This document shows, in pieces, positions 1-64,000 of a stretch of DNA of 64,000 nucleotides. The stretch comes from Bifidobacteriaceae bacterium. Lineage in GTDB: Bacteria > Actinomycetota > Actinomycetes > Actinomycetales > WQXJ01. Within the stretch, counting starts at the first letter, position 1; every line of letters begins with the position of its first letter. The stretch spans positions 38,425 to 102,424 of the forward strand of contig JAISXH010000037.1 of assembly GCA_031270825.1 (NCBI GenBank), read 5' to 3'. Made by a program: the position numbers and the translations under genes. The notes beneath the pieces were generated by a model. It was given only the letters and a program-made list of their open reading frames with translations, was not told where the DNA came from and searched no databases.

Positions 1-1463
1 GCGCGGTGGATTCGAATTGATCCGCCGCCGATCTCGTTGCCGTTGCAGACAATGTCGTAGGCGTAGGCCAGGGCCGCGCCAGGGTCGTCTTCGAACCGCT
101 CGATCCATTCGGGGGTGGGACTGGTGAAGGCGTGATGCACAGCGGTCCAAGCGCCGGCTCCCACCGCCACGTCGTCGTCTTCGCCGGTCGGCTTGAACAG
201 CGGCGCGTCCACCACCCAGACGAAGGACCACTCCCCCTCCCGGACCAGCCCAAGGCGTGCCGCGATCTCGGCCCGGGCGGCGGCCAAGAGCGCCCGCGAC
301 GGCCCCGCCGCGCCGGCCGCGAAAAAGACCGAGTCTCCTGGCTGAGCGCCTACGGCGGCGGCCAAACCGGCCCGCTCGGCATCGGAAATGTTCTTCGCCA
401 CCGGACCGCCGAGCTCGCCGGAATCTAAGACGGTCACGTAAGCCAGTCCCGGCGCGCCTCGCTGCTTGGCCCATTCCTGCCAGGCGTCGAAGGTCCGGCG
501 CGACTGCGCCGCGCCGCCGGGCATGACCAAGGCCCCAACATAGGGAGCTTGGAAAACGCGGAACTGCGTGGCAGCGAAGAAATCTTGCAATTCGACCAGT
601 TCCAAGCCGTAGCGCAGATCGGGTTTGTCAGAACCGAACCGACGCATCGCCTCCGCGTAAGTCAGACGCTCAATCGGAGGAATCTCGTAGCCGATCAACC
701 GCCAAATCGCGCGCAGAACTTCTTCTGCCAGGGCGATCACGTCATCTTGGTCCACAAACGACATCTCGACGTCGAGCTGGGTGAACTCAGGCTGACGGTC
801 GGCCCGGAAATCCTCGTCGCGGTAGCAGCGCGCGATCTGGAAGTAGCGTTCCATACCGGCCACCATCAGCAATTGCTTGAACAACTGCGGCGACTGCGGC
901 AGCGCGTACCACTTGCCCGGCGCCAACCGCGCCGGCACCAGGAAATCGCGGGCGCCTTCGGGGGTGGAGCGCGTCAGCGTGGGCGTTTCGATCTCAACGA
1001 AGTCATGGGCGTGAAGCACATCGCGAGTGACCCGGTTCACCTCCGAACGCAGGCGCAACGCGGCCGCCGGCTTGGCTCGCCGGAGATCCAGATAGCGGTA
1101 CTTGAGGCGCGTTTCCTCGCCCACCTCGACATGGTCGTCGATCGGGAACGGCAGCGGCTTAGACGGGTTGAGGACTAACACGTCTTCGGCCGCGACTTCG
1201 ATCTGCCCGGTCGCCAGCTCTGGATTCTCGTTTCCCTCGGGCCGGCGCCGGACCAGGCCTTTGACTTGGAGCACGAATTCCGAGCGCAATTGGTGGGCCG
1301 TGGCCTCGTCGTGGATGACCACCTGGGCCACCCCGGAGGCGTCACGCAGGTCGATGAACGCCACCCCGCCGTGGTCGCGCCGCGAGGCCACCCAGCCTGC
1401 CAAGGTGACGATCTGGCCGATCTGCTCGGGGCGCAAGTCGCCGCAGCCATGAGTACGTAGCAC
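1..1463 (-). CDS. aspS: Aspartyl-tRNA synthetase, C-terminus outside window
   Basis: Minus-strand frame reads [44 protein letters not shown]...[26 protein letters not shown], class II AspRS motifs; GTG start at 1463; open to window edge. Confidence 0.93.
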
Positions 1464-1545
1464 GGCTAAGAATCCTAGCCTCCTCGCGCAGATCGGCTGC
1501 CGTGGAGTCGCGTCCGGGCGCGAAGGCTGGCCAACGCCGGCTGGT

Positions 1546-2910
1546 CTAGGGGTCGTTCCGGACGGGTTTGGCGAAGCCGACCGCCAGGTCCGCCAACGGC
1601 GGCGCCCAGGTGGCGGCGTCAGCGTCCACCTGCTCCCCCGAACGCAGGTCCTTGACCTGGTCGCCGTCGCCCTCAGACCCGGGAAACCACACGAAGGGTA
1701 TGCCTCGCTGATCGGCGTACTTCAGCTGTTTGCCGAACTTCGCCGCCACCGGCGCCACGTCAGCGGGTATCCCCCGGCGGCGCAGTTCGGCGGCAATAGT
1801 GTCCGATGCCGTCCGGTCGCCCTCGGCCACCACCGCCACTAGCACCGCCGCCGGCGAGAGCCGGGAGGGCGCCAGCAAGCCAAGCGCCAGCACGCGGCTG
1901 ACCAGACGCGACACTCCAATGGACAGGCCCACCCCAGGGTAGGTTTGACCGCCCGAACAGGCCAGCGAATCGTAACGGCCGCCTGAACAGACCGAGCCCA
2001 AAGACTCCTGACCCAACCAGACGGTCTCGTAGACCGAGCCGGTGTAATAATCCAAGCCCCGGGCGATCTTCAGGTCCGCCACCACACTGCCCGGCAGCCG
2101 CCGTCCAGCCGCTTCCAAGAGCGCGCTCAATTCGTCTAAGCCCTCATCCAACAAAGGGCCGCCCGTCCCAGCCGAAGCGGCAAGGCGACGCACGTCGTGG
2201 GCCACCTGGGCGGCATCGGACCCTGAGATAGCGGCCAAGTCCAAAGCGGCGCGGGCCTGGTCACTGGACAGGCCCTCGCCCGCCAGGCCTGCGGCCACCG
2301 CCTGCGGGCCGATCTTGTCCAACTTGTCGATCCAGCGCAGAACAGCGTCGATCGCGTCGCCCGAGCCGAGCCCGCGATAGAAGCCTTCGGCCACCTTGCG
2401 GTTGTTGACCAGCACCCGGAACTGGCCGATCCCCAAGGCGGCGAGCGCCTCCGCCATCACCAACGGCAACTCCACCTCATAGTGGAAAGGCAATTCGCCA
2501 AGCCCGATCACGTCCAGGTCGGCCTGGATGAATTCGCGGAAACGGCCTTCTTGCGGCCGCTCTCCCCGCCACACCTTCTGGATCTGATAGCGCTTGAATG
2601 GGAAATCGAGCCGGCCGGCGTTCTCTAAGACGTAACGGGCCAGCGGCACCGTCAAATCGAAGTGGAGGCCAAGCGTCTTCGCGTCATACCCGGTCTTGCC
2701 GGCGTCCTGGAGCCGTCCCAGCACATAGACCTCTTTCGAGGTCTCGCCCTTGCGGAGCAGATCGCCCAGCGGCTCGACTGCCCGCGTCTCGATCTCGACA
2801 AAGCCGTGTAGGGCGAAGACTCGGGCCAGCGTCTCGATCAGATGGCGCTCCACCGCCCTACCGGACGGCAGCCATTCCGGGAACCCAGACAAAGGGCGGG
2901 GACGAGCCAT
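1546..2910 (-). CDS. hisS: Histidyl-tRNA synthetase
   Basis: [38 protein letters not shown]..., [36 protein letters not shown] motifs; start reassigned from 2982 to ATG at 2910 ([13 protein letters not shown]). Confidence 0.94.
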
Positions 2911-3141
2911 CAAGACTCCTTTTCCGCTAGATCGGACACAATTGGCGTGGAGTTTCCACCGGGCGGCTCGGCCCCGCCGCAAGCGGGATTCGGGCCGCCC
3001 ACGTCAAGGTGGCCCAAGCCCGGCGGTGCACCACAGTGCCACCCGGCCGGCCGCGCAGGCGCGCTCTCCAGAGTAGTGGAGCCCGTACCGATAGACTTTT
3101 CGCTCGCCGGTAGTTGTCAAGGTTGGGGAGGTTCTTCGAGC

Positions 3142-3942
3142 ATGGTGGCCAAACGCAACTTGCAGCGCGAACGCGAGCGTCGCAAGGCCCTGGCGCGTCA
3201 GCAGCGCCTGATCGCCAAGGCCAAGCGGCGGCGGCGCAACCAAATCATCGCCGGAGTGACCGTGGCGGCGGTCGCTGTCGGCGGTCTGGCCGCCGTGGTG
3301 GTCACCTCCGTGCTGTCCGGTCGCGACAAGACGTCAACGGCAGACTCCGGCACAGGCACGGCTGTCGTCTCCACTGATCCAGAAGCCACCGGCGACGCGA
3401 CCACTCCCGGCGACGGCAAGGCCACCTACACGGCCGTGCCGGATCCGTCCTTAGCCGAGGGCCGCGAATGGACTGGCGCCATGGTGACATCGGCCGGCGA
3501 GATCGGCTTCACCCTGGACGGCGTGGCCGCCCCGCAGGCCACCGCCAATTTCATCCAGCTGGCCAACGACGGCTATTACGACGGCTCATCCTGTCACCGA
3601 CTGACCACGGAGGGCATCTTCGTCCTCCAATGCGGCTCGCTGACCGGCGACGGGACCGACAGCCCCGGCTACCAGTTCGGCCCGGTGGAGAACGCGCCCG
3701 CCGACAGCGTCTACCCCGCCGGCACCATCGCCATGGCCCGCGCCACGTCCGAAGACTCCCAAGGAGCGCAGTTCTTCATCACTTACCAAGACAGCACCAT
3801 CCCCGGCGGATACAGTGTATTTGGGCATGTCACGTCCGGGCTCGAAGCAGTTGAGCAAGTCGCCGCCGGGGGCACCGAGGATGGCGGCACGGATGGGCGG
3901 CCCGCCATTGCCGTGACGATCGATGGGATTGAACTACAGTGA
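3142..3942 (+). CDS. Membrane-anchored cyclophilin-type peptidyl-prolyl cis-trans isomerase
   Basis: [22 protein letters not shown], one TM segment, then [32 protein letters not shown]...GAQFFITY cyclophilin motifs. Confidence 0.88.
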
Positions 3943-6167
3943 CCACCCCTGACACCAGCGCCACGCCGGCCCCGCCAGCCGACAGTGCCGCTGTTCCCCT
4001 TCCGAGCGCCGCCGACGCGGACGCGCCGTCACAGGCCGAACCGGAACCGGCTGACGCCGCCGCAGACGCCGATGCCGCCTCGACGCCGGCCGTAGATCCA
4101 GCAGAACCAGTCGAGGTCGCAGGCGAAGCCCCCGAACCGCAGGCCACGCCGGAGCCCGAGCCGGAGCCCGAGCCCGAGCCGGAGCCCGAGCCCGAGCCAG
4201 AACCGGAGCCGGAACCCGAGCCCGAGCCGGAACCCGAGCCCGAGCCGGAACCGGAGCCCGAATCAGAACCGCCAGCCGACGCGGACGCTGACGTTGACGC
4301 CGATGCCGCCTCGCCGCCGGCCGTGGAGCCAGCAGAACCAGCCGAGGTCGCCGGGGAGGCACCCGAACCACAGGCCACGCCTGAGGCGGAACCCGAACCC
4401 GAACCCGAGCCAGAACCGCCAGCCGACGCGGACGCTGACGTTGACGCCGATGCCGCCTCGACGCCGGCCGTGGAGCCCGCAGAACCAGCCGAGGTCACAG
4501 ACAAGACGCCCGAGGCGGAACTCCAGACCGAGCCAGAACCACCGGCCGGCGCCGTGCCGCCGCCACAGGCTGAGCCAGAACCAGCCGAGGCCACAGGGGA
4601 GGCCTCCGAACCCCAGGCCAGACCCGAGCCGGAACCAGAGCCGCTGGCTAACGCTGAGGGCGTCTCGCCGCCGGCCGAGCCCACAAGCGGCCGGGCGGAC
4701 GCCGCTATGGCGCCCGAGGCGACGGAGGGCGCCGAGGGTGAGCAAACGGCATCGGACACAGAGTCTGAACCAACCCCGGCCGGCCCCCCGATCCCGATCC
4801 CCAAGCCCGCGCCCCCGCGCCCCGGCCCCCGGCCCGGAATGGGCCCAAAACCGGGTGCGGCGACGGCGCCCCGACCGCCAGCGCCGGCCGCGGCGCCCAC
4901 CCACGCCGACGAAGACGTGACCAAAGCCTCGAAATGGGGCCGAGTCGATCCGGACGGGACGGTCTTCGTTGTCGACGGCAAGTCGGAGCGGCCCGTGGGC
5001 CAATTCCCGGGCGTGCCGGCTGAAGAGGCCCTGGCGCTCTACGCCCGGCGGTTCCTGGACCTCGAGGCGCAAGTCGACCTATTCGAGGCCAGAGTCGAAC
5101 AGCTGACTCAGCGGGACATCGACCAGACGCTCTCCAGCCTCAAGCAGGCTCTGGCCGAGCCGGCGGCGGTCGGTGACCTGGAGGGCCTGAGGACCAAGTA
5201 CCGAGCCGTCAAGGCTCACGCGGCGGCTGTGCGCCAACGCATCGAGGCTGAGCGGGCGGCAGCCAAAGCCGAGGCGCTGGCCGAACGGACCGCGCTGGTT
5301 GAGCGCGCCGAAGCCATCGCCGAGCTGCATTCCGACCAAGTCAACTGGAAGCAGGCCTCGACCGAACTCAAAGAGATCCTCGATGTCTGGCGCGAGGCCC
5401 AACGCACCGGTCCCAAGATCGATCGCCCCACCGAGGACGAGTTGTGGCGCCGGTTCTCGCATGCCCGCACCGGTTTCGACCGCAAACGGCGGGCCTTCTT
5501 CACCGAATTGGACAAGCGCCAAGGCGCCGCCAAGCTGGCTAAAGAACAGATCGTGACCGAGGCCGAGAAGCTCGCCGCGTCGCAAGACTGGGGAAACACC
5601 GGGCGCGAGTTCCGCAATCTGATGGACCGCTGGCGCGCCGCCGGCAGGCTGTCAAGGCGCGAAGACGACGCCCTTTGGGAACGCTTCCGCGCCGCCCAGG
5701 ACCAGTTCTTCAAACGGCGGGACGCCCAGCACGCCGCCAACGACGCCGAACGGGAAGCCAACCTCGCGGCCAAGCTGGAGGTTGTCCAAGAGGCCGAGCA
5801 GTTGCTGCCCGTCCGCGACATCAAGATCGCCAAAGCCAAGCTGCGGGACTTGGAAGACCGCTGGGACAAGATCGGCCATGTGCCCCGACGCGACCAGGAC
5901 AGGGTCGAGGCCCGCATGAAGGCGGTCGAAGACGCCGTCCGCTCAGAGGAAGAACGTGGCTGGAGGAAGTCCAACCCGGAGACCATAGCCCGAATGGAAT
6001 CGATGACCAGCCAACTCGAGGCCGTCATCGCGGGCCTGGAACGCAAACTGGTCAAAGTCGAGGCCACCGGCGACGCGACATCCATCGCGGCCCTCAAAGA
6101 GGACATCAAGGGCCGCCGCCAGATGCTCGACAGCCTGCGCCAATCCGCGCAGCAGGGTTGGGAGTAG
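3939..6167 (+). CDS. DUF349 domain protein with long acidic/proline N-terminal repeat region
   Basis: GTG start overlaps upstream stop (GTGA). C-terminal repeats such as [27 protein letters not shown] / [19 protein letters not shown] typical of DUF349; N-term is (EP)n. Confidence 0.85.
4151..4270 (+). repeat. (Glu-Pro)n coding microsatellite inside the DUF349 gene
   Basis: Repeated gagccc/gagccg/gaaccg hexanucleotides encoding EPEPEPEPE. Confidence 0.9.
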
Positions 6168-6210
6168 CGGGACCGGTCGGGCCGCCTCTCGCGGCCCTCA
6201 AAATCGGCCG

Positions 6211-6338
6211 CTAGGAGCGTGGTGAATAGCCACGCTCCGACCGTGTTGACTTGGGTCAGCGAAGCGCTGACCTAAGGAAACGCGGCAAGCAAGTGCGGCT
6301 TCGGGCCTAGGAATCCGGTTCATTCACCGGATTCCTAG
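6211..6338. repeat. Copy A of ~127-bp intergenic element with inverted terminal structure
   Basis: CTAGGAGCGTGGTGAATAGCCACGCTCCGACCGTGTTGAC...CCTAGGAATCCGGTTCATTCACCGGATTCCTAG; similar copies at 40680 and 40862. Confidence 0.85.
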
Positions 6339-6386
6339 GCCCGCGCCCCGTTGGCCAACGCTCCGGGGCGGGACTCGCCCGCCTCG

Positions 6387-8678
6387 CTAGGCGTGATGAC
6401 GCCCGGAGCCGGTGATGCGATAGGCGTCGAAGACGCCGTCCACGCGGCGGATGGCGGCCAACACCGCATCCAAGTGAGACGTGTCAGCCAATTCGAAGAC
6501 GAAGCGATTGATGGCCACGCGGTCTTTGGTCGTGGACACCTCGGCCGACAGGATGTTCACATGGGCCTCCGAGAGGGCCTTGGTCACATCCGAGAGCAGA
6601 TGGTGGCGGTCCAGCGCCTCGACTTGGATCTGGACCAGGTAGGACCCTTGGACGTGATCCCGCCATTCGACATCGACAATCCGCTCCGGCGATGTCTTCT
6701 CCGCCTCCTGGACGTTGGCGCAATCGACCCAGTGGACCGAGACCCCCGAACCGCGGGTGATGAAGCCAATGATTTTGTCTCCCGGCACTGGCGTGCAGCA
6801 GCGGGCCAACTTGACCCAGACGTCATCGACCCCGTGGACCACAATGCCGGGATCACCGCTGGCGCCGGCGGGGCTGAGCCGGTGTGACAATCCCGGCCGG
6901 GAGACCTCGACCACGTCTTCCTCGTTGGCGGCCTCCCCGCCCAGGGACGCCACCAGTTTCTCGACCATGGAATGGGCCGAGTAGCGGCCCTCGCCGACAG
7001 CCGCATACAGGGCCGAGACATCTTGGAACCGAAGCTCATTGGCCAGGGCGAGCAAGGTCTCATGCGACATCAGCCTCTGAATCGGCAGATTCTGCTTACG
7101 CATCTCCTTGGCGATTTGGTCCTTGCCGCGCTCGACCGATTCCTCGCGACGCTCCTTGGTGAACCACTGCCTGATCTTGTTGCGCGCGCGCGGAGACTTG
7201 ACGAACACCAACCAATCGCGCGAGGGCCCCTGGCCGGGCGTCTTCGAGGTGAAGATCTCAACCACGTCGCCGGTTTGGAGTTCCGTGTCCAAAGCCACCA
7301 GGCGCGAATTGACCCGGGCGCCAACCGTCCGGTGGCCCACTTCGGTGTGGACGGCGTAAGCGAAGTCGACTGGAGTCGAACCCGAGGGCAGCGCCAACAC
7401 GTCGCCTTTGGGCGTGAAGACGTAGACCTCCGCCCGACCGATCTCATAACGCAGTGAATCGAGGAACTCGCCCGGATCCTGGGTTTCGCGCTGCCACTCG
7501 ACCAACTGGCGCAGCCAATCCATATCGGCGCCGCCATTGGCGGTCGAATGCGCCCCTTCCTTGTACTTCCAGTGCGCGGCCACCCCGTATTCGCTGCGTC
7601 GGTGCATCTCATGGGTGCGGATCTGGATTTCGACCGGCTTTCCGGAAGGCCCGATCACGGTGGTGTGCAGCGACTGGTACATGTTGAACTTGGGCCGGGC
7701 TATGTAGTCCTTGAAGCGTCCCGGCACGGGATTCCAGCGCGCATGCATAGCCCCCAGAGCGGCGTAGCAATCCCGCACCGAATCAACCAGGACACGAACC
7801 CCGACCAGGTCATAGATATCGGTCAGGTCGCGTCCCCGGACAATCATCTTCTGGTAGATCGAGTAGTAGTGCTTCGGCCGGCCGGTCACCACGCCCTTGA
7901 TTTTGTTGGCCCTGAGGTCGGCCTTGACCTGCTCGGCCACCACCCGGAGGTATTCGTCGCGGGCCGGGGCGCGTTCGGCCACCACCCGGACCACTTCCTC
8001 GTAGACCCGGGGGTGCAGCGTGGCGAAGGAAAGGTCCTCCAACTCCCATTTGATCGTGTTCATGCCGAGACGATGAGCCAGCGGAGCGTAGATCTCAAGG
8101 GTCTCGCGCGCCTTCCGCTCCGCCGATTCCGTCGAGACATACTTCCAAGTCCGCGCGTTGTGCAAACGGTCGGCCAACTTGATCAACAGCACTCTGATGT
8201 CTTTGGCGGTGGCGATCACCATCTTGCGCACAGTCTCCGACTGCGCCGCCTCGCCGTACTCGACCTTGTCGAGTTTGGTCACGCCATCGACCATCTGCGC
8301 GATCTCGTCGCCGAACTCGCGCCTGAGTTCGGTCAGCGAGTAGGTCGTGTCCTCGACCGTGTCATGCAGAAGCGCCGCCGCCAAGGTGGACGGCGTCATG
8401 CCGAGTTCAGCCAAGATGGTGGCCACGGCCACCGGATGCGTTATGTAAGGCTCGTCGTTCTTGCGCACCTGGCCTTCATGGACGCGCTCGGCCACCGCGT
8501 AGGCCCGCTCCACCAATTCGGTGGAGGTCTTCGGGTGCGAAGCTCTGAGAGCCGCCAACACGGGTTCCAGGGCGGCTGGCACCGCTGGGTGCGTCCGGAA
8601 GCCGGGGAGCCAGGACAGCGGGCCGGTGTGGGCGCCAGACTCCACCTGAGCTCTGGGGGTGGTGCCGGCCTCAGTCAT
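6387..8678 (-). CDS. relA: RelA/SpoT bifunctional (p)ppGpp synthetase/hydrolase
   Basis: HD domain ([10 protein letters not shown]), synthetase ([42 protein letters not shown]), TGS and ACT domains. Confidence 0.95.
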
Positions 8679-8739
8679 GCGCTAATTGTAGAACCGCCTG
8701 CGGGCCGAACCCCGGCTTTTCGCCATCGGCCCAGTCTGG

Positions 8740-8758
8740 CCGCCCGCCGCGCGGGCGG
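8740..8758. terminator. GC-rich hairpin between relA and apt
   Basis: CCGCCCGC CGC GCGGGCGG perfect stem; no T tract, so terminator function is only inferred. Confidence 0.4.
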
Positions 8759-8799
8759 CGAACCAGTGAGCACAATCACCGTCCCCCTGCGGGATTTGG

Positions 8800-9351
8800 T
8801 TAGGTGGTCCAGATGCACTCTAGGTCGCGGCCGGGGAGTTTGGCGCGGCCGGCCAGGGAGGCCAATTCGATTAGGAAGCTCATGCCGATGACCTTGGCGC
8901 CAGCGCGCTCGAGCAGGTCGGCGGCGGCAGCCGCCGTGCCGCCGGTGGCCAGGACGTCATCCATGATGACCACGCGCGTGCCCGGCCTGATGGCGTCCTC
9001 GTGCATCTCCAGGGCCGCCTCGCCGTATTCCAGCGCATAGGACTCGCGCAGAGTCACCCCGGGCAACTTGCCCGGCTTGCGCAACGGCACAAAGCCCAGA
9101 CCGGTGTGAAAAGCGGCCGGGGCGGCCACGATGAAACCACGCGCCTCGATTCCCACCACCAACTCACAGCCGACGCGCTCCAAGAAATCGGACAGATACT
9201 CGATCACCTGCCCAAAGGCGTACGAATCAGCCAGCAGCGGGGTGATGTCTTTGAAGATCACGCCGGGGGTGGGGAAATCGGGGATGTCCCGGCAGTGGGC
9301 CTCGACCAGGTCGCGGACCTGCCCCGGGGTGATCAAACCCACCGCTGTCAC
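8800..9351 (-). CDS. apt: Adenine phosphoribosyltransferase
   Basis: IPDFPTPGVIFKDITPLL, VGIEARGFIVAAPAA, VVIMDDVLATGGTAAAAADLLERAGA PRPP motif. Confidence 0.95.
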   Translation of the reverse strand: MTAVGLITPGQVRDLVEAHCRDIPDFPTPGVIFKDITPLLADSYAFGQVIEYLSDFLERVGCELVVGIEARGFIVAAPAAFHTGLGFVPLRKPGKLPGVTLRESYALEYGEAALEMHEDAIRPGTRVVIMDDVLATGGTAAAAADLLERAGAKVIGMSFLIELASLAGRAKLPGRDLECIWTT

Positions 9352-10451
9352 CTCCCCGAACGCGGCTTGCGCCGCGGTTGGGAGACCTGTCCGCGGTGCT
9401 CGCCCGCGCGCATCGCGCCGATGCCAGACAGGGCCGCCGTGCCGATCCCGGCGTCGGCTCCGGCCGCGACCGCTTCGGCCCGCTTGGCCAGCACCCGTTC
9501 GGTGTGCTCGCGAATCCGCGGCTCCCGGTTACGCAGAGCCACCTCCAGCGGCGTGGCCAAGAAGATCGACGAGTAGGTTCCGGCCGCCATGCCCACGAAC
9601 AAAGCCAGCGAGATGTCCTGCAGCGACGACGGCCCCAACAACGCCCAGCCGATGAACAGAATCGCGGCCACCGGCAGCAGCGCCACCACCGAAGTGTTGA
9701 TCGAACGCACCATGGTCTGATTGACCGCCAGGTTGGCGGCCTCTCCATAGGTGTACTGCGACTGGTCCAACGCGCCCTGAGTGTTTTCACGCACCTTGTC
9801 GAAGACCACCACGGTGTCATACATCGAGTAGCCCAGAACGGTCAGGAAGCCGATCAGCGTGGCCGGGGTGACCTCGAAGCCGACCGCCGCATAGACCCCC
9901 ACGGTCACAATCAGGTCGTGGATCAGCGCCGTTATGGCCGACACGGCCATGGCCCAGTTCCGGAAGTACATGATCATGGCCAGGGCGACCAGCGCCAGGA
10001 AGATGATCGAGCCCCGTATCGCCTTGCCGGACACGTCCGAGCCCCAGGACGCCGACACCATCTGGTTCGACACGTCGGTGGTCGGCACATCATAGGCTTC
10101 GGCCAGAGCCGTCTTGACGCTTTGGGTTTCCTCACCACTGAGCTTGCCGGTCTGCACGCGCACGCCGCCGTCGCCAAGCGAGGAGACCTTGGGCGAGGCG
10201 TCGGCGCCCAGTTCGTCGCGCAACGCGTCCAGGGCCGGGCCCTGATCGGTCGAGGTGGTGCCGGACACCCGGAACTCGGTGCCGCCCACGAACTCCATGC
10301 CGAGGTGCAGGCCGGGCTTGAAAACCAAAACGCCGCAAACAATCACCACGCCGACGGCCACCGACAGCCAGATCTTGATCTTGGGCACCACCGCGTACGA
10401 CCGGCGCCCGGTGTAGAGGTCGTTGCCCCACTGCGAGAAGCCCCTAGCCAT
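9348..10451 (-). CDS. secF: Protein translocase subunit SecF
   Basis: LHLGMEFVGGTEFRVSG, YSMYDTVVVFDKVRENTQ, NQTMVRSINTSVVALLPV. Confidence 0.95.
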   Translation of the reverse strand: MARGFSQWGNDLYTGRRSYAVVPKIKIWLSVAVGVVIVCGVLVFKPGLHLGMEFVGGTEFRVSGTTSTDQGPALDALRDELGADASPKVSSLGDGGVRVQTGKLSGEETQSVKTALAEAYDVPTTDVSNQMVSASWGSDVSGKAIRGSIIFLALVALAMIMYFRNWAMAVSAITALIHDLIVTVGVYAAVGFEVTPATLIGFLTVLGYSMYDTVVVFDKVRENTQGALDQSQYTYGEAANLAVNQTMVRSINTSVVALLPVAAILFIGWALLGPSSLQDISLALFVGMAAGTYSSIFLATPLEVALRNREPRIREHTERVLAKRAEAVAAGADAGIGTAALSGIGAMRAGEHRGQVSQPRRKPRSGR

Positions 10452-12756
10452 CGCTATCGCCCCCTTCCCCCTCGGCGCCTGATTCTCGGGCCTGTTGAGC
10501 CGCCCGCCGCTTGCGCTCCGCTATCGACAAACCGGCGTCGCCGGCGACTTTGGTCGGCGGCTTCTTGACGGCCGGTTCTTGGTCAGGCCCGTCGTCCGGG
10601 CCGGACTCGTCCCCGGCCCCAGGGCCGCCGCCCGCCTCGCCGGCGCCCCCCGGACGTGTTCCAGCCGGGCGTGCCTTCTTGCCCGATGCCGTTTCGACCG
10701 TCAGGCTGTCAACTTCCGCCAGGTCCTCCTCAGCTAGGTCGTCTGCTTCGTCGAGGTCCTCCAAGACGGCCACAGCGCCACCCGAGCCGGCGCCGGCGAC
10801 CGCCCGGTCGGCATCGGCGGCCGCGGCGAAACGACCCCTGCCGACATAGCGAACCGCGCCCGGCGCGCCCAAACGGAACGGATCCAGGCCAGACCAGGGA
10901 TGGCCCTCGCCCCAGAAACGAGTCTTGGTCGCCAGCAACACCACCGGATGGGTGAACAGCATGACCACCACCAAGTCCATAACCGTGGTCAGGCCCAGGG
11001 TGAAGGCGAAGCCGCGCACGCCGCCCACCGCCACCATGTACAGAACGATCGCCGCGAGGAAGTTGACCGCGTCCGAGGCCCAAATGGTCCGCCGGGCCCG
11101 CAACCAGGCCATCTCCACCGCCACGCCGATCGGACGGCCGACCCGCAGCTCGTCACGGATGCGTTCGAAATAGACAATGAACGAATCAGCCGTGATGCCG
11201 ATAGCGATGATCAGGCCGGCCACGCCAGCCAGCGACAGCCGGTAACCCTGCGTCCAGCCCAGCAGCACAATGGTGCCGTAGGAGATGCCGATGGCCAAGA
11301 TCAGCGACAGCACCGTCACCCCAGACAACGCCCGGTACTGGAAGAAGGAGTAGACAGCCACCAGGATCAGGCCGATCAGACCGGCCCAAAGCCCGATTTC
11401 CAGCTGTTCGGATCCGGCCGTGGCCGAAATCTGGTCCTGCGACTGGACCACGAAGTTGATCGGCAACGAGCCGAACGACAGCTGGTCGGCCAGGGTTTTC
11501 GAGGTCTGTTGGGTGAACGAGCCCGAGATTTGGGCCTCGCCGGTCAGGATCGGGTCGTTGCACACCTCAGGCGCGGAGATGACCAGGTCGTCCAAGACGA
11601 TCGCGAACTGCCGCTTGGGGTCTTCGGCATTGGCCTTGCAGGCCGCGTCCAGTTTGGTGGTGACGGCGCCGAACTGCTTGCCGCCGGCGGAGTTGAAGGC
11701 GATGTCCACTATCCACTGACCAGTGGTGTTGCCCTGCTGGGTGGTCGCCATGCCGTTGTTGGCCTTGGTCAGCTCGGAGCCTTGGACCATGACCGGGCCG
11801 AGGATGTAGGCCGCCGTGCCTTCCTCGTCGCAAGTGACCAGCGGCTTGTCGGGATCAGAGGGATCGTTGCCGCGCGATGAGCCGACCATTGAGCAGTTGA
11901 TGGATTCGGCCACGGTCTGGGCTTTGGCGGCCTCTTCGGTGATGCCGGTGGCGGTCTTCTGGGCGATCGTGGACTCGGCGCCTTCCAACAGCTTGGCGTA
12001 CTCCTCGGCCACGGCCCCGTAAACGATCGTGTCGTTGAGGCCGTTGTCCAGCCGCGCGGTGTAGGCCTCGTCCGGCGGGACCGGCATATTGCCGGTAGAG
12101 GCGTCGACCTTCGACGTCGGGGTGGGCGCCGGGGAAGGACTGGTGGACGATGCCGTGGGGCTGGGCTCCACACTCTCCTCGGTTGTCGGGGTGGTTTCGC
12201 CGGTCTCAGTCTCAGCGCCGTCGCTGGGCTCTTCTCCTGTTTCGCCTTCTTCGCCTTCTTCGCCTGTTTCGCCTTCTTCGGCGCTGGGCTCGGGCGACGG
12301 CGTGTAAGACGGGTTCGGGTAATACCGGGTCGACCAGGCTTCGCCTTGGTCAGGCGTGGCGCCGGTGACATACAGGACAGTCCTAAAGGTCATCTTGGCC
12401 GACTTGGTCACCAGGTCGAGACTCTCTTGGCTGGGGTCGCCGGGAATCGAAACGACGATATTCGAACTGCCCTGACGGGCGACCTCGGCCTCGGTCACGC
12501 CAGAAGCGTTGACGCGCTTTTCGATGATCTCTTTGGCCTGGTCCAGCTGCTCGTCCGTGACCTGGGCATTTGATTCGGAGGCCTGGGGGGTCAGGACCAG
12601 CTCGGTGCCGCCTTCGAGGTCGAGGGCGAACTTCGGCAAGAACCCGGTCTTGCCCGCCGCGGCGCCAATTCCGATCGCTCCGAACAGAAGGATCACCAGC
12701 ACCACCAGCACCAGCAAAGTGCGGCCAGGCCGGGCCTTTCGAGAGTGTGTAGCCAC
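10444..12756 (-). CDS. secD: Protein translocase subunit SecD with acidic/Ser-Thr-Pro insertion and long C-terminal tail
   Basis: LDLEGGTELVLTPQ, GIGITADSFIVYFERIRDELRVGRP; located directly upstream of secF. Confidence 0.95.
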   Translation of the reverse strand: MATHSRKARPGRTLLVLVVLVILLFGAIGIGAAAGKTGFLPKFALDLEGGTELVLTPQASESNAQVTDEQLDQAKEIIEKRVNASGVTEAEVARQGSSNIVVSIPGDPSQESLDLVTKSAKMTFRTVLYVTGATPDQGEAWSTRYYPNPSYTPSPEPSAEEGETGEEGEEGETGEEPSDGAETETGETTPTTEESVEPSPTASSTSPSPAPTPTSKVDASTGNMPVPPDEAYTARLDNGLNDTIVYGAVAEEYAKLLEGAESTIAQKTATGITEEAAKAQTVAESINCSMVGSSRGNDPSDPDKPLVTCDEEGTAAYILGPVMVQGSELTKANNGMATTQQGNTTGQWIVDIAFNSAGGKQFGAVTTKLDAACKANAEDPKRQFAIVLDDLVISAPEVCNDPILTGEAQISGSFTQQTSKTLADQLSFGSLPINFVVQSQDQISATAGSEQLEIGLWAGLIGLILVAVYSFFQYRALSGVTVLSLILAIGISYGTIVLLGWTQGYRLSLAGVAGLIIAIGITADSFIVYFERIRDELRVGRPIGVAVEMAWLRARRTIWASDAVNFLAAIVLYMVAVGGVRGFAFTLGLTTVMDLVVVMLFTHPVVLLATKTRFWGEGHPWSGLDPFRLGAPGAVRYVGRGRFAAAADADRAVAGAGSGGAVAVLEDLDEADDLAEEDLAEVDSLTVETASGKKARPAGTRPGGAGEAGGGPGAGDESGPDDGPDQEPAVKKPPTKVAGDAGLSIAERKRRAAQQARESGAEGEGGDSDG

Positions 12757-12808
12757 CTAAGTGTTTCTCCTTGGATGATTTGCGGGCGAAGCCTAAGAGC
12801 TGAAAGAC

Positions 12809-13321
12809 CTACTTGTCTTGGTCTTCCGGCTGCGATTGGTCCTGTCCGCCGGCGGGGTCCGTGTCGGCATCTGCGGGCGAGCCGTCAAGCTCTGGCTCTT
12901 CGGCCGAGCCGTCAAGCTCTGACTCCTCGGCCGAATCCGGCAGCTCATCCTCGTCGAGAGGATACGGTTCGGTCAGATTGCCCCATTCCTCATCCGAGAC
13001 CACCGACTTGATCGCCCGGCGCAGGTAGGCCGATTCATCGCCGCTAGGCGACATCAGCGTCAACACGTCGCCGTTGACTTGGGTGACCACACCGATCATG
13101 CCGCCCACGGTCATGACTCGCTGGCCGACGTCCAACGCCCGGCGGAAATCACCCTGCTGTTGTTGCTGCTTCTTGTTCCGCCGAGACATGAACCACATCA
13201 ACAGGATCATGCCGCCAATGAAGATCAGCAACACGTAGTTGCCGCCGCCTCCCCCTGGCTGGGTCGCCGGCTCCTCACCTTCGGCCAACACGGCGACATC
13301 GAAAATAGTCAACGAAAACAC
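12809..13321 (-). CDS. yajC: Preprotein translocase subunit YajC
   Basis: Single TM, RRNKKQQQQQGDFRRALDVGQRVMTVGGMIGVV; gene order yajC-secD-secF. Confidence 0.92.
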   Translation of the reverse strand: MFSLTIFDVAVLAEGEEPATQPGGGGGNYVLLIFIGGMILLMWFMSRRNKKQQQQQGDFRRALDVGQRVMTVGGMIGVVTQVNGDVLTLMSPSGDESAYLRRAIKSVVSDEEWGNLTEPYPLDEDELPDSAEESELDGSAEEPELDGSPADADTDPAGGQDQSQPEDQDK

Positions 13322-13351
13322 TCCTCGGTCAATGGGATGCGAAAAAAGACA

Positions 13352-14455
13352 TTACGTCCGGGGTGAGTCTAGCCCACCCCACGAAAGGTCCGGCCGAAGC
13401 AGAGAAATCTCTGGGCTGAGGTCGGGGGCGCCGCCGATGGGCTGGCCCAGATGGGTGTAGGCCGCAGGGGTGGCCAAGCGACCGCGAGGCGTCCGCGCAA
13501 TCAAGCCTTCGCGCAGTAGGAAGGGCTCCACCACCGTCTCAATGGTGTCCGGCTCCTCGCCCACGGCGGCCGCCAAGGTGGTCAATCCGACCGGCTGGCC
13601 GACGAAGCGGCGGACCAGCACCTCGAGGATGGCTCGGTCGAGTCGGTCCAGTCCGCGCTCATCCACCTGGTAGACGTCCAGAGCGGCCAGAGCGGCCTCG
13701 ATGTCGGCCACGCCGGTGCCCCGGACCTCGGCCCAATCCCGCACCCGGCGCAGCAGACGATTGGCGATCCTGGGCGTGCCGCGCGAACGCGAGGCCACCT
13801 CCCGGCCCGCCTCGGCGGTGACCACCAGGGCGAGCAGCGCCGCCGAGCGCGCGATCACCCTTTCCAACTCCTCGGCCGAGTAATAGTCGAGCTGCCCGGT
13901 GAACCCGAACCGATCCCGCAGAGGAGCGGGCAACAGCCCCGCTCGGGTGGTCGCGCCGACCACCGTGAATGGTGGCAAGGTCAGAGGAATGGCGTTGGCG
14001 CCGGGCCCTTTGCCGACCACGACATCGACCCGGAAATCCTCCATGGCCACGTACAGCATCTCTTCAACTGGCCGGGCCAAACGATGGATCTCGTCGACAA
14101 AGAGGACTTCGCCCTCTTCCAGCGAGGTCAGCACCGCCGCCAGATCGCCGGCGTGTTGGATCGCCGGACCGGATGTGACCCGCATCGAGACACCCAGTTC
14201 GGCCGCGATGATCATGGCCAGAGTGGTTTTGCCCAGCCCCGGCGGCCCGGACAACAGAACATGGTCTGGCGGCATGTTCCGGGCCCGGGCGGCTTCCAGC
14301 ACCAGCGAAAGCTGATCCCGGACCACTCGCTGGCCCACGAATTCGCCCAGGTTCTTGGGCCGCAAGGCGGCCTCGATAGCTCGTTCTGTTCCGGACGCCG
14401 CCGGTGAGAGCGCTTCGCGCGCCAGCGGCTCGGCGCTGATCGATTCGTCGTTCAT
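13352..14455 (-). CDS. ruvB: Holliday junction branch migration helicase RuvB
   Basis: [52 protein letters not shown]. Confidence 0.97.
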
Positions 14456-14513
14456 CGGTTCGCCTGCCGTCCAACCGCGCTTCGGCGCCGCGCGCAGGCG
14501 GCCCCCCGGCTAT

Positions 14514-15122
14514 TCATCGGTTCGCCCGCAATCGTCCCAGCGCGGCCCTCAGCAACCCCGCCACCTCTGTCGGCGCATCCGGTTCGGACTGGACGGCCGC
14601 CACCGCGGCGGTCGCCGCCTGGGCGTTGAAGCCGAGCTGCATCAGCGCCATCAGAACCTGTTCGCCCTCAGCGCCGGCGCCCGGCAGTCCGCTCGATCCG
14701 GGCACCCCGGCGCCGCCTGTGGCCGGGGCCAGCTTCCCAGCCAGTGTGATGACCAGCTTCTGCGCGCCCTTGCGGCCGATGCCCGGCACCGTGGTCAGGG
14801 CCGTGACATCTTCGGCGGCCACCGCCTTGGTCAGCCCGTCCGCGCCGAGGGCCGAGACCAAGGCCAGCGCCAGCTTCGGCCCCACGCCGCTGGCGGACTG
14901 CGCCACCACGAAAACGTCACGTTCCACGGCATCGGCGAACCCATACAAAGTCAGGGAATCCTCACGCACCACCAGGTGCGTCAGAATCGTGGCCTGAGCG
15001 CCTTGGCGGAGGCGGTCGCGGGCGGCGGGCGTGAGGGTGACGGCCATGCCGACGCCGCCGCATTCAATGACGGCGGTGTTGGCGGTCAGGGACAACACTT
15101 CCCCCCGCAGCGAGGCGATCAC
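14514..15122 (-). CDS. ruvA: Holliday junction protein RuvA
   Basis: VIASLRGEVLSLTANTAVIECGGVG...VPGIGRKGAQKLVITLAGKL; GTG start at 15122 overlapping ruvC stop. Confidence 0.95.
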   Translation of the reverse strand: MIASLRGEVLSLTANTAVIECGGVGMAVTLTPAARDRLRQGAQATILTHLVVREDSLTLYGFADAVERDVFVVAQSASGVGPKLALALVSALGADGLTKAVAAEDVTALTTVPGIGRKGAQKLVITLAGKLAPATGGAGVPGSSGLPGAGAEGEQVLMALMQLGFNAQAATAAVAAVQSEPDAPTEVAGLLRAALGRLRANR

Positions 15123-15691
15123 GCCGTCACCCAAGTCTTGCGGCCGCGGCGGGCCGCCCGGGCGGCTTCGACCCAAGCTTTCTGGGCCGCCGTGGCGGCC
15201 TGGCCGGTGGGACTGAGCGTGCTGGGGCGCCAGGCGTGGCAGATGGCCAGGGCCAAGGCGTCGGCGGCGTCGGCCGGGCGGGGCGGTTCGGACAGGCCGA
15301 GCAGGCGTGTGACCATCCTGGCGACCTGATCTTTAGGAGCGTCCCCGTTGCCGGTGACGGCGGCTTTGACCTCGGTCGGGGTGTGCAACGCCACTTCGAC
15401 GCCGCGCCGGGCCGCTTCGACCATGGCCAAGCCGGCGACCTGCATGGTGCCGGAGACGGTGTAGGCATTGTGTTGGGCGAAAACCCGCTCGACCGCCAGC
15501 GCGTCCGGCCGGTAGCGCTCGATCCAGGCGCCAATCGCGTCCGCCACGGCCGCCAGGCGGCGGTCGACGGTGTCATCCGGCGGGCTGGTGGCGATTCCGA
15601 AGGCGACCATTTGGACCCGTCGGCTGGGCTCGGAATCGACCACGCCCAGGCCGCAACGGGTCAGGCCCGGATCGACGCCCAGCACGCGCAT
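15119..15691 (-). CDS. ruvC: Crossover junction endodeoxyribonuclease RuvC
   Basis: MRVLGVDPGLTRCGLGVV, ALAVERVFAQHNAYTVSGTMQVAG, DAADALALAICHAW. Confidence 0.96.
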   Translation of the reverse strand: MRVLGVDPGLTRCGLGVVDSEPSRRVQMVAFGIATSPPDDTVDRRLAAVADAIGAWIERYRPDALAVERVFAQHNAYTVSGTMQVAGLAMVEAARRGVEVALHTPTEVKAAVTGNGDAPKDQVARMVTRLLGLSEPPRPADAADALALAICHAWRPSTLSPTGQAATAAQKAWVEAARAARRGRKTWVTA

Positions 15692-15697
15692 AGACGG

Positions 15698-16456
15698 CTA
15701 AGCTCCCATCGCTTCGGCCAGGACCTCTTCGGAGGCGTCGAAGTTGGTGTAAACGTTCTGCACGTCGTCCGAGTCCTCCAGCGCGTCCACCACGCGCATG
15801 ATCTTCTTGACGCCATCGGCGTCCAACGTCACCTCGAGCGAGGGCACGAACTGCACCTCGGCCAAGTCGTAGTCGATCCCGGCCGCCTGCAGGGCCCGGC
15901 GGGCGGCGACCAGATTCTCCGGCGCGGTGATGATCTCGAAACCGCCGTCTTGGGCGCTGACCTCTTCCGGATCCGCGTCCAGCACGGCGTCCAGGACCGC
16001 GTCCTCGTCCACGCCCTCGGCCGCAGGCACCTCGATGACGCCTTTGCGCGAGAACATGTAGGCCACCGAACCCGGATCGGCCAGCGAACCGCCGTTGCGG
16101 CTGAGCGCCAGCCGGATGTCCGATGACGCCCGGTTGCGATTGTCGGTCAAGGCCTCCACCAGCACGGCCACCCCGCCCGGCCCGTACCCTTCGTAGATGA
16201 TCGACTGATAGTCGGCGCCGCCGCCCTCCGCGCCGGAACCGCGCTTGACCGCCCGGTCGATGTTCTCATTCGGCACCGACGACTTCTTGGCTTTTTGAAT
16301 GGCGTCGAAAAGAGTCGGGTTGGCGGCCGGATCGCCACCGCCGGTCCGTGCCGCCACCTCGATATTCTTGATCAGCTTGGCGAACAGCTTGCCGCGTTTG
16401 GCGTCAATCGCGGCCTTCTTGTGCTTGGTGGTGGCCCACTTGGAGTGACCCGACAT
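15698..16456 (-). CDS. YebC/PmpR family protein
   Basis: [38 protein letters not shown]; start reassigned from 16486 to ATG 16456. Confidence 0.94.
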
Positions 16457-16536
16457 AGATGGCTTCTTCCCCTCTTCCTTAGGCAAAACCTGCGGTCAGT
16501 CTACCGGGGCGCCCTGAAGCCATCCTGGCCGACACA

Positions 16537-16575
16537 CGCCGGCGACCGCTTGGCGTAGCCGAACGGTCGCCGGCG
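16537..16575. other. Long perfect inverted repeat (12-bp arms)
   Basis: CGCCGGCGACCG-cttggcgtagccgaa-CGGTCGCCGGCG. Confidence 0.7.
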
Positions 16576-16648
16576 CGCAGAGCCACTACTTCGAGTCCAG
16601 CGCCTTCCGGGGCCGGCTGGCTCCGCCGAGTTCGACGGTTTGCAGTGC

Positions 16649-16705
16649 GGAATCAGCACAATCACCGTCGCCTTGCGGAAATCAGCAGGATCACCGTCCC
16701 CTTGC
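16649..16705. repeat. Two tandem copies of a ~29-bp motif; third copy at ~8768
   Basis: AATCAGCACAATCACCGTCGCCTTGCGG then AAATCAGCAGGATCACCGTCCCCTTGC; 8768: AGTGAGCACAATCACCGTCCCCCTGCGGGA. Confidence 0.75.
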
Positions 16706-16723
16706 CTGGGGGCGGCGGGTTGG

Positions 16724-17254
16724 TTAGATGAGGCCGTCGGGGGGGGAATCGTCGATGTCGCAGGACTGGGGCATGGGGGTGCGGCCGGCCAGGTGCAGCC
16801 AGCGGACCAGGTGGCGCGAGCGCAAGCGCGTCGTCATCGACACCGCTTCGTTGAGGAAACGCCGGGCCAGGATGGCTCGGTACCAGGCCGCGCCCAGCTC
16901 GCGCAGCAGTGGCTCCCGGTCCGGGCGTTCCAGGTCCGCCTCGACCTGGGCGCGGTCGCCGGCGGCCGCGCGCAGCACCGCCGACAGCTCCGAATGCTCG
17001 GACCCCCATGGCGGCGCGTCCAGGGCCGCTCGCGCCGCCTCCGCCGCCACCATCGAAGTCACCGGGTCCCAGAGGTCCTCGTGGGCCAGGTCGAGCGCCA
17101 CCGAAGCCCGGCGCATGAGCTGCAATTGGAGCGAATTCCAAGCGTTTTCCACCCGCCGGTGCATGCGGTCCACCCGGCTGGCGGCATACCAAACCGCCGT
17201 CACCACGGCTGCTGCCACCACCACCGCGATCAGCACGGCCCGCGTCCAGTCCAT
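16724..17254 (-). CDS. Single-pass membrane protein, possibly LemA-like
   Basis: MDWTRAVLIAVVVAAAVVTAVWYAASRVDRMHRRVENAWNSLQLQLMRR resembles LemA N-terminus; low certainty. Confidence 0.6.
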   Translation of the reverse strand: MDWTRAVLIAVVVAAAVVTAVWYAASRVDRMHRRVENAWNSLQLQLMRRASVALDLAHEDLWDPVTSMVAAEAARAALDAPPWGSEHSELSAVLRAAAGDRAQVEADLERPDREPLLRELGAAWYRAILARRFLNEAVSMTTRLRSRHLVRWLHLAGRTPMPQSCDIDDSPPDGLI

Positions 17255-17262
17255 TGCCGCGC

Positions 17263-18369
17263 CTACCGACCCGTGACCGTGTCGTAGACGGCCAGGATGC
17301 TCTGCGTCACGGCCGACCAGTCGTAGCGCCACACCGCCCGGCCGGCCGCTTCCACCCGCTGTTGGGCGTCTTCCACGTCGCTCAACACGCCGACGATGCC
17401 GGCCCCCAAGGCCCCAGCGTCACCAGGCGTGAACAGGCGTCCCAGCCGGCCGCCGTCGAGGACGCGGGAGAAAGCCGGCAGATCGGACGCCACCACTGGC
17501 GCGCCGGCCGCCATCGCCTCGACCAGGACTATCCCGAACGACTCGCCGCCCAACTGCGGCGCTATATACACCGAACAGCCTGCGAACAGACCGGCCTTGT
17601 CGGCGTCGGAGATCGGACCGACCGGCTCCACGGCCGAACGTTCGGGACCCAGCTGACCGAGTTCCTCGGCGGCATCGCCGGCCCCGGCGATCACGAACCG
17701 GACTCCCGGGAAGGCGGCCTGCACCGTCGGCACGGCCGCCAAGGCGACCTTCAACCCTTTGCGGGGCTCGTCCACGCGGCCCAGGAACGCCACCACCGGG
17801 CGATCCTGGGTGGATTGCCAACGCGGGTCCGGATCGGATTGCGCGAAGGTGTCCACGTGCACGCCGTTCGGGATGATGACTGAATCGACGCCGAGATGGT
17901 CCATGACCGTGCGGCGGGCGTCCTCGCTCACCGCGATGGCGCCGACAATCTTCTCCATAGAGGCTCTGACCAGCGGGTACGCGGCGCGCAAGGCGCGCGA
18001 GGCGGTCTGGGAAGAATGGAAAGTGGCCACCAGCGGACCGTGCGCGTTGAGCATGGCCAGCATCCCCAGGGACGGGGCGATGGGCTCGTGGATGTGCAGC
18101 AGGTCGAATTCTCCCTCGGCCAGCCAGCGCCGGGTCCGGCGTGCCGACAGCGGGCCGAAGCTGAGCCGCGCGACCGATCCGTTGTAATGGATCGGCAACG
18201 ACCGGCCGGCCGCCACGACATAGTCTGGCAGCGGCGTGTCCTCTTCGGCCGGCGCCAGAACCGAGACCTCATGTCCCAGCTCGATCAGCTCCCCGGCCAG
18301 GTCGCGAATGTGGAACTGCACCCCGCCGGGGACGTCATAGGAGTACGGACACACCAAGCCGATCCGCAT
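17263..18369 (-). CDS. pimA: PimA-like phosphatidylinositol alpha-mannosyltransferase
   Basis: MRIGLVCPYSYDVPGGVQFHIRDLAGELIELGHEVSVLAP; GT4 motifs ESFGIVLVEAMAAGAPVVASD; neighbours fit the PIM locus. Confidence 0.9.
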   Translation of the reverse strand: MRIGLVCPYSYDVPGGVQFHIRDLAGELIELGHEVSVLAPAEEDTPLPDYVVAAGRSLPIHYNGSVARLSFGPLSARRTRRWLAEGEFDLLHIHEPIAPSLGMLAMLNAHGPLVATFHSSQTASRALRAAYPLVRASMEKIVGAIAVSEDARRTVMDHLGVDSVIIPNGVHVDTFAQSDPDPRWQSTQDRPVVAFLGRVDEPRKGLKVALAAVPTVQAAFPGVRFVIAGAGDAAEELGQLGPERSAVEPVGPISDADKAGLFAGCSVYIAPQLGGESFGIVLVEAMAAGAPVVASDLPAFSRVLDGGRLGRLFTPGDAGALGAGIVGVLSDVEDAQQRVEAAGRAVWRYDWSAVTQSILAVYDTVTGR

Positions 18370-19379
18370 CAGGCCTCCCCCAACCGCCCGGCCGGATCAT
18401 GTTCGACCGGCGCCGCCTGGTTTCTGCGGGCCCGGCGAGCCGGGTCCAGATCGGCCACGAACACTTTCTGCAGCATGTGCCAATCGGCCGGGTGGCGCCG
18501 GATGGCGTCTTCGAGAAAACTGGCCCAGCTCTGGGTCATCGCCGCGACCTGTTCGGCTTTGGCCAGGCCCGGCGGCGCCTCGACCAGGTCAGAGAACTCG
18601 AGCACGTAGCCGGCGCCCTCGCGGTACATCGCCACCGCGTACAGTGGCCGGCCGGTGGCAAGGGCCAAAGCCGCCGGCCCCGGCGCCATCAGCGCCTTCT
18701 CCCCGAAGAAGTCGACCTCGAGACCGCCGCGACCCAAGTCACGATCGGCCAGCAGAGGCACCAACCACGGCTCTGCGGCCGCGCTGGCTTTTCGGGTGAC
18801 TTCCAGCAGGCGTCGAAAAACCGGCTTATTCGGTTCCAAAGCGATGATGTTCAGGCCGATATGGCGGCGCATGGCCAGGAAATCCTGGAACACCTCTTCT
18901 GGCCGCAGGCGTTCGGCCACGGTCGTGATGGGCGCCAAGTTGCGAGTGGCCCAGGCGCCGGCCAGGTCCCAGTTGCCCAGGTGGCCAAGGGCCAGCACCG
19001 CCTGGACCGCGCTGCCGGAGGAAGAATTCGCCCCACCCACTTCAGCCTGGTCGGGACGCCGACGCGACTCTCCCAATTCGGCGCGGATCCGGTCCTCGTT
19101 AGCCAGCCGGACCATGCCGGTGGCCCGTTCGGGGGGCCACTTCCCGAGCTGAAAAGCCTCGCAGTAGTAGCGCATATAACGCCGCATGGCTTCGCGGACC
19201 AGCCGCCTGAGCGCGCGGCGGTCCAAGTCGGGACAGACCCGGCGCAGATTGGCCTCCAACTGGCGGACGCCTTTGCCCCGCCGCCAACTCGCCCAGTCGG
19301 CCGCCCCGGCGAAGCCGGCCCGAGCCAGACCTTCCGGCAGCCTCGGCACCCATTTCCAGGCCAGCGCGGTCAGGTTCAC
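18369..19379 (-). CDS. Phosphatidylinositol mannoside acyltransferase (LpxL/HtrB-like)
   Basis: LALGHLGNWDLAGAW, VPLLADRDLGRGGLEVDFFGEKALMAPGPAALAL; gene order. Confidence 0.86.
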   Translation of the reverse strand: MNLTALAWKWVPRLPEGLARAGFAGAADWASWRRGKGVRQLEANLRRVCPDLDRRALRRLVREAMRRYMRYYCEAFQLGKWPPERATGMVRLANEDRIRAELGESRRRPDQAEVGGANSSSGSAVQAVLALGHLGNWDLAGAWATRNLAPITTVAERLRPEEVFQDFLAMRRHIGLNIIALEPNKPVFRRLLEVTRKASAAAEPWLVPLLADRDLGRGGLEVDFFGEKALMAPGPAALALATGRPLYAVAMYREGAGYVLEFSDLVEAPPGLAKAEQVAAMTQSWASFLEDAIRRHPADWHMLQKVFVADLDPARRARRNQAAPVEHDPAGRLGEA

Positions 19380-20158
19380 GGGCCCTCTACTGACGAGTCG
19401 ACTTCTTCGACCGCAGCCGGTGGCGCCGGGTGGTCCCCGCCCGCCGGCGGGCCGCTGGCCAAGTCGGCGCCGGCGCCTGGGGGCGTGGCCAACTCGGCCG
19501 CCGCTGGATCGCAGGCGGCTGGTTCGGACTGGCCGGCCGACTCAGCCCGCGCCTGGCGGTAGACGGTCGCCGCCCGCTGTCCCACCGTCACGAAGCTGGC
19601 CGCCGCCAGCACCGCCAGGGCCACGGTCAGCACCACCGGGCTCAGACCCAGGCCGGTCACGAACGCCGCCACCAAGACCACGATCAACCGGTCCGTCCGC
19701 TCGGCGATTCCGACTGAGGCCTGGTAGCCCAACGCCTCCGCCCGCGCGCGCGTGTAGGGGACGATCGCCCCGGCCGCCAGCGCCGCCACGCCCGCGATCA
19801 CCCCGCCGGTGTAGCCTTCGCGGGCCAGGTAGATGGTCAGCCCGGCGATGATGGCCGCATCCGCCAGGCGGTCGAGGGTCGAATCCAGAAACGCCCCCCA
19901 CTTCGAGGCCGTGCCGGCCAGCCGGGCCATGGTCCCGTCCAGCGCATCCGTGGTCACCACCACGGACAGGACCACCGCGCCTTGCCACAGGTACCCGAAG
20001 GGGAACAGCGTCAGCGCCACCGCGCATTGCGCCAGAACCCCGACCACCGTCACCGTGTTCGCCCGGACATGGTGCTTGACCAGCCAAGCGGCCGGCCGCC
20101 CGAAAATCCGTTGCTCCAACGGCTTGGAGTTGGCCCCGAGCATCAGGACCCGTCCCAA
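19376..20158 (-). CDS. pgsA: CDP-alcohol phosphatidyltransferase (PI phosphate synthase-like)
   Basis: TTDALDGTMARLAGTASKWGAFLDSTLDRLADAA = D(x)2DG(x)2AR(x)nG(x)3D(x)3D motif. Confidence 0.88.
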   Translation of the reverse strand: MGRVLMLGANSKPLEQRIFGRPAAWLVKHHVRANTVTVVGVLAQCAVALTLFPFGYLWQGAVVLSVVVTTDALDGTMARLAGTASKWGAFLDSTLDRLADAAIIAGLTIYLAREGYTGGVIAGVAALAAGAIVPYTRARAEALGYQASVGIAERTDRLIVVLVAAFVTGLGLSPVVLTVALAVLAAASFVTVGQRAATVYRQARAESAGQSEPAACDPAAAELATPPGAGADLASGPPAGGDHPAPPAAVEEVDSSVEGP

Positions 20159-20847
20159 GCGGCGGCAACGGCCTCGCGGGTGGCGCCCAGCAACTCCGGC
20201 AGCGCCCGCGAATGGGCCAGGATCGGGAAGAAGTTGGAATCGCCAGTCCAGCGCGGCACCACGTGCTGGTGCAGATGGGCCGAGATGCCCGCCCCCGCGA
20301 CAGCGCCCAAGTTCATTCCCAGGTTGAAGCCTTGAGGCGCCCGGGCCCGGCGGACCGCCTCGACTCCCCGGCGGGTGAACTCCATCAGCTCCGAGGCTTC
20401 CGCGCTGGTCAGATCGGTTAGCTCGGGCACATGCCGGTACGGGCAGATCAACAAGTGCCCCGGGTTGTAGGGAAACAGGTTGAGCAGCGCGTAAACCATC
20501 TCGCCGCGGGCGACGATGAGCGCCTCGGCGTCTTCGCGTCCAGGCGCCAGGCAGAACGGGCAGTCATCCGGCTCGGCATTGGCCGGACGCGACGCGCCGC
20601 CCACATAGGCCATCCGGTGCGGCACCCACAGCCGCTCGATGCCGTCCGGCACGCCGCCCAGGTCCGCTCCCGCCTCGACGCCGGCCACCGCTACCGGTCC
20701 CGCCAATGCCTCCGCCGGGCCGCCCGGGTCAGTCGCGGCCCCGGCGCCGGCCAGGCCCGAATCACCAGGAACCGCCGGGCCGCCCGATGCCGCGCCCCCG
20801 GCCGGCGCCAAGCCGCCCGGGTCGCCGGAGTCGGCCTTTTCAGTCAT
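20143..20847 (-). CDS. HIT family hydrolase with low-complexity N-terminus
   Basis: [58 protein letters not shown]; start set to [12 protein letters not shown] at 20847. Confidence 0.88.
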
Positions 20848-22810
20848 TCTCCCGCCGTTCGATGGTCCCCAAAATGCGGGCCACGGCATCGTCCACCGGG
20901 ATGCCGTTGTCTTGAGAACCGTCCCGCAAACGGAACGACACCGCCCCGGCGGCGGCGTCTTCGGCCCCGGCGATAAGCACGAAGGGGATCTTGTCCTTGG
21001 CGGCGTTGCGGATCTTCTTGCCGAAGCGGTCGTCGCCGTGGTCCACCTCGACGCGCACGCCGTGTTCGCGCAGACGCCGGGCGACCTGTCCCAGGTAGCC
21101 GTCGAATTCGGCCGAGACCGGGATCGCGCGAACCTGGATCGGGGACAGCCAGGTCGGGAAGGCCCCGGCGTAATGTTCGGTCAAGATGGCGAAGAAGCGC
21201 TCGATCGAGCCGAACAGGGCGCGGTGGATCATGACCGGGGTCTGGCGGGAACCGTCCGGCGCGGTGTACTCCAGGCCGAAGCGCTGCGGCATGTTGAAGT
21301 CGAGTTGGATGGTCGACATCTGCCAGGTGCGCCCGATCGCGTCGCGCGCCTGGACCGAGATCTTGGGACCGTAGAAGGCCGCGCCGCCCGGATCGGCCCT
21401 GATCTCCAACCCGGAGGCCATGCCGACCTCTTCGAGGGTGCGGGTGGCCTCGCGCCAGACCTCATCCGAACCGACGTACTTCTGGGGGTCCTTGGTGGAC
21501 AGTTCCAAGTAGAAGTCGTTCAGGCCGTAATCCCCCAACAGGTCGACCACGAAGGCCAGCAGCGACGACAGCTCGTCCCGCATCTGGTCCTTGGTGCAGT
21601 AGATGTGGGCGTCGTCCTGGGTGAAGCCGCGCGCCCTGGTCAGGCCATGGACCACGCCGGACTTCTCATAGCGGTAGACGGTGCCGAACTCGAACAGGCG
21701 CAGCGGCAACTCGCGGTAGGACCGGCCGCGGGCGGCGAACACCAGGTTGTGCATGGGACAGTTCATCGGCTTGAGGTAGTAGTCCTGGCCCTGGCGTTTG
21801 ATGTGGCCGTCGGGGCCGCGTTCCTCATCCACGCGCATGGGCGGGTACATGGCGTCGGCGTACCAGTCGATGTGTCCGGACAGCTCATACAGCCGGGACT
21901 TGGTGATGTGGGGGGTGTAGACGAAGTCGTAGTCGGCCGCGATGTGGCGCCGCCGCGAGTATTCCTCCATCTCCTGGCGGATGACCGCGCCTTTGGGATG
22001 GAACACCGCCAGGCCGGAGCCGATCTCTTCGGGGAAAGAGAACAAGTCCAGTTCGGCGCCGAGCTTGCGGTGGTCGCGGCGTTCGGCCTCGGCCAGGCGC
22101 TCGGTGTATTCCTTGAGATCCTCGGCGGTGGGCCAGGCGGTCCCATAGATCCGCTGCAGCTGGGGACGGTGCTCGTCGCCTCGCCAATAGGCCGCCGCCG
22201 AGCGCATCAGCTTGAAGGTGCCCTTCTTGACGAACTTGGTCGAGGGCAGGTGCGGCCCCCGACAAAGATCCTTCCAGACCACCTGGCCGTCGCGGCGGAG
22301 GTTGTCGTAGATGGTCAGGCCCCCGGCGCCGACTTCGACACCGGCGTCTTCGCCCGCCTCGCCGGGCTGGCTCTTGAGCCCGATCAGCTCCAGTTTGTAG
22401 GGCTCGTCCTGAAGTTCCTCGCGGGCGTGTTCGTCGCTGACCGCCCGGCGGTGGAAGGTCTGGCCCTGGGCGGCCAATCGGGTGACGACCTTTTCGAGCT
22501 GGCTCAGTTGCTCGGCGGTGAAAGGCTCGGCCACATCGAAGTCGTAGTAGAAGCCATCCTCGATCGGCGGGCCGATTCCCAGCTTCGCGTCCGGGTTCAC
22601 CTCCTGGACCGCCTGCGCCAGCAGATGCGCCACCGAGTGGCGCAAGACCTTCAACCCGTCCGGCTCCATTATGGTGACCGGCTCGACCGTCGCCCCGTCA
22701 GGAATCGGTTGGTCAAGATCCTGCAATTCGCCGTTGACGCGCGCCACCACCACGTCATCGCGGTCGGCGAACAACTCAGCGCCCGTCTTGCCAGCCTCAC
22801 CAGTGGACAC
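20840..22810 (-). CDS. thrS: Threonyl-tRNA synthetase
   Basis: [58 protein letters not shown]. Confidence 0.97.
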
Positions 22811-22851
22811 TAGGTTCCCTTCCTCGAACTACCCGACTTGCCGCAACGAGC

Positions 22852-24603
22852 CTACCGCCTACCTCCCAAGTCCAACTGGCGGGTCGGTCCGATTCCCGAG
22901 CCGAAGCGCCGGTCGTGGCTGACCACGATCAACGCGCCCGGATAGGCGGCCACGGCTTCGGCTAGCAGTGCTTTGGCGTCCAGGTCCAACGAATTGGTCG
23001 GCTCGTCCAGCAACAACAACTGAGCGATGGGCCGGGTCACCAGCAGCGCCGCCAGATTGGCCCGCCAACGTTCGCCGCCGGACAGGGCCCAGACCGGCCG
23101 CTCGACTTTGGCGCCACGCAGGCCGAGTCCGGCCAGAGCCGACCTGACCCGCTGGATCTCTTCGGCGCTGGGCGGCGCCGGGCCCGCCTCCGGGCCGCCT
23201 GAGGCTCTCCCCTGGTTGCGCGCCGGGCCCGCCTCCGGGCCGTCTGAGACCCCGCCTTGGTCGCGCGCCCGGTCCCGCGCCGCCGCCGAGGCGTCCGGGC
23301 CGGATCCAGACCGCCCGGCCAGCGCCAGCACGCCCGTCGGCGCGAGGATGTTGTCCAGGGCCGATCGGTTGGGGTCGAGCAAGTCCAGGCTTTGCGGCAG
23401 CCAGCGCACCGGGACGTGCAAGCGGATCTCACCCGCGGCCGGCCGGGCCGCGCCGACCACACACCGCAACAAGCTGGTTTTCCCGATGCCGTTCGGCCCG
23501 GTCATGACCACACGCTCGGGTCCACGCAGGTGCAGTGTGACGTCGAGATCGGTGTGCTGGGGACGCACGTTGATCAGTTCCAGGACGTCGCGTCCGGGCG
23601 GCACCCGCGCCCCCGGCAGGTCGATCTTCCCCCTCTCAGCGCCGCCGAAAGCGTCTTTGGCCTGGTCCAGCCGTTCCCGCGCCGCCTCCAGGCGGTCCTC
23701 GTGAAGGCGTTTTGATTTCCCCGCAGTGGCTTGAGCCCGGCGCTGGCGCGCGTTGGCGAGGATCTTCGGCAGCGATGCGGCCGACTTGCGCCCAGCGGCG
23801 TCCCGCCTGGCCTGATGGACTTGAGCCTCGGCCCGGTCGCGTTGTTCGCGCCTGAATTCGGCCCGCGCCTCAGTCAGGGCCTGCCGACGGGCCGCCAACT
23901 CGGCTCGTTTGGCCGCCATGAAGGCGTCGAAGGGCGCCTGATACCAGGTCAACCGTCCCTCCCGGAGCTCTCCGATCCGGTCCATCCGGTCCAACAGGTC
24001 CTCATCGTGGCTGACCACCAGCACCAGTCCCCTATGCCGCACGATGCCGTCGACCAGGTTCGCCCTGAACCGCTGGTCGAGGTTGTTGGTCGGCTCGTCC
24101 GCCACCAGGATCGGGGCGCGGCGCCGGGCCAGCGCCGCCCAATAGACCATGACCGCCTCACCACCGGACAGACTGCCTAAGGGCCGGCCCAAGTCCAGGC
24201 CGGGCAAACCGAGCCTGGCCAACTCCGCCTCGGCCCGCTCGGCCACATCCCAGTCCTGGCCGACCAGGTCGAAGTGGCGCTGATCCAGACTGCCTGATTC
24301 GATCGCCGCCAACGCTTCAAGCTGGCGTTCGATCCCCAGCAGAGCGCCGACCGGCGCGGCCGGATCGAACTCGATCCGCTGCGGCAGGTAGGCGACCTCT
24401 CCCTGGACGGCCACCGTCCCGGCGGTCGGTCGCAACTCGCCGGCGACCAGCCTCAGCAGGGTGGACTTGCCGCCCCCGTTTGGCCCGGTCAACCCATGGC
24501 GACCCGGCCCCAAAGCCATCGACAGGCCGGAAAACAACGGCGCGGCATCGGGCAAGGCGAAGCCCAAATCGGAAACGGAAATAGATGGTGTGAGCCGAGG
24601 CAT
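22852..24603 (-). CDS. ABC-F family ATPase with tandem-repeat insertion in the second ATPase domain
   Basis: Two Walker A (GPNGGGKST; GPNGIGKTS), two signature motifs (LSGGEAVMVYW; LSGGERWRANLAAL), Walker B VADEPTNNLD / LLDEPTNSLD; no TM. Confidence 0.9.
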   Translation of the reverse strand: MPRLTPSISVSDLGFALPDAAPLFSGLSMALGPGRHGLTGPNGGGKSTLLRLVAGELRPTAGTVAVQGEVAYLPQRIEFDPAAPVGALLGIERQLEALAAIESGSLDQRHFDLVGQDWDVAERAEAELARLGLPGLDLGRPLGSLSGGEAVMVYWAALARRRAPILVADEPTNNLDQRFRANLVDGIVRHRGLVLVVSHDEDLLDRMDRIGELREGRLTWYQAPFDAFMAAKRAELAARRQALTEARAEFRREQRDRAEAQVHQARRDAAGRKSAASLPKILANARQRRAQATAGKSKRLHEDRLEAARERLDQAKDAFGGAERGKIDLPGARVPPGRDVLELINVRPQHTDLDVTLHLRGPERVVMTGPNGIGKTSLLRCVVGAARPAAGEIRLHVPVRWLPQSLDLLDPNRSALDNILAPTGVLALAGRSGSGPDASAAARDRARDQGGVSDGPEAGPARNQGRASGGPEAGPAPPSAEEIQRVRSALAGLGLRGAKVERPVWALSGGERWRANLAALLVTRPIAQLLLLDEPTNSLDLDAKALLAEAVAAYPGALIVVSHDRRFGSGIGPTRQLDLGGRR

Positions 24604-24744
24604 GCGCGCTCCAAGCAAATGTGGTGTTAGTCAGAATCTTGGCAACAGACTCAAATCCACATCTTGAAACGCGACCTCCGGCTCGACGACAGAACTCCCC
24701 GATCATACCAAGCAACAGCCTGACCGCGTCAGGAAATCAGAGCC

Positions 24745-24985
24745 CGCGCCGGTCGTTTGCGGTCTAGGAGTCGGGCGGCGGGCCCGGCGCGCGTTGGCCG
24801 CTGATGGCCTGGTTCTCCCCAGGGCCGGCCCTGCGCGTTCGCGGTCTAGGAGTCGGGCCGCGGCCTCGGCGCGCGTTCGCCGCTGAAGGCCTGGTTCGCC
24901 CGGGCTAGCGTTGCGCGTTTGCGGTCTAGAAGTCGTGCGGCGTGCCCGGTGCGCGTTCGGAACTGAAGGCCCGGTTCGCCACGGC
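24745..24985. repeat. Three tandem ~80-82 bp units; the last is the 3' end of the GNAT gene
   Basis: GGTCTAGGAGTCGGGC / GGTCTAGGAGTCGGGC / GGTCTAGAAGTCGTGC at 24761, 24843, 24923, each followed by similar GCGCGTT..CTGAxGGCCxGGTTC. Confidence 0.8.
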
Positions 24986-26227
24986 CAGCGCCCCGGGGGT
25001 GTGCTCGGCGATCAGGCCGGCCCCGGCCAAAGCGGTGGCGCTGAGGCCGCCCAGATAAAGCGATCCCAACTCACGGACGTCGAGCGTGAGGTCGGCGACG
25101 GCATCGTCCGCCAGATCGGCGACCTTGGTGACCCGGGCGCCGTCCGGCCCACCCTCCAGACGCCAAACCGCGGCGTTGTCGCCGAGCAGGCGGTCCTGGA
25201 CCGCCAAGCGTAGGTCAAGCGTCACGGCGTAGCGGCGGGCCCCGAGCGCGGCCGGGACATCGACCAGGCGGACGTGCTCGCGGTCGATCACGACCGGGCG
25301 GGCGCTGCGCCAATCCTCCAACCAGGCGAACAGCGGATCGTCCAACGGCAACGGCGGCGTCTCGACGTTGGCCACCAAAGGCAACGTCAAGAGCTGACGC
25401 CACAGCTCATGACCGCTCGGCGGGTCCACGGCCTGGAAAACCCGCACCGTGGCGGTCCCGTCCGCGACCCAACCGTCCCATTTGCCATCACGGCGCACCA
25501 GCGCATAGCCGGTCGGCTGACCTGCCCGGCTGGCGACCAGAATCCGCCAGGGCTCCAGGGCCGCGTCCTTCGGGCCCTCGTCTTTGAACAGCAGCCGGCG
25601 GCGCGCCTGAGCAGCCACATCAGTCCAGCCCGGGCGGGCGCCGGGACCCAGGCCGAGACGCCGGTCAACCGCCTCCACCACCGGCCCGTGGGCCTCGAAG
25701 CTGGCCGTCTCGAAGCGCACGTCGACTGGCGGCGTCGGCTTCGGCAGCCCCCGCATGGCCGCACCGCCGGGAACCCGCAACCGCGCGCCGGTGCTGCCCA
25801 GCCCGTAGCCGAAGCGCCCATAAATCGCCATCTGGGAAGCGAACAGCATCGACACCGGCGCCGACCGCTCGCGGCAGTCGGCGAAATGCCGGGCGATCAA
25901 CGCCCGCAAGAACCCCCGTCCGCGGCACTCCGGCCGCACTCCGACCCAGGTCAGACCGGCTGCCGCGACGCGGCCACCAGGCGTCGGCACATCGAAACTC
26001 AGCGCCGAGGCCATGGCGCTCAACCGGACGCCGTCAGCGGCCGGCAGATCGACACCGATCGCCCAAGAGAAGTCCAGCGCTTCGACCGCGAGGCGCCACC
26101 GCTCGCCTTCCAAGCGGTCCGACCACACCAGCTCGTCGACTTCCAGCATTTCCTGGTCGCGCCCGCGGTCCAGACGCACCAGCCTCCCCGGTGCGATGCC
26201 GTTCACGGCCTCAGACAGAAAGCTCAC
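24926..26227 (-). CDS. Eis-like GNAT N-acetyltransferase
   Basis: LTWVGVRPECRGRGFLRALIARHF (GNAT motif A), MAIYGRFGYGLGSTGARLRV, C-terminal SCP2-like region. Confidence 0.85.
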   Translation of the reverse strand: MSFLSEAVNGIAPGRLVRLDRGRDQEMLEVDELVWSDRLEGERWRLAVEALDFSWAIGVDLPAADGVRLSAMASALSFDVPTPGGRVAAAGLTWVGVRPECRGRGFLRALIARHFADCRERSAPVSMLFASQMAIYGRFGYGLGSTGARLRVPGGAAMRGLPKPTPPVDVRFETASFEAHGPVVEAVDRRLGLGPGARPGWTDVAAQARRRLLFKDEGPKDAALEPWRILVASRAGQPTGYALVRRDGKWDGWVADGTATVRVFQAVDPPSGHELWRQLLTLPLVANVETPPLPLDDPLFAWLEDWRSARPVVIDREHVRLVDVPAALGARRYAVTLDLRLAVQDRLLGDNAAVWRLEGGPDGARVTKVADLADDAVADLTLDVRELGSLYLGGLSATALAGAGLIAEHTPGALAVANRAFSSERAPGTPHDF

Positions 26228-26285
26228 CAGGGCAGTCTCTCACGCCGGGCCGTTCGCCAGACACGCCGAATGCGGTCGGCGCCCG

Positions 26286-27430
26286 TCATTGTTCCGCGAT
26301 CGCTTCCAGCACAGGCAGCCGAGTGGCTCGCCGGGCTGGCAACAGGGCCGCCGCCACGGCCGCCTGCACGAGCACCGTTGTGGCCACCTGGCGGGACGAG
26401 GCCCCCAGCGCCCTCAGGATGGCCATTGAACGCAGTTGCTCTCTGACGATCATGGCGAAGGTGTCGGCGATGATGAGGGCCCCCACCAGCAAAGCGGCGA
26501 CAGCCAAGGCGAGAACAACCAATCCAATGAACCCGAAGCTGGCGTCGAATCGGGTCCGCTGCGCCTCGCGCACGGCGCCCCCAAGGGTCGCGCCAATGGC
26601 GTCATCGGCCGGCAGAACCGCCTCAACCGCGCTTTTCACCTCTTCGGGGGCAACGCCGGCGGCCCCAGGCCAGGGCTGGATGAGGGCCGCCAGGGTGTCG
26701 TTGACACGGCTTCCCATCTCCGGCACCGCCGGGCCCGCTCTTTGGACGTACACGTCCGCCGTCTTGGCCGAAGCGGCCAGGGAAGCGAAGGTCTGCGCCA
26801 TCATGGCCCGCACAGTCAAGGTCCCCGAGACGAACGCCACCCCCAGAACCACGGCCGCCAGACTCAGGGCGAATCTGGCCGGGTGGCTGCGCACGGAGCG
26901 CCAAGCCAGGCCTACCATGTCCGGCCGGGTCATCAGGGCGCGGGCGCAGGCCACACGTTGCTGCTGGCCGCCCGAGAGCTGCTTGGGAAGATGGCCCAGG
27001 CGGTCCTCCAGGTCAAGCGCGGCCACGATCGACCGGAACCATTCCCGATCCGTGCCCTCTCCGGCGATTAGCGCCGGCAAGAGGATGTTCTCCTCCGCCG
27101 TCAATGTGGGCGCCAGATTGACAGATTGGAAGACGAACCCAACCGTGTGGCGCCGCAACTCGGTCAGTTGCTTCTCAGGCATATCCGAGACCAGACGACC
27201 GTCGACATAAGCCTGGCCCGCCGTCGGCCGGTCAAGGCCGGCCAGACAGTGCATCAAAGTGGACTTGCCCGAGCCAGACGGTCCCATGATGGCCGCGAAC
27301 TCGGCCCGCGCGAACTCGAGGTCGACCTCGCTCAGGGCCGTGACGGCCGTGGCTCCAGACCCTTAGACCTTGGTCAGATTGACCGCGCTGACCACCCCGC
27401 CAGCCTCAGGCGCGCTGACAGCCCGGCCAG
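26286..27430 (-). pseudogene. Decayed ABC transporter: ATPase N-part fused in frame to a doubly deleted FtsX-like permease, behind a nonsense codon
   Basis: NLTKV*GSGATAVTALSEVDLEFARAEFAAIMGPSGSGKST (TAA at 27365-27363); LSGGQQQRVACARALMTRPD directly followed by MVGLAWRSVRSHPARF; VLVQAAVAAALLPARRATRLPVLEAIAEQ. Confidence 0.85.
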
Positions 27431-27488
27431 CCTGAGACGGGGGGCGTCGCATCACACCAGGCTAGACGATGCCGCCGAAGAGGCAAGG

Positions 27489-28514
27489 TCAGCAGAACTC
27501 AGGCGGAATCGAGTCGCGATCGAGGATGACCCCTTCGTCGGCCGCCTCCCAAGCGGCCGCCGCGGCTGCTCGGATGGCCTGGTTGGAGGGGCCGGCCTGA
27601 TCAGGGGAAGGGTCTTCGACCACCAGACGGTTGCCGTCCACCCAGGCGCGGGCCGGGCCGCAGGCCCAGTGATCTGATCGCGCGGCCGGGGCCTGATGCG
27701 GTTCGGCCAGCGCGGTCAGATCGCGCGCGATCATACTGGGACGCTCGGCCGCGCAGGCCACGAAAGCGTCGGCCGCGCTAGCGACTCCCGTCAGCACCAG
27801 CAGACCGGGATAGCCGGCGTTGTTGGCGCCGGCCATGTCGGTGTCCAGACGGTCGCCTATGACCAGGGGGTTGATAGCTTGGCGGCGTTCCGCCGCCAAA
27901 CGAAAGATCAACGGATCGGGTTTGCCGGAGGCCTTGGGGCGCACGCCGGTGGTGACCACCACCGCCTGGACCATCGCCCCGTTGCCCGGGGCGAAGCCGA
28001 ATTCGGTCGGGATGCTCAGATCCAGGTTGGTGGCGAAATAGGCCGACCCGGCCTCAATGGCATAACAGGCCTCCTCCAGGTCACGCCAGCCGAGCGTGGG
28101 GCTCCAGCCCTGGATCACCGCCGCCGGCCGTTCCACAGCGGCCGTGGCCAGTTTGAAACCGGCCTTGGCGACCGCCTCGGTCAGACCGTTGCCGCCCACC
28201 ACCATCACTCGGGAACCCGGCTCGATCTCCCCAGCCATCAACTGCACTCCGGCCTCTGCGGCGGTGACGATTTCCTCGCGTTCGGCCGGGATCCGGACCG
28301 ATCCCAGTTTGGCGGCAGCCACTTTGGGCGGCCGCGAAGCGTTGTTGGTGATAAAAACGAAACGGAGCCCGGCCCGGCGAGCGCTGGCGACGGCATCGGC
28401 GGCCTGGGCGATCGGAGCGTTGCCCTTGAACAGCACACCGTCCAGATCGGTCAGGGCCACGTCGAAATGCCGGGCCAGCGGGCTCGGCACATCCGCCAGC
28501 CAGGGCGAGGTCAT
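27489..28514 (-). CDS. HAD-IIA family sugar phosphatase (NagD-like)
   Basis: DVALTDLDGVLFKGNAPIAQAADAVASARRAGLRFVFITNNASR; VIGDRLDTDMAGANNAGYPGLLVLTG. Confidence 0.9.
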   Translation of the reverse strand: MTSPWLADVPSPLARHFDVALTDLDGVLFKGNAPIAQAADAVASARRAGLRFVFITNNASRPPKVAAAKLGSVRIPAEREEIVTAAEAGVQLMAGEIEPGSRVMVVGGNGLTEAVAKAGFKLATAAVERPAAVIQGWSPTLGWRDLEEACYAIEAGSAYFATNLDLSIPTEFGFAPGNGAMVQAVVVTTGVRPKASGKPDPLIFRLAAERRQAINPLVIGDRLDTDMAGANNAGYPGLLVLTGVASAADAFVACAAERPSMIARDLTALAEPHQAPAARSDHWACGPARAWVDGNRLVVEDPSPDQAGPSNQAIRAAAAAAWEAADEGVILDRDSIPPEFC

Positions 28515-29203
28515 TCCGGCTCCCAGACGAACTCTTGGCTGGCCGGATCGGCCCCGGCGGCGAGAGCTTCGATCCGCTCCGACGCCTCATCAAGGCGGCC
28601 TAGCTGCTCGGCGTCCAGGCCGGAGCGGCGCAGACGGTCCAAAGCGGCCCGCGCGGCGCCGAATTCGCCCATGTCGGCACGGGCCCCCGCCCCGACAATG
28701 GCCAACTCGACCGCCTCGTCCGGATCGAGCGCCGCGCGAGGGGTGGAGGCGGCGACTTCGACGGCATCGGCCGTCTTGCCGATCCCGCGCAGGGCGTCGG
28801 CCAGAATCGCACTGTGGTGTTTCTCCCCCGACAGGCGCTGGTAGGTCCTCAGCTCGCGCACCGCCTCGCCGTAGCGCTGGGTGTAATAGCTGGTCAGGCC
28901 GGCGTATTCGCGTGCCACCGCCATCCGTCCAGCGCGATCGGCGGCCGCCCGGGCGTGCCGGTAGGCGAGTTCGGGGACTTCTTCGAGATACTCCAGGACC
29001 ATGGCCAGATGCCGGCCGACCAACTCGCCGTTTTGTTCGCCCAGGCCGGTCAACTGCGCCTTGATCCAGGGCGGCAGCGCCGCTGAAGTGATGTGGTCGG
29101 GGATAGTCGGCAGGTCTTCAGGCTGTAACCGGTTTCGCGGCCGCATACGCTGCGCCTCACGCGCCTGGTTGCGATCGGCGAAGTCGTTTTGGTGCGGTGG
29201 CAT
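28511..29203 (-). CDS. Conserved hypothetical, helical/TPR-like
   Basis: Continuous ORF overlapping HAD start; repetitive helical segments (RHARAAADRAGRMAVAREYAGLTSYYTQRYGEAVRELRTYQRL). Confidence 0.75.
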   Translation of the reverse strand: MPPHQNDFADRNQAREAQRMRPRNRLQPEDLPTIPDHITSAALPPWIKAQLTGLGEQNGELVGRHLAMVLEYLEEVPELAYRHARAAADRAGRMAVAREYAGLTSYYTQRYGEAVRELRTYQRLSGEKHHSAILADALRGIGKTADAVEVAASTPRAALDPDEAVELAIVGAGARADMGEFGAARAALDRLRRSGLDAEQLGRLDEASERIEALAAGADPASQEFVWEPE

Positions 29204-29272
29204 AGCCCCTCGATCTTACGCGAGTTGACTAAGCCCCGGTCCACGGGTCCAGACCGGCCCGCTGGCCGACCC

Positions 29273-30484
29273 TCAGCCTAGGTCGCGACCAAGGCGGGCG
29301 TCGCGGGCGGCCGCCAGCTTCGACTGCATGCCGAAAATCTCAATGAAGCCCCGAGCCTGAGACTGGTCATATGAGTCGCCCTCGTCATAGGTGGCCAGGT
29401 TGAAGTCGTAGAGCGAGGTGTCGGATCGCCGGCCCGTCACCACCGCGCGGCCGCCGTGCAGGGTCATCCGGATCTCACCGTTGACGTAATCCTGGGTTGA
29501 GGCGATGAAACCGTCCAGAGCCCGTTTCAAGGGCGAGAACCACTGGCCGTCGTAGACCAATTCGCTCCAGCGGGTCCCGACCAGTCGCTTGAAACGAGCC
29601 AATTCCCGCTCGACGGTGACGCCTTCGAGGTCGCGGTGGGCCTCGATCAGCGCCATCGCGCCCGGCGCCTCATAGACCTCACGGGACTTGATGCCGACCA
29701 GGCGGTCTTCGACCATGTCGATACGGCCGATCCCCTGCGCCCCGGCCCGGCGGTTGAGCTCTTGGATCGCCTGCAGCGGGCTGACGGCCACGCCGTCGAT
29801 GCTGACCGGCACGCCGCGCGCGAACTCGATCACGACCTCGTCTTCGACCGGCGGGAAGGTCGGGTCGTCGGTGTAGGTGTAGACGTCCTTGGTCGGTCCG
29901 TTCCAGATGTCCTCGAGGAAGCCCGTCTCGACGGCACGGCCCCAGACGTTTTGGTCGATCGAGAACGGCGAAGACTTGGTGGTCTCGATGGGCAGGGCAT
30001 GGCGTTCGGCGTAGTCGATGGCCGCGGCCCTGGTCAGAGCGAGATCCCTAACCGGCGCGATGCATTTGAGGTCCGGCGCCAGCGAGGTGATGGAGACTTC
30101 GAAACGGACCTGGTCATTCCCTTTGCCGGTGCAGCCGTGTGCCACCGTGGTGGCGCCGAACTGGCGAGCCGCCCGCACCAAGTGCTTCACAATGACCGGC
30201 CGCGACAACGCTGAAACCAGCGGATACCGATCCATATAGAGCGCGTTCGCCGCCAATGCCGGCATGCAGTATTCGCCGGCGAACTCCTCGCGCGCGTCCG
30301 CCACGTAGGCCTCGACCGCCCCGCAGGCCAGCGCCCGCTCCCGGATGGTCTGCAAGTTCTCGCCGCCCTGGCCCACATCCACCGCCACAGCCACCACTTC
30401 GGCGCCGGTGGCCTCTCCTATCCAGCCGATCGCCACCGAAGTGTCCAACCCGCCTGAATACGCCAACACCACTCGCTCAGTCAT
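29273..30484 (-). CDS. argG: Argininosuccinate synthase
   Basis: [33 protein letters not shown], arginine operon context. Confidence 0.97.
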
Positions 30485-31047
30485 GAGCCCTCTCCTTCAT
30501 TCGCCAATTCAGTGAACCGGGCCGCGACTTGGGGACCGCCGTCAACTGCCCGTGTCACCAGCACAATCGTGTCATCTCCGGCGATTGTCCCCATGACGCC
30601 GGGGAAGAATGACTGGTCGATCGCCGAGGCCAAGAAGTGCGCCGCCCCCGGCGGCGTCCTAAGCACCACCATGTTAGCGCTTCCCTCGGCGCTGACCAGC
30701 AGTTCCGCCGCCAGTCGAGGCAGTCGCCGGGCCAGTATCTCGCGGCCGAGACCGCCCTCCAGCGCCCCTTCTCCGCCCTCGGCGGGCAGGGCGTAGATGC
30801 GCGAGCCGTCCGCCAGTCGGACTTTGTCCGCCCGCAATTCGACCAGGTCGCGGCTAAGCGTGGCCTGGGTCACCTCGAGACCCTGCTGGCGCAGCCGACG
30901 GGCCAGTTCCGCCTGTGAGCGGACAGCCGAAGCCCGGACAATCTTCCTGATCAACCCTTGGCGCGCGGTCTTAGTGGCAGGCACCGAGGCGGCCACCAAC
31001 AAGGGCTGTGCCCCTAGCTGCGCGACCCCCTCGGGCGTGGCCGCCAT
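30481..31047 (-). CDS. argR: Arginine repressor
   Basis: [59 protein letters not shown]. Confidence 0.95.
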
Positions 31048-31048
31048 G

Positions 31049-32008
31049 TCAGCCCTGGGCTCGGGTCTGCGCTTGGGCCTGGGCCAAGAGCCAGATCAAC
31101 AGGGCTTTCTGGGCGTGAAGGCGGTTCTCGGCCTCGTCCCAGACACGCGATTGGGGGCCGTCGATCACCCCGGCCGTCACCTCGCTGCCCCGGTAGGCCG
31201 GCAGGCAGTGGATGAAGATGGCGTCCGGCGAAGCCTTCGCCATCAGCGCCTCATCGACGCGATAGGGCACGAACGGCGAGCGCCGCTCCTCGGCATCGCC
31301 TTCCTGGCCCATCGACACCCAGGTGTCGGTGGCCACGATCTGGGCTGAAACCGCCGCCTCGGCGACGTCCTGGGTGACCGCCACCTTGGCGCCGGTCCGC
31401 GCCGCGATCGCCTCCGCCTCCGCCAACACCGCGGCCTTGGGCCGGTAATCGCCGGGCGTCGCGATCACCACCTCCATTCCGGCCACGGCGCCGCCGAGGA
31501 GGTAGGACTGGGCCATGTTGTTGGCCCCGTCCCCGAAATAAGCCAGCTTGGCGCCGGCCAGACGATCCACCCCGCCCAGGTGTTCAGCCGCGGTCTGCAA
31601 GTCAGCCAGCACCTGACAGGGGTGGTAATCGTCGGTCAGGGCGTTGACCACTGGGACGTCGACCAGCGAGGCCAACTCCTCGATCCGGTCCTGCCCATAG
31701 GTCCGCCAGACGATCGCGGCGACCTGGCGCCCGAGCACGCGGGCGACGTCCGCCACCGACTCGCGCCGGCCCACCCCGGCCAGCTTCCCGTCCACGAACA
31801 TCGGATAGCCGCCGAGTTCGGCCACGCCGACGCAGAACGACAACTGGGTCCTGAGGGTCGGCTTGTCCGTCAACACCGCCACCGCCTGCGGCCCCGCCAG
31901 CGGCTGGCGCTTGAGCCGGTCGGCCTTGACTTCAATGGCCAGGCGCAAGATCTCGGACTGCTCAGCCGGTGACACGGAGGAGTCTTTGAGGAAATGCCGG
32001 ACAGTCAT
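31049..32008 (-). CDS. argF: Ornithine carbamoyltransferase
   Basis: [85 protein letters not shown]; start moved from 32248 to 32008. Confidence 0.94.
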   Translation of the reverse strand: MTVRHFLKDSSVSPAEQSEILRLAIEVKADRLKRQPLAGPQAVAVLTDKPTLRTQLSFCVGVAELGGYPMFVDGKLAGVGRRESVADVARVLGRQVAAIVWRTYGQDRIEELASLVDVPVVNALTDDYHPCQVLADLQTAAEHLGGVDRLAGAKLAYFGDGANNMAQSYLLGGAVAGMEVVIATPGDYRPKAAVLAEAEAIAARTGAKVAVTQDVAEAAVSAQIVATDTWVSMGQEGDAEERRSPFVPYRVDEALMAKASPDAIFIHCLPAYRGSEVTAGVIDGPQSRVWDEAENRLHAQKALLIWLLAQAQAQTRAQG

Positions 32009-33297
32009 GCCGCCTCCTTGATCAGGTCGGGGAGCGCTGTGGCGAACCGCTCCGCTTGGTCTTTGGTCAGGATCAGGGGCGGCGCCAGGCGCAGCACCTC
32101 CGGCCCGGTCGCGCCGACCAGGAATCCGGCCGCCTGGGCCGCTTTCACCACCGCCGCCGCGTCCGGCTCCTCTAGCACGATGCCGATCAGCAGCCCCGTC
32201 CCCCGGGCCGCCTTGACGCCGTCCACTTTGGCCAGCTCCCGGCGCCACCAGGCGCCCAGCTCGGCCGCGTGGCCGATGAGGCCTTCATTCTCGATGGCCG
32301 ACAGGGTCGCCAACGCGGCCGCGCTCGCCAGCGGGCCGCCGCCGAAGGTGTTGCCGTGGTCGCCGGCCTGGAGCAGGCCGGCCGCAGTCGCGTTCATCGC
32401 CACCATCGCCCCGATCGGAAACCCCCCGCCCAGGCCCTTGGCCAGCGTCACCAAGTCCGGGGCCGGCCCCACCCGGGCGCCGCCCCGGCCGGTCGCCTCC
32501 GCCAACGCCGCCGCCGGGTCAGCCTCGTTCCGCAGGCTCGCCGCCGGCTCGCCGTCCCGCAGCGGCCCACCCAACTCTGGGTTCAGGTAAGCCATCCAGG
32601 CGCCGGTCCGGCCAATGCCGGCCTGGACCTCGTCAATCCACAGCAGCGCGCCGTATTGCCTGGTCAAACGCCTAGCCTCGGCAAGATAGCCGGGCGGCAG
32701 GGGGATCACGCCGGCCTCGCCCTGGATGACCTCCAAGACCAGGGCGGCCACATCGCCCGGCGCCAACTGCGCCTCCAAGGCCGCCACGTCGCCCGGCGCC
32801 AAGAACTCGGCCGGGCCGGTGAACTCGGCGAAAGGCGTCCGGTAGGCCGGCTTGGCGGTCAACGACAGCGCCCCCAAAGTGCGGCCGTGGAAAGAGCCCT
32901 CCAGGGCCAACAGCCGGTGGCGTCCGCCCTGGCGGCGCAGGACCGCCTTCAGAGCGGCCTCATTCGCCTCGGCGCCGGAATTGGTCAGGAAGACCCGCCC
33001 GCCCGGTCCCGCGCCAGTGATCTCCAGCAACTTGCCCGCCAACTCGAGCTGGGGCTCGCTGGCATACAGATTGGAGATATGCCCCAACTTGGCGGCTTGC
33101 CTCGAAATCGCCTCGACCCAGGCCGGATGGGCGTGGCCGAGCGCGTTGACCGCGATCCCGCCCAGCAAGTCCAGGTACTCGCCTCCGTCGGCGTCCCAGA
33201 CCACCGCGCCTTGGCCGCGCGCGAGCGCCAGGACAGGGTTGAAAACCGGCAGCAAACGCTGACGGTAGCGTTCCAGCAACTGGTCACCGGACGGCAT
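32005..33297 (-). CDS. argD: Acetylornithine aminotransferase
   Basis: [71 protein letters not shown]. Confidence 0.95.
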
Positions 33298-34237
33298 CGT
33301 CCACCCCCTCGACGCCGGAACCGGGCGGGCTGGGAGCGGCCGGGGCTGACGGCGCCGGCGGATCGACCACCATGGTGCCGACCCCCTGGTCGGTGAAAAT
33401 CTCAGTCAACAACGAGTGCGGCTGGCGGCCGTCAATGACATGCGCCTGGGGCACCCCGGCCCGGACAGCCCTGAGGCAGGCCTCCATCTTGGGCTGCATG
33501 CCGGTGGCGATCTGCGGCATCATCTGGGCCAGTTCGGCGGCGGTGATCTTGTCGATCAGCGATCCCTGATCAGGCCAGTGCCGGTAGAGGCCCTCGACAT
33601 TGGTCAAGATCACCAGCTTGCGCGCGCCCAACGCCACCGCCAGGGCCGCCGCCGCCGAATCGGCGTTGATGTTGAACACCTGCCCGGCGTTGTCCACGTC
33701 CGGCGCGATCCCGGAGATGACCGGAATCCGGCCGGCTTCGAGCAGGTCGCGGACGGCGCTCGAATTGACCTGCACCACGTCTCCGACCAGGCCGACGTCC
33801 ACCTCCACGCCTCCCACCGAGGCGGTCCGCCGGCGGGCCTGGAACAGCGCCGCGTCCTCCCCCGACATGCCCACCGCGAACGGTCCGTGAGTGTTGATCA
33901 GGCCCACCAATTCGCGGCTGACCTGCCCCGTCAACACCATCCGGACCACGTCGATGGTCTCCGGCGTGGTCACGCGCATGCCGCCCTGGAACTCGGAGGT
34001 GATGCCGAGCCGGCGCAGCATCTGGTTGATTTGGGGGCCGCCGCCGTGGACCACCACCGGCTTGAGGCCCACCCGCCGCAGGAACACCATGTCCTCGGCG
34101 AAAGCCTCCTTCAACCGCTGGTCGATCATGGCGTTGCCGCCGTACTTGACCACCACCACGGCGCCGCCGAATCGCTCCAGCCAGGGCAGCGCCTCGATCA
34201 GGACGGCCGCCTTTTGGTCGGGGCTGATTCCGGTCAT
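33284..34237 (-). CDS. argB: Acetylglutamate kinase
   Basis: [44 protein letters not shown]; start moved to ATG 34237 ([20 protein letters not shown]). Confidence 0.95.
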
Positions 34238-35427
34238 GACGGGTAGTCCGCGTTGATGGAGACGTATTCGTGGGTCAGGTCGTTGGTCCAGATGGTGGCC
34301 CGGCTCGGCCCGGCGTTCAGGTTCACGACCACATCGACCTGCCGGCCGCTCAAATCGACCAGGTGGCGCGGTTCGCCCACGCCGCCATGGCGGCAAACCG
34401 TCACACCGTTGATCGCGACGTCGACTTGGTTCGGTTCGAAGGGCGCGTCTTCGGGCGGGACGGTGCCGGCCGCGCTCAGAATCCGCCCCCAGTTCGGGTC
34501 GCCGCCGGCCACGGCCGTTTTGAACAGATTCGAGCGCACGATGCCGCGCGCCACCTTTAGCGCCCCGTCTTCGGTCAGCGCGCCGGTGACGGTCACCGAG
34601 ACCTCGTGGTGCGCCCCTTCGGCGTCCGCGATCAGCTGCCTGGCCAAGTCCTGGGCGACGGCCGTCAGCCGGTCGGCGAATTCCTGCGGCTCGGGCTGGT
34701 TGCCCGAGGCGCCCGAGGCCAGCAAGATGACCGTGTCGTTGGTCGACATGCACCCGTCGGAGTCGATGCGCTCGAATGACAGCCGACAGGCCTGCTCCAA
34801 AGCTTGTTGGGCGGTCGGATTGTCGATCTGGGCGTCGGTCGTGATCACAGCCAGCATGGTGGCCAGCGCTGGCGCCAGCATGCCGGCGCCTTTGGCCATG
34901 CCGCCAATGGTGTAGCCGCCGGCGGCGCCGGTGGCAACGGCCGTCTTGGGCACGGTGTCGGTGGTCATGATGGCCTCGGCGGCGGCCAGTCCGGCCGCCT
35001 CGGTGGCCCCCAGATTGACCACCGCCTGGTGCGTTCCCGCCAGCAACCGGCCCATCGGCAGGCGCTCCCCGATCAGGCCGGTCGAGCCGACCAGCACCTC
35101 TTCCGTCTTCAACCCCAGGCGCCGGGCGAGGGCTCCGGCCGCCTGTTTGGCGTCGTCATAGCCGTCCTGGCCGGTGCAGGCGTTGGCGCCGCCGGAGTTG
35201 AGCAGGACCGCTCTGGGCAACGAGTAGCCGCCTTCGGCCAGCGCCATGGCCTCGCGGCTGACCAGCACCGGGGCGGCCGCGAAACGGTTGACGGTGAAGA
35301 CGGCGGCGACGGCCGAAACCGCGGCCACGGCATCGTTCACCACTAAAGCCAAGTCCTTGGCGCCGTTGCATTTGATTCCGGCGGCCAGGCCGACGGCCCT
35401 AAATCCTTTGGCGGCGGTGACGCTCAC
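34234..35427 (-). CDS. argJ: Glutamate N-acetyltransferase / amino-acid acetyltransferase
   Basis: [65 protein letters not shown]-terminus. Confidence 0.95.
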
Positions 35428-36812
35428 GGGGCGACTCCATTCAGTTCGAGACCGGTTGCTTCGGGCAGTCCCAATGCCAGGTTGATCGATTGAATGGCCT
35501 GGCCGGCGGTGCCCTTGACCAGATTATCGATCACGCAGACCAAGACCACGCGGTCGGCCCGCGTGTCGTGGGCGACTTGGATCAGCGCCGTGTTGGCGCC
35601 GAGCGTCTGGGCGGTCGAGGGCCATTGGCCCGGCGCCAGCAGGTGGACGAACCGTTCGTCGCCGTAAGCCAGCTCCCAGGGGCGGCGCAGCTGGGCCGGG
35701 TCGAAGCGCGGTCCCGGTTTGGCGGTGACGGTGGCCAGGATGCCCCGGCTCATCGGCACCAGCGTGGGTGTGAAGCTGATGGTCGGCCTGGGTCCGGCGG
35801 ACCGGCTTGGCGATGGGGCCGGCGCGGCCGCAGAACCGCTGGTTGAACCGGGCGCGGTTGTCTGGTCTGGACGCGCGCCCGGGACCGCGCCGGCCGCACC
35901 GGGCGAACTTCTGGGGGCCCCGGCCGCTTTGGCCAGGTTTTGGATGATCTCGGGGATGTGACGATGGCTGCCGCCAACGCCGTAAGGGCTGGCCGCGCCC
36001 AGGATTTCGGCGGCCGTCAGATGGGGTTTCAGACCCTTGCCGGCGCCGGAGACGCCATTGGCCAAGACCGCGGTCAGATCGACGGGGCTGAGCTGCCCAG
36101 AGGCGATCCCCGGCGCCAGCGCCAAGGTGACCGCGGTGACGTTGCAGCCCGGCACGGCGATGCGCCGCGCGCCCTGGAGCGCTGTCCGCTGCTTGAGCGC
36201 AATCAGGGCCGTCTGGTCGCCGGCGCCCGGTGTTTCGGGTGTTTCGGGTAGCCCGGGTAGCCCGGGTGGTCCGGGTGGTTCGGGTGGTTCGGTGGGGGCT
36301 TCTGCGCTGAGGTCCTCGGCGGGGAGGGCGCCGCCGGGGCGGCTTGTCCCGCCGATCGCGCTGATCGCGCCGGAGTTGGGATCGGCCGTCCCGCTCAGGC
36401 CGGCCGGCCATCCCAGCAGCAGCTCTGGCATGCCATAGGTCCAGGCGCCGGGATGCTCGCCGCCGTAGTAGTCGGCCCAATCCTGAGCGCTCTCGAGGCG
36501 GTGGTCGGCGCCCAGGTCGACCAAGATCGAATCAGGGCTGGCCACCTCCAACGCGGTCGCCAGCTCGCCGGACTTGCCATGCGGCAAGGCCAGCACAATG
36601 ACGTCATGTCCGGCCAGAACGTCGGTGGCGGTCTCTTCCAACACGCGGGCGCCCAGCGAGGCGAGGTGGGGATGGTGCCGGCCAAGACTCTGGCCGGCGC
36701 TGGCATTAGCGGTGATCGCGCCGATCTGGGCCTCGGGGTGGGCGGCTAACAGCCGCAAGGTCTCACCTCCGGCGTAGCCTGAGGCCCCTGCCACCGCGAC
36801 GGAGAAACTCAT
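35424..36812 (-). CDS. argC: N-acetyl-gamma-glutamyl-phosphate reductase with two low-complexity insertions
   Basis: [41 protein letters not shown] active-site Cys, [26 protein letters not shown]. Confidence 0.93.
36231..36297. repeat. 9-bp tandem repeats inside argC
   Basis: ggtgtttcg x2, ggtagcccg x2, ggtggtccg, ggtggttcg x2, encoding [19 protein letters not shown] on the minus strand. Confidence 0.85.
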
Positions 36813-36885
36813 GGCGCCCAGCTTACCGCATGGTTATGCGCGCCATCGCAAAATCATTCAGCGACGACTGGTGCGTCACGTGGTT

Positions 36886-37042
36886 AGGCTTCGCCTCGCC
36901 ACGTCACCGCCACAGCCGGCGGCGCCAGACCAGAACCGCTCGACCGAGGCTAGACCGGCCGGGCCGAGCTTCGCTTCACCACGTCACCGCCACAGCCGGC
37001 GGCGCCAGACCAGAACCGCTCGACCGAGGCTAGACCGGCCGG
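36886..37042. repeat. 80-bp direct tandem duplication of the lysX 3' end
   Basis: acgtcaccgccacagccggcggcgccagaccagaaccgctcgaccgaggctagaccggccgg is identical at 36901 and 36981. Confidence 0.92.
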
Positions 37043-40000
37043 ACGAACGGGAAGGTCAAAGTGTCCCGGATGGTGGTGCCCGTCAGGGTCATCACCACAC
37101 GGTCCACGCCCAGGCCCAAACCCCCGGTGGGCGCCAGGCCGAAGTCCAAGGCGTTCAAGAAGTCCTCGTCCAGTTCCATGGCCTCCGGATCGCCGGCCGC
37201 CGCCTTGGCCGATTGGTTGGTCAGGCGCTGACGCTCGTCCACTGGATCAGCCAGTTCCGAATAGGCGGTGCCGACCTCGGCGCCGAAGGCCACCAAGTCC
37301 CACCGCTCGGCCAGCCCTGGGATGGACCGGTGAGCGCGGGTCAACGGAGACGTCTCAACCGGGAAATCTTGATAGAAGGTCGGCTCGAAGGTCTGGCCCT
37401 CGACCAACTGGTCGTACAACTCGGCCACGATCTCGCCGGCGGTCCATTCGTCGCGCCAGGCGACGCCCGCCCGCGTCGCCAAAGACCTCAGCTCAACCAC
37501 TCCCGTGGCCACGGTGACGGAAACGCCCAAGGCCGCCGAGACGGCATCGTGCACCGAAATCACCGGCCAATCCCCCGCCAACGGCACCTGGCGCCCGTCC
37601 GGTGCCACCGCCACCGCCTCGCCGTGGACCGCCAAGGCCGCCGCCCGAATCAACTCCTGGGTCAACAAGCGCATGCCCTGGTAGTCGGAGAAGGCCTGAT
37701 AGGCCTCCAGCGAGGTGAACTCCGGGTTGTGCTTGCGGTCCACGCCCTCGTTGCGGAAGTTCTTGCCCAACTCGAAAACACGCTCGACTCCGCCCACGGC
37801 CAGCCGTTTGAGGTACAACTCCGGCGCGATCCGAAGGTAAAGATCCATGTCATAGGCGTTGATGTGGGTGCGGAAGGGCCGCGCGTTGGCGCCGCCGTGA
37901 ATCGGCTGCAAGACCGGCGTCTCGACCTCGATGAAACCGCGCTCCTGAAGGGCCGCCCGCAAGGCCGCCGTCGCCGCCGAGCGCGCGTAGACCAACCCCA
38001 TCGCCCGATCATTGGTCGCCAGCAGCAAATGCGGCGCCCGCGCCAGCGCCGCGCCGGTCTTGGGCGTGACCGCCTCCAGGCGCCGTTTCGACGGCGGATG
38101 CGCCACCGACTTGGCGGCCATGGTCCACCTAGTCGCGTCCAGGGCCAACTGCCCGCTGCAGGTGCGCGTCAACGACCCGGTCGCGGACACCAAATCGCCC
38201 AATTGCGCGTGCCGCTTGAACAGGTCGAATCCGGCGGTTTCCCGCCGCTGCGCCATCAGTTGGAGTTCGACCACGCCCTCGCGCAGGTCGGCGAACACCA
38301 CCCCGCCGTGGTCCCGCTTGCGCAAAATCCGGCCGACGATTGAGATCTCCCCCGCCGATGCCGTGGCCGCGCCTTCCAGCCCCACCGCCAGGGGCAGGCT
38401 CCCCGGCGCCGCGCCCGCATCCGCAACCACACCCGCCGAGGCGGATTGGACCTTGGCCGGCCCGGTTCTGGACCTGTCGGTTTCAGGCCTCTCAATTTCG
38501 GTCGTCTCGGTTTCGGTCGCCTTAACCTTGGCCGTCTCAGTGCGGTCCGCGCCAGCCGCGCAGGCTCTGTCTTCGCCGACAACCGTGGGGACGTCCACGG
38601 CGCGCTGGACCGCCTGACGCAGCGACATGGTGCGAGGCACGGCCACCGGATTGGGCGCCATTCCGGCGGCCGCCAAGGCCTCCCGGTGCTTCAAGCGCGC
38701 CGCCACCACCCGGTCCGGGGGCTTGGAGCTGATGGGCGCCAGGAGCTCGGAGCGGTCCAGCCGCGCGACCGCCTCCGCCAGGGCCGGGTCGCTCCGGGCC
38801 TCGAAGCGGCCGGCGCCCGGAAGCAGTTCCGCCGGCGAGCGGTTCGGCAGGAAGCCCTCGGCCCGGCCGATCGCCATCACTACTTCTGCCAGGGAGGCGC
38901 CGTGGTCGAAGCAGATCATGCGGGGCTGCCACTCTGGCAGATATTTCTCGTTCGACCGGTAGAGCCCGTCGATCTGCCACCAGCGCGAGGCCACCAGGAG
39001 CAGTCGGCGCACCAGCCGCGCCATCGGGTAGGCCCCGACCTGGCCTCCTTCCACCAAGAACCTTCGCAGGACGGCGAAATTCAGCGAAATCCGCTCGATT
39101 CCCAGATCCCGCGCCGCCTCGATCAGCCCCGTCACCATTAGCTCGGTGGCGCCGCCATGGGCCCTGGGATCGTGGCGCATGACGTCCAAAGAGGCCCCCC
39201 GCCGCCCCCATGGCGCGAACGTCAGCAGCGCCCGGACCTGCCCGGACGGATCGTGCGCGGTCACCACCAGGTCGCGCCCGTCGGTCGGGTCGCCAACCCG
39301 GCCGGACGTCATCGAGAACCCCCGCTCGTCGCCGCGCCGCCAGAATTCGGCATCGCGCGCCAGCACCGCCAACTCTGGCGGCGGGATCTGGTCCTGGCGT
39401 CTGACCTTGACGGTGTAACCGGCCCGGCGCGCCCGCCGCGCCGTCTCGGCCACGGGTCGCAATCTGGGATCGCGCAGCGAGAACTGGTCGGGGTGGATGA
39501 CCGCCTCGTCGCCCAGTTCGAGCGAGCGCAGCCCGGCCGTTTCCCAGGCCCGGCCGCCTCGCCTGGTGGCGGAGACCACCGCCGGGGTCCAGCCGTTGCG
39601 TCTGGCCAGCTCAATCCAGCGCCCGATGCCGTCCGCCCACGAGGCGCGGTCCCCCACCGGATCGGAACTGGCCAGCAAGACGCCGCCGATCAGCTTGCCC
39701 ACCACGGCGGCCCGTCCGTCGCCCGAGAAGACAGCCGACTTGTCGTGCCGCAGGTTGTAATAGCCCAGGGAATCCTGCTCGCCAAACTGCCACAGCAAAC
39801 GTCGCAGCGCCAGTTCTTGATCGTCGGTGATGGCGGGCAGACTGCGCTCGGAACGGGTGAACACGATCAGCGCGGCCAGGACGGCGAGCATGCCCAGCAC
39901 CGATGTGGTGCGAGGCACCCACCAGGGCGCGACTGCGGCCGCTCCGGTGGGCAGCAAGTGAGGCCGCGCCATCCCCGCTCCGGTGACGATCTCCTCTGGT

Positions 40001-40632
40001 CCCTGTCCCAGCGCCACGTTGAGCGCCCACCAGGCCTTCAGAGCCAGTGAGGCGCCACTCGATCCGACTGTGGCAGCCCATGCGAAAGCCCACGCCGCCG
40101 CCACAGCGAGGCCTGCCGCCAAAGTGCTGGCCGCCCGTCCCACCGCCCGCCGGGAGACCGGCGCGCCAAAGGCCCGGCGATGTGACACCAGCCACCATGA
40201 GCTTGCGACAGCCACCACGACGCTGACCGCCACCCGTGCCGGAACGGCCTGGAGGCCCAGGCGGTGCAACAGGCCGGGATAAATCAGATCATGCCAATCG
40301 AAACCGGCCGCCGAGGCCACCGCCAGGACGCCGGCATAGATCAGCGCCGGCGCTTGGATCACCAAGATGACAGTCCACAGTGCGGCCCGCTTGCGGTGTC
40401 GGATGGCCGAGGCCAAAACCGCCAGAGCGGCGAAATTGAACAACGAGGGGTTGCCGGGCAGGTTGACGGCGTCAAGGGCGGCCCAGATCAGCTGGTACGC
40501 ATGCGGGAACAGGCGGCGCACCGGTAGGGCGATCAGAGCCCAGATAGCGGCGAAAGCGAGAATTCGGGCGGTCCAAACCGGCGTTCGACTAGCCCTCCAG
40601 TCACGGGCCTCGACAGCGCTCCGCTTGGCCAT
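37030..40632 (-). CDS. lysX: Bifunctional lysyl-phosphatidylglycerol synthetase/lysyl-tRNA synthetase (LysX type)
   Basis: N-terminal TM segments, DUF2156-like region (MVTGLIEAARDLGIERISLNFAVLRRFL), C-terminal LysRS (FELGKNFRNEGVDRKHNPEFTSLEAYQAF; GLGLGVDRVVMTLTG). Confidence 0.93.
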   Translation of the reverse strand: MAKRSAVEARDWRASRTPVWTARILAFAAIWALIALPVRRLFPHAYQLIWAALDAVNLPGNPSLFNFAALAVLASAIRHRKRAALWTVILVIQAPALIYAGVLAVASAAGFDWHDLIYPGLLHRLGLQAVPARVAVSVVVAVASSWWLVSHRRAFGAPVSRRAVGRAASTLAAGLAVAAAWAFAWAATVGSSGASLALKAWWALNVALGQGPEEIVTGAGMARPHLLPTGAAAVAPWWVPRTTSVLGMLAVLAALIVFTRSERSLPAITDDQELALRRLLWQFGEQDSLGYYNLRHDKSAVFSGDGRAAVVGKLIGGVLLASSDPVGDRASWADGIGRWIELARRNGWTPAVVSATRRGGRAWETAGLRSLELGDEAVIHPDQFSLRDPRLRPVAETARRARRAGYTVKVRRQDQIPPPELAVLARDAEFWRRGDERGFSMTSGRVGDPTDGRDLVVTAHDPSGQVRALLTFAPWGRRGASLDVMRHDPRAHGGATELMVTGLIEAARDLGIERISLNFAVLRRFLVEGGQVGAYPMARLVRRLLLVASRWWQIDGLYRSNEKYLPEWQPRMICFDHGASLAEVVMAIGRAEGFLPNRSPAELLPGAGRFEARSDPALAEAVARLDRSELLAPISSKPPDRVVAARLKHREALAAAGMAPNPVAVPRTMSLRQAVQRAVDVPTVVGEDRACAAGADRTETAKVKATETETTEIERPETDRSRTGPAKVQSASAGVVADAGAAPGSLPLAVGLEGAATASAGEISIVGRILRKRDHGGVVFADLREGVVELQLMAQRRETAGFDLFKRHAQLGDLVSATGSLTRTCSGQLALDATRWTMAAKSVAHPPSKRRLEAVTPKTGAALARAPHLLLATNDRAMGLVYARSAATAALRAALQERGFIEVETPVLQPIHGGANARPFRTHINAYDMDLYLRIAPELYLKRLAVGGVERVFELGKNFRNEGVDRKHNPEFTSLEAYQAFSDYQGMRLLTQELIRAAALAVHGEAVAVAPDGRQVPLAGDWPVISVHDAVSAALGVSVTVATGVVELRSLATRAGVAWRDEWTAGEIVAELYDQLVEGQTFEPTFYQDFPVETSPLTRAHRSIPGLAERWDLVAFGAEVGTAYSELADPVDERQRLTNQSAKAAAGDPEAMELDEDFLNALDFGLAPTGGLGLGVDRVVMTLTGTTIRDTLTFPFVRPV

Positions 40633-40679
40633 GGCGGTTCCTTTCCCCCGATGCGGCCGTGAATACTGGCCACGGCGCG

Positions 40680-40806
40680 CTAGGAGCGTGGTGAATAACC
40701 ACGCTCCGACCGTGTTGACGCAAGGCAGCGGGACGCTGACCAGCGGAAACGCGGCAGTAGGCGCTGCCTCGGCCCTAGGAAGCCGGTTTATTCGCCGGCT
40801 TCCTAG
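40680..40806. repeat. Copy B of ~127-bp intergenic element
   Basis: CTAGGAGCGTGGTGAATAACCACGCTCCGACCGTGTTGACGC...CCTAGGAAGCCGGTTTATTCGCCGGCTTCCTAG. Confidence 0.88.
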
Positions 40807-40861
40807 GACCTATTCTGCCGCACCCTGCTCCGCGCTTGCCGTGAGGGGCTGCGGGCGCCCA

Positions 40862-40988
40862 CTAGGAGCGGGGCGAACAACCACGCTCCGACCCTGTTGA
40901 CGCGGGGCGCCGGAACGCTGACCAGCGGAAACGCGGAAGGCAAAGGCTGCTTCGGCCTAGGAGACCGGGTTGTTCACCGGTTCCCCAG
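40862..40988. repeat. Copy C of ~127-bp intergenic element
   Basis: CTAGGAGCGGGGCGAACAACCACGCTCCGACCCTGTTGACGC...CCTAGGAGACCGGGTTGTTCACCGGTTCCCCAGG. Confidence 0.85.
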
Positions 40989-41093
40989 GACGAGCGTGTC
41001 GCGATCCGCCTACGCGCGCCGCCCGCTCTTGCGAATGACAGCTATTTCCGCCCCGCGAAGAATTGCAATTTGATAACGGGAGTCGACCTGGCC

Positions 41094-41114
41094 GGCGGCC
41101 GTTTGACGGCCGCC
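41094..41114. other. Perfect hairpin GGCGGCCGT-ttg-ACGGCCGCC
   Basis: 9-bp stem, 3-nt loop, intergenic; no T tract. Confidence 0.6.
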
Positions 41115-41227
41115 CCGGCCACGAAACCGCTGGTCGGAGCGCTAATCGAGGCTATACCTAGGTGAACCCAGGGGCTCACGGCGCCGGTCCGGCATATGAC
41201 AGGCGGACGCCGATTCGTGTTTCGGGC

Positions 41228-41271
41228 GTGTTAACGGCGCTAGCGTTACACCGTGACGACCGTCGTCACGG
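41228..41271. promoter_or_regulatory. Putative operator region upstream of malE: two adjacent palindromes
   Basis: TAACG-GCGCTAG-CGTTA (41232-41248) and CCGTGACGAC-C-GTCGTCACGG (41251-41271), ~50 bp before the ATG. Confidence 0.55.
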
Positions 41272-41320
41272 GGACGTCGAGCGTCCACGCGGACGTCACA
41301 GAAAGAGGAGGCGACAGTAA

Positions 41321-42571
41321 ATGAAACGATTTGCAATTCTGGCCGTGCTGAGCTTGGGGCTTACCGCCAGCCTGGCGGCCTGCGGCGATAGCAAGAAAGA
41401 TGATGAGGGAGGCGGCGGCTCAAGCGGCGGCGTGACCAACGTCACGCTGAGCGTGTGGGGCCCGCAACAGGACCAGGTCGATGCCTCGTCATGGCTCCTG
41501 GTTCAGGAGGCCGCTTTCGAAAAGGCCCACCCCGAGTGGAAGATCACTTGGAAGAACTCGGTAGTTTCCGAGGGCGACGCGGCCACCACTGTGAAACAAG
41601 ACGCATCGGCCGCCGCCGACGTCTACATGTTCGCCAACGACCAACTCGGCACCCTGGTCGAGGTCAGCGCTATCGGGGTGGTGCCAGCCGACACCCTGAC
41701 CCAGGTGCAGGAGCAGAACAACGACATCATCATTAACTCGGTGACCGGCACCGACGGCAACGTCTACGGCGTGCCTTTCACCGCCAACACCTGGTTCATG
41801 TACTACGACAAGTCCGTCTTTAGCGAAGACGACGTCAAGAACCTCGACGCCATGCTGGCGAAGGCCAAAGTCGCCTTCCCGCTCGACAACTCGTGGTACC
41901 TGCCGGCCTTCTACATGGGCAATGGCTGCACCCTTTACGGCCCGAACGGAGATGACGCCGCCGCCGGTGTCGATTTCGCCGGCGCCAAGGCCACCGACGT
42001 GACAGCGTATCTGGCGGGCCTGGTGGCCAACGCGAACTTCGTGGTCGACACCAACGGGGCCGGATTGGCCGGCATCCAAAACAAGACCGTCAGCGCCTTC
42101 TTCTCTGGTTCTTGGGACGCCGAGGCGGTCCAAGAGGCTCTCGGCGACAACTTCGGAGCCGCCCAGCTGCCGACCTTCACCTTGAACGGCCAAGAGGTTC
42201 AGATGAAGTCCTTCGCTGGCTCCAAGGCGATCGCCTTCAACCCGAATGCGTCCAATCCCAAGGCGGCTGCCACCTTTGCCGCTTTCCTCGGCTCAACCGA
42301 GGCTCAGAAGTCCCATTATGAGCTGCGCGGAATCATCCCGACCGACTCCTCGCTGGCGTCTGACGCCGCCGTCGCCGCCGACCCGGTGGCGATCGCGCAA
42401 ATAGACACGGTTGAGAACACCTCGGTGCTCCAACCGACTATTCCGGCGATGAGCAACTACTGGGATCCTTCGGAGAACTTCGGCAAGGCGCTGGTTTCCA
42501 AAGAAGTCACCGCCGCCAACGCGGCCGAGAAGACCGAGGCCTGGAACACTTCTCTGAACGCCGGGAGCTAG
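41321..42571 (+). CDS. malE: Maltose/maltodextrin-type ABC transporter substrate-binding lipoprotein
   Basis: Lipobox LAACGDSK; LSVWGPQQDQVDASSWLLVQEAAFEKAHPEWKITWKN...NVYGVPFTANTWFMYYDKSVF; followed by two MalF/G-like permeases. Confidence 0.88.
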   Translation: MKRFAILAVLSLGLTASLAACGDSKKDDEGGGGSSGGVTNVTLSVWGPQQDQVDASSWLLVQEAAFEKAHPEWKITWKNSVVSEGDAATTVKQDASAAADVYMFANDQLGTLVEVSAIGVVPADTLTQVQEQNNDIIINSVTGTDGNVYGVPFTANTWFMYYDKSVFSEDDVKNLDAMLAKAKVAFPLDNSWYLPAFYMGNGCTLYGPNGDDAAAGVDFAGAKATDVTAYLAGLVANANFVVDTNGAGLAGIQNKTVSAFFSGSWDAEAVQEALGDNFGAAQLPTFTLNGQEVQMKSFAGSKAIAFNPNASNPKAAATFAAFLGSTEAQKSHYELRGIIPTDSSLASDAAVAADPVAIAQIDTVENTSVLQPTIPAMSNYWDPSENFGKALVSKEVTAANAAEKTEAWNTSLNAGS

Positions 42572-42627
42572 CCACTCGCTCAAGAGCGTCCTTGCGGGCG
42601 CGCTGGCGGGCGATCAGCTTGCGGGGC

Positions 42628-42657
42628 GGACTCGGCCCGGTGTTCCGGGCCGAGTCC
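42628..42657 (+). terminator. Strong hairpin between malE and malF
   Basis: GGACTCGGCCCGG-tgtt-CCGGGCCGAGTCC, 13-bp perfect stem. Confidence 0.65.
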
Positions 42658-42921
42658 GAACCTCGCAGCGTCTAGACCGCGCCTTAGCCAGCGAGCGCCG
42701 GGGCCCGGCCCATGAATCTGTTGTTTGACGAGTTCTTGGGCCTAACCCGAGTGGGGACAGATGGCGCGGCGGGTCAGGCCAACGGCAGTTCGCCGAGTTC
42801 GTCAGGGGTATATGGTTGAGTCTTGGAGGTTTTGTGAAGGCTGCGGGCGCCCCCTTTCGGCACAGGCTCTGGGTCGTCGCTCCCCCAGTATCTCTTTCCA
42901 GTTAGAGAAAGGTGATAGTAA

Positions 42922-44349
42922 GTGACACAAGCGGCAGCCCCGCCGGGCGCATCGAGGCGCCCGAAGGGCAAACAGCGAGGGAAACCCGTCGCCCTGGCGC
43001 CGTCGCCCTATTCATTGGGAGCGGCCTTTCGCCGGGGAGACGTTTACACCAAGGCCAGCGCGGTCGTCATGGGCCTGGGCAACATCGTCCGGGGCCAGAT
43101 CGTCAAGGGACTGGTCTTCCTAGCGGCCGAGATCGGCTTCTTGTGGCTGTTCATGGTCTCGGGAATCCACAGCCTGAAGGGATTGGGCCAGCTGGGCCCG
43201 GTCACCAAAGGCACCCAGGAGTGGGACGCCGAGGGCAATTACGTCATGGTCAGCCCCACCAACTCGGTCGAAGTCCTGTTGTACGGCATAGCCTGGGTGC
43301 TGGCGATCATGTTGTTCATCGTCTTGTGGACCTTCGCCGTCCGGAGCGCTTACAAGGCCCAGGTGTTGGCTGGCGCCAGGGGCAAGGCCCCGTCCTTTCA
43401 AGACGACTTGAAGAGTCTGGCGGACCAGCGTCTTTACGGCACGCTAATGACCCTGCCGACGCTCGGGTTGCTGCTCTTCACGGTCCTGCCGCTGATCTTC
43501 ATGATCTCGATGGCGTTCACCAGTTTCGACAACGACCACACACCGGCGTTCAACTGGGTCGGCCTGAAGAACTTCGCCGTGGTGCTGTCCTCCTCTGGAT
43601 CGGGCGACATCGGCGTCAACGCCAAACTGTTCCTATCGGTGCTGATCTGGACCTTGGTGTGGGCGTTTTTCGCCACCTTCCTGAACTTCTTCCTGGGCAT
43701 GTTCATGGCCATGATCATCTTGCGGGCGGGGACGCGGTTCAAGAGCTTCTGGCGGGTCTGCTTCTCGATGTCGATCGCCGTGCCGCAGTTCGTGTCGCTG
43801 CTGGTGGTCAACCAGATGTTGCAGCAGGAAGGGATCGTCAACAAGCTGCTCCAAAACTGGGGTTGGATCGACGAATCCCTGCCTTTCTTCACCAACGCCA
43901 CCTGGGCCCGGGTGACCGTGATCGTGGTCAATCTGTGGATCGGTATCCCGTACACAATCATGCAGGTCACTGGCATCTTGCAGAACATTCCGGCCGAAAC
44001 CAACGAGGCTGCCAAGATCGACGGCGCGAACTGGTGGGAGCGCTACATCTACGTCACCATGCCGTACATCTTCTTCGTCATGACGCCGTACTTGATCACG
44101 ACGTTCACGGCCAACGTCAACAACTTCAACGTCATCTACCTGCTATCGAAGGGGGCGCCGACACCCGTCGGCGACTCGGCCGGCAAGACCGACTTGCTGA
44201 TCACCTGGCTCTACAAGCTAACGGTCGATCGGGGCAATTACAACGTCGGCGCGGTCATAGGCATTTTCACCTTCATTGTGCTCGCAGTGGTCTCGCTGAT
44301 CACTTACCGGAGCAGTGGGTCTTACCGGAATGAGGAGGGATTCCGCTGA
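42922..44349 (+). CDS. malF: MalF-like sugar ABC transporter permease
   Basis: Multiple TMs; ETNEAAKIDGANWWERYIYVTMPYI EAA loop. Confidence 0.9.
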   Translation: MTQAAAPPGASRRPKGKQRGKPVALAPSPYSLGAAFRRGDVYTKASAVVMGLGNIVRGQIVKGLVFLAAEIGFLWLFMVSGIHSLKGLGQLGPVTKGTQEWDAEGNYVMVSPTNSVEVLLYGIAWVLAIMLFIVLWTFAVRSAYKAQVLAGARGKAPSFQDDLKSLADQRLYGTLMTLPTLGLLLFTVLPLIFMISMAFTSFDNDHTPAFNWVGLKNFAVVLSSSGSGDIGVNAKLFLSVLIWTLVWAFFATFLNFFLGMFMAMIILRAGTRFKSFWRVCFSMSIAVPQFVSLLVVNQMLQQEGIVNKLLQNWGWIDESLPFFTNATWARVTVIVVNLWIGIPYTIMQVTGILQNIPAETNEAAKIDGANWWERYIYVTMPYIFFVMTPYLITTFTANVNNFNVIYLLSKGAPTPVGDSAGKTDLLITWLYKLTVDRGNYNVGAVIGIFTFIVLAVVSLITYRSSGSYRNEEGFR

Positions 44350-45260
44350 TGAGCGTGGCAGTCACAGACAAACTGGAGGCGCCTGGCGCCAAGGAACCCT
44401 CTGCCGGGGGGATGAAGACCAGGAGAGTCCTCGGCGACGTGGTCAGCCATGTCTTCTTGGCCGTCATGGCGGTGGCCTGGCTGGTGCCGGTGGCGTGGGT
44501 GTTGATGGAAAGCTTCAACGCCAACACGAAGCCGTACACCACCACCTTCTTCCCCACCGAGTACACCATCGACAACTACGTCAAACTGTTCACCGACACC
44601 GAGGTGATGAACTTCGGCCAGATGTTCATGCGGACACTGTTCATAGCCATCGTGGTCTGCCTGATCAGCGTGTTCTTCGTGCTGTCGGTCAGCTTTTGCA
44701 TGAGCCGCTTGCGCTTCCGCTTCCGCAAGCCCTTCATGAACGGGGCCCTGATCCTGGGCATGTTCCCCGGCATCATGTCCGTCGTCGCGATCTATTTCAT
44801 CCTCAAGGCAATGGGGCTGACCAGCAGCTCGAGCGGAACCGTGGCCGCGTTGATCATTGTCTACGCGGGCGGTTCGGGCGCCCTGTTCTATGTCATGAAG
44901 GGGTTCATGGACACCATCCCCTTCTCGCTCGACGAGGCCGCCATCCTTGACGGCTGCACCCGCTGGCAGGTGTTCACCCGGATTATCCTGCCGATCACCC
45001 AACCGATGATCGTCTATCAGGCGATCGTTGGATTCATGGTCCCGTGGCTCGACTTCGTCTTGGCCAAGGCGATCTGCCGGACCCAGGAGAACTACACCGT
45101 TTCGCTGGGGCTGTGGCAGATGCTGCAGAAGGAATACATCGGCACCTGGTTCGCCCGCTTCGCCGCCGGAGCGGTGTGCGTGTCGGTGCCAATCGCCATC
45201 CTGTTCGTGTTGATGCAGCGGTTCTACCAAAGCTCCATGTCCGGGGCCGTCAAGGGCTGA
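44349..45260 (+). CDS. malG: MalG-like sugar ABC transporter permease
   Basis: SLDEAAILDGCTRWQVFTRIILPITQPM EAA loop; RFYQSSMSGAVKG C-terminus. Confidence 0.9.
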   Translation: MSVAVTDKLEAPGAKEPSAGGMKTRRVLGDVVSHVFLAVMAVAWLVPVAWVLMESFNANTKPYTTTFFPTEYTIDNYVKLFTDTEVMNFGQMFMRTLFIAIVVCLISVFFVLSVSFCMSRLRFRFRKPFMNGALILGMFPGIMSVVAIYFILKAMGLTSSSSGTVAALIIVYAGGSGALFYVMKGFMDTIPFSLDEAAILDGCTRWQVFTRIILPITQPMIVYQAIVGFMVPWLDFVLAKAICRTQENYTVSLGLWQMLQKEYIGTWFARFAAGAVCVSVPIAILFVLMQRFYQSSMSGAVKG

Positions 45261-45318
45261 CCACCGGAGCGGTCCTTTGGGCCGCCGGGCAGCCAGGCAG
45301 CTACGGCTAGGGAACCAG

Positions 45319-46083
45319 ATGGATCAGGCCAAAGGCCGCCGGAAACGGCGCGGGGTATCTGACCGCGGGCTGAAGATCGTCGGTTTGGCGCTGCTCCTGA
45401 CCTCGATGGTCAGCACCGGCGTGGTTCTGAAAGACATGCCGCCGGACCTGGAACAGCTCGGCTTCGCCCGCCTGACCGTCGCCATGGTGCTAGAGGCCCT
45501 GTCCTGGGCCGCGATCCCGATCTACGCCTGGCTGGTCTGCACGGGCTTTGCCCACACCCGTTCAGCCCCGCGCTACGCCCTGCGGTTGGCCGGGCTCGCG
45601 GTGATCGCAGAGGTCCCGTACGATCTGGCCACCAGCGGCGCCCTGTGGGACATGTCATCGCAGAATCCGGTCTTCGCCGTGCTGACGAGCCTGTTGGTGC
45701 TGATGCTGGGCCAAAGCGCGACGCGGTCACAGGCATTGTCACGCGCGGCCCGCGGCGGCCTCTGGGCGGCGCTGGCGATCGCCGGCGCTCTCTGGCTGAC
45801 GCTGTTCAACATCGGCCTGCGGCTTGGCGTGCTGCCGACGGGGGTCTTGGTGCTCGCGTTCACCCTCCTGTTCCAGCTCCTGGCCAAGCGTCAGAACACC
45901 ATGATGTTCGCCGGGGCGCTGATCGGCGTCTTGGGTGGCATCACCACCGCCTTCGGATTCGTCTTCCTGCACTTTCGCAATGATCGCCTGGGCATGGATC
46001 GCGGGCGCGACAAATACATCTTCTACGCCCTGTATCCCCTCTGCCTGGCCGCCGCCGCCGTCTACCGCACCTGGCCGGCCTAA
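45319..46083 (+). CDS. TraX-like membrane protein
   Basis: AAIPIYAWLVCTGFAHTRSAPRYALRLAGLAVIAEVPYDLATSG...MSSQNPVFAVL; start set to ATG 45319. Confidence 0.75.
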   Translation: MDQAKGRRKRRGVSDRGLKIVGLALLLTSMVSTGVVLKDMPPDLEQLGFARLTVAMVLEALSWAAIPIYAWLVCTGFAHTRSAPRYALRLAGLAVIAEVPYDLATSGALWDMSSQNPVFAVLTSLLVLMLGQSATRSQALSRAARGGLWAALAIAGALWLTLFNIGLRLGVLPTGVLVLAFTLLFQLLAKRQNTMMFAGALIGVLGGITTAFGFVFLHFRNDRLGMDRGRDKYIFYALYPLCLAAAAVYRTWPA

Positions 46084-46177
46084 ACCCCAACCCCTGCCGG
46101 CCCAGCTTCCCGCGCCGAGCAGAACCCACAGGGTGAGGGCCTAGGATTGCCCAGTCACTTGAAACGAAGGAGTCGGC

Positions 46178-47146
46178 ATGCAGAAACGTCTGGCGTTAGC
46201 GACGTTGGTTTGTGTTGGATTGGCCACAGCCGCCTGCGGCGGCCCAACCAAAGGCGATGGCGAATCGCCGACACCGTCCGACGGCGACACAGCCGGCGGA
46301 CCCCTGGCGGCGATCACATGGGTCGATGGCGACCCGCCCTCGCTCGACTTCGCCAAGCCGTTCAACCTGGGCCAGGAGAGCGCCTCGCGGGTGATGCAGC
46401 CCGGCGACGGGGAAGAGATCAAGGCCGGGGATCTGGTGCTGATGAATTACGTGGTGCTGACTGGCGAGGACGGCACGGCGACTGGATCGACCTATGATGC
46501 CGGCAGCCCAGACCCCATTGTGCTAACCGAGACCCAGGCCGACGGTGACTACATTTGGCCGGCTGTTGTCGGCCAACAGGTGGGCGCCAAAGTGGTGGTC
46601 GCCTTCACCATCCCAGCGGAGCAATTGTCGTCCGACGCCACGGAACCGCCCACAGTGGACCCGACTTATCTGGTGGCGCTGACCCTGACCAAAGCGCAGG
46701 ACTTGCTGGCTAGCGCCGAGGGCGAAACTGTGGTCCCCGATGGCGAGGCTTCGCTCCCGGGCGTGCCGACGGTGTCGTTCGGCACCGAGGGCAAACCCTC
46801 GATCGCCATTCCCGAGGGGGTTGATCCGCCCACCGAACTGGTCAGCGAATTGCTGATCGAGGGCACCGGGGACGCCGTGGCCGCAGACCAGGCAGTTGCG
46901 GTCAACTACTCCGGATGGCTGTGGGACGGCACCATGTTTGACAGCTCCTGGGAGGGCGGCCAGCCCGCCGCCTTCTTCCTGGACCAGGTCATCGCCGGCT
47001 GGACCCAAGGGCTGGCCGGACAAGCCATCGGCAGCCGCGTGCTGCTGGTGATTCCACCCGACCTGGGCTACCAAGACCAGGACCAAGGCTCGATCCCGGC
47101 GAACTCGACCCTGATCTTCGTGGTCGACATCCTGGGCGCGGCCTAA
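46178..47146 (+). CDS. FKBP-type peptidyl-prolyl isomerase lipoprotein
   Basis: Lipobox ATAACGG; DQAVAVNYSGWLWDGTMFDSSWEGGQPAAFFLDQVIAGWTQGLAGQAIGSRVLLVIPPDLGY. Confidence 0.9.
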   Translation: MQKRLALATLVCVGLATAACGGPTKGDGESPTPSDGDTAGGPLAAITWVDGDPPSLDFAKPFNLGQESASRVMQPGDGEEIKAGDLVLMNYVVLTGEDGTATGSTYDAGSPDPIVLTETQADGDYIWPAVVGQQVGAKVVVAFTIPAEQLSSDATEPPTVDPTYLVALTLTKAQDLLASAEGETVVPDGEASLPGVPTVSFGTEGKPSIAIPEGVDPPTELVSELLIEGTGDAVAADQAVAVNYSGWLWDGTMFDSSWEGGQPAAFFLDQVIAGWTQGLAGQAIGSRVLLVIPPDLGYQDQDQGSIPANSTLIFVVDILGAA

Positions 47147-47209
47147 CTTCGGGCTGGTCGGGCGGGCGATCCCGATCGGGTCCCCGTGTCAGCGACCGCC
47201 CCGCCCGCC

Positions 47210-49560
47210 GGATTATCCCCGCATTCGCGGGGAACACGCCATGTCCCGCATTCTGGTCAAACTGGTCGGCGGATCATCCCCGCATTCGCGGGGAACACGA
47301 AGGCCCACGGTTGGCAGCCATCCCCGCATCCGGATCATCCCCGCATTCGCGGGGAACACATACAACCTCCCGGGACCATACGTTGCACCAGCGGATCATC
47401 CCCGCATTCGCGGGGAACACTTATTGTGGCTGAAAAAATCACAAAAACTGTTGGGATCATCCCCGCATTCGCGGGGAACACTATCCTGTCCGGTTTTTCG
47501 AGACCGACGCCACCGGATCATCCCCGCATTCGCGGGGAACACGCTAGCAGTCTCGCTGCTCCTGCGCGGCAACGCGGATCATCCCCGCATTCGCGGGGAA
47601 CACATTTGTCCGTTGCTTTTTTGTCTCCTCTTTTGAGGATCATCCCCGCATTCGCGGGGAACACGTGGCCGAGACCGATCATGCGGGTCTGCCAGACGGA
47701 TCATCCCCGCATTCGCGGGGAACACTGACGCCGGCCCGGGCCAGGGCGGCGTGCCAGAGCCGGGGATCATCCCCGCATTCGCGGGGAACACCCGGGGCGT
47801 GGCCGTGGCCGGCCCGGACGGGACGGATCATCCCCGCATTCGCGGGGAACACGTGGTGCCTAGTTTTTGCGGGCTGACCAGCGTGGGATCATCCCCGCAT
47901 TCGCGGGGAACACAAGAACCACAACTCCCAGCGGACAGCGGCCGCGGGATCATCCCCGCATTCGCGGGGAACACGTCGGCCATCACATTGCCGGTAGCGC
48001 CCGTGCCGGATCATCCCCGCATTCGCGGGGAACACACCGCAAGCCCGAGAGACAGGACCGGATGCCGGGGATCATCCCCGCATTCGCGGGGAACACTCGG
48101 GGCCCGGATGGCTAGTCTTGCGTGATTCGGGATCATCCCCGCATTCGCGGGGAACACTTTGAGAGAACTATGGCTTGTCCAGTGAGCGAGGGATCATCCC
48201 CGCATTCGCGGGGAACACCTCGTCGCAGCAACCGTGAATGTGCGAGAAAGCGGATCATCCCCGCATTCGCGGGGAACACGCCCCGACCCGGCCTGAGCGT
48301 TGAAGATCCGCGGGATCATCCCCGCATTCGCGGGGAACACCGGCCGACCTGGCAGACACCGCTATCGAAAGACGGATCATCCCCGCATTCGCGGGGAACA
48401 CGAGCCTGAGCGGAACGAGATATATGATGTTCTGGGATCATCCCCGCATTCGCGGGGAACACTGGTTTTTGTCGGCCATGGAGCTGGAAGTAGTGGGATC
48501 ATCCCCGCATTCGCGGGGAACACGGGGCGACTAAGAGCACGATGACGAGTTCGCAGGGATCATCCCCGCATTCGCGGGGAACACGCCAAAACCAGATCCT
48601 CGCTCATCACAGCCTCCGGATCATCCCCGCATTCGCGGGGAACACGGCCTGTTTCCAGGCCTGCTGGGGGGTGGACGGGGATCATCCCCGCATTCGCGGG
48701 GAACACCTTTTTCACCAGCAGCCCGGCGGCTCTGGCCTCGGATCATCCCCGCATTCGCGGGGAACACGGGTTGGATTGTGGTGAGAGCTTCGGTCGTGTA
48801 GGATCATCCCCGCATTCGCGGGGAACACTTGTGGCACCACGGATTGTCGATCTCCGCGCGGGGATCATCCCCGCATTCGCGGGGAACACTTGGTCGAGCG
48901 CGTCGATCAGGTCGGCGAGGGAGGATCATCCCCGCATTCGCGGGGAACACCAAATCCCACACGCCGACCCGGGCCGCGATGCGGGATCATCCCCGCATTC
49001 GCGGGGAACACGCACCGCAGTACCGGCACAAGCCTGTCACCGGGGGATCATCCCCGCATTCGCGGGGAACACAACCTTTACAGCATAGAGGCGGCCAGCC
49101 ACTACGGATCATCCCCGCATTCGCGGGGAACACTCCATCCCGACATCGCCGACCTTGTCGAGCGGCGGATCATCCCCGCATTCGCGGGGAACACTCGGCC
49201 GAGGGTGGGGCTTCAGTGCTGCTGACGGGATCATCCCCGCATTCGCGGGGAACACGGGACCCTGAGACTAAAGAGGGTCAGCAGCGAGGGATCATCCCCG
49301 CATTCGCGGGGAACACCCCCCCATCTGCGAAAACGCAGTTTACTGATTGGGATCATCCCCGCATTCGCGGGGAACACCTCGTCGCAGCCACCGTAAATGT
49401 ACGAGACACCGGATCATCCCCGCATTCGCGGGGAACACGGGAGACGGCCTAGACTCGCCAGTCTTGTCGTCGGATCATCCCCGCATTCGCGGGGAACACA
49501 TGATAGTAGTGTCGTATAGATATAGCAGGAGGGGATCATCCCCGCATTCGCGGGGAACAC
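47210..49560 (-). CRISPR. Type I-E CRISPR array, 39 repeats / 38 spacers, transcribed leftward
   Basis: 28-bp repeat (minus strand) GTGTTCCCCGCGAATGCGGGGATGATCC; 61-bp period throughout except one 66-bp interval at spacer 47726-47763; terminal repeat at 47210 degenerate (GGATTATCCCC). Confidence 0.98.
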
Positions 49561-49892
49561 TCTTGCTAACCTGCGGATTCACACTACCACCGAGGCTCTG
49601 CGGTGCAGAAGCCAGCTGACGGCCGGTTTGCGGTGTGCCCGGTTGGGGCCGTGGTCAGCTTGCTACGGTGGAACTGCCGGGCTCTTCCGGGCCCGGGTTG
49701 GCTGTGTTTGGCGGCCCACCGAGGTTGGGCATGACCCGGAGTACGGCGACGGTACTGCGTGCTCCTCACATCTGTGGGGCAAGCGACCTGCCCGCGTTCT
49801 CGGACACGTTTCGGAGCGCGGGCAGGGGCATATCGACGCCACTAGTGGCGAAAGAGTACGGTGAAGGTTGACAGCCCGCCAGCCCCAGTGCC
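49561..49892. promoter_or_regulatory. CRISPR leader / divergent cas3 upstream region
   Basis: Non-repeat DNA between the array's leader-proximal end and the cas3 start; inferred from repeat orientation and the degenerate distal repeat. Confidence 0.65.
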
Positions 49893-52853
49893 ATGATGTC
49901 CACCATGGCCCCGTCCCCAGCCCATGAGTTAAGCCCAGCCACGCGAATGCTTTGGGCAAAGACCTACCCCGACGACCAAGACGCTTTCTACTCCCTGCAC
50001 AGACACATGGAAGATAGCGCCGCCGTCGCCCAGTTGCTTTGGCGCGAATGGCTCCCGGAGCGTGTGACCACAAGCATCGCGTCCGCCGCCGGCGGCCCGG
50101 CGGCCGGCGAGACGCTGTTGGCCTGGCTGGCCGGCCTCCACGACCTGGGCAAGGCCACCCCTTCCTTCCAGAGCAAAGTGGAACGCTTGGCGAACCGTGT
50201 TCACGACGCCGGCCTTCAGGTGCCCGCAGCGGCATCTCAGCACTCGATTTACCATTCGACCGCCAGCTACATCCTGTTGGACGAGATACTCGCAGACGCG
50301 GGCTGGCCGCCCGCGTCCCGCAAGGGACTCGCCTCGGTCATCGGCGGCCACCACGGCGTGCCGCCGACCTCCCAGGAGCTTCGCCACATCAAGAGCGGCG
50401 ACAGGCGGGCTTCCCTTGGAGACGGCGAGTGGAGCAAGTCGCAACACGAACTCGTCCAACACATCACCCGGCTGACCGGCGCCGACCAATTCCTGGAGAG
50501 CTGGCGCGAGCTGCAGTTTCCCGTCTCGCTGCTGCCGGTCCTAACCGGCGCGGTGATCGTCGCCGACTGGATCGCGTCGAACGCCGCTTTGTTCGGCCCG
50601 CGATTCTCCGAGCCGGCCCAAGCGCAGGCAACTAAAGCCTGGTCCGCTCTGGGCCTCCCAGGACCATGGCGAGCCGTGCCACCCCCTGACGATCCGCCGA
50701 CCGCCCTGCGAACCAGATTCGATTTCCCCGCCGCCGCGAAACCGCGACCTATCCAGCAAGACGCGCTGCGCGCGGCCAACGCCTTGGCGGGCGCCGGGCT
50801 GATAGTCATCGAAGCGGCCATGGGAGAAGGCAAGACGGAAGCCGCCCTCCTCGCGGCTGAAGCCCTGGCGGCCAAGACCGGCGCGGGCGGCATCGCCTTC
50901 CTGCTGCCAACCCAGGCCACCTCCAACGCGATGTTCGGCCGCGTTCACAAATGGATTGAGCGTCTACTCCGCGCAACTGGCTCCCAGGCCACCCAAACAA
51001 TGTTCTTGGCACACGGAAAATCCGAGTTCAACGAAGGATTCGGGTCGCTTCCCAAATGGACTGCCAGTTCGATGGGCGATGACGCCCACCCACTTTCGCG
51101 CTCATCCGACCTGGCCGTGGCCCATACCTGGCTTCTCGGCCGCAAGAAGGGAGTGCTGGCCAACTTCGTCATCGGCACCGTTGACCAAGTCCTGATGATG
51201 GCCCTGAAAGCCAAGCACCTGGCGCTGCGCCACCTGGCATTCGCCGGAAAGGTCGTGATCATCGACGAGGTTCACGCCTACGACGCCTACATGAGCGCTT
51301 ACCTCGACAGGTCTTTGCATTGGTTGGGCGCGCACCAAGTGCCGGTGGTCCTCCTATCTGCGACCCTGCCCCCCAGCCGCCGGGCAAAGCTCGTCGCCGC
51401 CTACCGCGATGGGCTCGCCGCCCAACAGGGTTCCGGGTTTCCCGCGCCCCCCGCACCCGAGCGCCACATCTCCGGTCCCTCGCCTTATCCGCTGATCACA
51501 GTCGCCGCCGCCGATGCCGTGCGACAAGTTGAGCCCAAAGCCGGCTTGGGCACGCGGCAAGTTCGCCTCGCCCCCCTCGATGACGACGACGCCACGCTGG
51601 TGGAGACGTTGCGGCAGGTGTCTGAACAGGGTGGTTGCATCGGAATCATCAGGAACACCGTTGACCGCGCGCAAAAGACCGCCCGACTGTTGGAGAAAGA
51701 GCTTCGCGCCGAGGTGGTCTTGGTCCATTCCCGATTGATCCCCGAAGACAGATCCGCAGTGGAATCTCGCCTGGTCCGCGAACTCGGGCCTGACAGCGCC
51801 ACCCGACCGGAGTCGTTGCTCGTGGTGGGGACCCAAGTGTTGGAGCAGTCGCTCGACATCGATTTCGACCTGCTCATCACCGACCTGGCACCCATGGATC
51901 TGCTCCTGCAACGGATGGGCAGACTTCACCGACACGCCCGGGGAACAGCACAAAGCGAACGACCTGCCACCTTGCGCCAGCCCACCTGCTTGGTGACCGG
52001 GGTGTCGGACTGGCAAAGCGTTCCCCCAACTCCCGACGGTTCCGTCAACGCCGTGTACGGAACTCGAGGTGACGCCAAGGGGCGGGCTTCGGCCGCGTCA
52101 TCGCCCATTGTCCGTACTCTGGCCGCGCTGCGACGCTTCATTGAACCGGCCGGGACCGCACTGGAGTTGCCACAGGACATACCACGTCTGGTTGAAGAGG
52201 TCTACGAACGAACCGGCGTCTTGCCAGATACTTGGGAGGCAGCCGCAGCTGCGGCGGACTTGGCTTGGGACGTGTTCCTGGACAAGAAGCGGGCCGCCGC
52301 CGGGGCCTTCCTGTTAGGGCGGGTGCCGACCCCTCGGATAGGAATGCTCAATTGGCTATCCGGCAAAGTTGAGAGCACGGGCAGCGGCCACGTTCAGCCC
52401 GGAGCCACAGACGATTCGGCTGAAGGGCAACGCCAGGTACGCGATTCCGAAGACTCGATCGAAGTTATCTTGGTTCAGCGCCGCGACGGCGCCATCAGAT
52501 TGTTGCCTTGGCTCACGCTGTCAGACCAACCTGACAGCATTACCGACATGAGCGACAGCACGGTAATCCCCACTGACGCCGAGCCGGATTGGCGCCTGGC
52601 CCGGAGGGTAGCTCGCTGCACCGTGATGCTGCCCCCTCGGCTGGCCAGTCCCTGGCTTGCAGACAAGGCCATTGGGGAACTCGAACGCGACTGTTTCCCG
52701 GGCTGGCAGGCTTCGCGCTGGCTCCGCGGCAAGCTGGTGCTGGTGCTGGACCAAGAGCTTCAGGCGACCATTGCCGGCGTCACTTTGACTTACGACCAGC
52801 GCTACGGTCTGCAAACAACCCAACCAACCGAGAAGAAAGGGGGCCCCGCGTGA
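49893..52853 (+). CDS. cas3: CRISPR-associated helicase/nuclease Cas3, type I-E
   Basis: HD motif GLHDLGKATPSFQ, Walker A EAAMGEGKTEAALLA, IIDEVHAYDAYMS, LLSATLPPSRR; start could also be 49905. Confidence 0.95.
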   Translation: MMSTMAPSPAHELSPATRMLWAKTYPDDQDAFYSLHRHMEDSAAVAQLLWREWLPERVTTSIASAAGGPAAGETLLAWLAGLHDLGKATPSFQSKVERLANRVHDAGLQVPAAASQHSIYHSTASYILLDEILADAGWPPASRKGLASVIGGHHGVPPTSQELRHIKSGDRRASLGDGEWSKSQHELVQHITRLTGADQFLESWRELQFPVSLLPVLTGAVIVADWIASNAALFGPRFSEPAQAQATKAWSALGLPGPWRAVPPPDDPPTALRTRFDFPAAAKPRPIQQDALRAANALAGAGLIVIEAAMGEGKTEAALLAAEALAAKTGAGGIAFLLPTQATSNAMFGRVHKWIERLLRATGSQATQTMFLAHGKSEFNEGFGSLPKWTASSMGDDAHPLSRSSDLAVAHTWLLGRKKGVLANFVIGTVDQVLMMALKAKHLALRHLAFAGKVVIIDEVHAYDAYMSAYLDRSLHWLGAHQVPVVLLSATLPPSRRAKLVAAYRDGLAAQQGSGFPAPPAPERHISGPSPYPLITVAAADAVRQVEPKAGLGTRQVRLAPLDDDDATLVETLRQVSEQGGCIGIIRNTVDRAQKTARLLEKELRAEVVLVHSRLIPEDRSAVESRLVRELGPDSATRPESLLVVGTQVLEQSLDIDFDLLITDLAPMDLLLQRMGRLHRHARGTAQSERPATLRQPTCLVTGVSDWQSVPPTPDGSVNAVYGTRGDAKGRASAASSPIVRTLAALRRFIEPAGTALELPQDIPRLVEEVYERTGVLPDTWEAAAAAADLAWDVFLDKKRAAAGAFLLGRVPTPRIGMLNWLSGKVESTGSGHVQPGATDDSAEGQRQVRDSEDSIEVILVQRRDGAIRLLPWLTLSDQPDSITDMSDSTVIPTDAEPDWRLARRVARCTVMLPPRLASPWLADKAIGELERDCFPGWQASRWLRGKLVLVLDQELQATIAGVTLTYDQRYGLQTTQPTEKKGGPA

Positions 52854-54556
52854 ATGACCCTCCCGCCAGTTTCGACCTAATTGACCAACCCTGGATCCGG
52901 GTCTTGGACCAGGACGCGCGCCTCTCTGCCGCGTCTATCCGCACCGTGTTCCACTCAGCCAGGGAGATCAGCCAGATCGCGGGCGAACTCCCCACCCAGA
53001 ACTTTGCGATCCTGCGGGTGCTGCTCGCGATTCTGCAACGATCAGTCCTGCCGAGACTAGCCAATTCAGATCCGATTGACGTTTGGCAGGAGCTCTGGAA
53101 GTCCAGCACGCTTCCTTTGGAGGACATCGACCAATACCTTGAGCGCCACCGGTCGAGATTCGACCTGCTATCAGCCAAGACGCCGTTTGGCCAGGTGGCG
53201 GATTTGCGCACAGCGAAGGAGGAGGCCGGGCCGGTCAGGAAGCTGATTGCCGAAGTTCCCGACGGCCACCCGTTCTTCACCGTTCGCACCGGGAACGGAT
53301 CCGACCAGCTTGATTTCGCGGAGGCCGCGCGCTGGATCATTCATGTCCAGGCGTTCGACACAGCAGGCATCAAGAGCGGCGTGGTCGGCGATCCCACCGT
53401 CAAGGGCGGCAAGAGCTACCCGATCGGCACCGGCTGGGCGGGCAAACTAGGGGGTGTCTACGCCGAAGGCCCCAATCTGAAAGAAACTCTGTTGTTGAAC
53501 CTAGTCTTGGACCCGGCGTTGTGGTCGGACGACCCATACGCGGACGTCCCCCTTTGGGAGCAACAGCCGCTCACCCCAGACCCAACCGCCCACGCCAGCG
53601 CACCCGCCGGACCGGCTCAGCTATACACCTGGCCATCACGGGCCGTGCGCCTGATCCATGACGGCGACAAGGTCACCGGCGCCGTGCTGACCAATTCCCT
53701 GCGCCTCGACGCTCCCAACAAACATCAGATCGAGCCGATGAGCATGTGGAGGCGCAGCGCCGCACAAGAAAAGGCCCTCCGCTTGCCCGTCGTGTTCATG
53801 CCCAAGCAGCACCAGCCGGACCGGGCGCTGTGGCGAGGGCTGGAAGCTCTCTTGCCGGAGTCATCCGGCGCCTCCCCAGCCGACCACAGCGTGCCGGCGC
53901 CGGGAGTGTTGGACTGGATCGGTGTTCTGCGGGAGTCGGAAGCCTTGGCGCCAGACACGGTCGTTGGAATACACGCCGTCGGCATCTCATACGGATCCAA
54001 CAATTCCGTTGTCGACGAGGTGATAGATGACGCTTTGTCTGTGCACGCCGCGCTCTTAGACCCGCAAAACCGGCAACTCCGCGAGAGTGCCAACCGGGCC
54101 GTCGCCGCGGCTGACGGGGCGGTCTGGGAACTCGGCCGCCTGGCGACGAACATAGACGTCGCCAGCGGCAGCTCCCAGCCAACGGTTGGCGCAACCGCGC
54201 GAGCCGCCGCTTATTTCGCACTGGATCAGCCTTTCCGGGCGTGGCTGGCCGGCCTCGGTCTGGACAGTGATCTGACCGAGTCGTTGGCGGCCTGGGAGAC
54301 AATCGTCCGCCGCATCCTGAGGCGGGCCGGGGAAGACTTGGAGCGGCAAGCGCCGCCGAACGCCTTCACGGGCCACCCATACAAAGAAAAAGGGAAGAGC
54401 CGCGTCGGCCAGGGGACGCAGCCTGAGCGGTGGATGACAGTTGGGCGGGCTTCGGCCATATTCCGGCGCAGACTCGCACTTGCGTTGCCTAACTCGCGAA
54501 CTCCAGACGAAACCAAGCCCTATCCAAACGAACCGGCGATGGAGACCAAATCATGA
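52850..54556 (+). CDS. casA: Cascade large subunit Cse1/CasA
   Basis: FDLIDQPWIRVLDQDARLSAASIRTVFHSAREI; GTG at 52850 overlaps cas3 stop (GTGA); track start 52589 rejected. Confidence 0.92.
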   Translation: MNDPPASFDLIDQPWIRVLDQDARLSAASIRTVFHSAREISQIAGELPTQNFAILRVLLAILQRSVLPRLANSDPIDVWQELWKSSTLPLEDIDQYLERHRSRFDLLSAKTPFGQVADLRTAKEEAGPVRKLIAEVPDGHPFFTVRTGNGSDQLDFAEAARWIIHVQAFDTAGIKSGVVGDPTVKGGKSYPIGTGWAGKLGGVYAEGPNLKETLLLNLVLDPALWSDDPYADVPLWEQQPLTPDPTAHASAPAGPAQLYTWPSRAVRLIHDGDKVTGAVLTNSLRLDAPNKHQIEPMSMWRRSAAQEKALRLPVVFMPKQHQPDRALWRGLEALLPESSGASPADHSVPAPGVLDWIGVLRESEALAPDTVVGIHAVGISYGSNNSVVDEVIDDALSVHAALLDPQNRQLRESANRAVAAADGAVWELGRLATNIDVASGSSQPTVGATARAAAYFALDQPFRAWLAGLGLDSDLTESLAAWETIVRRILRRAGEDLERQAPPNAFTGHPYKEKGKSRVGQGTQPERWMTVGRASAIFRRRLALALPNSRTPDETKPYPNEPAMETKS

Positions 54557-55215
54557 TTGACACTGAGAGTGCCAAGCCACAACGAATTAGCCATTGGCAA
54601 GCGCGGTCTATGGTGAGCGCTTACGTGGATCGCCAGGTCAACTGGATCTGGGGACGTTCAGACAGGGCCGGGGTACTGGCAAACTTGCGCCGGGCGGTGA
54701 ACTTGACGCCAGGAGACGCCGTGTCCACTTGGGGGATTGAGTTCGGGACCTTTCCCGAAAAGCTGCTGGGACAGGGCGATCGGCCCAGTAAAGCTGAATC
54801 CGCTGTCCACGCGGCCCTCACGTTGTACGCCATCCACCAGCAAAGCCACCACTCGACCCCGATGCATCATCCAGGCAGGTCATTGGCGGCAGCGGTGCGT
54901 GTCCTCGCGCTGCAATTGTCGCCGGACAACCGAGTGCCAGAACAGCCTCCGCACCGCTTCACGGCATTGGCCACCGCTGGGAGCCAAGCGGAGCTGCTAA
55001 ATCATGCTCGCGGCCTGATCCGCCAGTTGGGCACCAGCAAGCCGCCCATACCGCTTGACTACGGTCAACTGGCCGCAGACTTGTACTCCATTCAGTACTC
55101 GAGCTCGGCTCCAGGAGTGCGCCTGCGGTGGGCACGCGAATTCGCCTTCACGCCGCCAGCCGCGACATCCGACCACCAAGACCAAAGAACTGACCAACCT
55201 AACGGAGGTAAATGA
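54553..55215 (+). CDS. casB: Cascade small subunit Cse2/CasB
   Basis: Position between casA and cas7; ANLRRAVNLTPGDAVSTWGIEFG, TLYAIHQQSHHSTPMHHPGRSLAAAVR; ATGA overlap. Confidence 0.88.
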   Translation: MIDTESAKPQRISHWQARSMVSAYVDRQVNWIWGRSDRAGVLANLRRAVNLTPGDAVSTWGIEFGTFPEKLLGQGDRPSKAESAVHAALTLYAIHQQSHHSTPMHHPGRSLAAAVRVLALQLSPDNRVPEQPPHRFTALATAGSQAELLNHARGLIRQLGTSKPPIPLDYGQLAADLYSIQYSSSAPGVRLRWAREFAFTPPAATSDHQDQRTDQPNGGK

Positions 55216-55216
55216 C

Positions 55217-56329
55217 ATGTCCCCTGCACCGCTCTTCATCGACATCCACGTGCTCCAAAGCGTGCCACCAAGCAACATCAACCGAGACGACACAGGCAGC
55301 CCAAAGACCGCCACCTACGGTGGCGTGCGGCGCGCGCGGGTGTCTAGCCAGGCCTGGAAACGCGCCACGCGCCGGGCATTCCAGGACAAGCTCGACCCGA
55401 GCACCTTGGGAGTGCGGACCAAGAAGGTCGTGGACCTAATTGCTGAGCACATCGCCTCCCAAGCAGAAGATCTCGGCGAGGACGCCATCGGCCTCGCCGC
55501 TGGCATCCTCAACGCGGCTGGGATCAAGACCGCTGCGAGTTCGGCCGAAGCCAATCCCGAAACCGGCTATCTGCTGTTCGTCAGCCGGCGCGAAGCCTCC
55601 GACCTGGCGGCGATCGCCATCGAAACTCACCGCAATGGTGACAAGCCGTCCAAGAAGGCGGTCAGCCAGGTGCTGACCGGCGTGCAGGGCATTGACGTGG
55701 CGCTGTTCGGGCGCATGGTGGCGGACGCCCCGGACCTCAACACCGACGCGTCCGCGCAGGTTGCCCACGCCATCAGCGTCCATGCCGTTGAGCCGGAATT
55801 CGATTATTTCACCGCCGTCGACGACCGGGCCCCGGAGGACAACGCGGGCGCAGGCATGATTGGAACCGTCGAATTCAATTCCTCCACCTACTACCGGTAC
55901 GCCACCCTAAACGTGCCGCTGTTGGAGGAACAGTTGGGTTCTGCTGAGGCGTCGGCCCGCGCGGCCAGGGCCTTCGTAGAGGCGTTCATCACTTCGATGC
56001 CGACCGGCAAACAGAACACGTTCGCCAACCGGACTTTGCCTGCCGTCGCGATAGTCCAGTTCCGCTCGGGTCAGCCCATCAATCTGGTTGGCGCATTCGA
56101 GACCGCAGTCACGCCCGGCCCCGACGGCGGATACTTGGCGAAGGCGTGCAGCGCCCTCAAAGACGAACTCGACCAGGTTGACAAAGCCTACGGCTCTCCC
56201 GCTGAGCGGACCTTCGTGCTGCGACTTGGTCCGAAGACGGATCCGCTGGCAGGCATTGGCGAAGAGGTCTCGCTAGCCGAACTGGGCAACGGGGTGGCAA
56301 CAGAGGTCGAGGTTAGGCTGCAGTCGTGA
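55217..56329 (+). CDS. cas7e: Cascade backbone Cas7e/CasC
   Basis: FIDIHVLQSVPPSNINRDDTGSPKTATYGGVRRARVSSQAWKRATRRAF; ggaggtaa SD before ATG 55217; track start 55055 rejected. Confidence 0.95.
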   Translation: MSPAPLFIDIHVLQSVPPSNINRDDTGSPKTATYGGVRRARVSSQAWKRATRRAFQDKLDPSTLGVRTKKVVDLIAEHIASQAEDLGEDAIGLAAGILNAAGIKTAASSAEANPETGYLLFVSRREASDLAAIAIETHRNGDKPSKKAVSQVLTGVQGIDVALFGRMVADAPDLNTDASAQVAHAISVHAVEPEFDYFTAVDDRAPEDNAGAGMIGTVEFNSSTYYRYATLNVPLLEEQLGSAEASARAARAFVEAFITSMPTGKQNTFANRTLPAVAIVQFRSGQPINLVGAFETAVTPGPDGGYLAKACSALKDELDQVDKAYGSPAERTFVLRLGPKTDPLAGIGEEVSLAELGNGVATEVEVRLQS

Positions 56330-57087
56330 GTACCTTGCTCCTCAAGTTGGCTGGTCCTATGCAGTCATGGGGGGACTCCAGCCGTTTCACGGTGCGCCAA
56401 ACGCGTCACGAGCCGACCAAGAGCGGCGTGATCGGACTGCTGGCGGCGGCTCAAGGGCGGCGGCGATCAGATCCAATCGAGGATCTCGTGGCGGTCAGGT
56501 TCGGAGTGAGGATCGACCAGGCGGGACACCTCCAACGCGACTTTCAAACCGCACACCACCAATCAGGCAAGTCGATGCCGCTTTCCAACAGGTATTACCT
56601 GGCTGACGCCATCTTTCTGGTGGGGATCGAGACAGATCCGGGCCTGATTGAGACGCTTGAGTCAGCTCTCAGACAGCCGGCCTTTCCGCTGTACCTAGGT
56701 AGGCGCTCCTGTCCGCCCGGTTCCCCTCTAGTTGTAGGAGTTCAACCCGACCTCGGGCTGTCGGCATCCCTTCGATCCGCCCCCTGGCAAGCGGCTGACT
56801 GGCACAAACGAATGCTGAGCTCGTCTTCGCACCTGTACTTGGAGATGATTCGCGACCGTTTGCCAGACGATCCGCCCGGCCTGTCCGGCGAATTGGTCCG
56901 AGATCTGCCCATCAGCTATTCGCCTGAATCTCGAAACTACGGCTGGCGAACCGTGGTGCGCGAGGCCGAGATCGAGGTGGTCAACGACCTTCACCGGCCT
57001 CCGCTGGAGGTGGATTCGCTCGGAGACACCCACGACCCATTTACCGCATTGGAAGACACCTCATGTTCCTCACCCGTTTTGCCATGA
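56326..57087 (+). CDS. cas5e: Cas5e/CasD
   Basis: LLLKLAGPMQSWGDSSRFTVRQTRHEPTKSGVIGLLAAAQGR; GTGA overlap with cas7e. Confidence 0.94.
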   Translation: MSTLLLKLAGPMQSWGDSSRFTVRQTRHEPTKSGVIGLLAAAQGRRRSDPIEDLVAVRFGVRIDQAGHLQRDFQTAHHQSGKSMPLSNRYYLADAIFLVGIETDPGLIETLESALRQPAFPLYLGRRSCPPGSPLVVGVQPDLGLSASLRSAPWQAADWHKRMLSSSSHLYLEMIRDRLPDDPPGLSGELVRDLPISYSPESRNYGWRTVVREAEIEVVNDLHRPPLEVDSLGDTHDPFTALEDTSCSSPVLP

Positions 57088-57767
57088 ACCGTCAGCGGCG
57101 CGGCGCAAGAGAGCTGCTAGCCTCGCCGTTCAAGATGCACGCCGCCATTGAGAGCGGCTTTCCGCCCGCGGCCGGACCAGCGGTCGCCCAATCGCCCGGG
57201 CGCGTTCTGTGGAGGATAGATCCAACCGAGCGAGCCACTCTTCTTTATGTTTCCAGCCCAACTCCACCGGACTTCTCTCATCTCGTCGACCAGGCTGGCT
57301 GGCCCGCATCTGGCCAAAGCTGGGAGACACGCGACCTGACTCCTTTGCTGGACCTGCTTGAAAAAGGCCAAATATGGCGTTTTCGCTTGACGGCCAATCC
57401 GACCCGCAGAGTCTTGGAAGACAAGGCGAAGAAACTCGGCGCTGACGGGGAGGGGCGAAACGTCGTTGGCAAGCGCATGGCCCACCTGACCGCGCAACAG
57501 CAGCAGGACTGGTTGTTGAGCAAGACTCAGGGCCTGGGCTTCAGCATCCCTGACGACGACGGAGAGCCGCAGCTCATGGTTACATCCCGAGCCAGACTCC
57601 GCTTTGAGCACGGTAAGGGACGTCCTGTCACCCTAACTGCGGTGGGCTATGAAGGGGTGTTGGCCGTTGATGACCCGCAGGCCCTGAGGCAGGCGCTGAT
57701 CGGCGGGATCGGCGCGGGCAAGGCTTTCGGATGCGGCCTGATGACCCTGGCCAAGCCGCCGGGCTGA
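57063..57767 (+). CDS. cas6e: crRNA endonuclease Cas6e/CasE
   Basis: MFLTRFAMNRQRRGARELLASPFKMHAAIESGFPP; GIGAGKAFGCGLMTLAKPPG glycine-rich C-terminus. Confidence 0.94.
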   Translation: MFLTRFAMNRQRRGARELLASPFKMHAAIESGFPPAAGPAVAQSPGRVLWRIDPTERATLLYVSSPTPPDFSHLVDQAGWPASGQSWETRDLTPLLDLLEKGQIWRFRLTANPTRRVLEDKAKKLGADGEGRNVVGKRMAHLTAQQQQDWLLSKTQGLGFSIPDDDGEPQLMVTSRARLRFEHGKGRPVTLTAVGYEGVLAVDDPQALRQALIGGIGAGKAFGCGLMTLAKPPG

Positions 57768-57773
57768 GTCGCA

Positions 57774-58733
57774 ATGGCTCCGCTGCGCGGCGCACCGCCG
57801 CCTGACCTAAAGGATTTGGTCCGGGCCCAGGACCGCATCTCATTCATCTATGTGGAGCGGTGCTTCGTCCATCGCGACTCCAACGCCATCACCGCTCGCG
57901 ACCAACGCGGCACCGTGCACATACCCGCCGCCAGCTTGGGGGCGTTGATACTCGGTCCTGGAGCCACGGTCAGCCATCAGGCCATAACCCTGTTGGCTGA
58001 AAGCGGCTCGACTGCCGTGTGGGTCGGCGAACGGGGCGTTCGCTACTACGCGCATGGCCGATCTTTGAGCGGCAGTTCAAGACTCCTTGAGGCCCAGGCA
58101 CGCATAGTGTCAAACAAGAACGAGCGGATGCGGGTGGCGCGAGCCATGTACGGAATGCGTTTCCCGGACGAAGACGTGTCCCGACTGAGCATGCATCAAC
58201 TGCGCGGCCGCGAGGGCGCGCGCGTGCGCCGGGCCTACAGGCAAGCTTCTCAAGACTCTGGCGTCGCCTGGGACGGCCGTGCGTATGACCCGAACGACTT
58301 TGACGCCGGCGACACAGTCAATAAAGCCCTGTCTGCGGCGACCGCCTGCCTATATGGCGTCGCGCACGCGGTCATCGTCGCACTCGGGTGTGCGCCCGGC
58401 CTCGGCGTAGTCCACACCGGGCACGCTCGTTCTTTCGTTTATGACATTGCGGACCTCTATAAAGCCGAAATCGCTGTCCCTGTGGCCTTTAGTGTGGCGG
58501 CCGCCGGTCCGGAGGACGTCGGTGGAACCACACGCCGCGCGGTTCGAGACGCGATCCGGGACGGGCTCATTATGACCCGCATCTCGCGCGACATAAAGCT
58601 GCTGCTGCTTGGACCCTCCAGCGACTCTGACGAGGACTCGCCGGAGAACTATGACGTGATCGAATTATGGGACGGCCGCACCGGCACCGTCTCAGGAGGC
58701 ATCTCCTACGGACAAGAGGCGGTGATCGTCTAA
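57774..58733 (+). CDS. cas1: Cas1e integrase
   Basis: RISFIYVERCFVHRDSNAITARD, LRGREGARVRRAYR, VHTGHARSFVYDIADLYKAEIAVPVAF. Confidence 0.96.
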   Translation: MAPLRGAPPPDLKDLVRAQDRISFIYVERCFVHRDSNAITARDQRGTVHIPAASLGALILGPGATVSHQAITLLAESGSTAVWVGERGVRYYAHGRSLSGSSRLLEAQARIVSNKNERMRVARAMYGMRFPDEDVSRLSMHQLRGREGARVRRAYRQASQDSGVAWDGRAYDPNDFDAGDTVNKALSAATACLYGVAHAVIVALGCAPGLGVVHTGHARSFVYDIADLYKAEIAVPVAFSVAAAGPEDVGGTTRRAVRDAIRDGLIMTRISRDIKLLLLGPSSDSDEDSPENYDVIELWDGRTGTVSGGISYGQEAVIV

Positions 58734-59092
58734 TGGTGGTCTTAGTCCTAACAGCTTGCCCGGAGGGACTGCGGGGTCTGCTGACACGTTGGCTCCTTGA
58801 AATCAGCCCCGGCGTGTTCGTGGGCCACGTGACCAAACGAGTGCGCGAGAGCATCTGGGAACACGTCCGAGGCATGGCGAACACTGGACGGGCTCTGATG
58901 GTCCACACCGCCCGAAACGAGCAACACCTCGAGTTCAAAGTCCACCGCCACGATTGGCGTCCGACAGACTTCGACGGGGTGGTGTTGATGCTGCGGCCTG
59001 ACAGCCAAGACCCTTCAGAGCTGCCCGCAACTGCCAAGAAAGGTTGGAGTTCGGCCAGCATCTACCGAAGAGCCCGGCGCCGAGCCGCCTAG
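58733..59092 (+). CDS. cas2: Cas2e
   Basis: MVVLVLTACPEGLRGLLTRWLLEISPGVFVGHVTKRVRESIWEHV; ATG overlaps cas1 stop by 1 nt. Confidence 0.95.
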   Translation: MVVLVLTACPEGLRGLLTRWLLEISPGVFVGHVTKRVRESIWEHVRGMANTGRALMVHTARNEQHLEFKVHRHDWRPTDFDGVVLMLRPDSQDPSELPATAKKGWSSASIYRRARRRAA

Positions 59093-59148
59093 CCCGCAGC
59101 CACCCGAGCCAATCGGTCGCCGCGACCCCGCCGACAATTCTCCACAGG

Positions 59149-59203
59149 GGTCACAGGCAGGGGTCACAGGCAGAGGTCACAGGCAGAGGTCAGAGGTCAG
59201 GGT
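59149..59203. repeat. Short tandem repeat downstream of cas2
   Basis: ggtcacaggcagg / ggtcacaggcaga / ggtcacaggcaga / ggtcaga / ggtcagg. Confidence 0.8.
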
Positions 59204-59865
59204 CCCTCTGCGGCCTTGAGGATCTGATCAGCTAACTCCGCGTGAGCCGCGTCAAAGGTCACTGTGACTCTGAGGTCTCCGACGATCACCGACCGCTCGG
59301 ACCAGACTGCTGACTGCGGACTCCACGGAGCAGGTTGTTCGGCAGGGTTGACGGTCACGTGCATGACTTGGGTTTCGTCGGGGAATTCGACATCGCACGG
59401 TTGGGCCGCTGGGTCGCCGGTGTACTCAAGATCTATGTAGGGCCGCTGCGACAGCGCGGGTTGACGGCACCAGTCCGGTCCCGGAGCCGAACCCGTCTCC
59501 CAGCTGTCAGGAATAGCGATGAGGGCGCCTCCAACCGCCTCCCAATGGAAACCGTCGGGGGCTTCCCCGGCCGACTCATTCTTGATGGGGGAATCCGCGC
59601 CGATGTAGTCGGGATCGCGGTTCGGCCGAGCGTTAAGCGCGCCCACTATGACAACGGCGACGATGACGCCGGCAGCCAGTGAAAAGCCGCCGGCGACAGC
59701 TACGGCTTTTCTGCGCTTCTTCCTGATTGCCCTGGACTTGATATCCGCGAGCAGCGACGGGGTCAGCGGCGCCACGCCAGGCTGGCTGAGACCTTCAAGC
59801 CCGAGTTTCACGCGCTGCGCGTCCGAACCGCCCGGCTGCCCGCCACCGAAATCTTCGCCGCTCAC
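59197..59865 (-). CDS. Single-pass membrane protein coupled to sigma factor gene (anti-sigma-like)
   Basis: GTGA overlap with sigma stop; SRAIRKKRRKAVAVAGGFSLAAGVIVAVVIVGAL TM; function inferred from coupling. Confidence 0.65.
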   Translation of the reverse strand: MSGEDFGGGQPGGSDAQRVKLGLEGLSQPGVAPLTPSLLADIKSRAIRKKRRKAVAVAGGFSLAAGVIVAVVIVGALNARPNRDPDYIGADSPIKNESAGEAPDGFHWEAVGGALIAIPDSWETGSAPGPDWCRQPALSQRPYIDLEYTGDPAAQPCDVEFPDETQVMHVTVNPAEQPAPWSPQSAVWSERSVIVGDLRVTVTFDAAHAELADQILKAAEGP

Positions 59866-60395
59866 TTCTGTGCCTCCGGAGCCATCTTTCTCATCGACTC
59901 CAACGCATATCGCGCCACGGAACGCGCGGCGGCTTCCGTGCAGCCGCAAACCGACGCGATGTCGGCATAGGTCAGATCCTCCAGGTACCGCAACACCACG
60001 ATCGCTCGCTGGCGAGAGGGCAGTCCGCCGAGCAAGTCCGCCACCAGCATCGCATCCGTGACCGATGCCGTCGGGTCGCCTGTCGGTCCTGCCAGCGCCT
60101 CAATGTCGTGGTAGGGCGCCGTGTCGCGTGTCTTGCGCCAAGCGCTGATCCTCGCGTTCGTGATCGACCGCCGCAGGTACGCTCCCGGGTTACCCCGTGA
60201 TCGAACCCGCTGCCACCGCGGGTACAGTCCGGCCAGCGCGTCCTGGACGGCGTCCTGGGCGTCATCCCGGTTGCCGGTAACCAGGTAGGCGAAGCGGCAC
60301 AGCGACTCCCACTGCTCTGCCACATAGCCATCGAAGTCGGCCGGGATCGCGCGCGCTTCTTCAGGTTTTCCGCCCGGAATCTCCGAATCCCGCAC
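59862..60395 (-). CDS. SigE-type ECF sigma factor
   Basis: DFDGYVAEQWESLCRFAYLVTGNRDDAQDAVQDALAGLYPRWQRV (region 2), LPSRQRAIVVLRYLEDLTYADIASVCGCTEAAARSVARYALESMR (region 4). Confidence 0.92.
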   Translation of the reverse strand: MRDSEIPGGKPEEARAIPADFDGYVAEQWESLCRFAYLVTGNRDDAQDAVQDALAGLYPRWQRVRSRGNPGAYLRRSITNARISAWRKTRDTAPYHDIEALAGPTGDPTASVTDAMLVADLLGGLPSRQRAIVVLRYLEDLTYADIASVCGCTEAAARSVARYALESMRKMAPEAQK

Positions 60396-60497
60396 GCCGC
60401 CATCCTTCCATATGCCGCGGCGTGGGTCCGGCCACCCAGACCACGCGCTTCCAACTTGTGAGCGCCGTGGCGCTGTGCGTCAATGATCGCGAGCCGC

Positions 60498-60893
60498 TTA
60501 TCGGGTCGCGACGTCAACATGGACTTCAGTTGTCTCGCCGTCCTTGACTTCAACTGTCTGCTCCGACCTGTCGGCAGCGTCGGAACACTGGAATCTGAGC
60601 ATCCATCGGCCCTCGGCCAACCGCACCTCAAACTTTCCATCTTCATCGGTGACGACACCGATATCTTCCACCGAAATGGCTGGATCGTCGGGAATCCGGT
60701 CGACATAGCAGTCTGGTACTGGCAAACCGTCATTGCCGGTCACCCATCCGGTGACTTGGCCAACCCCGCCGGCAGTCGGTTCTTCCTTGGGCGCCGTGTC
60801 CGCCCGCCCAAGAGACCATAGGATCAAGATCACGGCCAACCCCGCAGCGACAATGATCACGCAAACTAGAGTGATGAATCTCGATTTGCCCAT
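60498..60893 (-). CDS. Membrane-anchored protein with carboxypeptidase-regulatory/CnaB-like fold domain
   Basis: N-terminal TM; GQVTGWVTGNDGLPVPDCYVDRIPDD...VTDEDGKFEVRLAEGRWMLRFQC. Confidence 0.7.
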   Translation of the reverse strand: MGKSRFITLVCVIIVAAGLAVILILWSLGRADTAPKEEPTAGGVGQVTGWVTGNDGLPVPDCYVDRIPDDPAISVEDIGVVTDEDGKFEVRLAEGRWMLRFQCSDAADRSEQTVEVKDGETTEVHVDVATR

Positions 60894-60896
60894 TCC

Positions 60897-61277
60897 TCAG
60901 TGCCCTGCCGCCCCTAATTCCTTGCCGCGCTTGTCGGTCCCAATGATGCTCTGCGTCTGAGGAGGGTTGTCCGCCGTCCCCAGGGACGCAGGGCTCGACA
61001 AGGAAGTGGCAGGCGCCTCGGCGGCCGCCTGCGCGGGCGCCAACACCTCTGGGCCGAGTTCGCGGCCGTTGGCGTCAGCGCCGACCGGAATAGCTGGCGC
61101 GTCGAGCGCGACAGTCTTCCCTGGCTCGGCCGGGGTCTGGACGGCCCCGTTGTCTTCGGCCGACTCCCCTGGCAGGGGCGCGGACTCAGCCCGCGCGGAG
61201 TTGTCGATGCCGAATGGCATACCTGCCGCAAACAACAAGGCGATCACGCCAACAGCGACTTTCCTTGTGCTTCTCAT
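60897..61277 (-). CDS. Small secreted protein with repeated GxDxxGxELG motif
   Basis: Signal peptide MRSTRKVAVGVIALLFAAGMPFGIDNSARAES; aaggagaggcaacg RBS; VGADANGRELG and IGTDKRGKELG. Confidence 0.7.
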   Translation of the reverse strand: MRSTRKVAVGVIALLFAAGMPFGIDNSARAESAPLPGESAEDNGAVQTPAEPGKTVALDAPAIPVGADANGRELGPEVLAPAQAAAEAPATSLSSPASLGTADNPPQTQSIIGTDKRGKELGAAGH

Positions 61278-61518
61278 CGTTGCCTCTCCTTCGTATCTCC
61301 TTGTCTCGGTCGTGCTGGCGGTCCAGTTGTCGGCGCCCGTGGACTTCCTGCCTTGGCCGTGTCCTGGGCCGACCGTCGCCACGCTTCATCGATTGACACG
61401 CAGCGGCGCGGCGTTTCGTGCGAAGTATGACGCGACTCGCCGGAAACGGGGCCACGTGCCGGGCGCCGCTGTCGGGGTGCCGCGCGCGGCGGCCGGCAAC
61501 GCCGCCGGCAGCGCCGCG

Positions 61519-62415
61519 TCAGGTCCCGGCCGCGAATTGGTGACGGTTGCGGCCAACAGCCCACAACGCCGCGCACAAGACACACAGCCCGGCCGATGCC
61601 GCCGTCAACAGTCCCAAGTCGAGCAGGCCCAGTTCAGGTGTGGACACTCCCGACGCTTCCCCCAGCAAGACAACTGTCGCGACCGTGCTGGCGCACGGCG
61701 CCGCCAGGCAGACTAGATAATCCAACGTTCCCATCAGCGCGAGGTCCCAGCGCCCCAGGCCGTACAGACGGTAGACGGCGCGATCGCGTCTTGACAGCAG
61801 CAATCGCACAGCCGCGGCGATGGCCAGGAAGGCCGCGGCCACGATGGGCCACAGCCTCTCCTTGTGGTCGCGGGCCAAGTCGTCCGGAGTGGGCTTGGCC
61901 TCTTCCGAGCCGACCACGGGAACCGCGATCACACCGTGAGAAAAGGCCGTCGCCGCGATTTCTAACGCTGCCGCCTCAACCATCTCCGGAGGCGCCTCGG
62001 CCAGGCAATAGCTCACCTCGGCCAGGGTCTCGCTCACCACCAGCACTCCCCCGTCCAGAGGCGGATAGCGACCAGCGCCGGTGACGGCCCGCACCGGCAA
62101 AGCCACGGCCTTGCCGCCGACATCCTGGTAAAGGACTCCCGGTCCCAGTTTGGTCAGCGCCTGGAAACCAGGAGTCAACCGACCCGGCGTTGTTCCCAGG
62201 CCGTCCTCGGGCCAGGCGATGCGCGCGGCCTGCGCGCTGATAGTGGTTTGCGCGAGGCCCGCCTCCAGACCCAGCACCCGCGCTTCGCGCGTGCTCCCCA
62301 CGGCCCCTGCGGCGATCACGCTGGGCGACTGTGCCACCGCCTCGCACGCGGCTGCGGCCAAGCCCGCGCCACTGGCGTCCGACACCACGATCAGGCCCCA
62401 GCCCCGGGCCCTAAC
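61519..62415 (-). pseudogene. C-terminal remnant of FtsX-like permease truncated by the IS element
   Basis: RDRAVYRLYGLGRWDLALMGTLDYLVCLAAPCASTVATVVLLG TM region; ORF beyond ~62416 is IS-derived sequence. Confidence 0.7.
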
Positions 62416-62438
62416 TGTCAAGCTGTGGTGAGACGTCG

Positions 62439-63164
62439 TTGGCGTTGATGGTTTTGTCGTTGGGTGAGGAGTTGGGAGGAGTGGGTGTGAGCGCATCGGA
62501 TGAGGGGGCTCGGGGTCCGGGGGGACGGGGACGGGCTGGGGGCGCGGGGCCGCGCAGGGGACGGTTGAGGGCTGCGGACAAGGCCCGGATCGTCGCGGAG
62601 CACGACGCTTTGGACGAGTTGGGGCGGGGCGCGCTGCTGCGGCGGGAGGGCTTGTACGGAGCGGACGTGGACAGGTGGCGGCGCGGAGCCGGGCCGCCGG
62701 CCCCGGAGACCGCCCCTGACGCGCCCTGCCCGGAGCCGGACCCGGCGGGGCCCGCGCCGGAGCGCGGGCGGCGTCTGAGGACGCCCGCGGAGAAGCTCGC
62801 GCTGCTCAAGGAGTACGACGCCGCCCCGGACGCGGCCGCCCGGGCGGAGCTCGCGCTGCGGGAGGGCTTGAGCCTGTCGAACATCCCCGGGTGGCGGCGG
62901 GCCCGCGACAAGGGCGCCCTCGAAGCGCTCAGCGACCGGCGGTTCGGGCCCAAGGGCCTCGACCGGGACAAAGCCCGCATAGCCGAGCTCGAGTCCCAGA
63001 ACCGGCGTCTGCGCGACGAGCTCGACACCGCCAGGCAGGTGGTGAGAGTCCAGGGAAAACTTGTCGCGCTCTTGGAGCAGCTGCCGGCCGACAGCGCGAC
63101 CCCGCCGTCCGGCAGCAAGCCCGTGAGGCGATCCTCGACGCCGCCGACGAGATCGCCGCGTTGA
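62439..63164 (+). CDS. IS3-family OrfA
   Basis: RLRAADKARIVAEHDALDELGRGALLRREGLYGADVDRWRR, coiled coil IAELESQNRRLRDELDTARQVV; start among TTG/ATG/GTG uncertain. Confidence 0.85.
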   Translation: MALMVLSLGEELGGVGVSASDEGARGPGGRGRAGGAGPRRGRLRAADKARIVAEHDALDELGRGALLRREGLYGADVDRWRRGAGPPAPETAPDAPCPEPDPAGPAPERGRRLRTPAEKLALLKEYDAAPDAAARAELALREGLSLSNIPGWRRARDKGALEALSDRRFGPKGLDRDKARIAELESQNRRLRDELDTARQVVRVQGKLVALLEQLPADSATPPSGSKPVRRSSTPPTRSPR

Positions 63165-64000
63165 CGGGCGTCGACGAGGCGTGCCGGGCCACCGGGATCG
63201 CCCGCGCCACCTACTACCGGCGCCGGCGCCCGCCGGCGCGGCCCGCCGCTCCCGCCCGGCCGGCCGGGCCGCGCCGGCCCCGCTCCGGGCCGGGCTCCCA
63301 GCCCCGCGCGCTCGGCGCCGCGGAACGCGACGCCGTCCTCGCCCAGCTCCACTCCGAGCGGTTCCGCGACCAGTCCGCCGAGGAGGTCTACCACACCCTC
63401 CTCGACGAGGGCGTCTACCTGTGCTCCGTCGCCACCATGCGCCGCCTCCTGCGCGGCCTGGGAGAGGCCAAGGACCGGCGCCGCCAGTCCGCCCACCCGG
63501 CCAAGGCGAAACCCGAGCTGATGGCCGACGCGCCCAACCAGGTCTGGTCCTGGGACATCACCATCCTCAAAGGACCCGCCAAACACGAGCGCTACCACCT
63601 GTACTGCGTGATCGACGTGTTCTCCCGCAAGACGGTCGCCTGGCAGGTCCAGGCCCGCGAGTCCGACCAGCTCGCCCGCGCCATGTTCGAGGACGCGTTC
63701 CAGGCCGAGCGCGTCCAGGCGGGCCAGCTCACCGTCCACGCCGACCGGGGCAGCTCCATGACCTCGAAAACCGTCGCCCAACTCATGGACGACCTCCAAG
63801 TCGCCCGCTCCCACTCCCGGCCCCGCGTGTCCAACGACAACCCCTACAGCGAATCCCAGTTCAAAACCCTGAAATACCGGCCCGAGTTCCCCGACCGGTT
63901 CTACTCCCTCGCCCACGCCCGCGAGTTCTGCGCCGAGTTCTTCAACTGGTACAACCACCACCACCACCACTCCGGGATCGGCTACCACACGCCCGCCGAA
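63053..64000 (+). CDS. IS3-family OrfB transposase, partial, probably expressed by -1 frameshift
   Basis: PNQVWSWDITILKGPAKHERYHLYCVIDVFSRKTVAWQV...TVHADRGSSMTSKTVAQLMDDLQVARSHSRPRVSNDNPYSESQFKTLKYRPEFP; open from 63053 to window end. Confidence 0.88.

Follow-up and report, generated by a model that had tools for sequence, protein, structure and literature searches.

How does a single CRISPR array come to hold two spacers that read nearly the same 33 nucleotides? The question is raised by an array in a 64,000-nt stretch of DNA from a Bifidobacteriaceae bacterium (the window, meaning this whole stretch), in which an older spacer (A) and a newer one (B) share most of their bases. All eight I-E genes, from cas3 to cas2e, lie beside the array in a single operon (Table 1), and I-E profiles are the best or near-best matches for each; for cas6 the top match is the general Cas6 profile, with Cas6e second. 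The Cas8e domain begins at about residue 95 of the listed ORF, so that the listed start is too far upstream. The crRNA-sense repeat, on the minus strand, is GTGTTCCCCGCGAATGCGGGGATGATCC; with 28 nt, a palindrome of the CCCCGC....GCGGGG kind and a period of ~61 nt, it has the form expected of type I-E. By gene set and repeat, the locus is a complete type I-E CRISPR-Cas system. Spacers are 33 nt long in 37 of 38 cases and 38 nt in one, and all but one of the 39 repeats are identical. Because the single variant repeat, at the left end, marks the trailer, the leader is placed to the right of position 49560, next to cas3; this agrees with the preliminary description, which had put the older spacer on the trailer side. 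A is thus the older spacer and B the newer, with 18 spacers between them.

Table 1. Features of the CRISPR-Cas locus, in window coordinates.
Feature	Position	Strand	Remarks
Type I-E CRISPR array	47210..49560	-	39 repeats of 28 nt, 38 spacers
Variant terminal repeat	47210..47237	-	GGATTATCC; trailer-end marker
Spacer 1 (oldest)	47238..47270	-	29/33 match in a same-genus genome (G002:C255), AA directly 5'
Spacer A	48219..48251	-	17th from trailer, 22nd from leader; crRNA sense GCTTTCTCGCACATTCACGGTTGCTGCGACGAG
Spacer B	49378..49410	-	Third from leader; crRNA sense GGTGTCTCGTACATTTACGGTGGCTGCGACGAG
Presumed leader	49561..49892	-	Between array and cas3; from position and variant repeat at opposite end
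cas3 (Cas3e)	49893..52853	+	Profile match, E 1e-208
cas8e/cse1	52589..54556	+	ORF as listed; profile match
cas11e/cse2	54553..55215	+	Profile match
cas7e	55055..56329	+	Profile match; domain from ~residue 60 of listed ORF
cas5e	56326..57087	+	Profile match
cas6e	57063..57767	+	Profile match
cas1e	57774..58733	+	Profile match
cas2e	58667..59092	+	Profile match

Some features of the locus stand apart from the spacer pair. In most of the related loci that were parsed the array is downstream of cas2; in the window it lies upstream of cas3, pointing away from that gene. Spacer 9 (47726-47763) is the 38-nt one, five nucleotides longer than all others; the best of its partial matches in relatives are rich in G+C and seem to reflect composition. 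The many weak matches that spacers 9 and 10, both G+C-rich, have in relatives were discounted as compositional. Spacer 2 (47299-47331) shares the eleven bases CATCCCCGCAT with the repeat. An ORF near the array (45277-46083), flanked by a transporter permease and an FKBP-type protein, has a TraX Pfam match (1.2e-12).

A and B, 33 nt each, agree at 28 of 33 positions in the same register, with mismatches at 12, 18, 24, 30 and 32; coordinates, sequences and mismatches are as the preliminary description gave them. In crRNA sense, with the first base of the 33-mer as p0, the five changes (15%) fall at p1, p3, p9, p15 and p21. The best same-register identity in 2000 spacer shuffles was 22/33, the analytic expectation of such a match over 666 pairs is 2.3e-9, and no other spacer pair in the array comes near this identity. 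The pair is therefore real and beyond chance.

A and B are probably two independent, PAM-fixed acquisitions from diverged but related mobile elements, the source being probably a protein-coding gene. A complete type I-E system would here have taken the same PAM-defined 33-mer twice, from homologous sequence. Cas1-Cas2 selects protospacers by PAM; with a conserved PAM in a conserved gene, the arrival of a relative of the earlier invader would lead to capture in the same register again. The source elements would already have diverged before the second acquisition, and gene homology and an AAG PAM are likewise presumed. CrRNA A would mismatch the target of B at p1 and p3 in the seed and at p9, p15 and p21, and would thus interfere poorly with it, though it could still prime the acquisition of B. 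Identity beyond chance, shared register, order in the array, a complete cas operon and recurrence in other loci are the observed parts of this account; the failure to find the A/B protospacer in the genomes, phages and plasmids searched and a coding signal of P = 0.16 count against it.

The PAM can be approached through the first spacer base, which was shown to come from the PAM in a type I-E system whose spacers are 33 nt long (PMC7677007). PAM-fixed capture predicts that p0 is kept, and it was kept in 21 of 22 independent same-site comparisons. Among crRNA-sense spacers of the window the first base is C in 19, G in 16, T in 3 and A in 0; over all 100 type I-E loci compared (see below) the counts are C 2526, G 803, T 451 and A 76, a distribution that points to avoidance of AAA as a PAM. 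For the window array an AA-type PAM was seen at one imperfect protospacer only, that of spacer 1 (29/33). For A and B the PAM was probably AA plus a G that the 33-mer retains as its first base. The two protospacers found both have the PAM in frame (an AAC or TTC codon). AA-type PAMs may thus lock the codon register in G+C-rich targets: they may often fall in frame, as AAC/AAG or TTC/TTG codons, with wobble bases at p3, p6, p9 and so on, in which case every second wobble base may be invisible to Cascade. Differences in same-site pairs overall do favour these positions (34/75, P = 0.02).

Whether A and B derive from coding sequence was judged from the codon pattern. The preliminary description read LVAATVNVR[ED][ST] from the plus strand, with three synonymous changes and two replacements, and took this as the signature of coding protospacers. 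Read from the opposite strand, the pair gives [VL]SRTFTVAAT, which is no worse and alters fewer amino acids: three changes are synonymous and one residue is replaced, its two base changes lying in one codon. A frame at least this conservative arises in 16% of random placements of the same kinds of change. That four of the five changes share one codon phase is correct, but weak as evidence, since the chance of this in any single phase is 0.14. With these two values (P = 0.16 and 0.14), the coding origin of A and B is, from the pair alone, suggestive only, well short of a signature. In 12 other same-site pairs a coding signal is present, if modest (Fisher P = 0.019), and the codon-phase bias of same-site pairs (P = 0.02) points the same way. 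Of the earlier proposal of related invaders, then, one site and two acquisitions stand, and homologous coding targets are plausible. If the PAM was AA plus a retained G, the preceding codon would be AAG and the predicted peptide K[VL]SRTFTVAAT or, on the other strand, LVAATVNVR[ED][ST][FL]. An SH3-domain reading of LVAATVNVRES was dropped: a proline is usual after such a motif in SH3 domains, and an AA PAM makes the next codon TTN (Phe/Leu), not proline. Elsewhere, spacers 22 and 84 of locus L158 form a same-site pair that differs only in AGC vs. TCG; this serine codon swap changes all three bases, leaves the peptide unchanged and suggests a coding target.

Searches for the target covered ~800 related genomes in all, the order and class samples being partial and slightly overlapping. 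Pattern searches of the bacterium's own genome, genomes of its genus, 18 family genomes and 396 order genomes returned the array itself only; in 396 class genomes, with one mismatch allowed, 7 hits were near the reversed-control level. The preliminary description had pointed to phages and plasmids, and in BLAST against GenBank phages and PLSDB plasmids A and B gave short partial matches only, with no protospacer among them. The nearest Cas1e (81%) is that of an uncultured Bifidobacteriaceae MAG (locus L013). MAGs of this sort tend to be named in ways that hint at insect guts, whose viruses are thinly represented in the collections searched; this is a lead only. Spacer 1 fared better: its match lies in a gene for a long multi-membrane protein, for which no Pfam family was found, adjoining a bacterial topoisomerase gene (Pfam Topoisom_bac). 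The element carrying it is, from this gene content, a probable conjugative element. The match thus indicates that the array records diverged mobile-element relatives in coding sequence.

How unusual such a pair is can be judged from the arrays of 99 other type I-E loci together with the window (3855 spacers, 124,040 within-locus pairs), from which adjacent and block duplicates were removed before counting. Diverged same-register pairs number 27 in 12 of 100 loci, or 26 in 11 of 99 without the window. Since 0.15 pairs are expected in a 38-spacer array (probability of at least one ~0.14), the window pair is unremarkable: one such pair in a 38-spacer array, as in about one in nine comparable loci, is interesting, not strange. 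In a Thermophilibacter locus (L091), spacers 59 and 74 match Dulem virus 33 in its major tail protein gene, at 27/33 and 29/33, with AA directly 5' of the phage protospacers; judged by these matches, this pair is a direct example of the proposed mechanism. The same array (9381-15751, Thermophilibacter mediterraneus) also holds four spacers on one site (44, 78, 91, 95), which reads as a short hairpin (CCCGGC..GCCGGG and variants); instead of a coding sequence, the target may be a terminator or some structured element.

The strongest rival to two acquisitions from already diverged relatives is escape followed by re-acquisition: the invader recorded by A would have mutated in the seed, escaped and diverged further, and B would have been re-acquired, possibly primed by A. 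We consider this rather unlikely as the history of A and B, although several observations fit it, and the same was proposed for Legionella (Rao et al., 2016, PMC5071653). With the type I seed at positions 1-5, 7 and 8 (PMC5071653), two of the five changes (p1, p3) are in the seed and B is the newer spacer; the seed mismatch of the older spacer to the newer target, as first described, thus holds if B represents that target. All four wobble-phase changes (3, 9, 15, 21) fall on positions read by Cascade and none on the flipped-out 6, 12, 18, 24 and 30, for which the chance is 0.024. This avoidance counts against acquisition from relatives that had simply diverged and may rather hint at selection. 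As a general rule, avoidance of flipped-out positions was unsupported over all pairs (15 vs. 18).

The pattern expected of escape is clearer in other loci. Where a pair differs at only one or two positions, the changes cluster near the PAM: p0-p10 takes in 10 of the 11 (P = 1.3e-4) and the seed 7 of the 11 (P = 0.003). Both tests were settled on once the first 65 loci had been seen; the later loci contributed a p2 change and a p5,p25 pair, which agree with the pattern but are few. A small control set of mutated duplicates, with the two L157 entries counted as one event, does not share this placement (p20, 17, 2, 17, 5, 16). In Enorma burkinafasonensis (L090, 9389-13564), spacers 2, 18 and 44 from the leader address the same site and differ only at p2 and p3. 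Ordered by age (spacers 44, 18, 2), the series is stepwise (CAGGG, CAGAG, CAAAG), p3 changing and then p2, as successive seed escapes would leave. Further same-site groups occur in this array (17/26/40 and 29/33). One or two changes suffice for escape, however, whereas A and B carry five, spread to p21, and the 18 intervening spacers place their acquisitions far apart. The pair belongs to the diverged class of at least three changes, in which there is no PAM-proximal excess (24% vs. 33% expected). Escape as the cause, which the preliminary description offered beside divergence, is not borne out: across the 100 loci, seed concentration is confined to pairs that differ at one or two positions and is absent from pairs as diverged as A and B. 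The seed mismatches of this pair do not show that escape drove the change.

The remaining alternatives fare worse. That A and B came from two paralogous copies of a repeated domain within one element is very unlikely, as nothing speaks for it positively and the same PAM would be needed in both copies. That one spacer is an in-array copy of the other, mutated later, is hardly credible: duplicated and mutated blocks do occur elsewhere (L017, L061, L152, L157), but those cases are adjacent or block duplicates with one change, whereas the spacers flanking A and B differ and are unrelated and the repeats, 38 of 39 identical, misfit a 15% mutation of the spacer.

Acquisition from diverged relatives thus remains the preferred reading of A and B, and the cross-locus comparison is a more interesting product than the window pair, which is one example. 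Given same-site pairs of known relative age, one can ask from genomes alone whether an invader evades by seed mutation and is then targeted anew at the same site; comparing 100 loci brings this within reach of a test and sets a low-divergence class with seed-concentrated changes apart from a diverged one. A tentative and somewhat doubtful extension is that type I-E same-site pairs form a readable record of phage escape, in which near-identical pairs would be seed-changed in time order and diverged pairs would represent later stages.

Same-site spacer pairs are already described: the type I-C array of Legionella pneumophila Toronto-2005 contains same-region pairs against the element LME-1 (Rao et al., 2016, PMC5071653). 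Like A and B, these are spacers of different age in one array with an overlapping target, the older predicted to be weaker because of seed or PAM mismatch. In contrast to the window, the target element is known in Legionella, the newer spacer matches it perfectly and the system is I-C; the window system is I-E, and its pair is more diverged (5/33) and known from spacers alone. Primed adaptation in type I systems (PMC5059440), in which escape mutants trigger new acquisition, resembles what the escape reading of A and B allows for, but priming yields diverse spacers on the target and, unlike A and B, not the same site specifically. The I-E system of the Vibrio cholerae classical biotype (PMC7677007) shares 33-nt spacers and the full I-E gene set with the window. 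Its first spacer base is PAM-derived, as is very likely so in the window, where p0 is C, G or T and never A, in contrast to the conserved pyrimidine of V. cholerae (PMC7677007).
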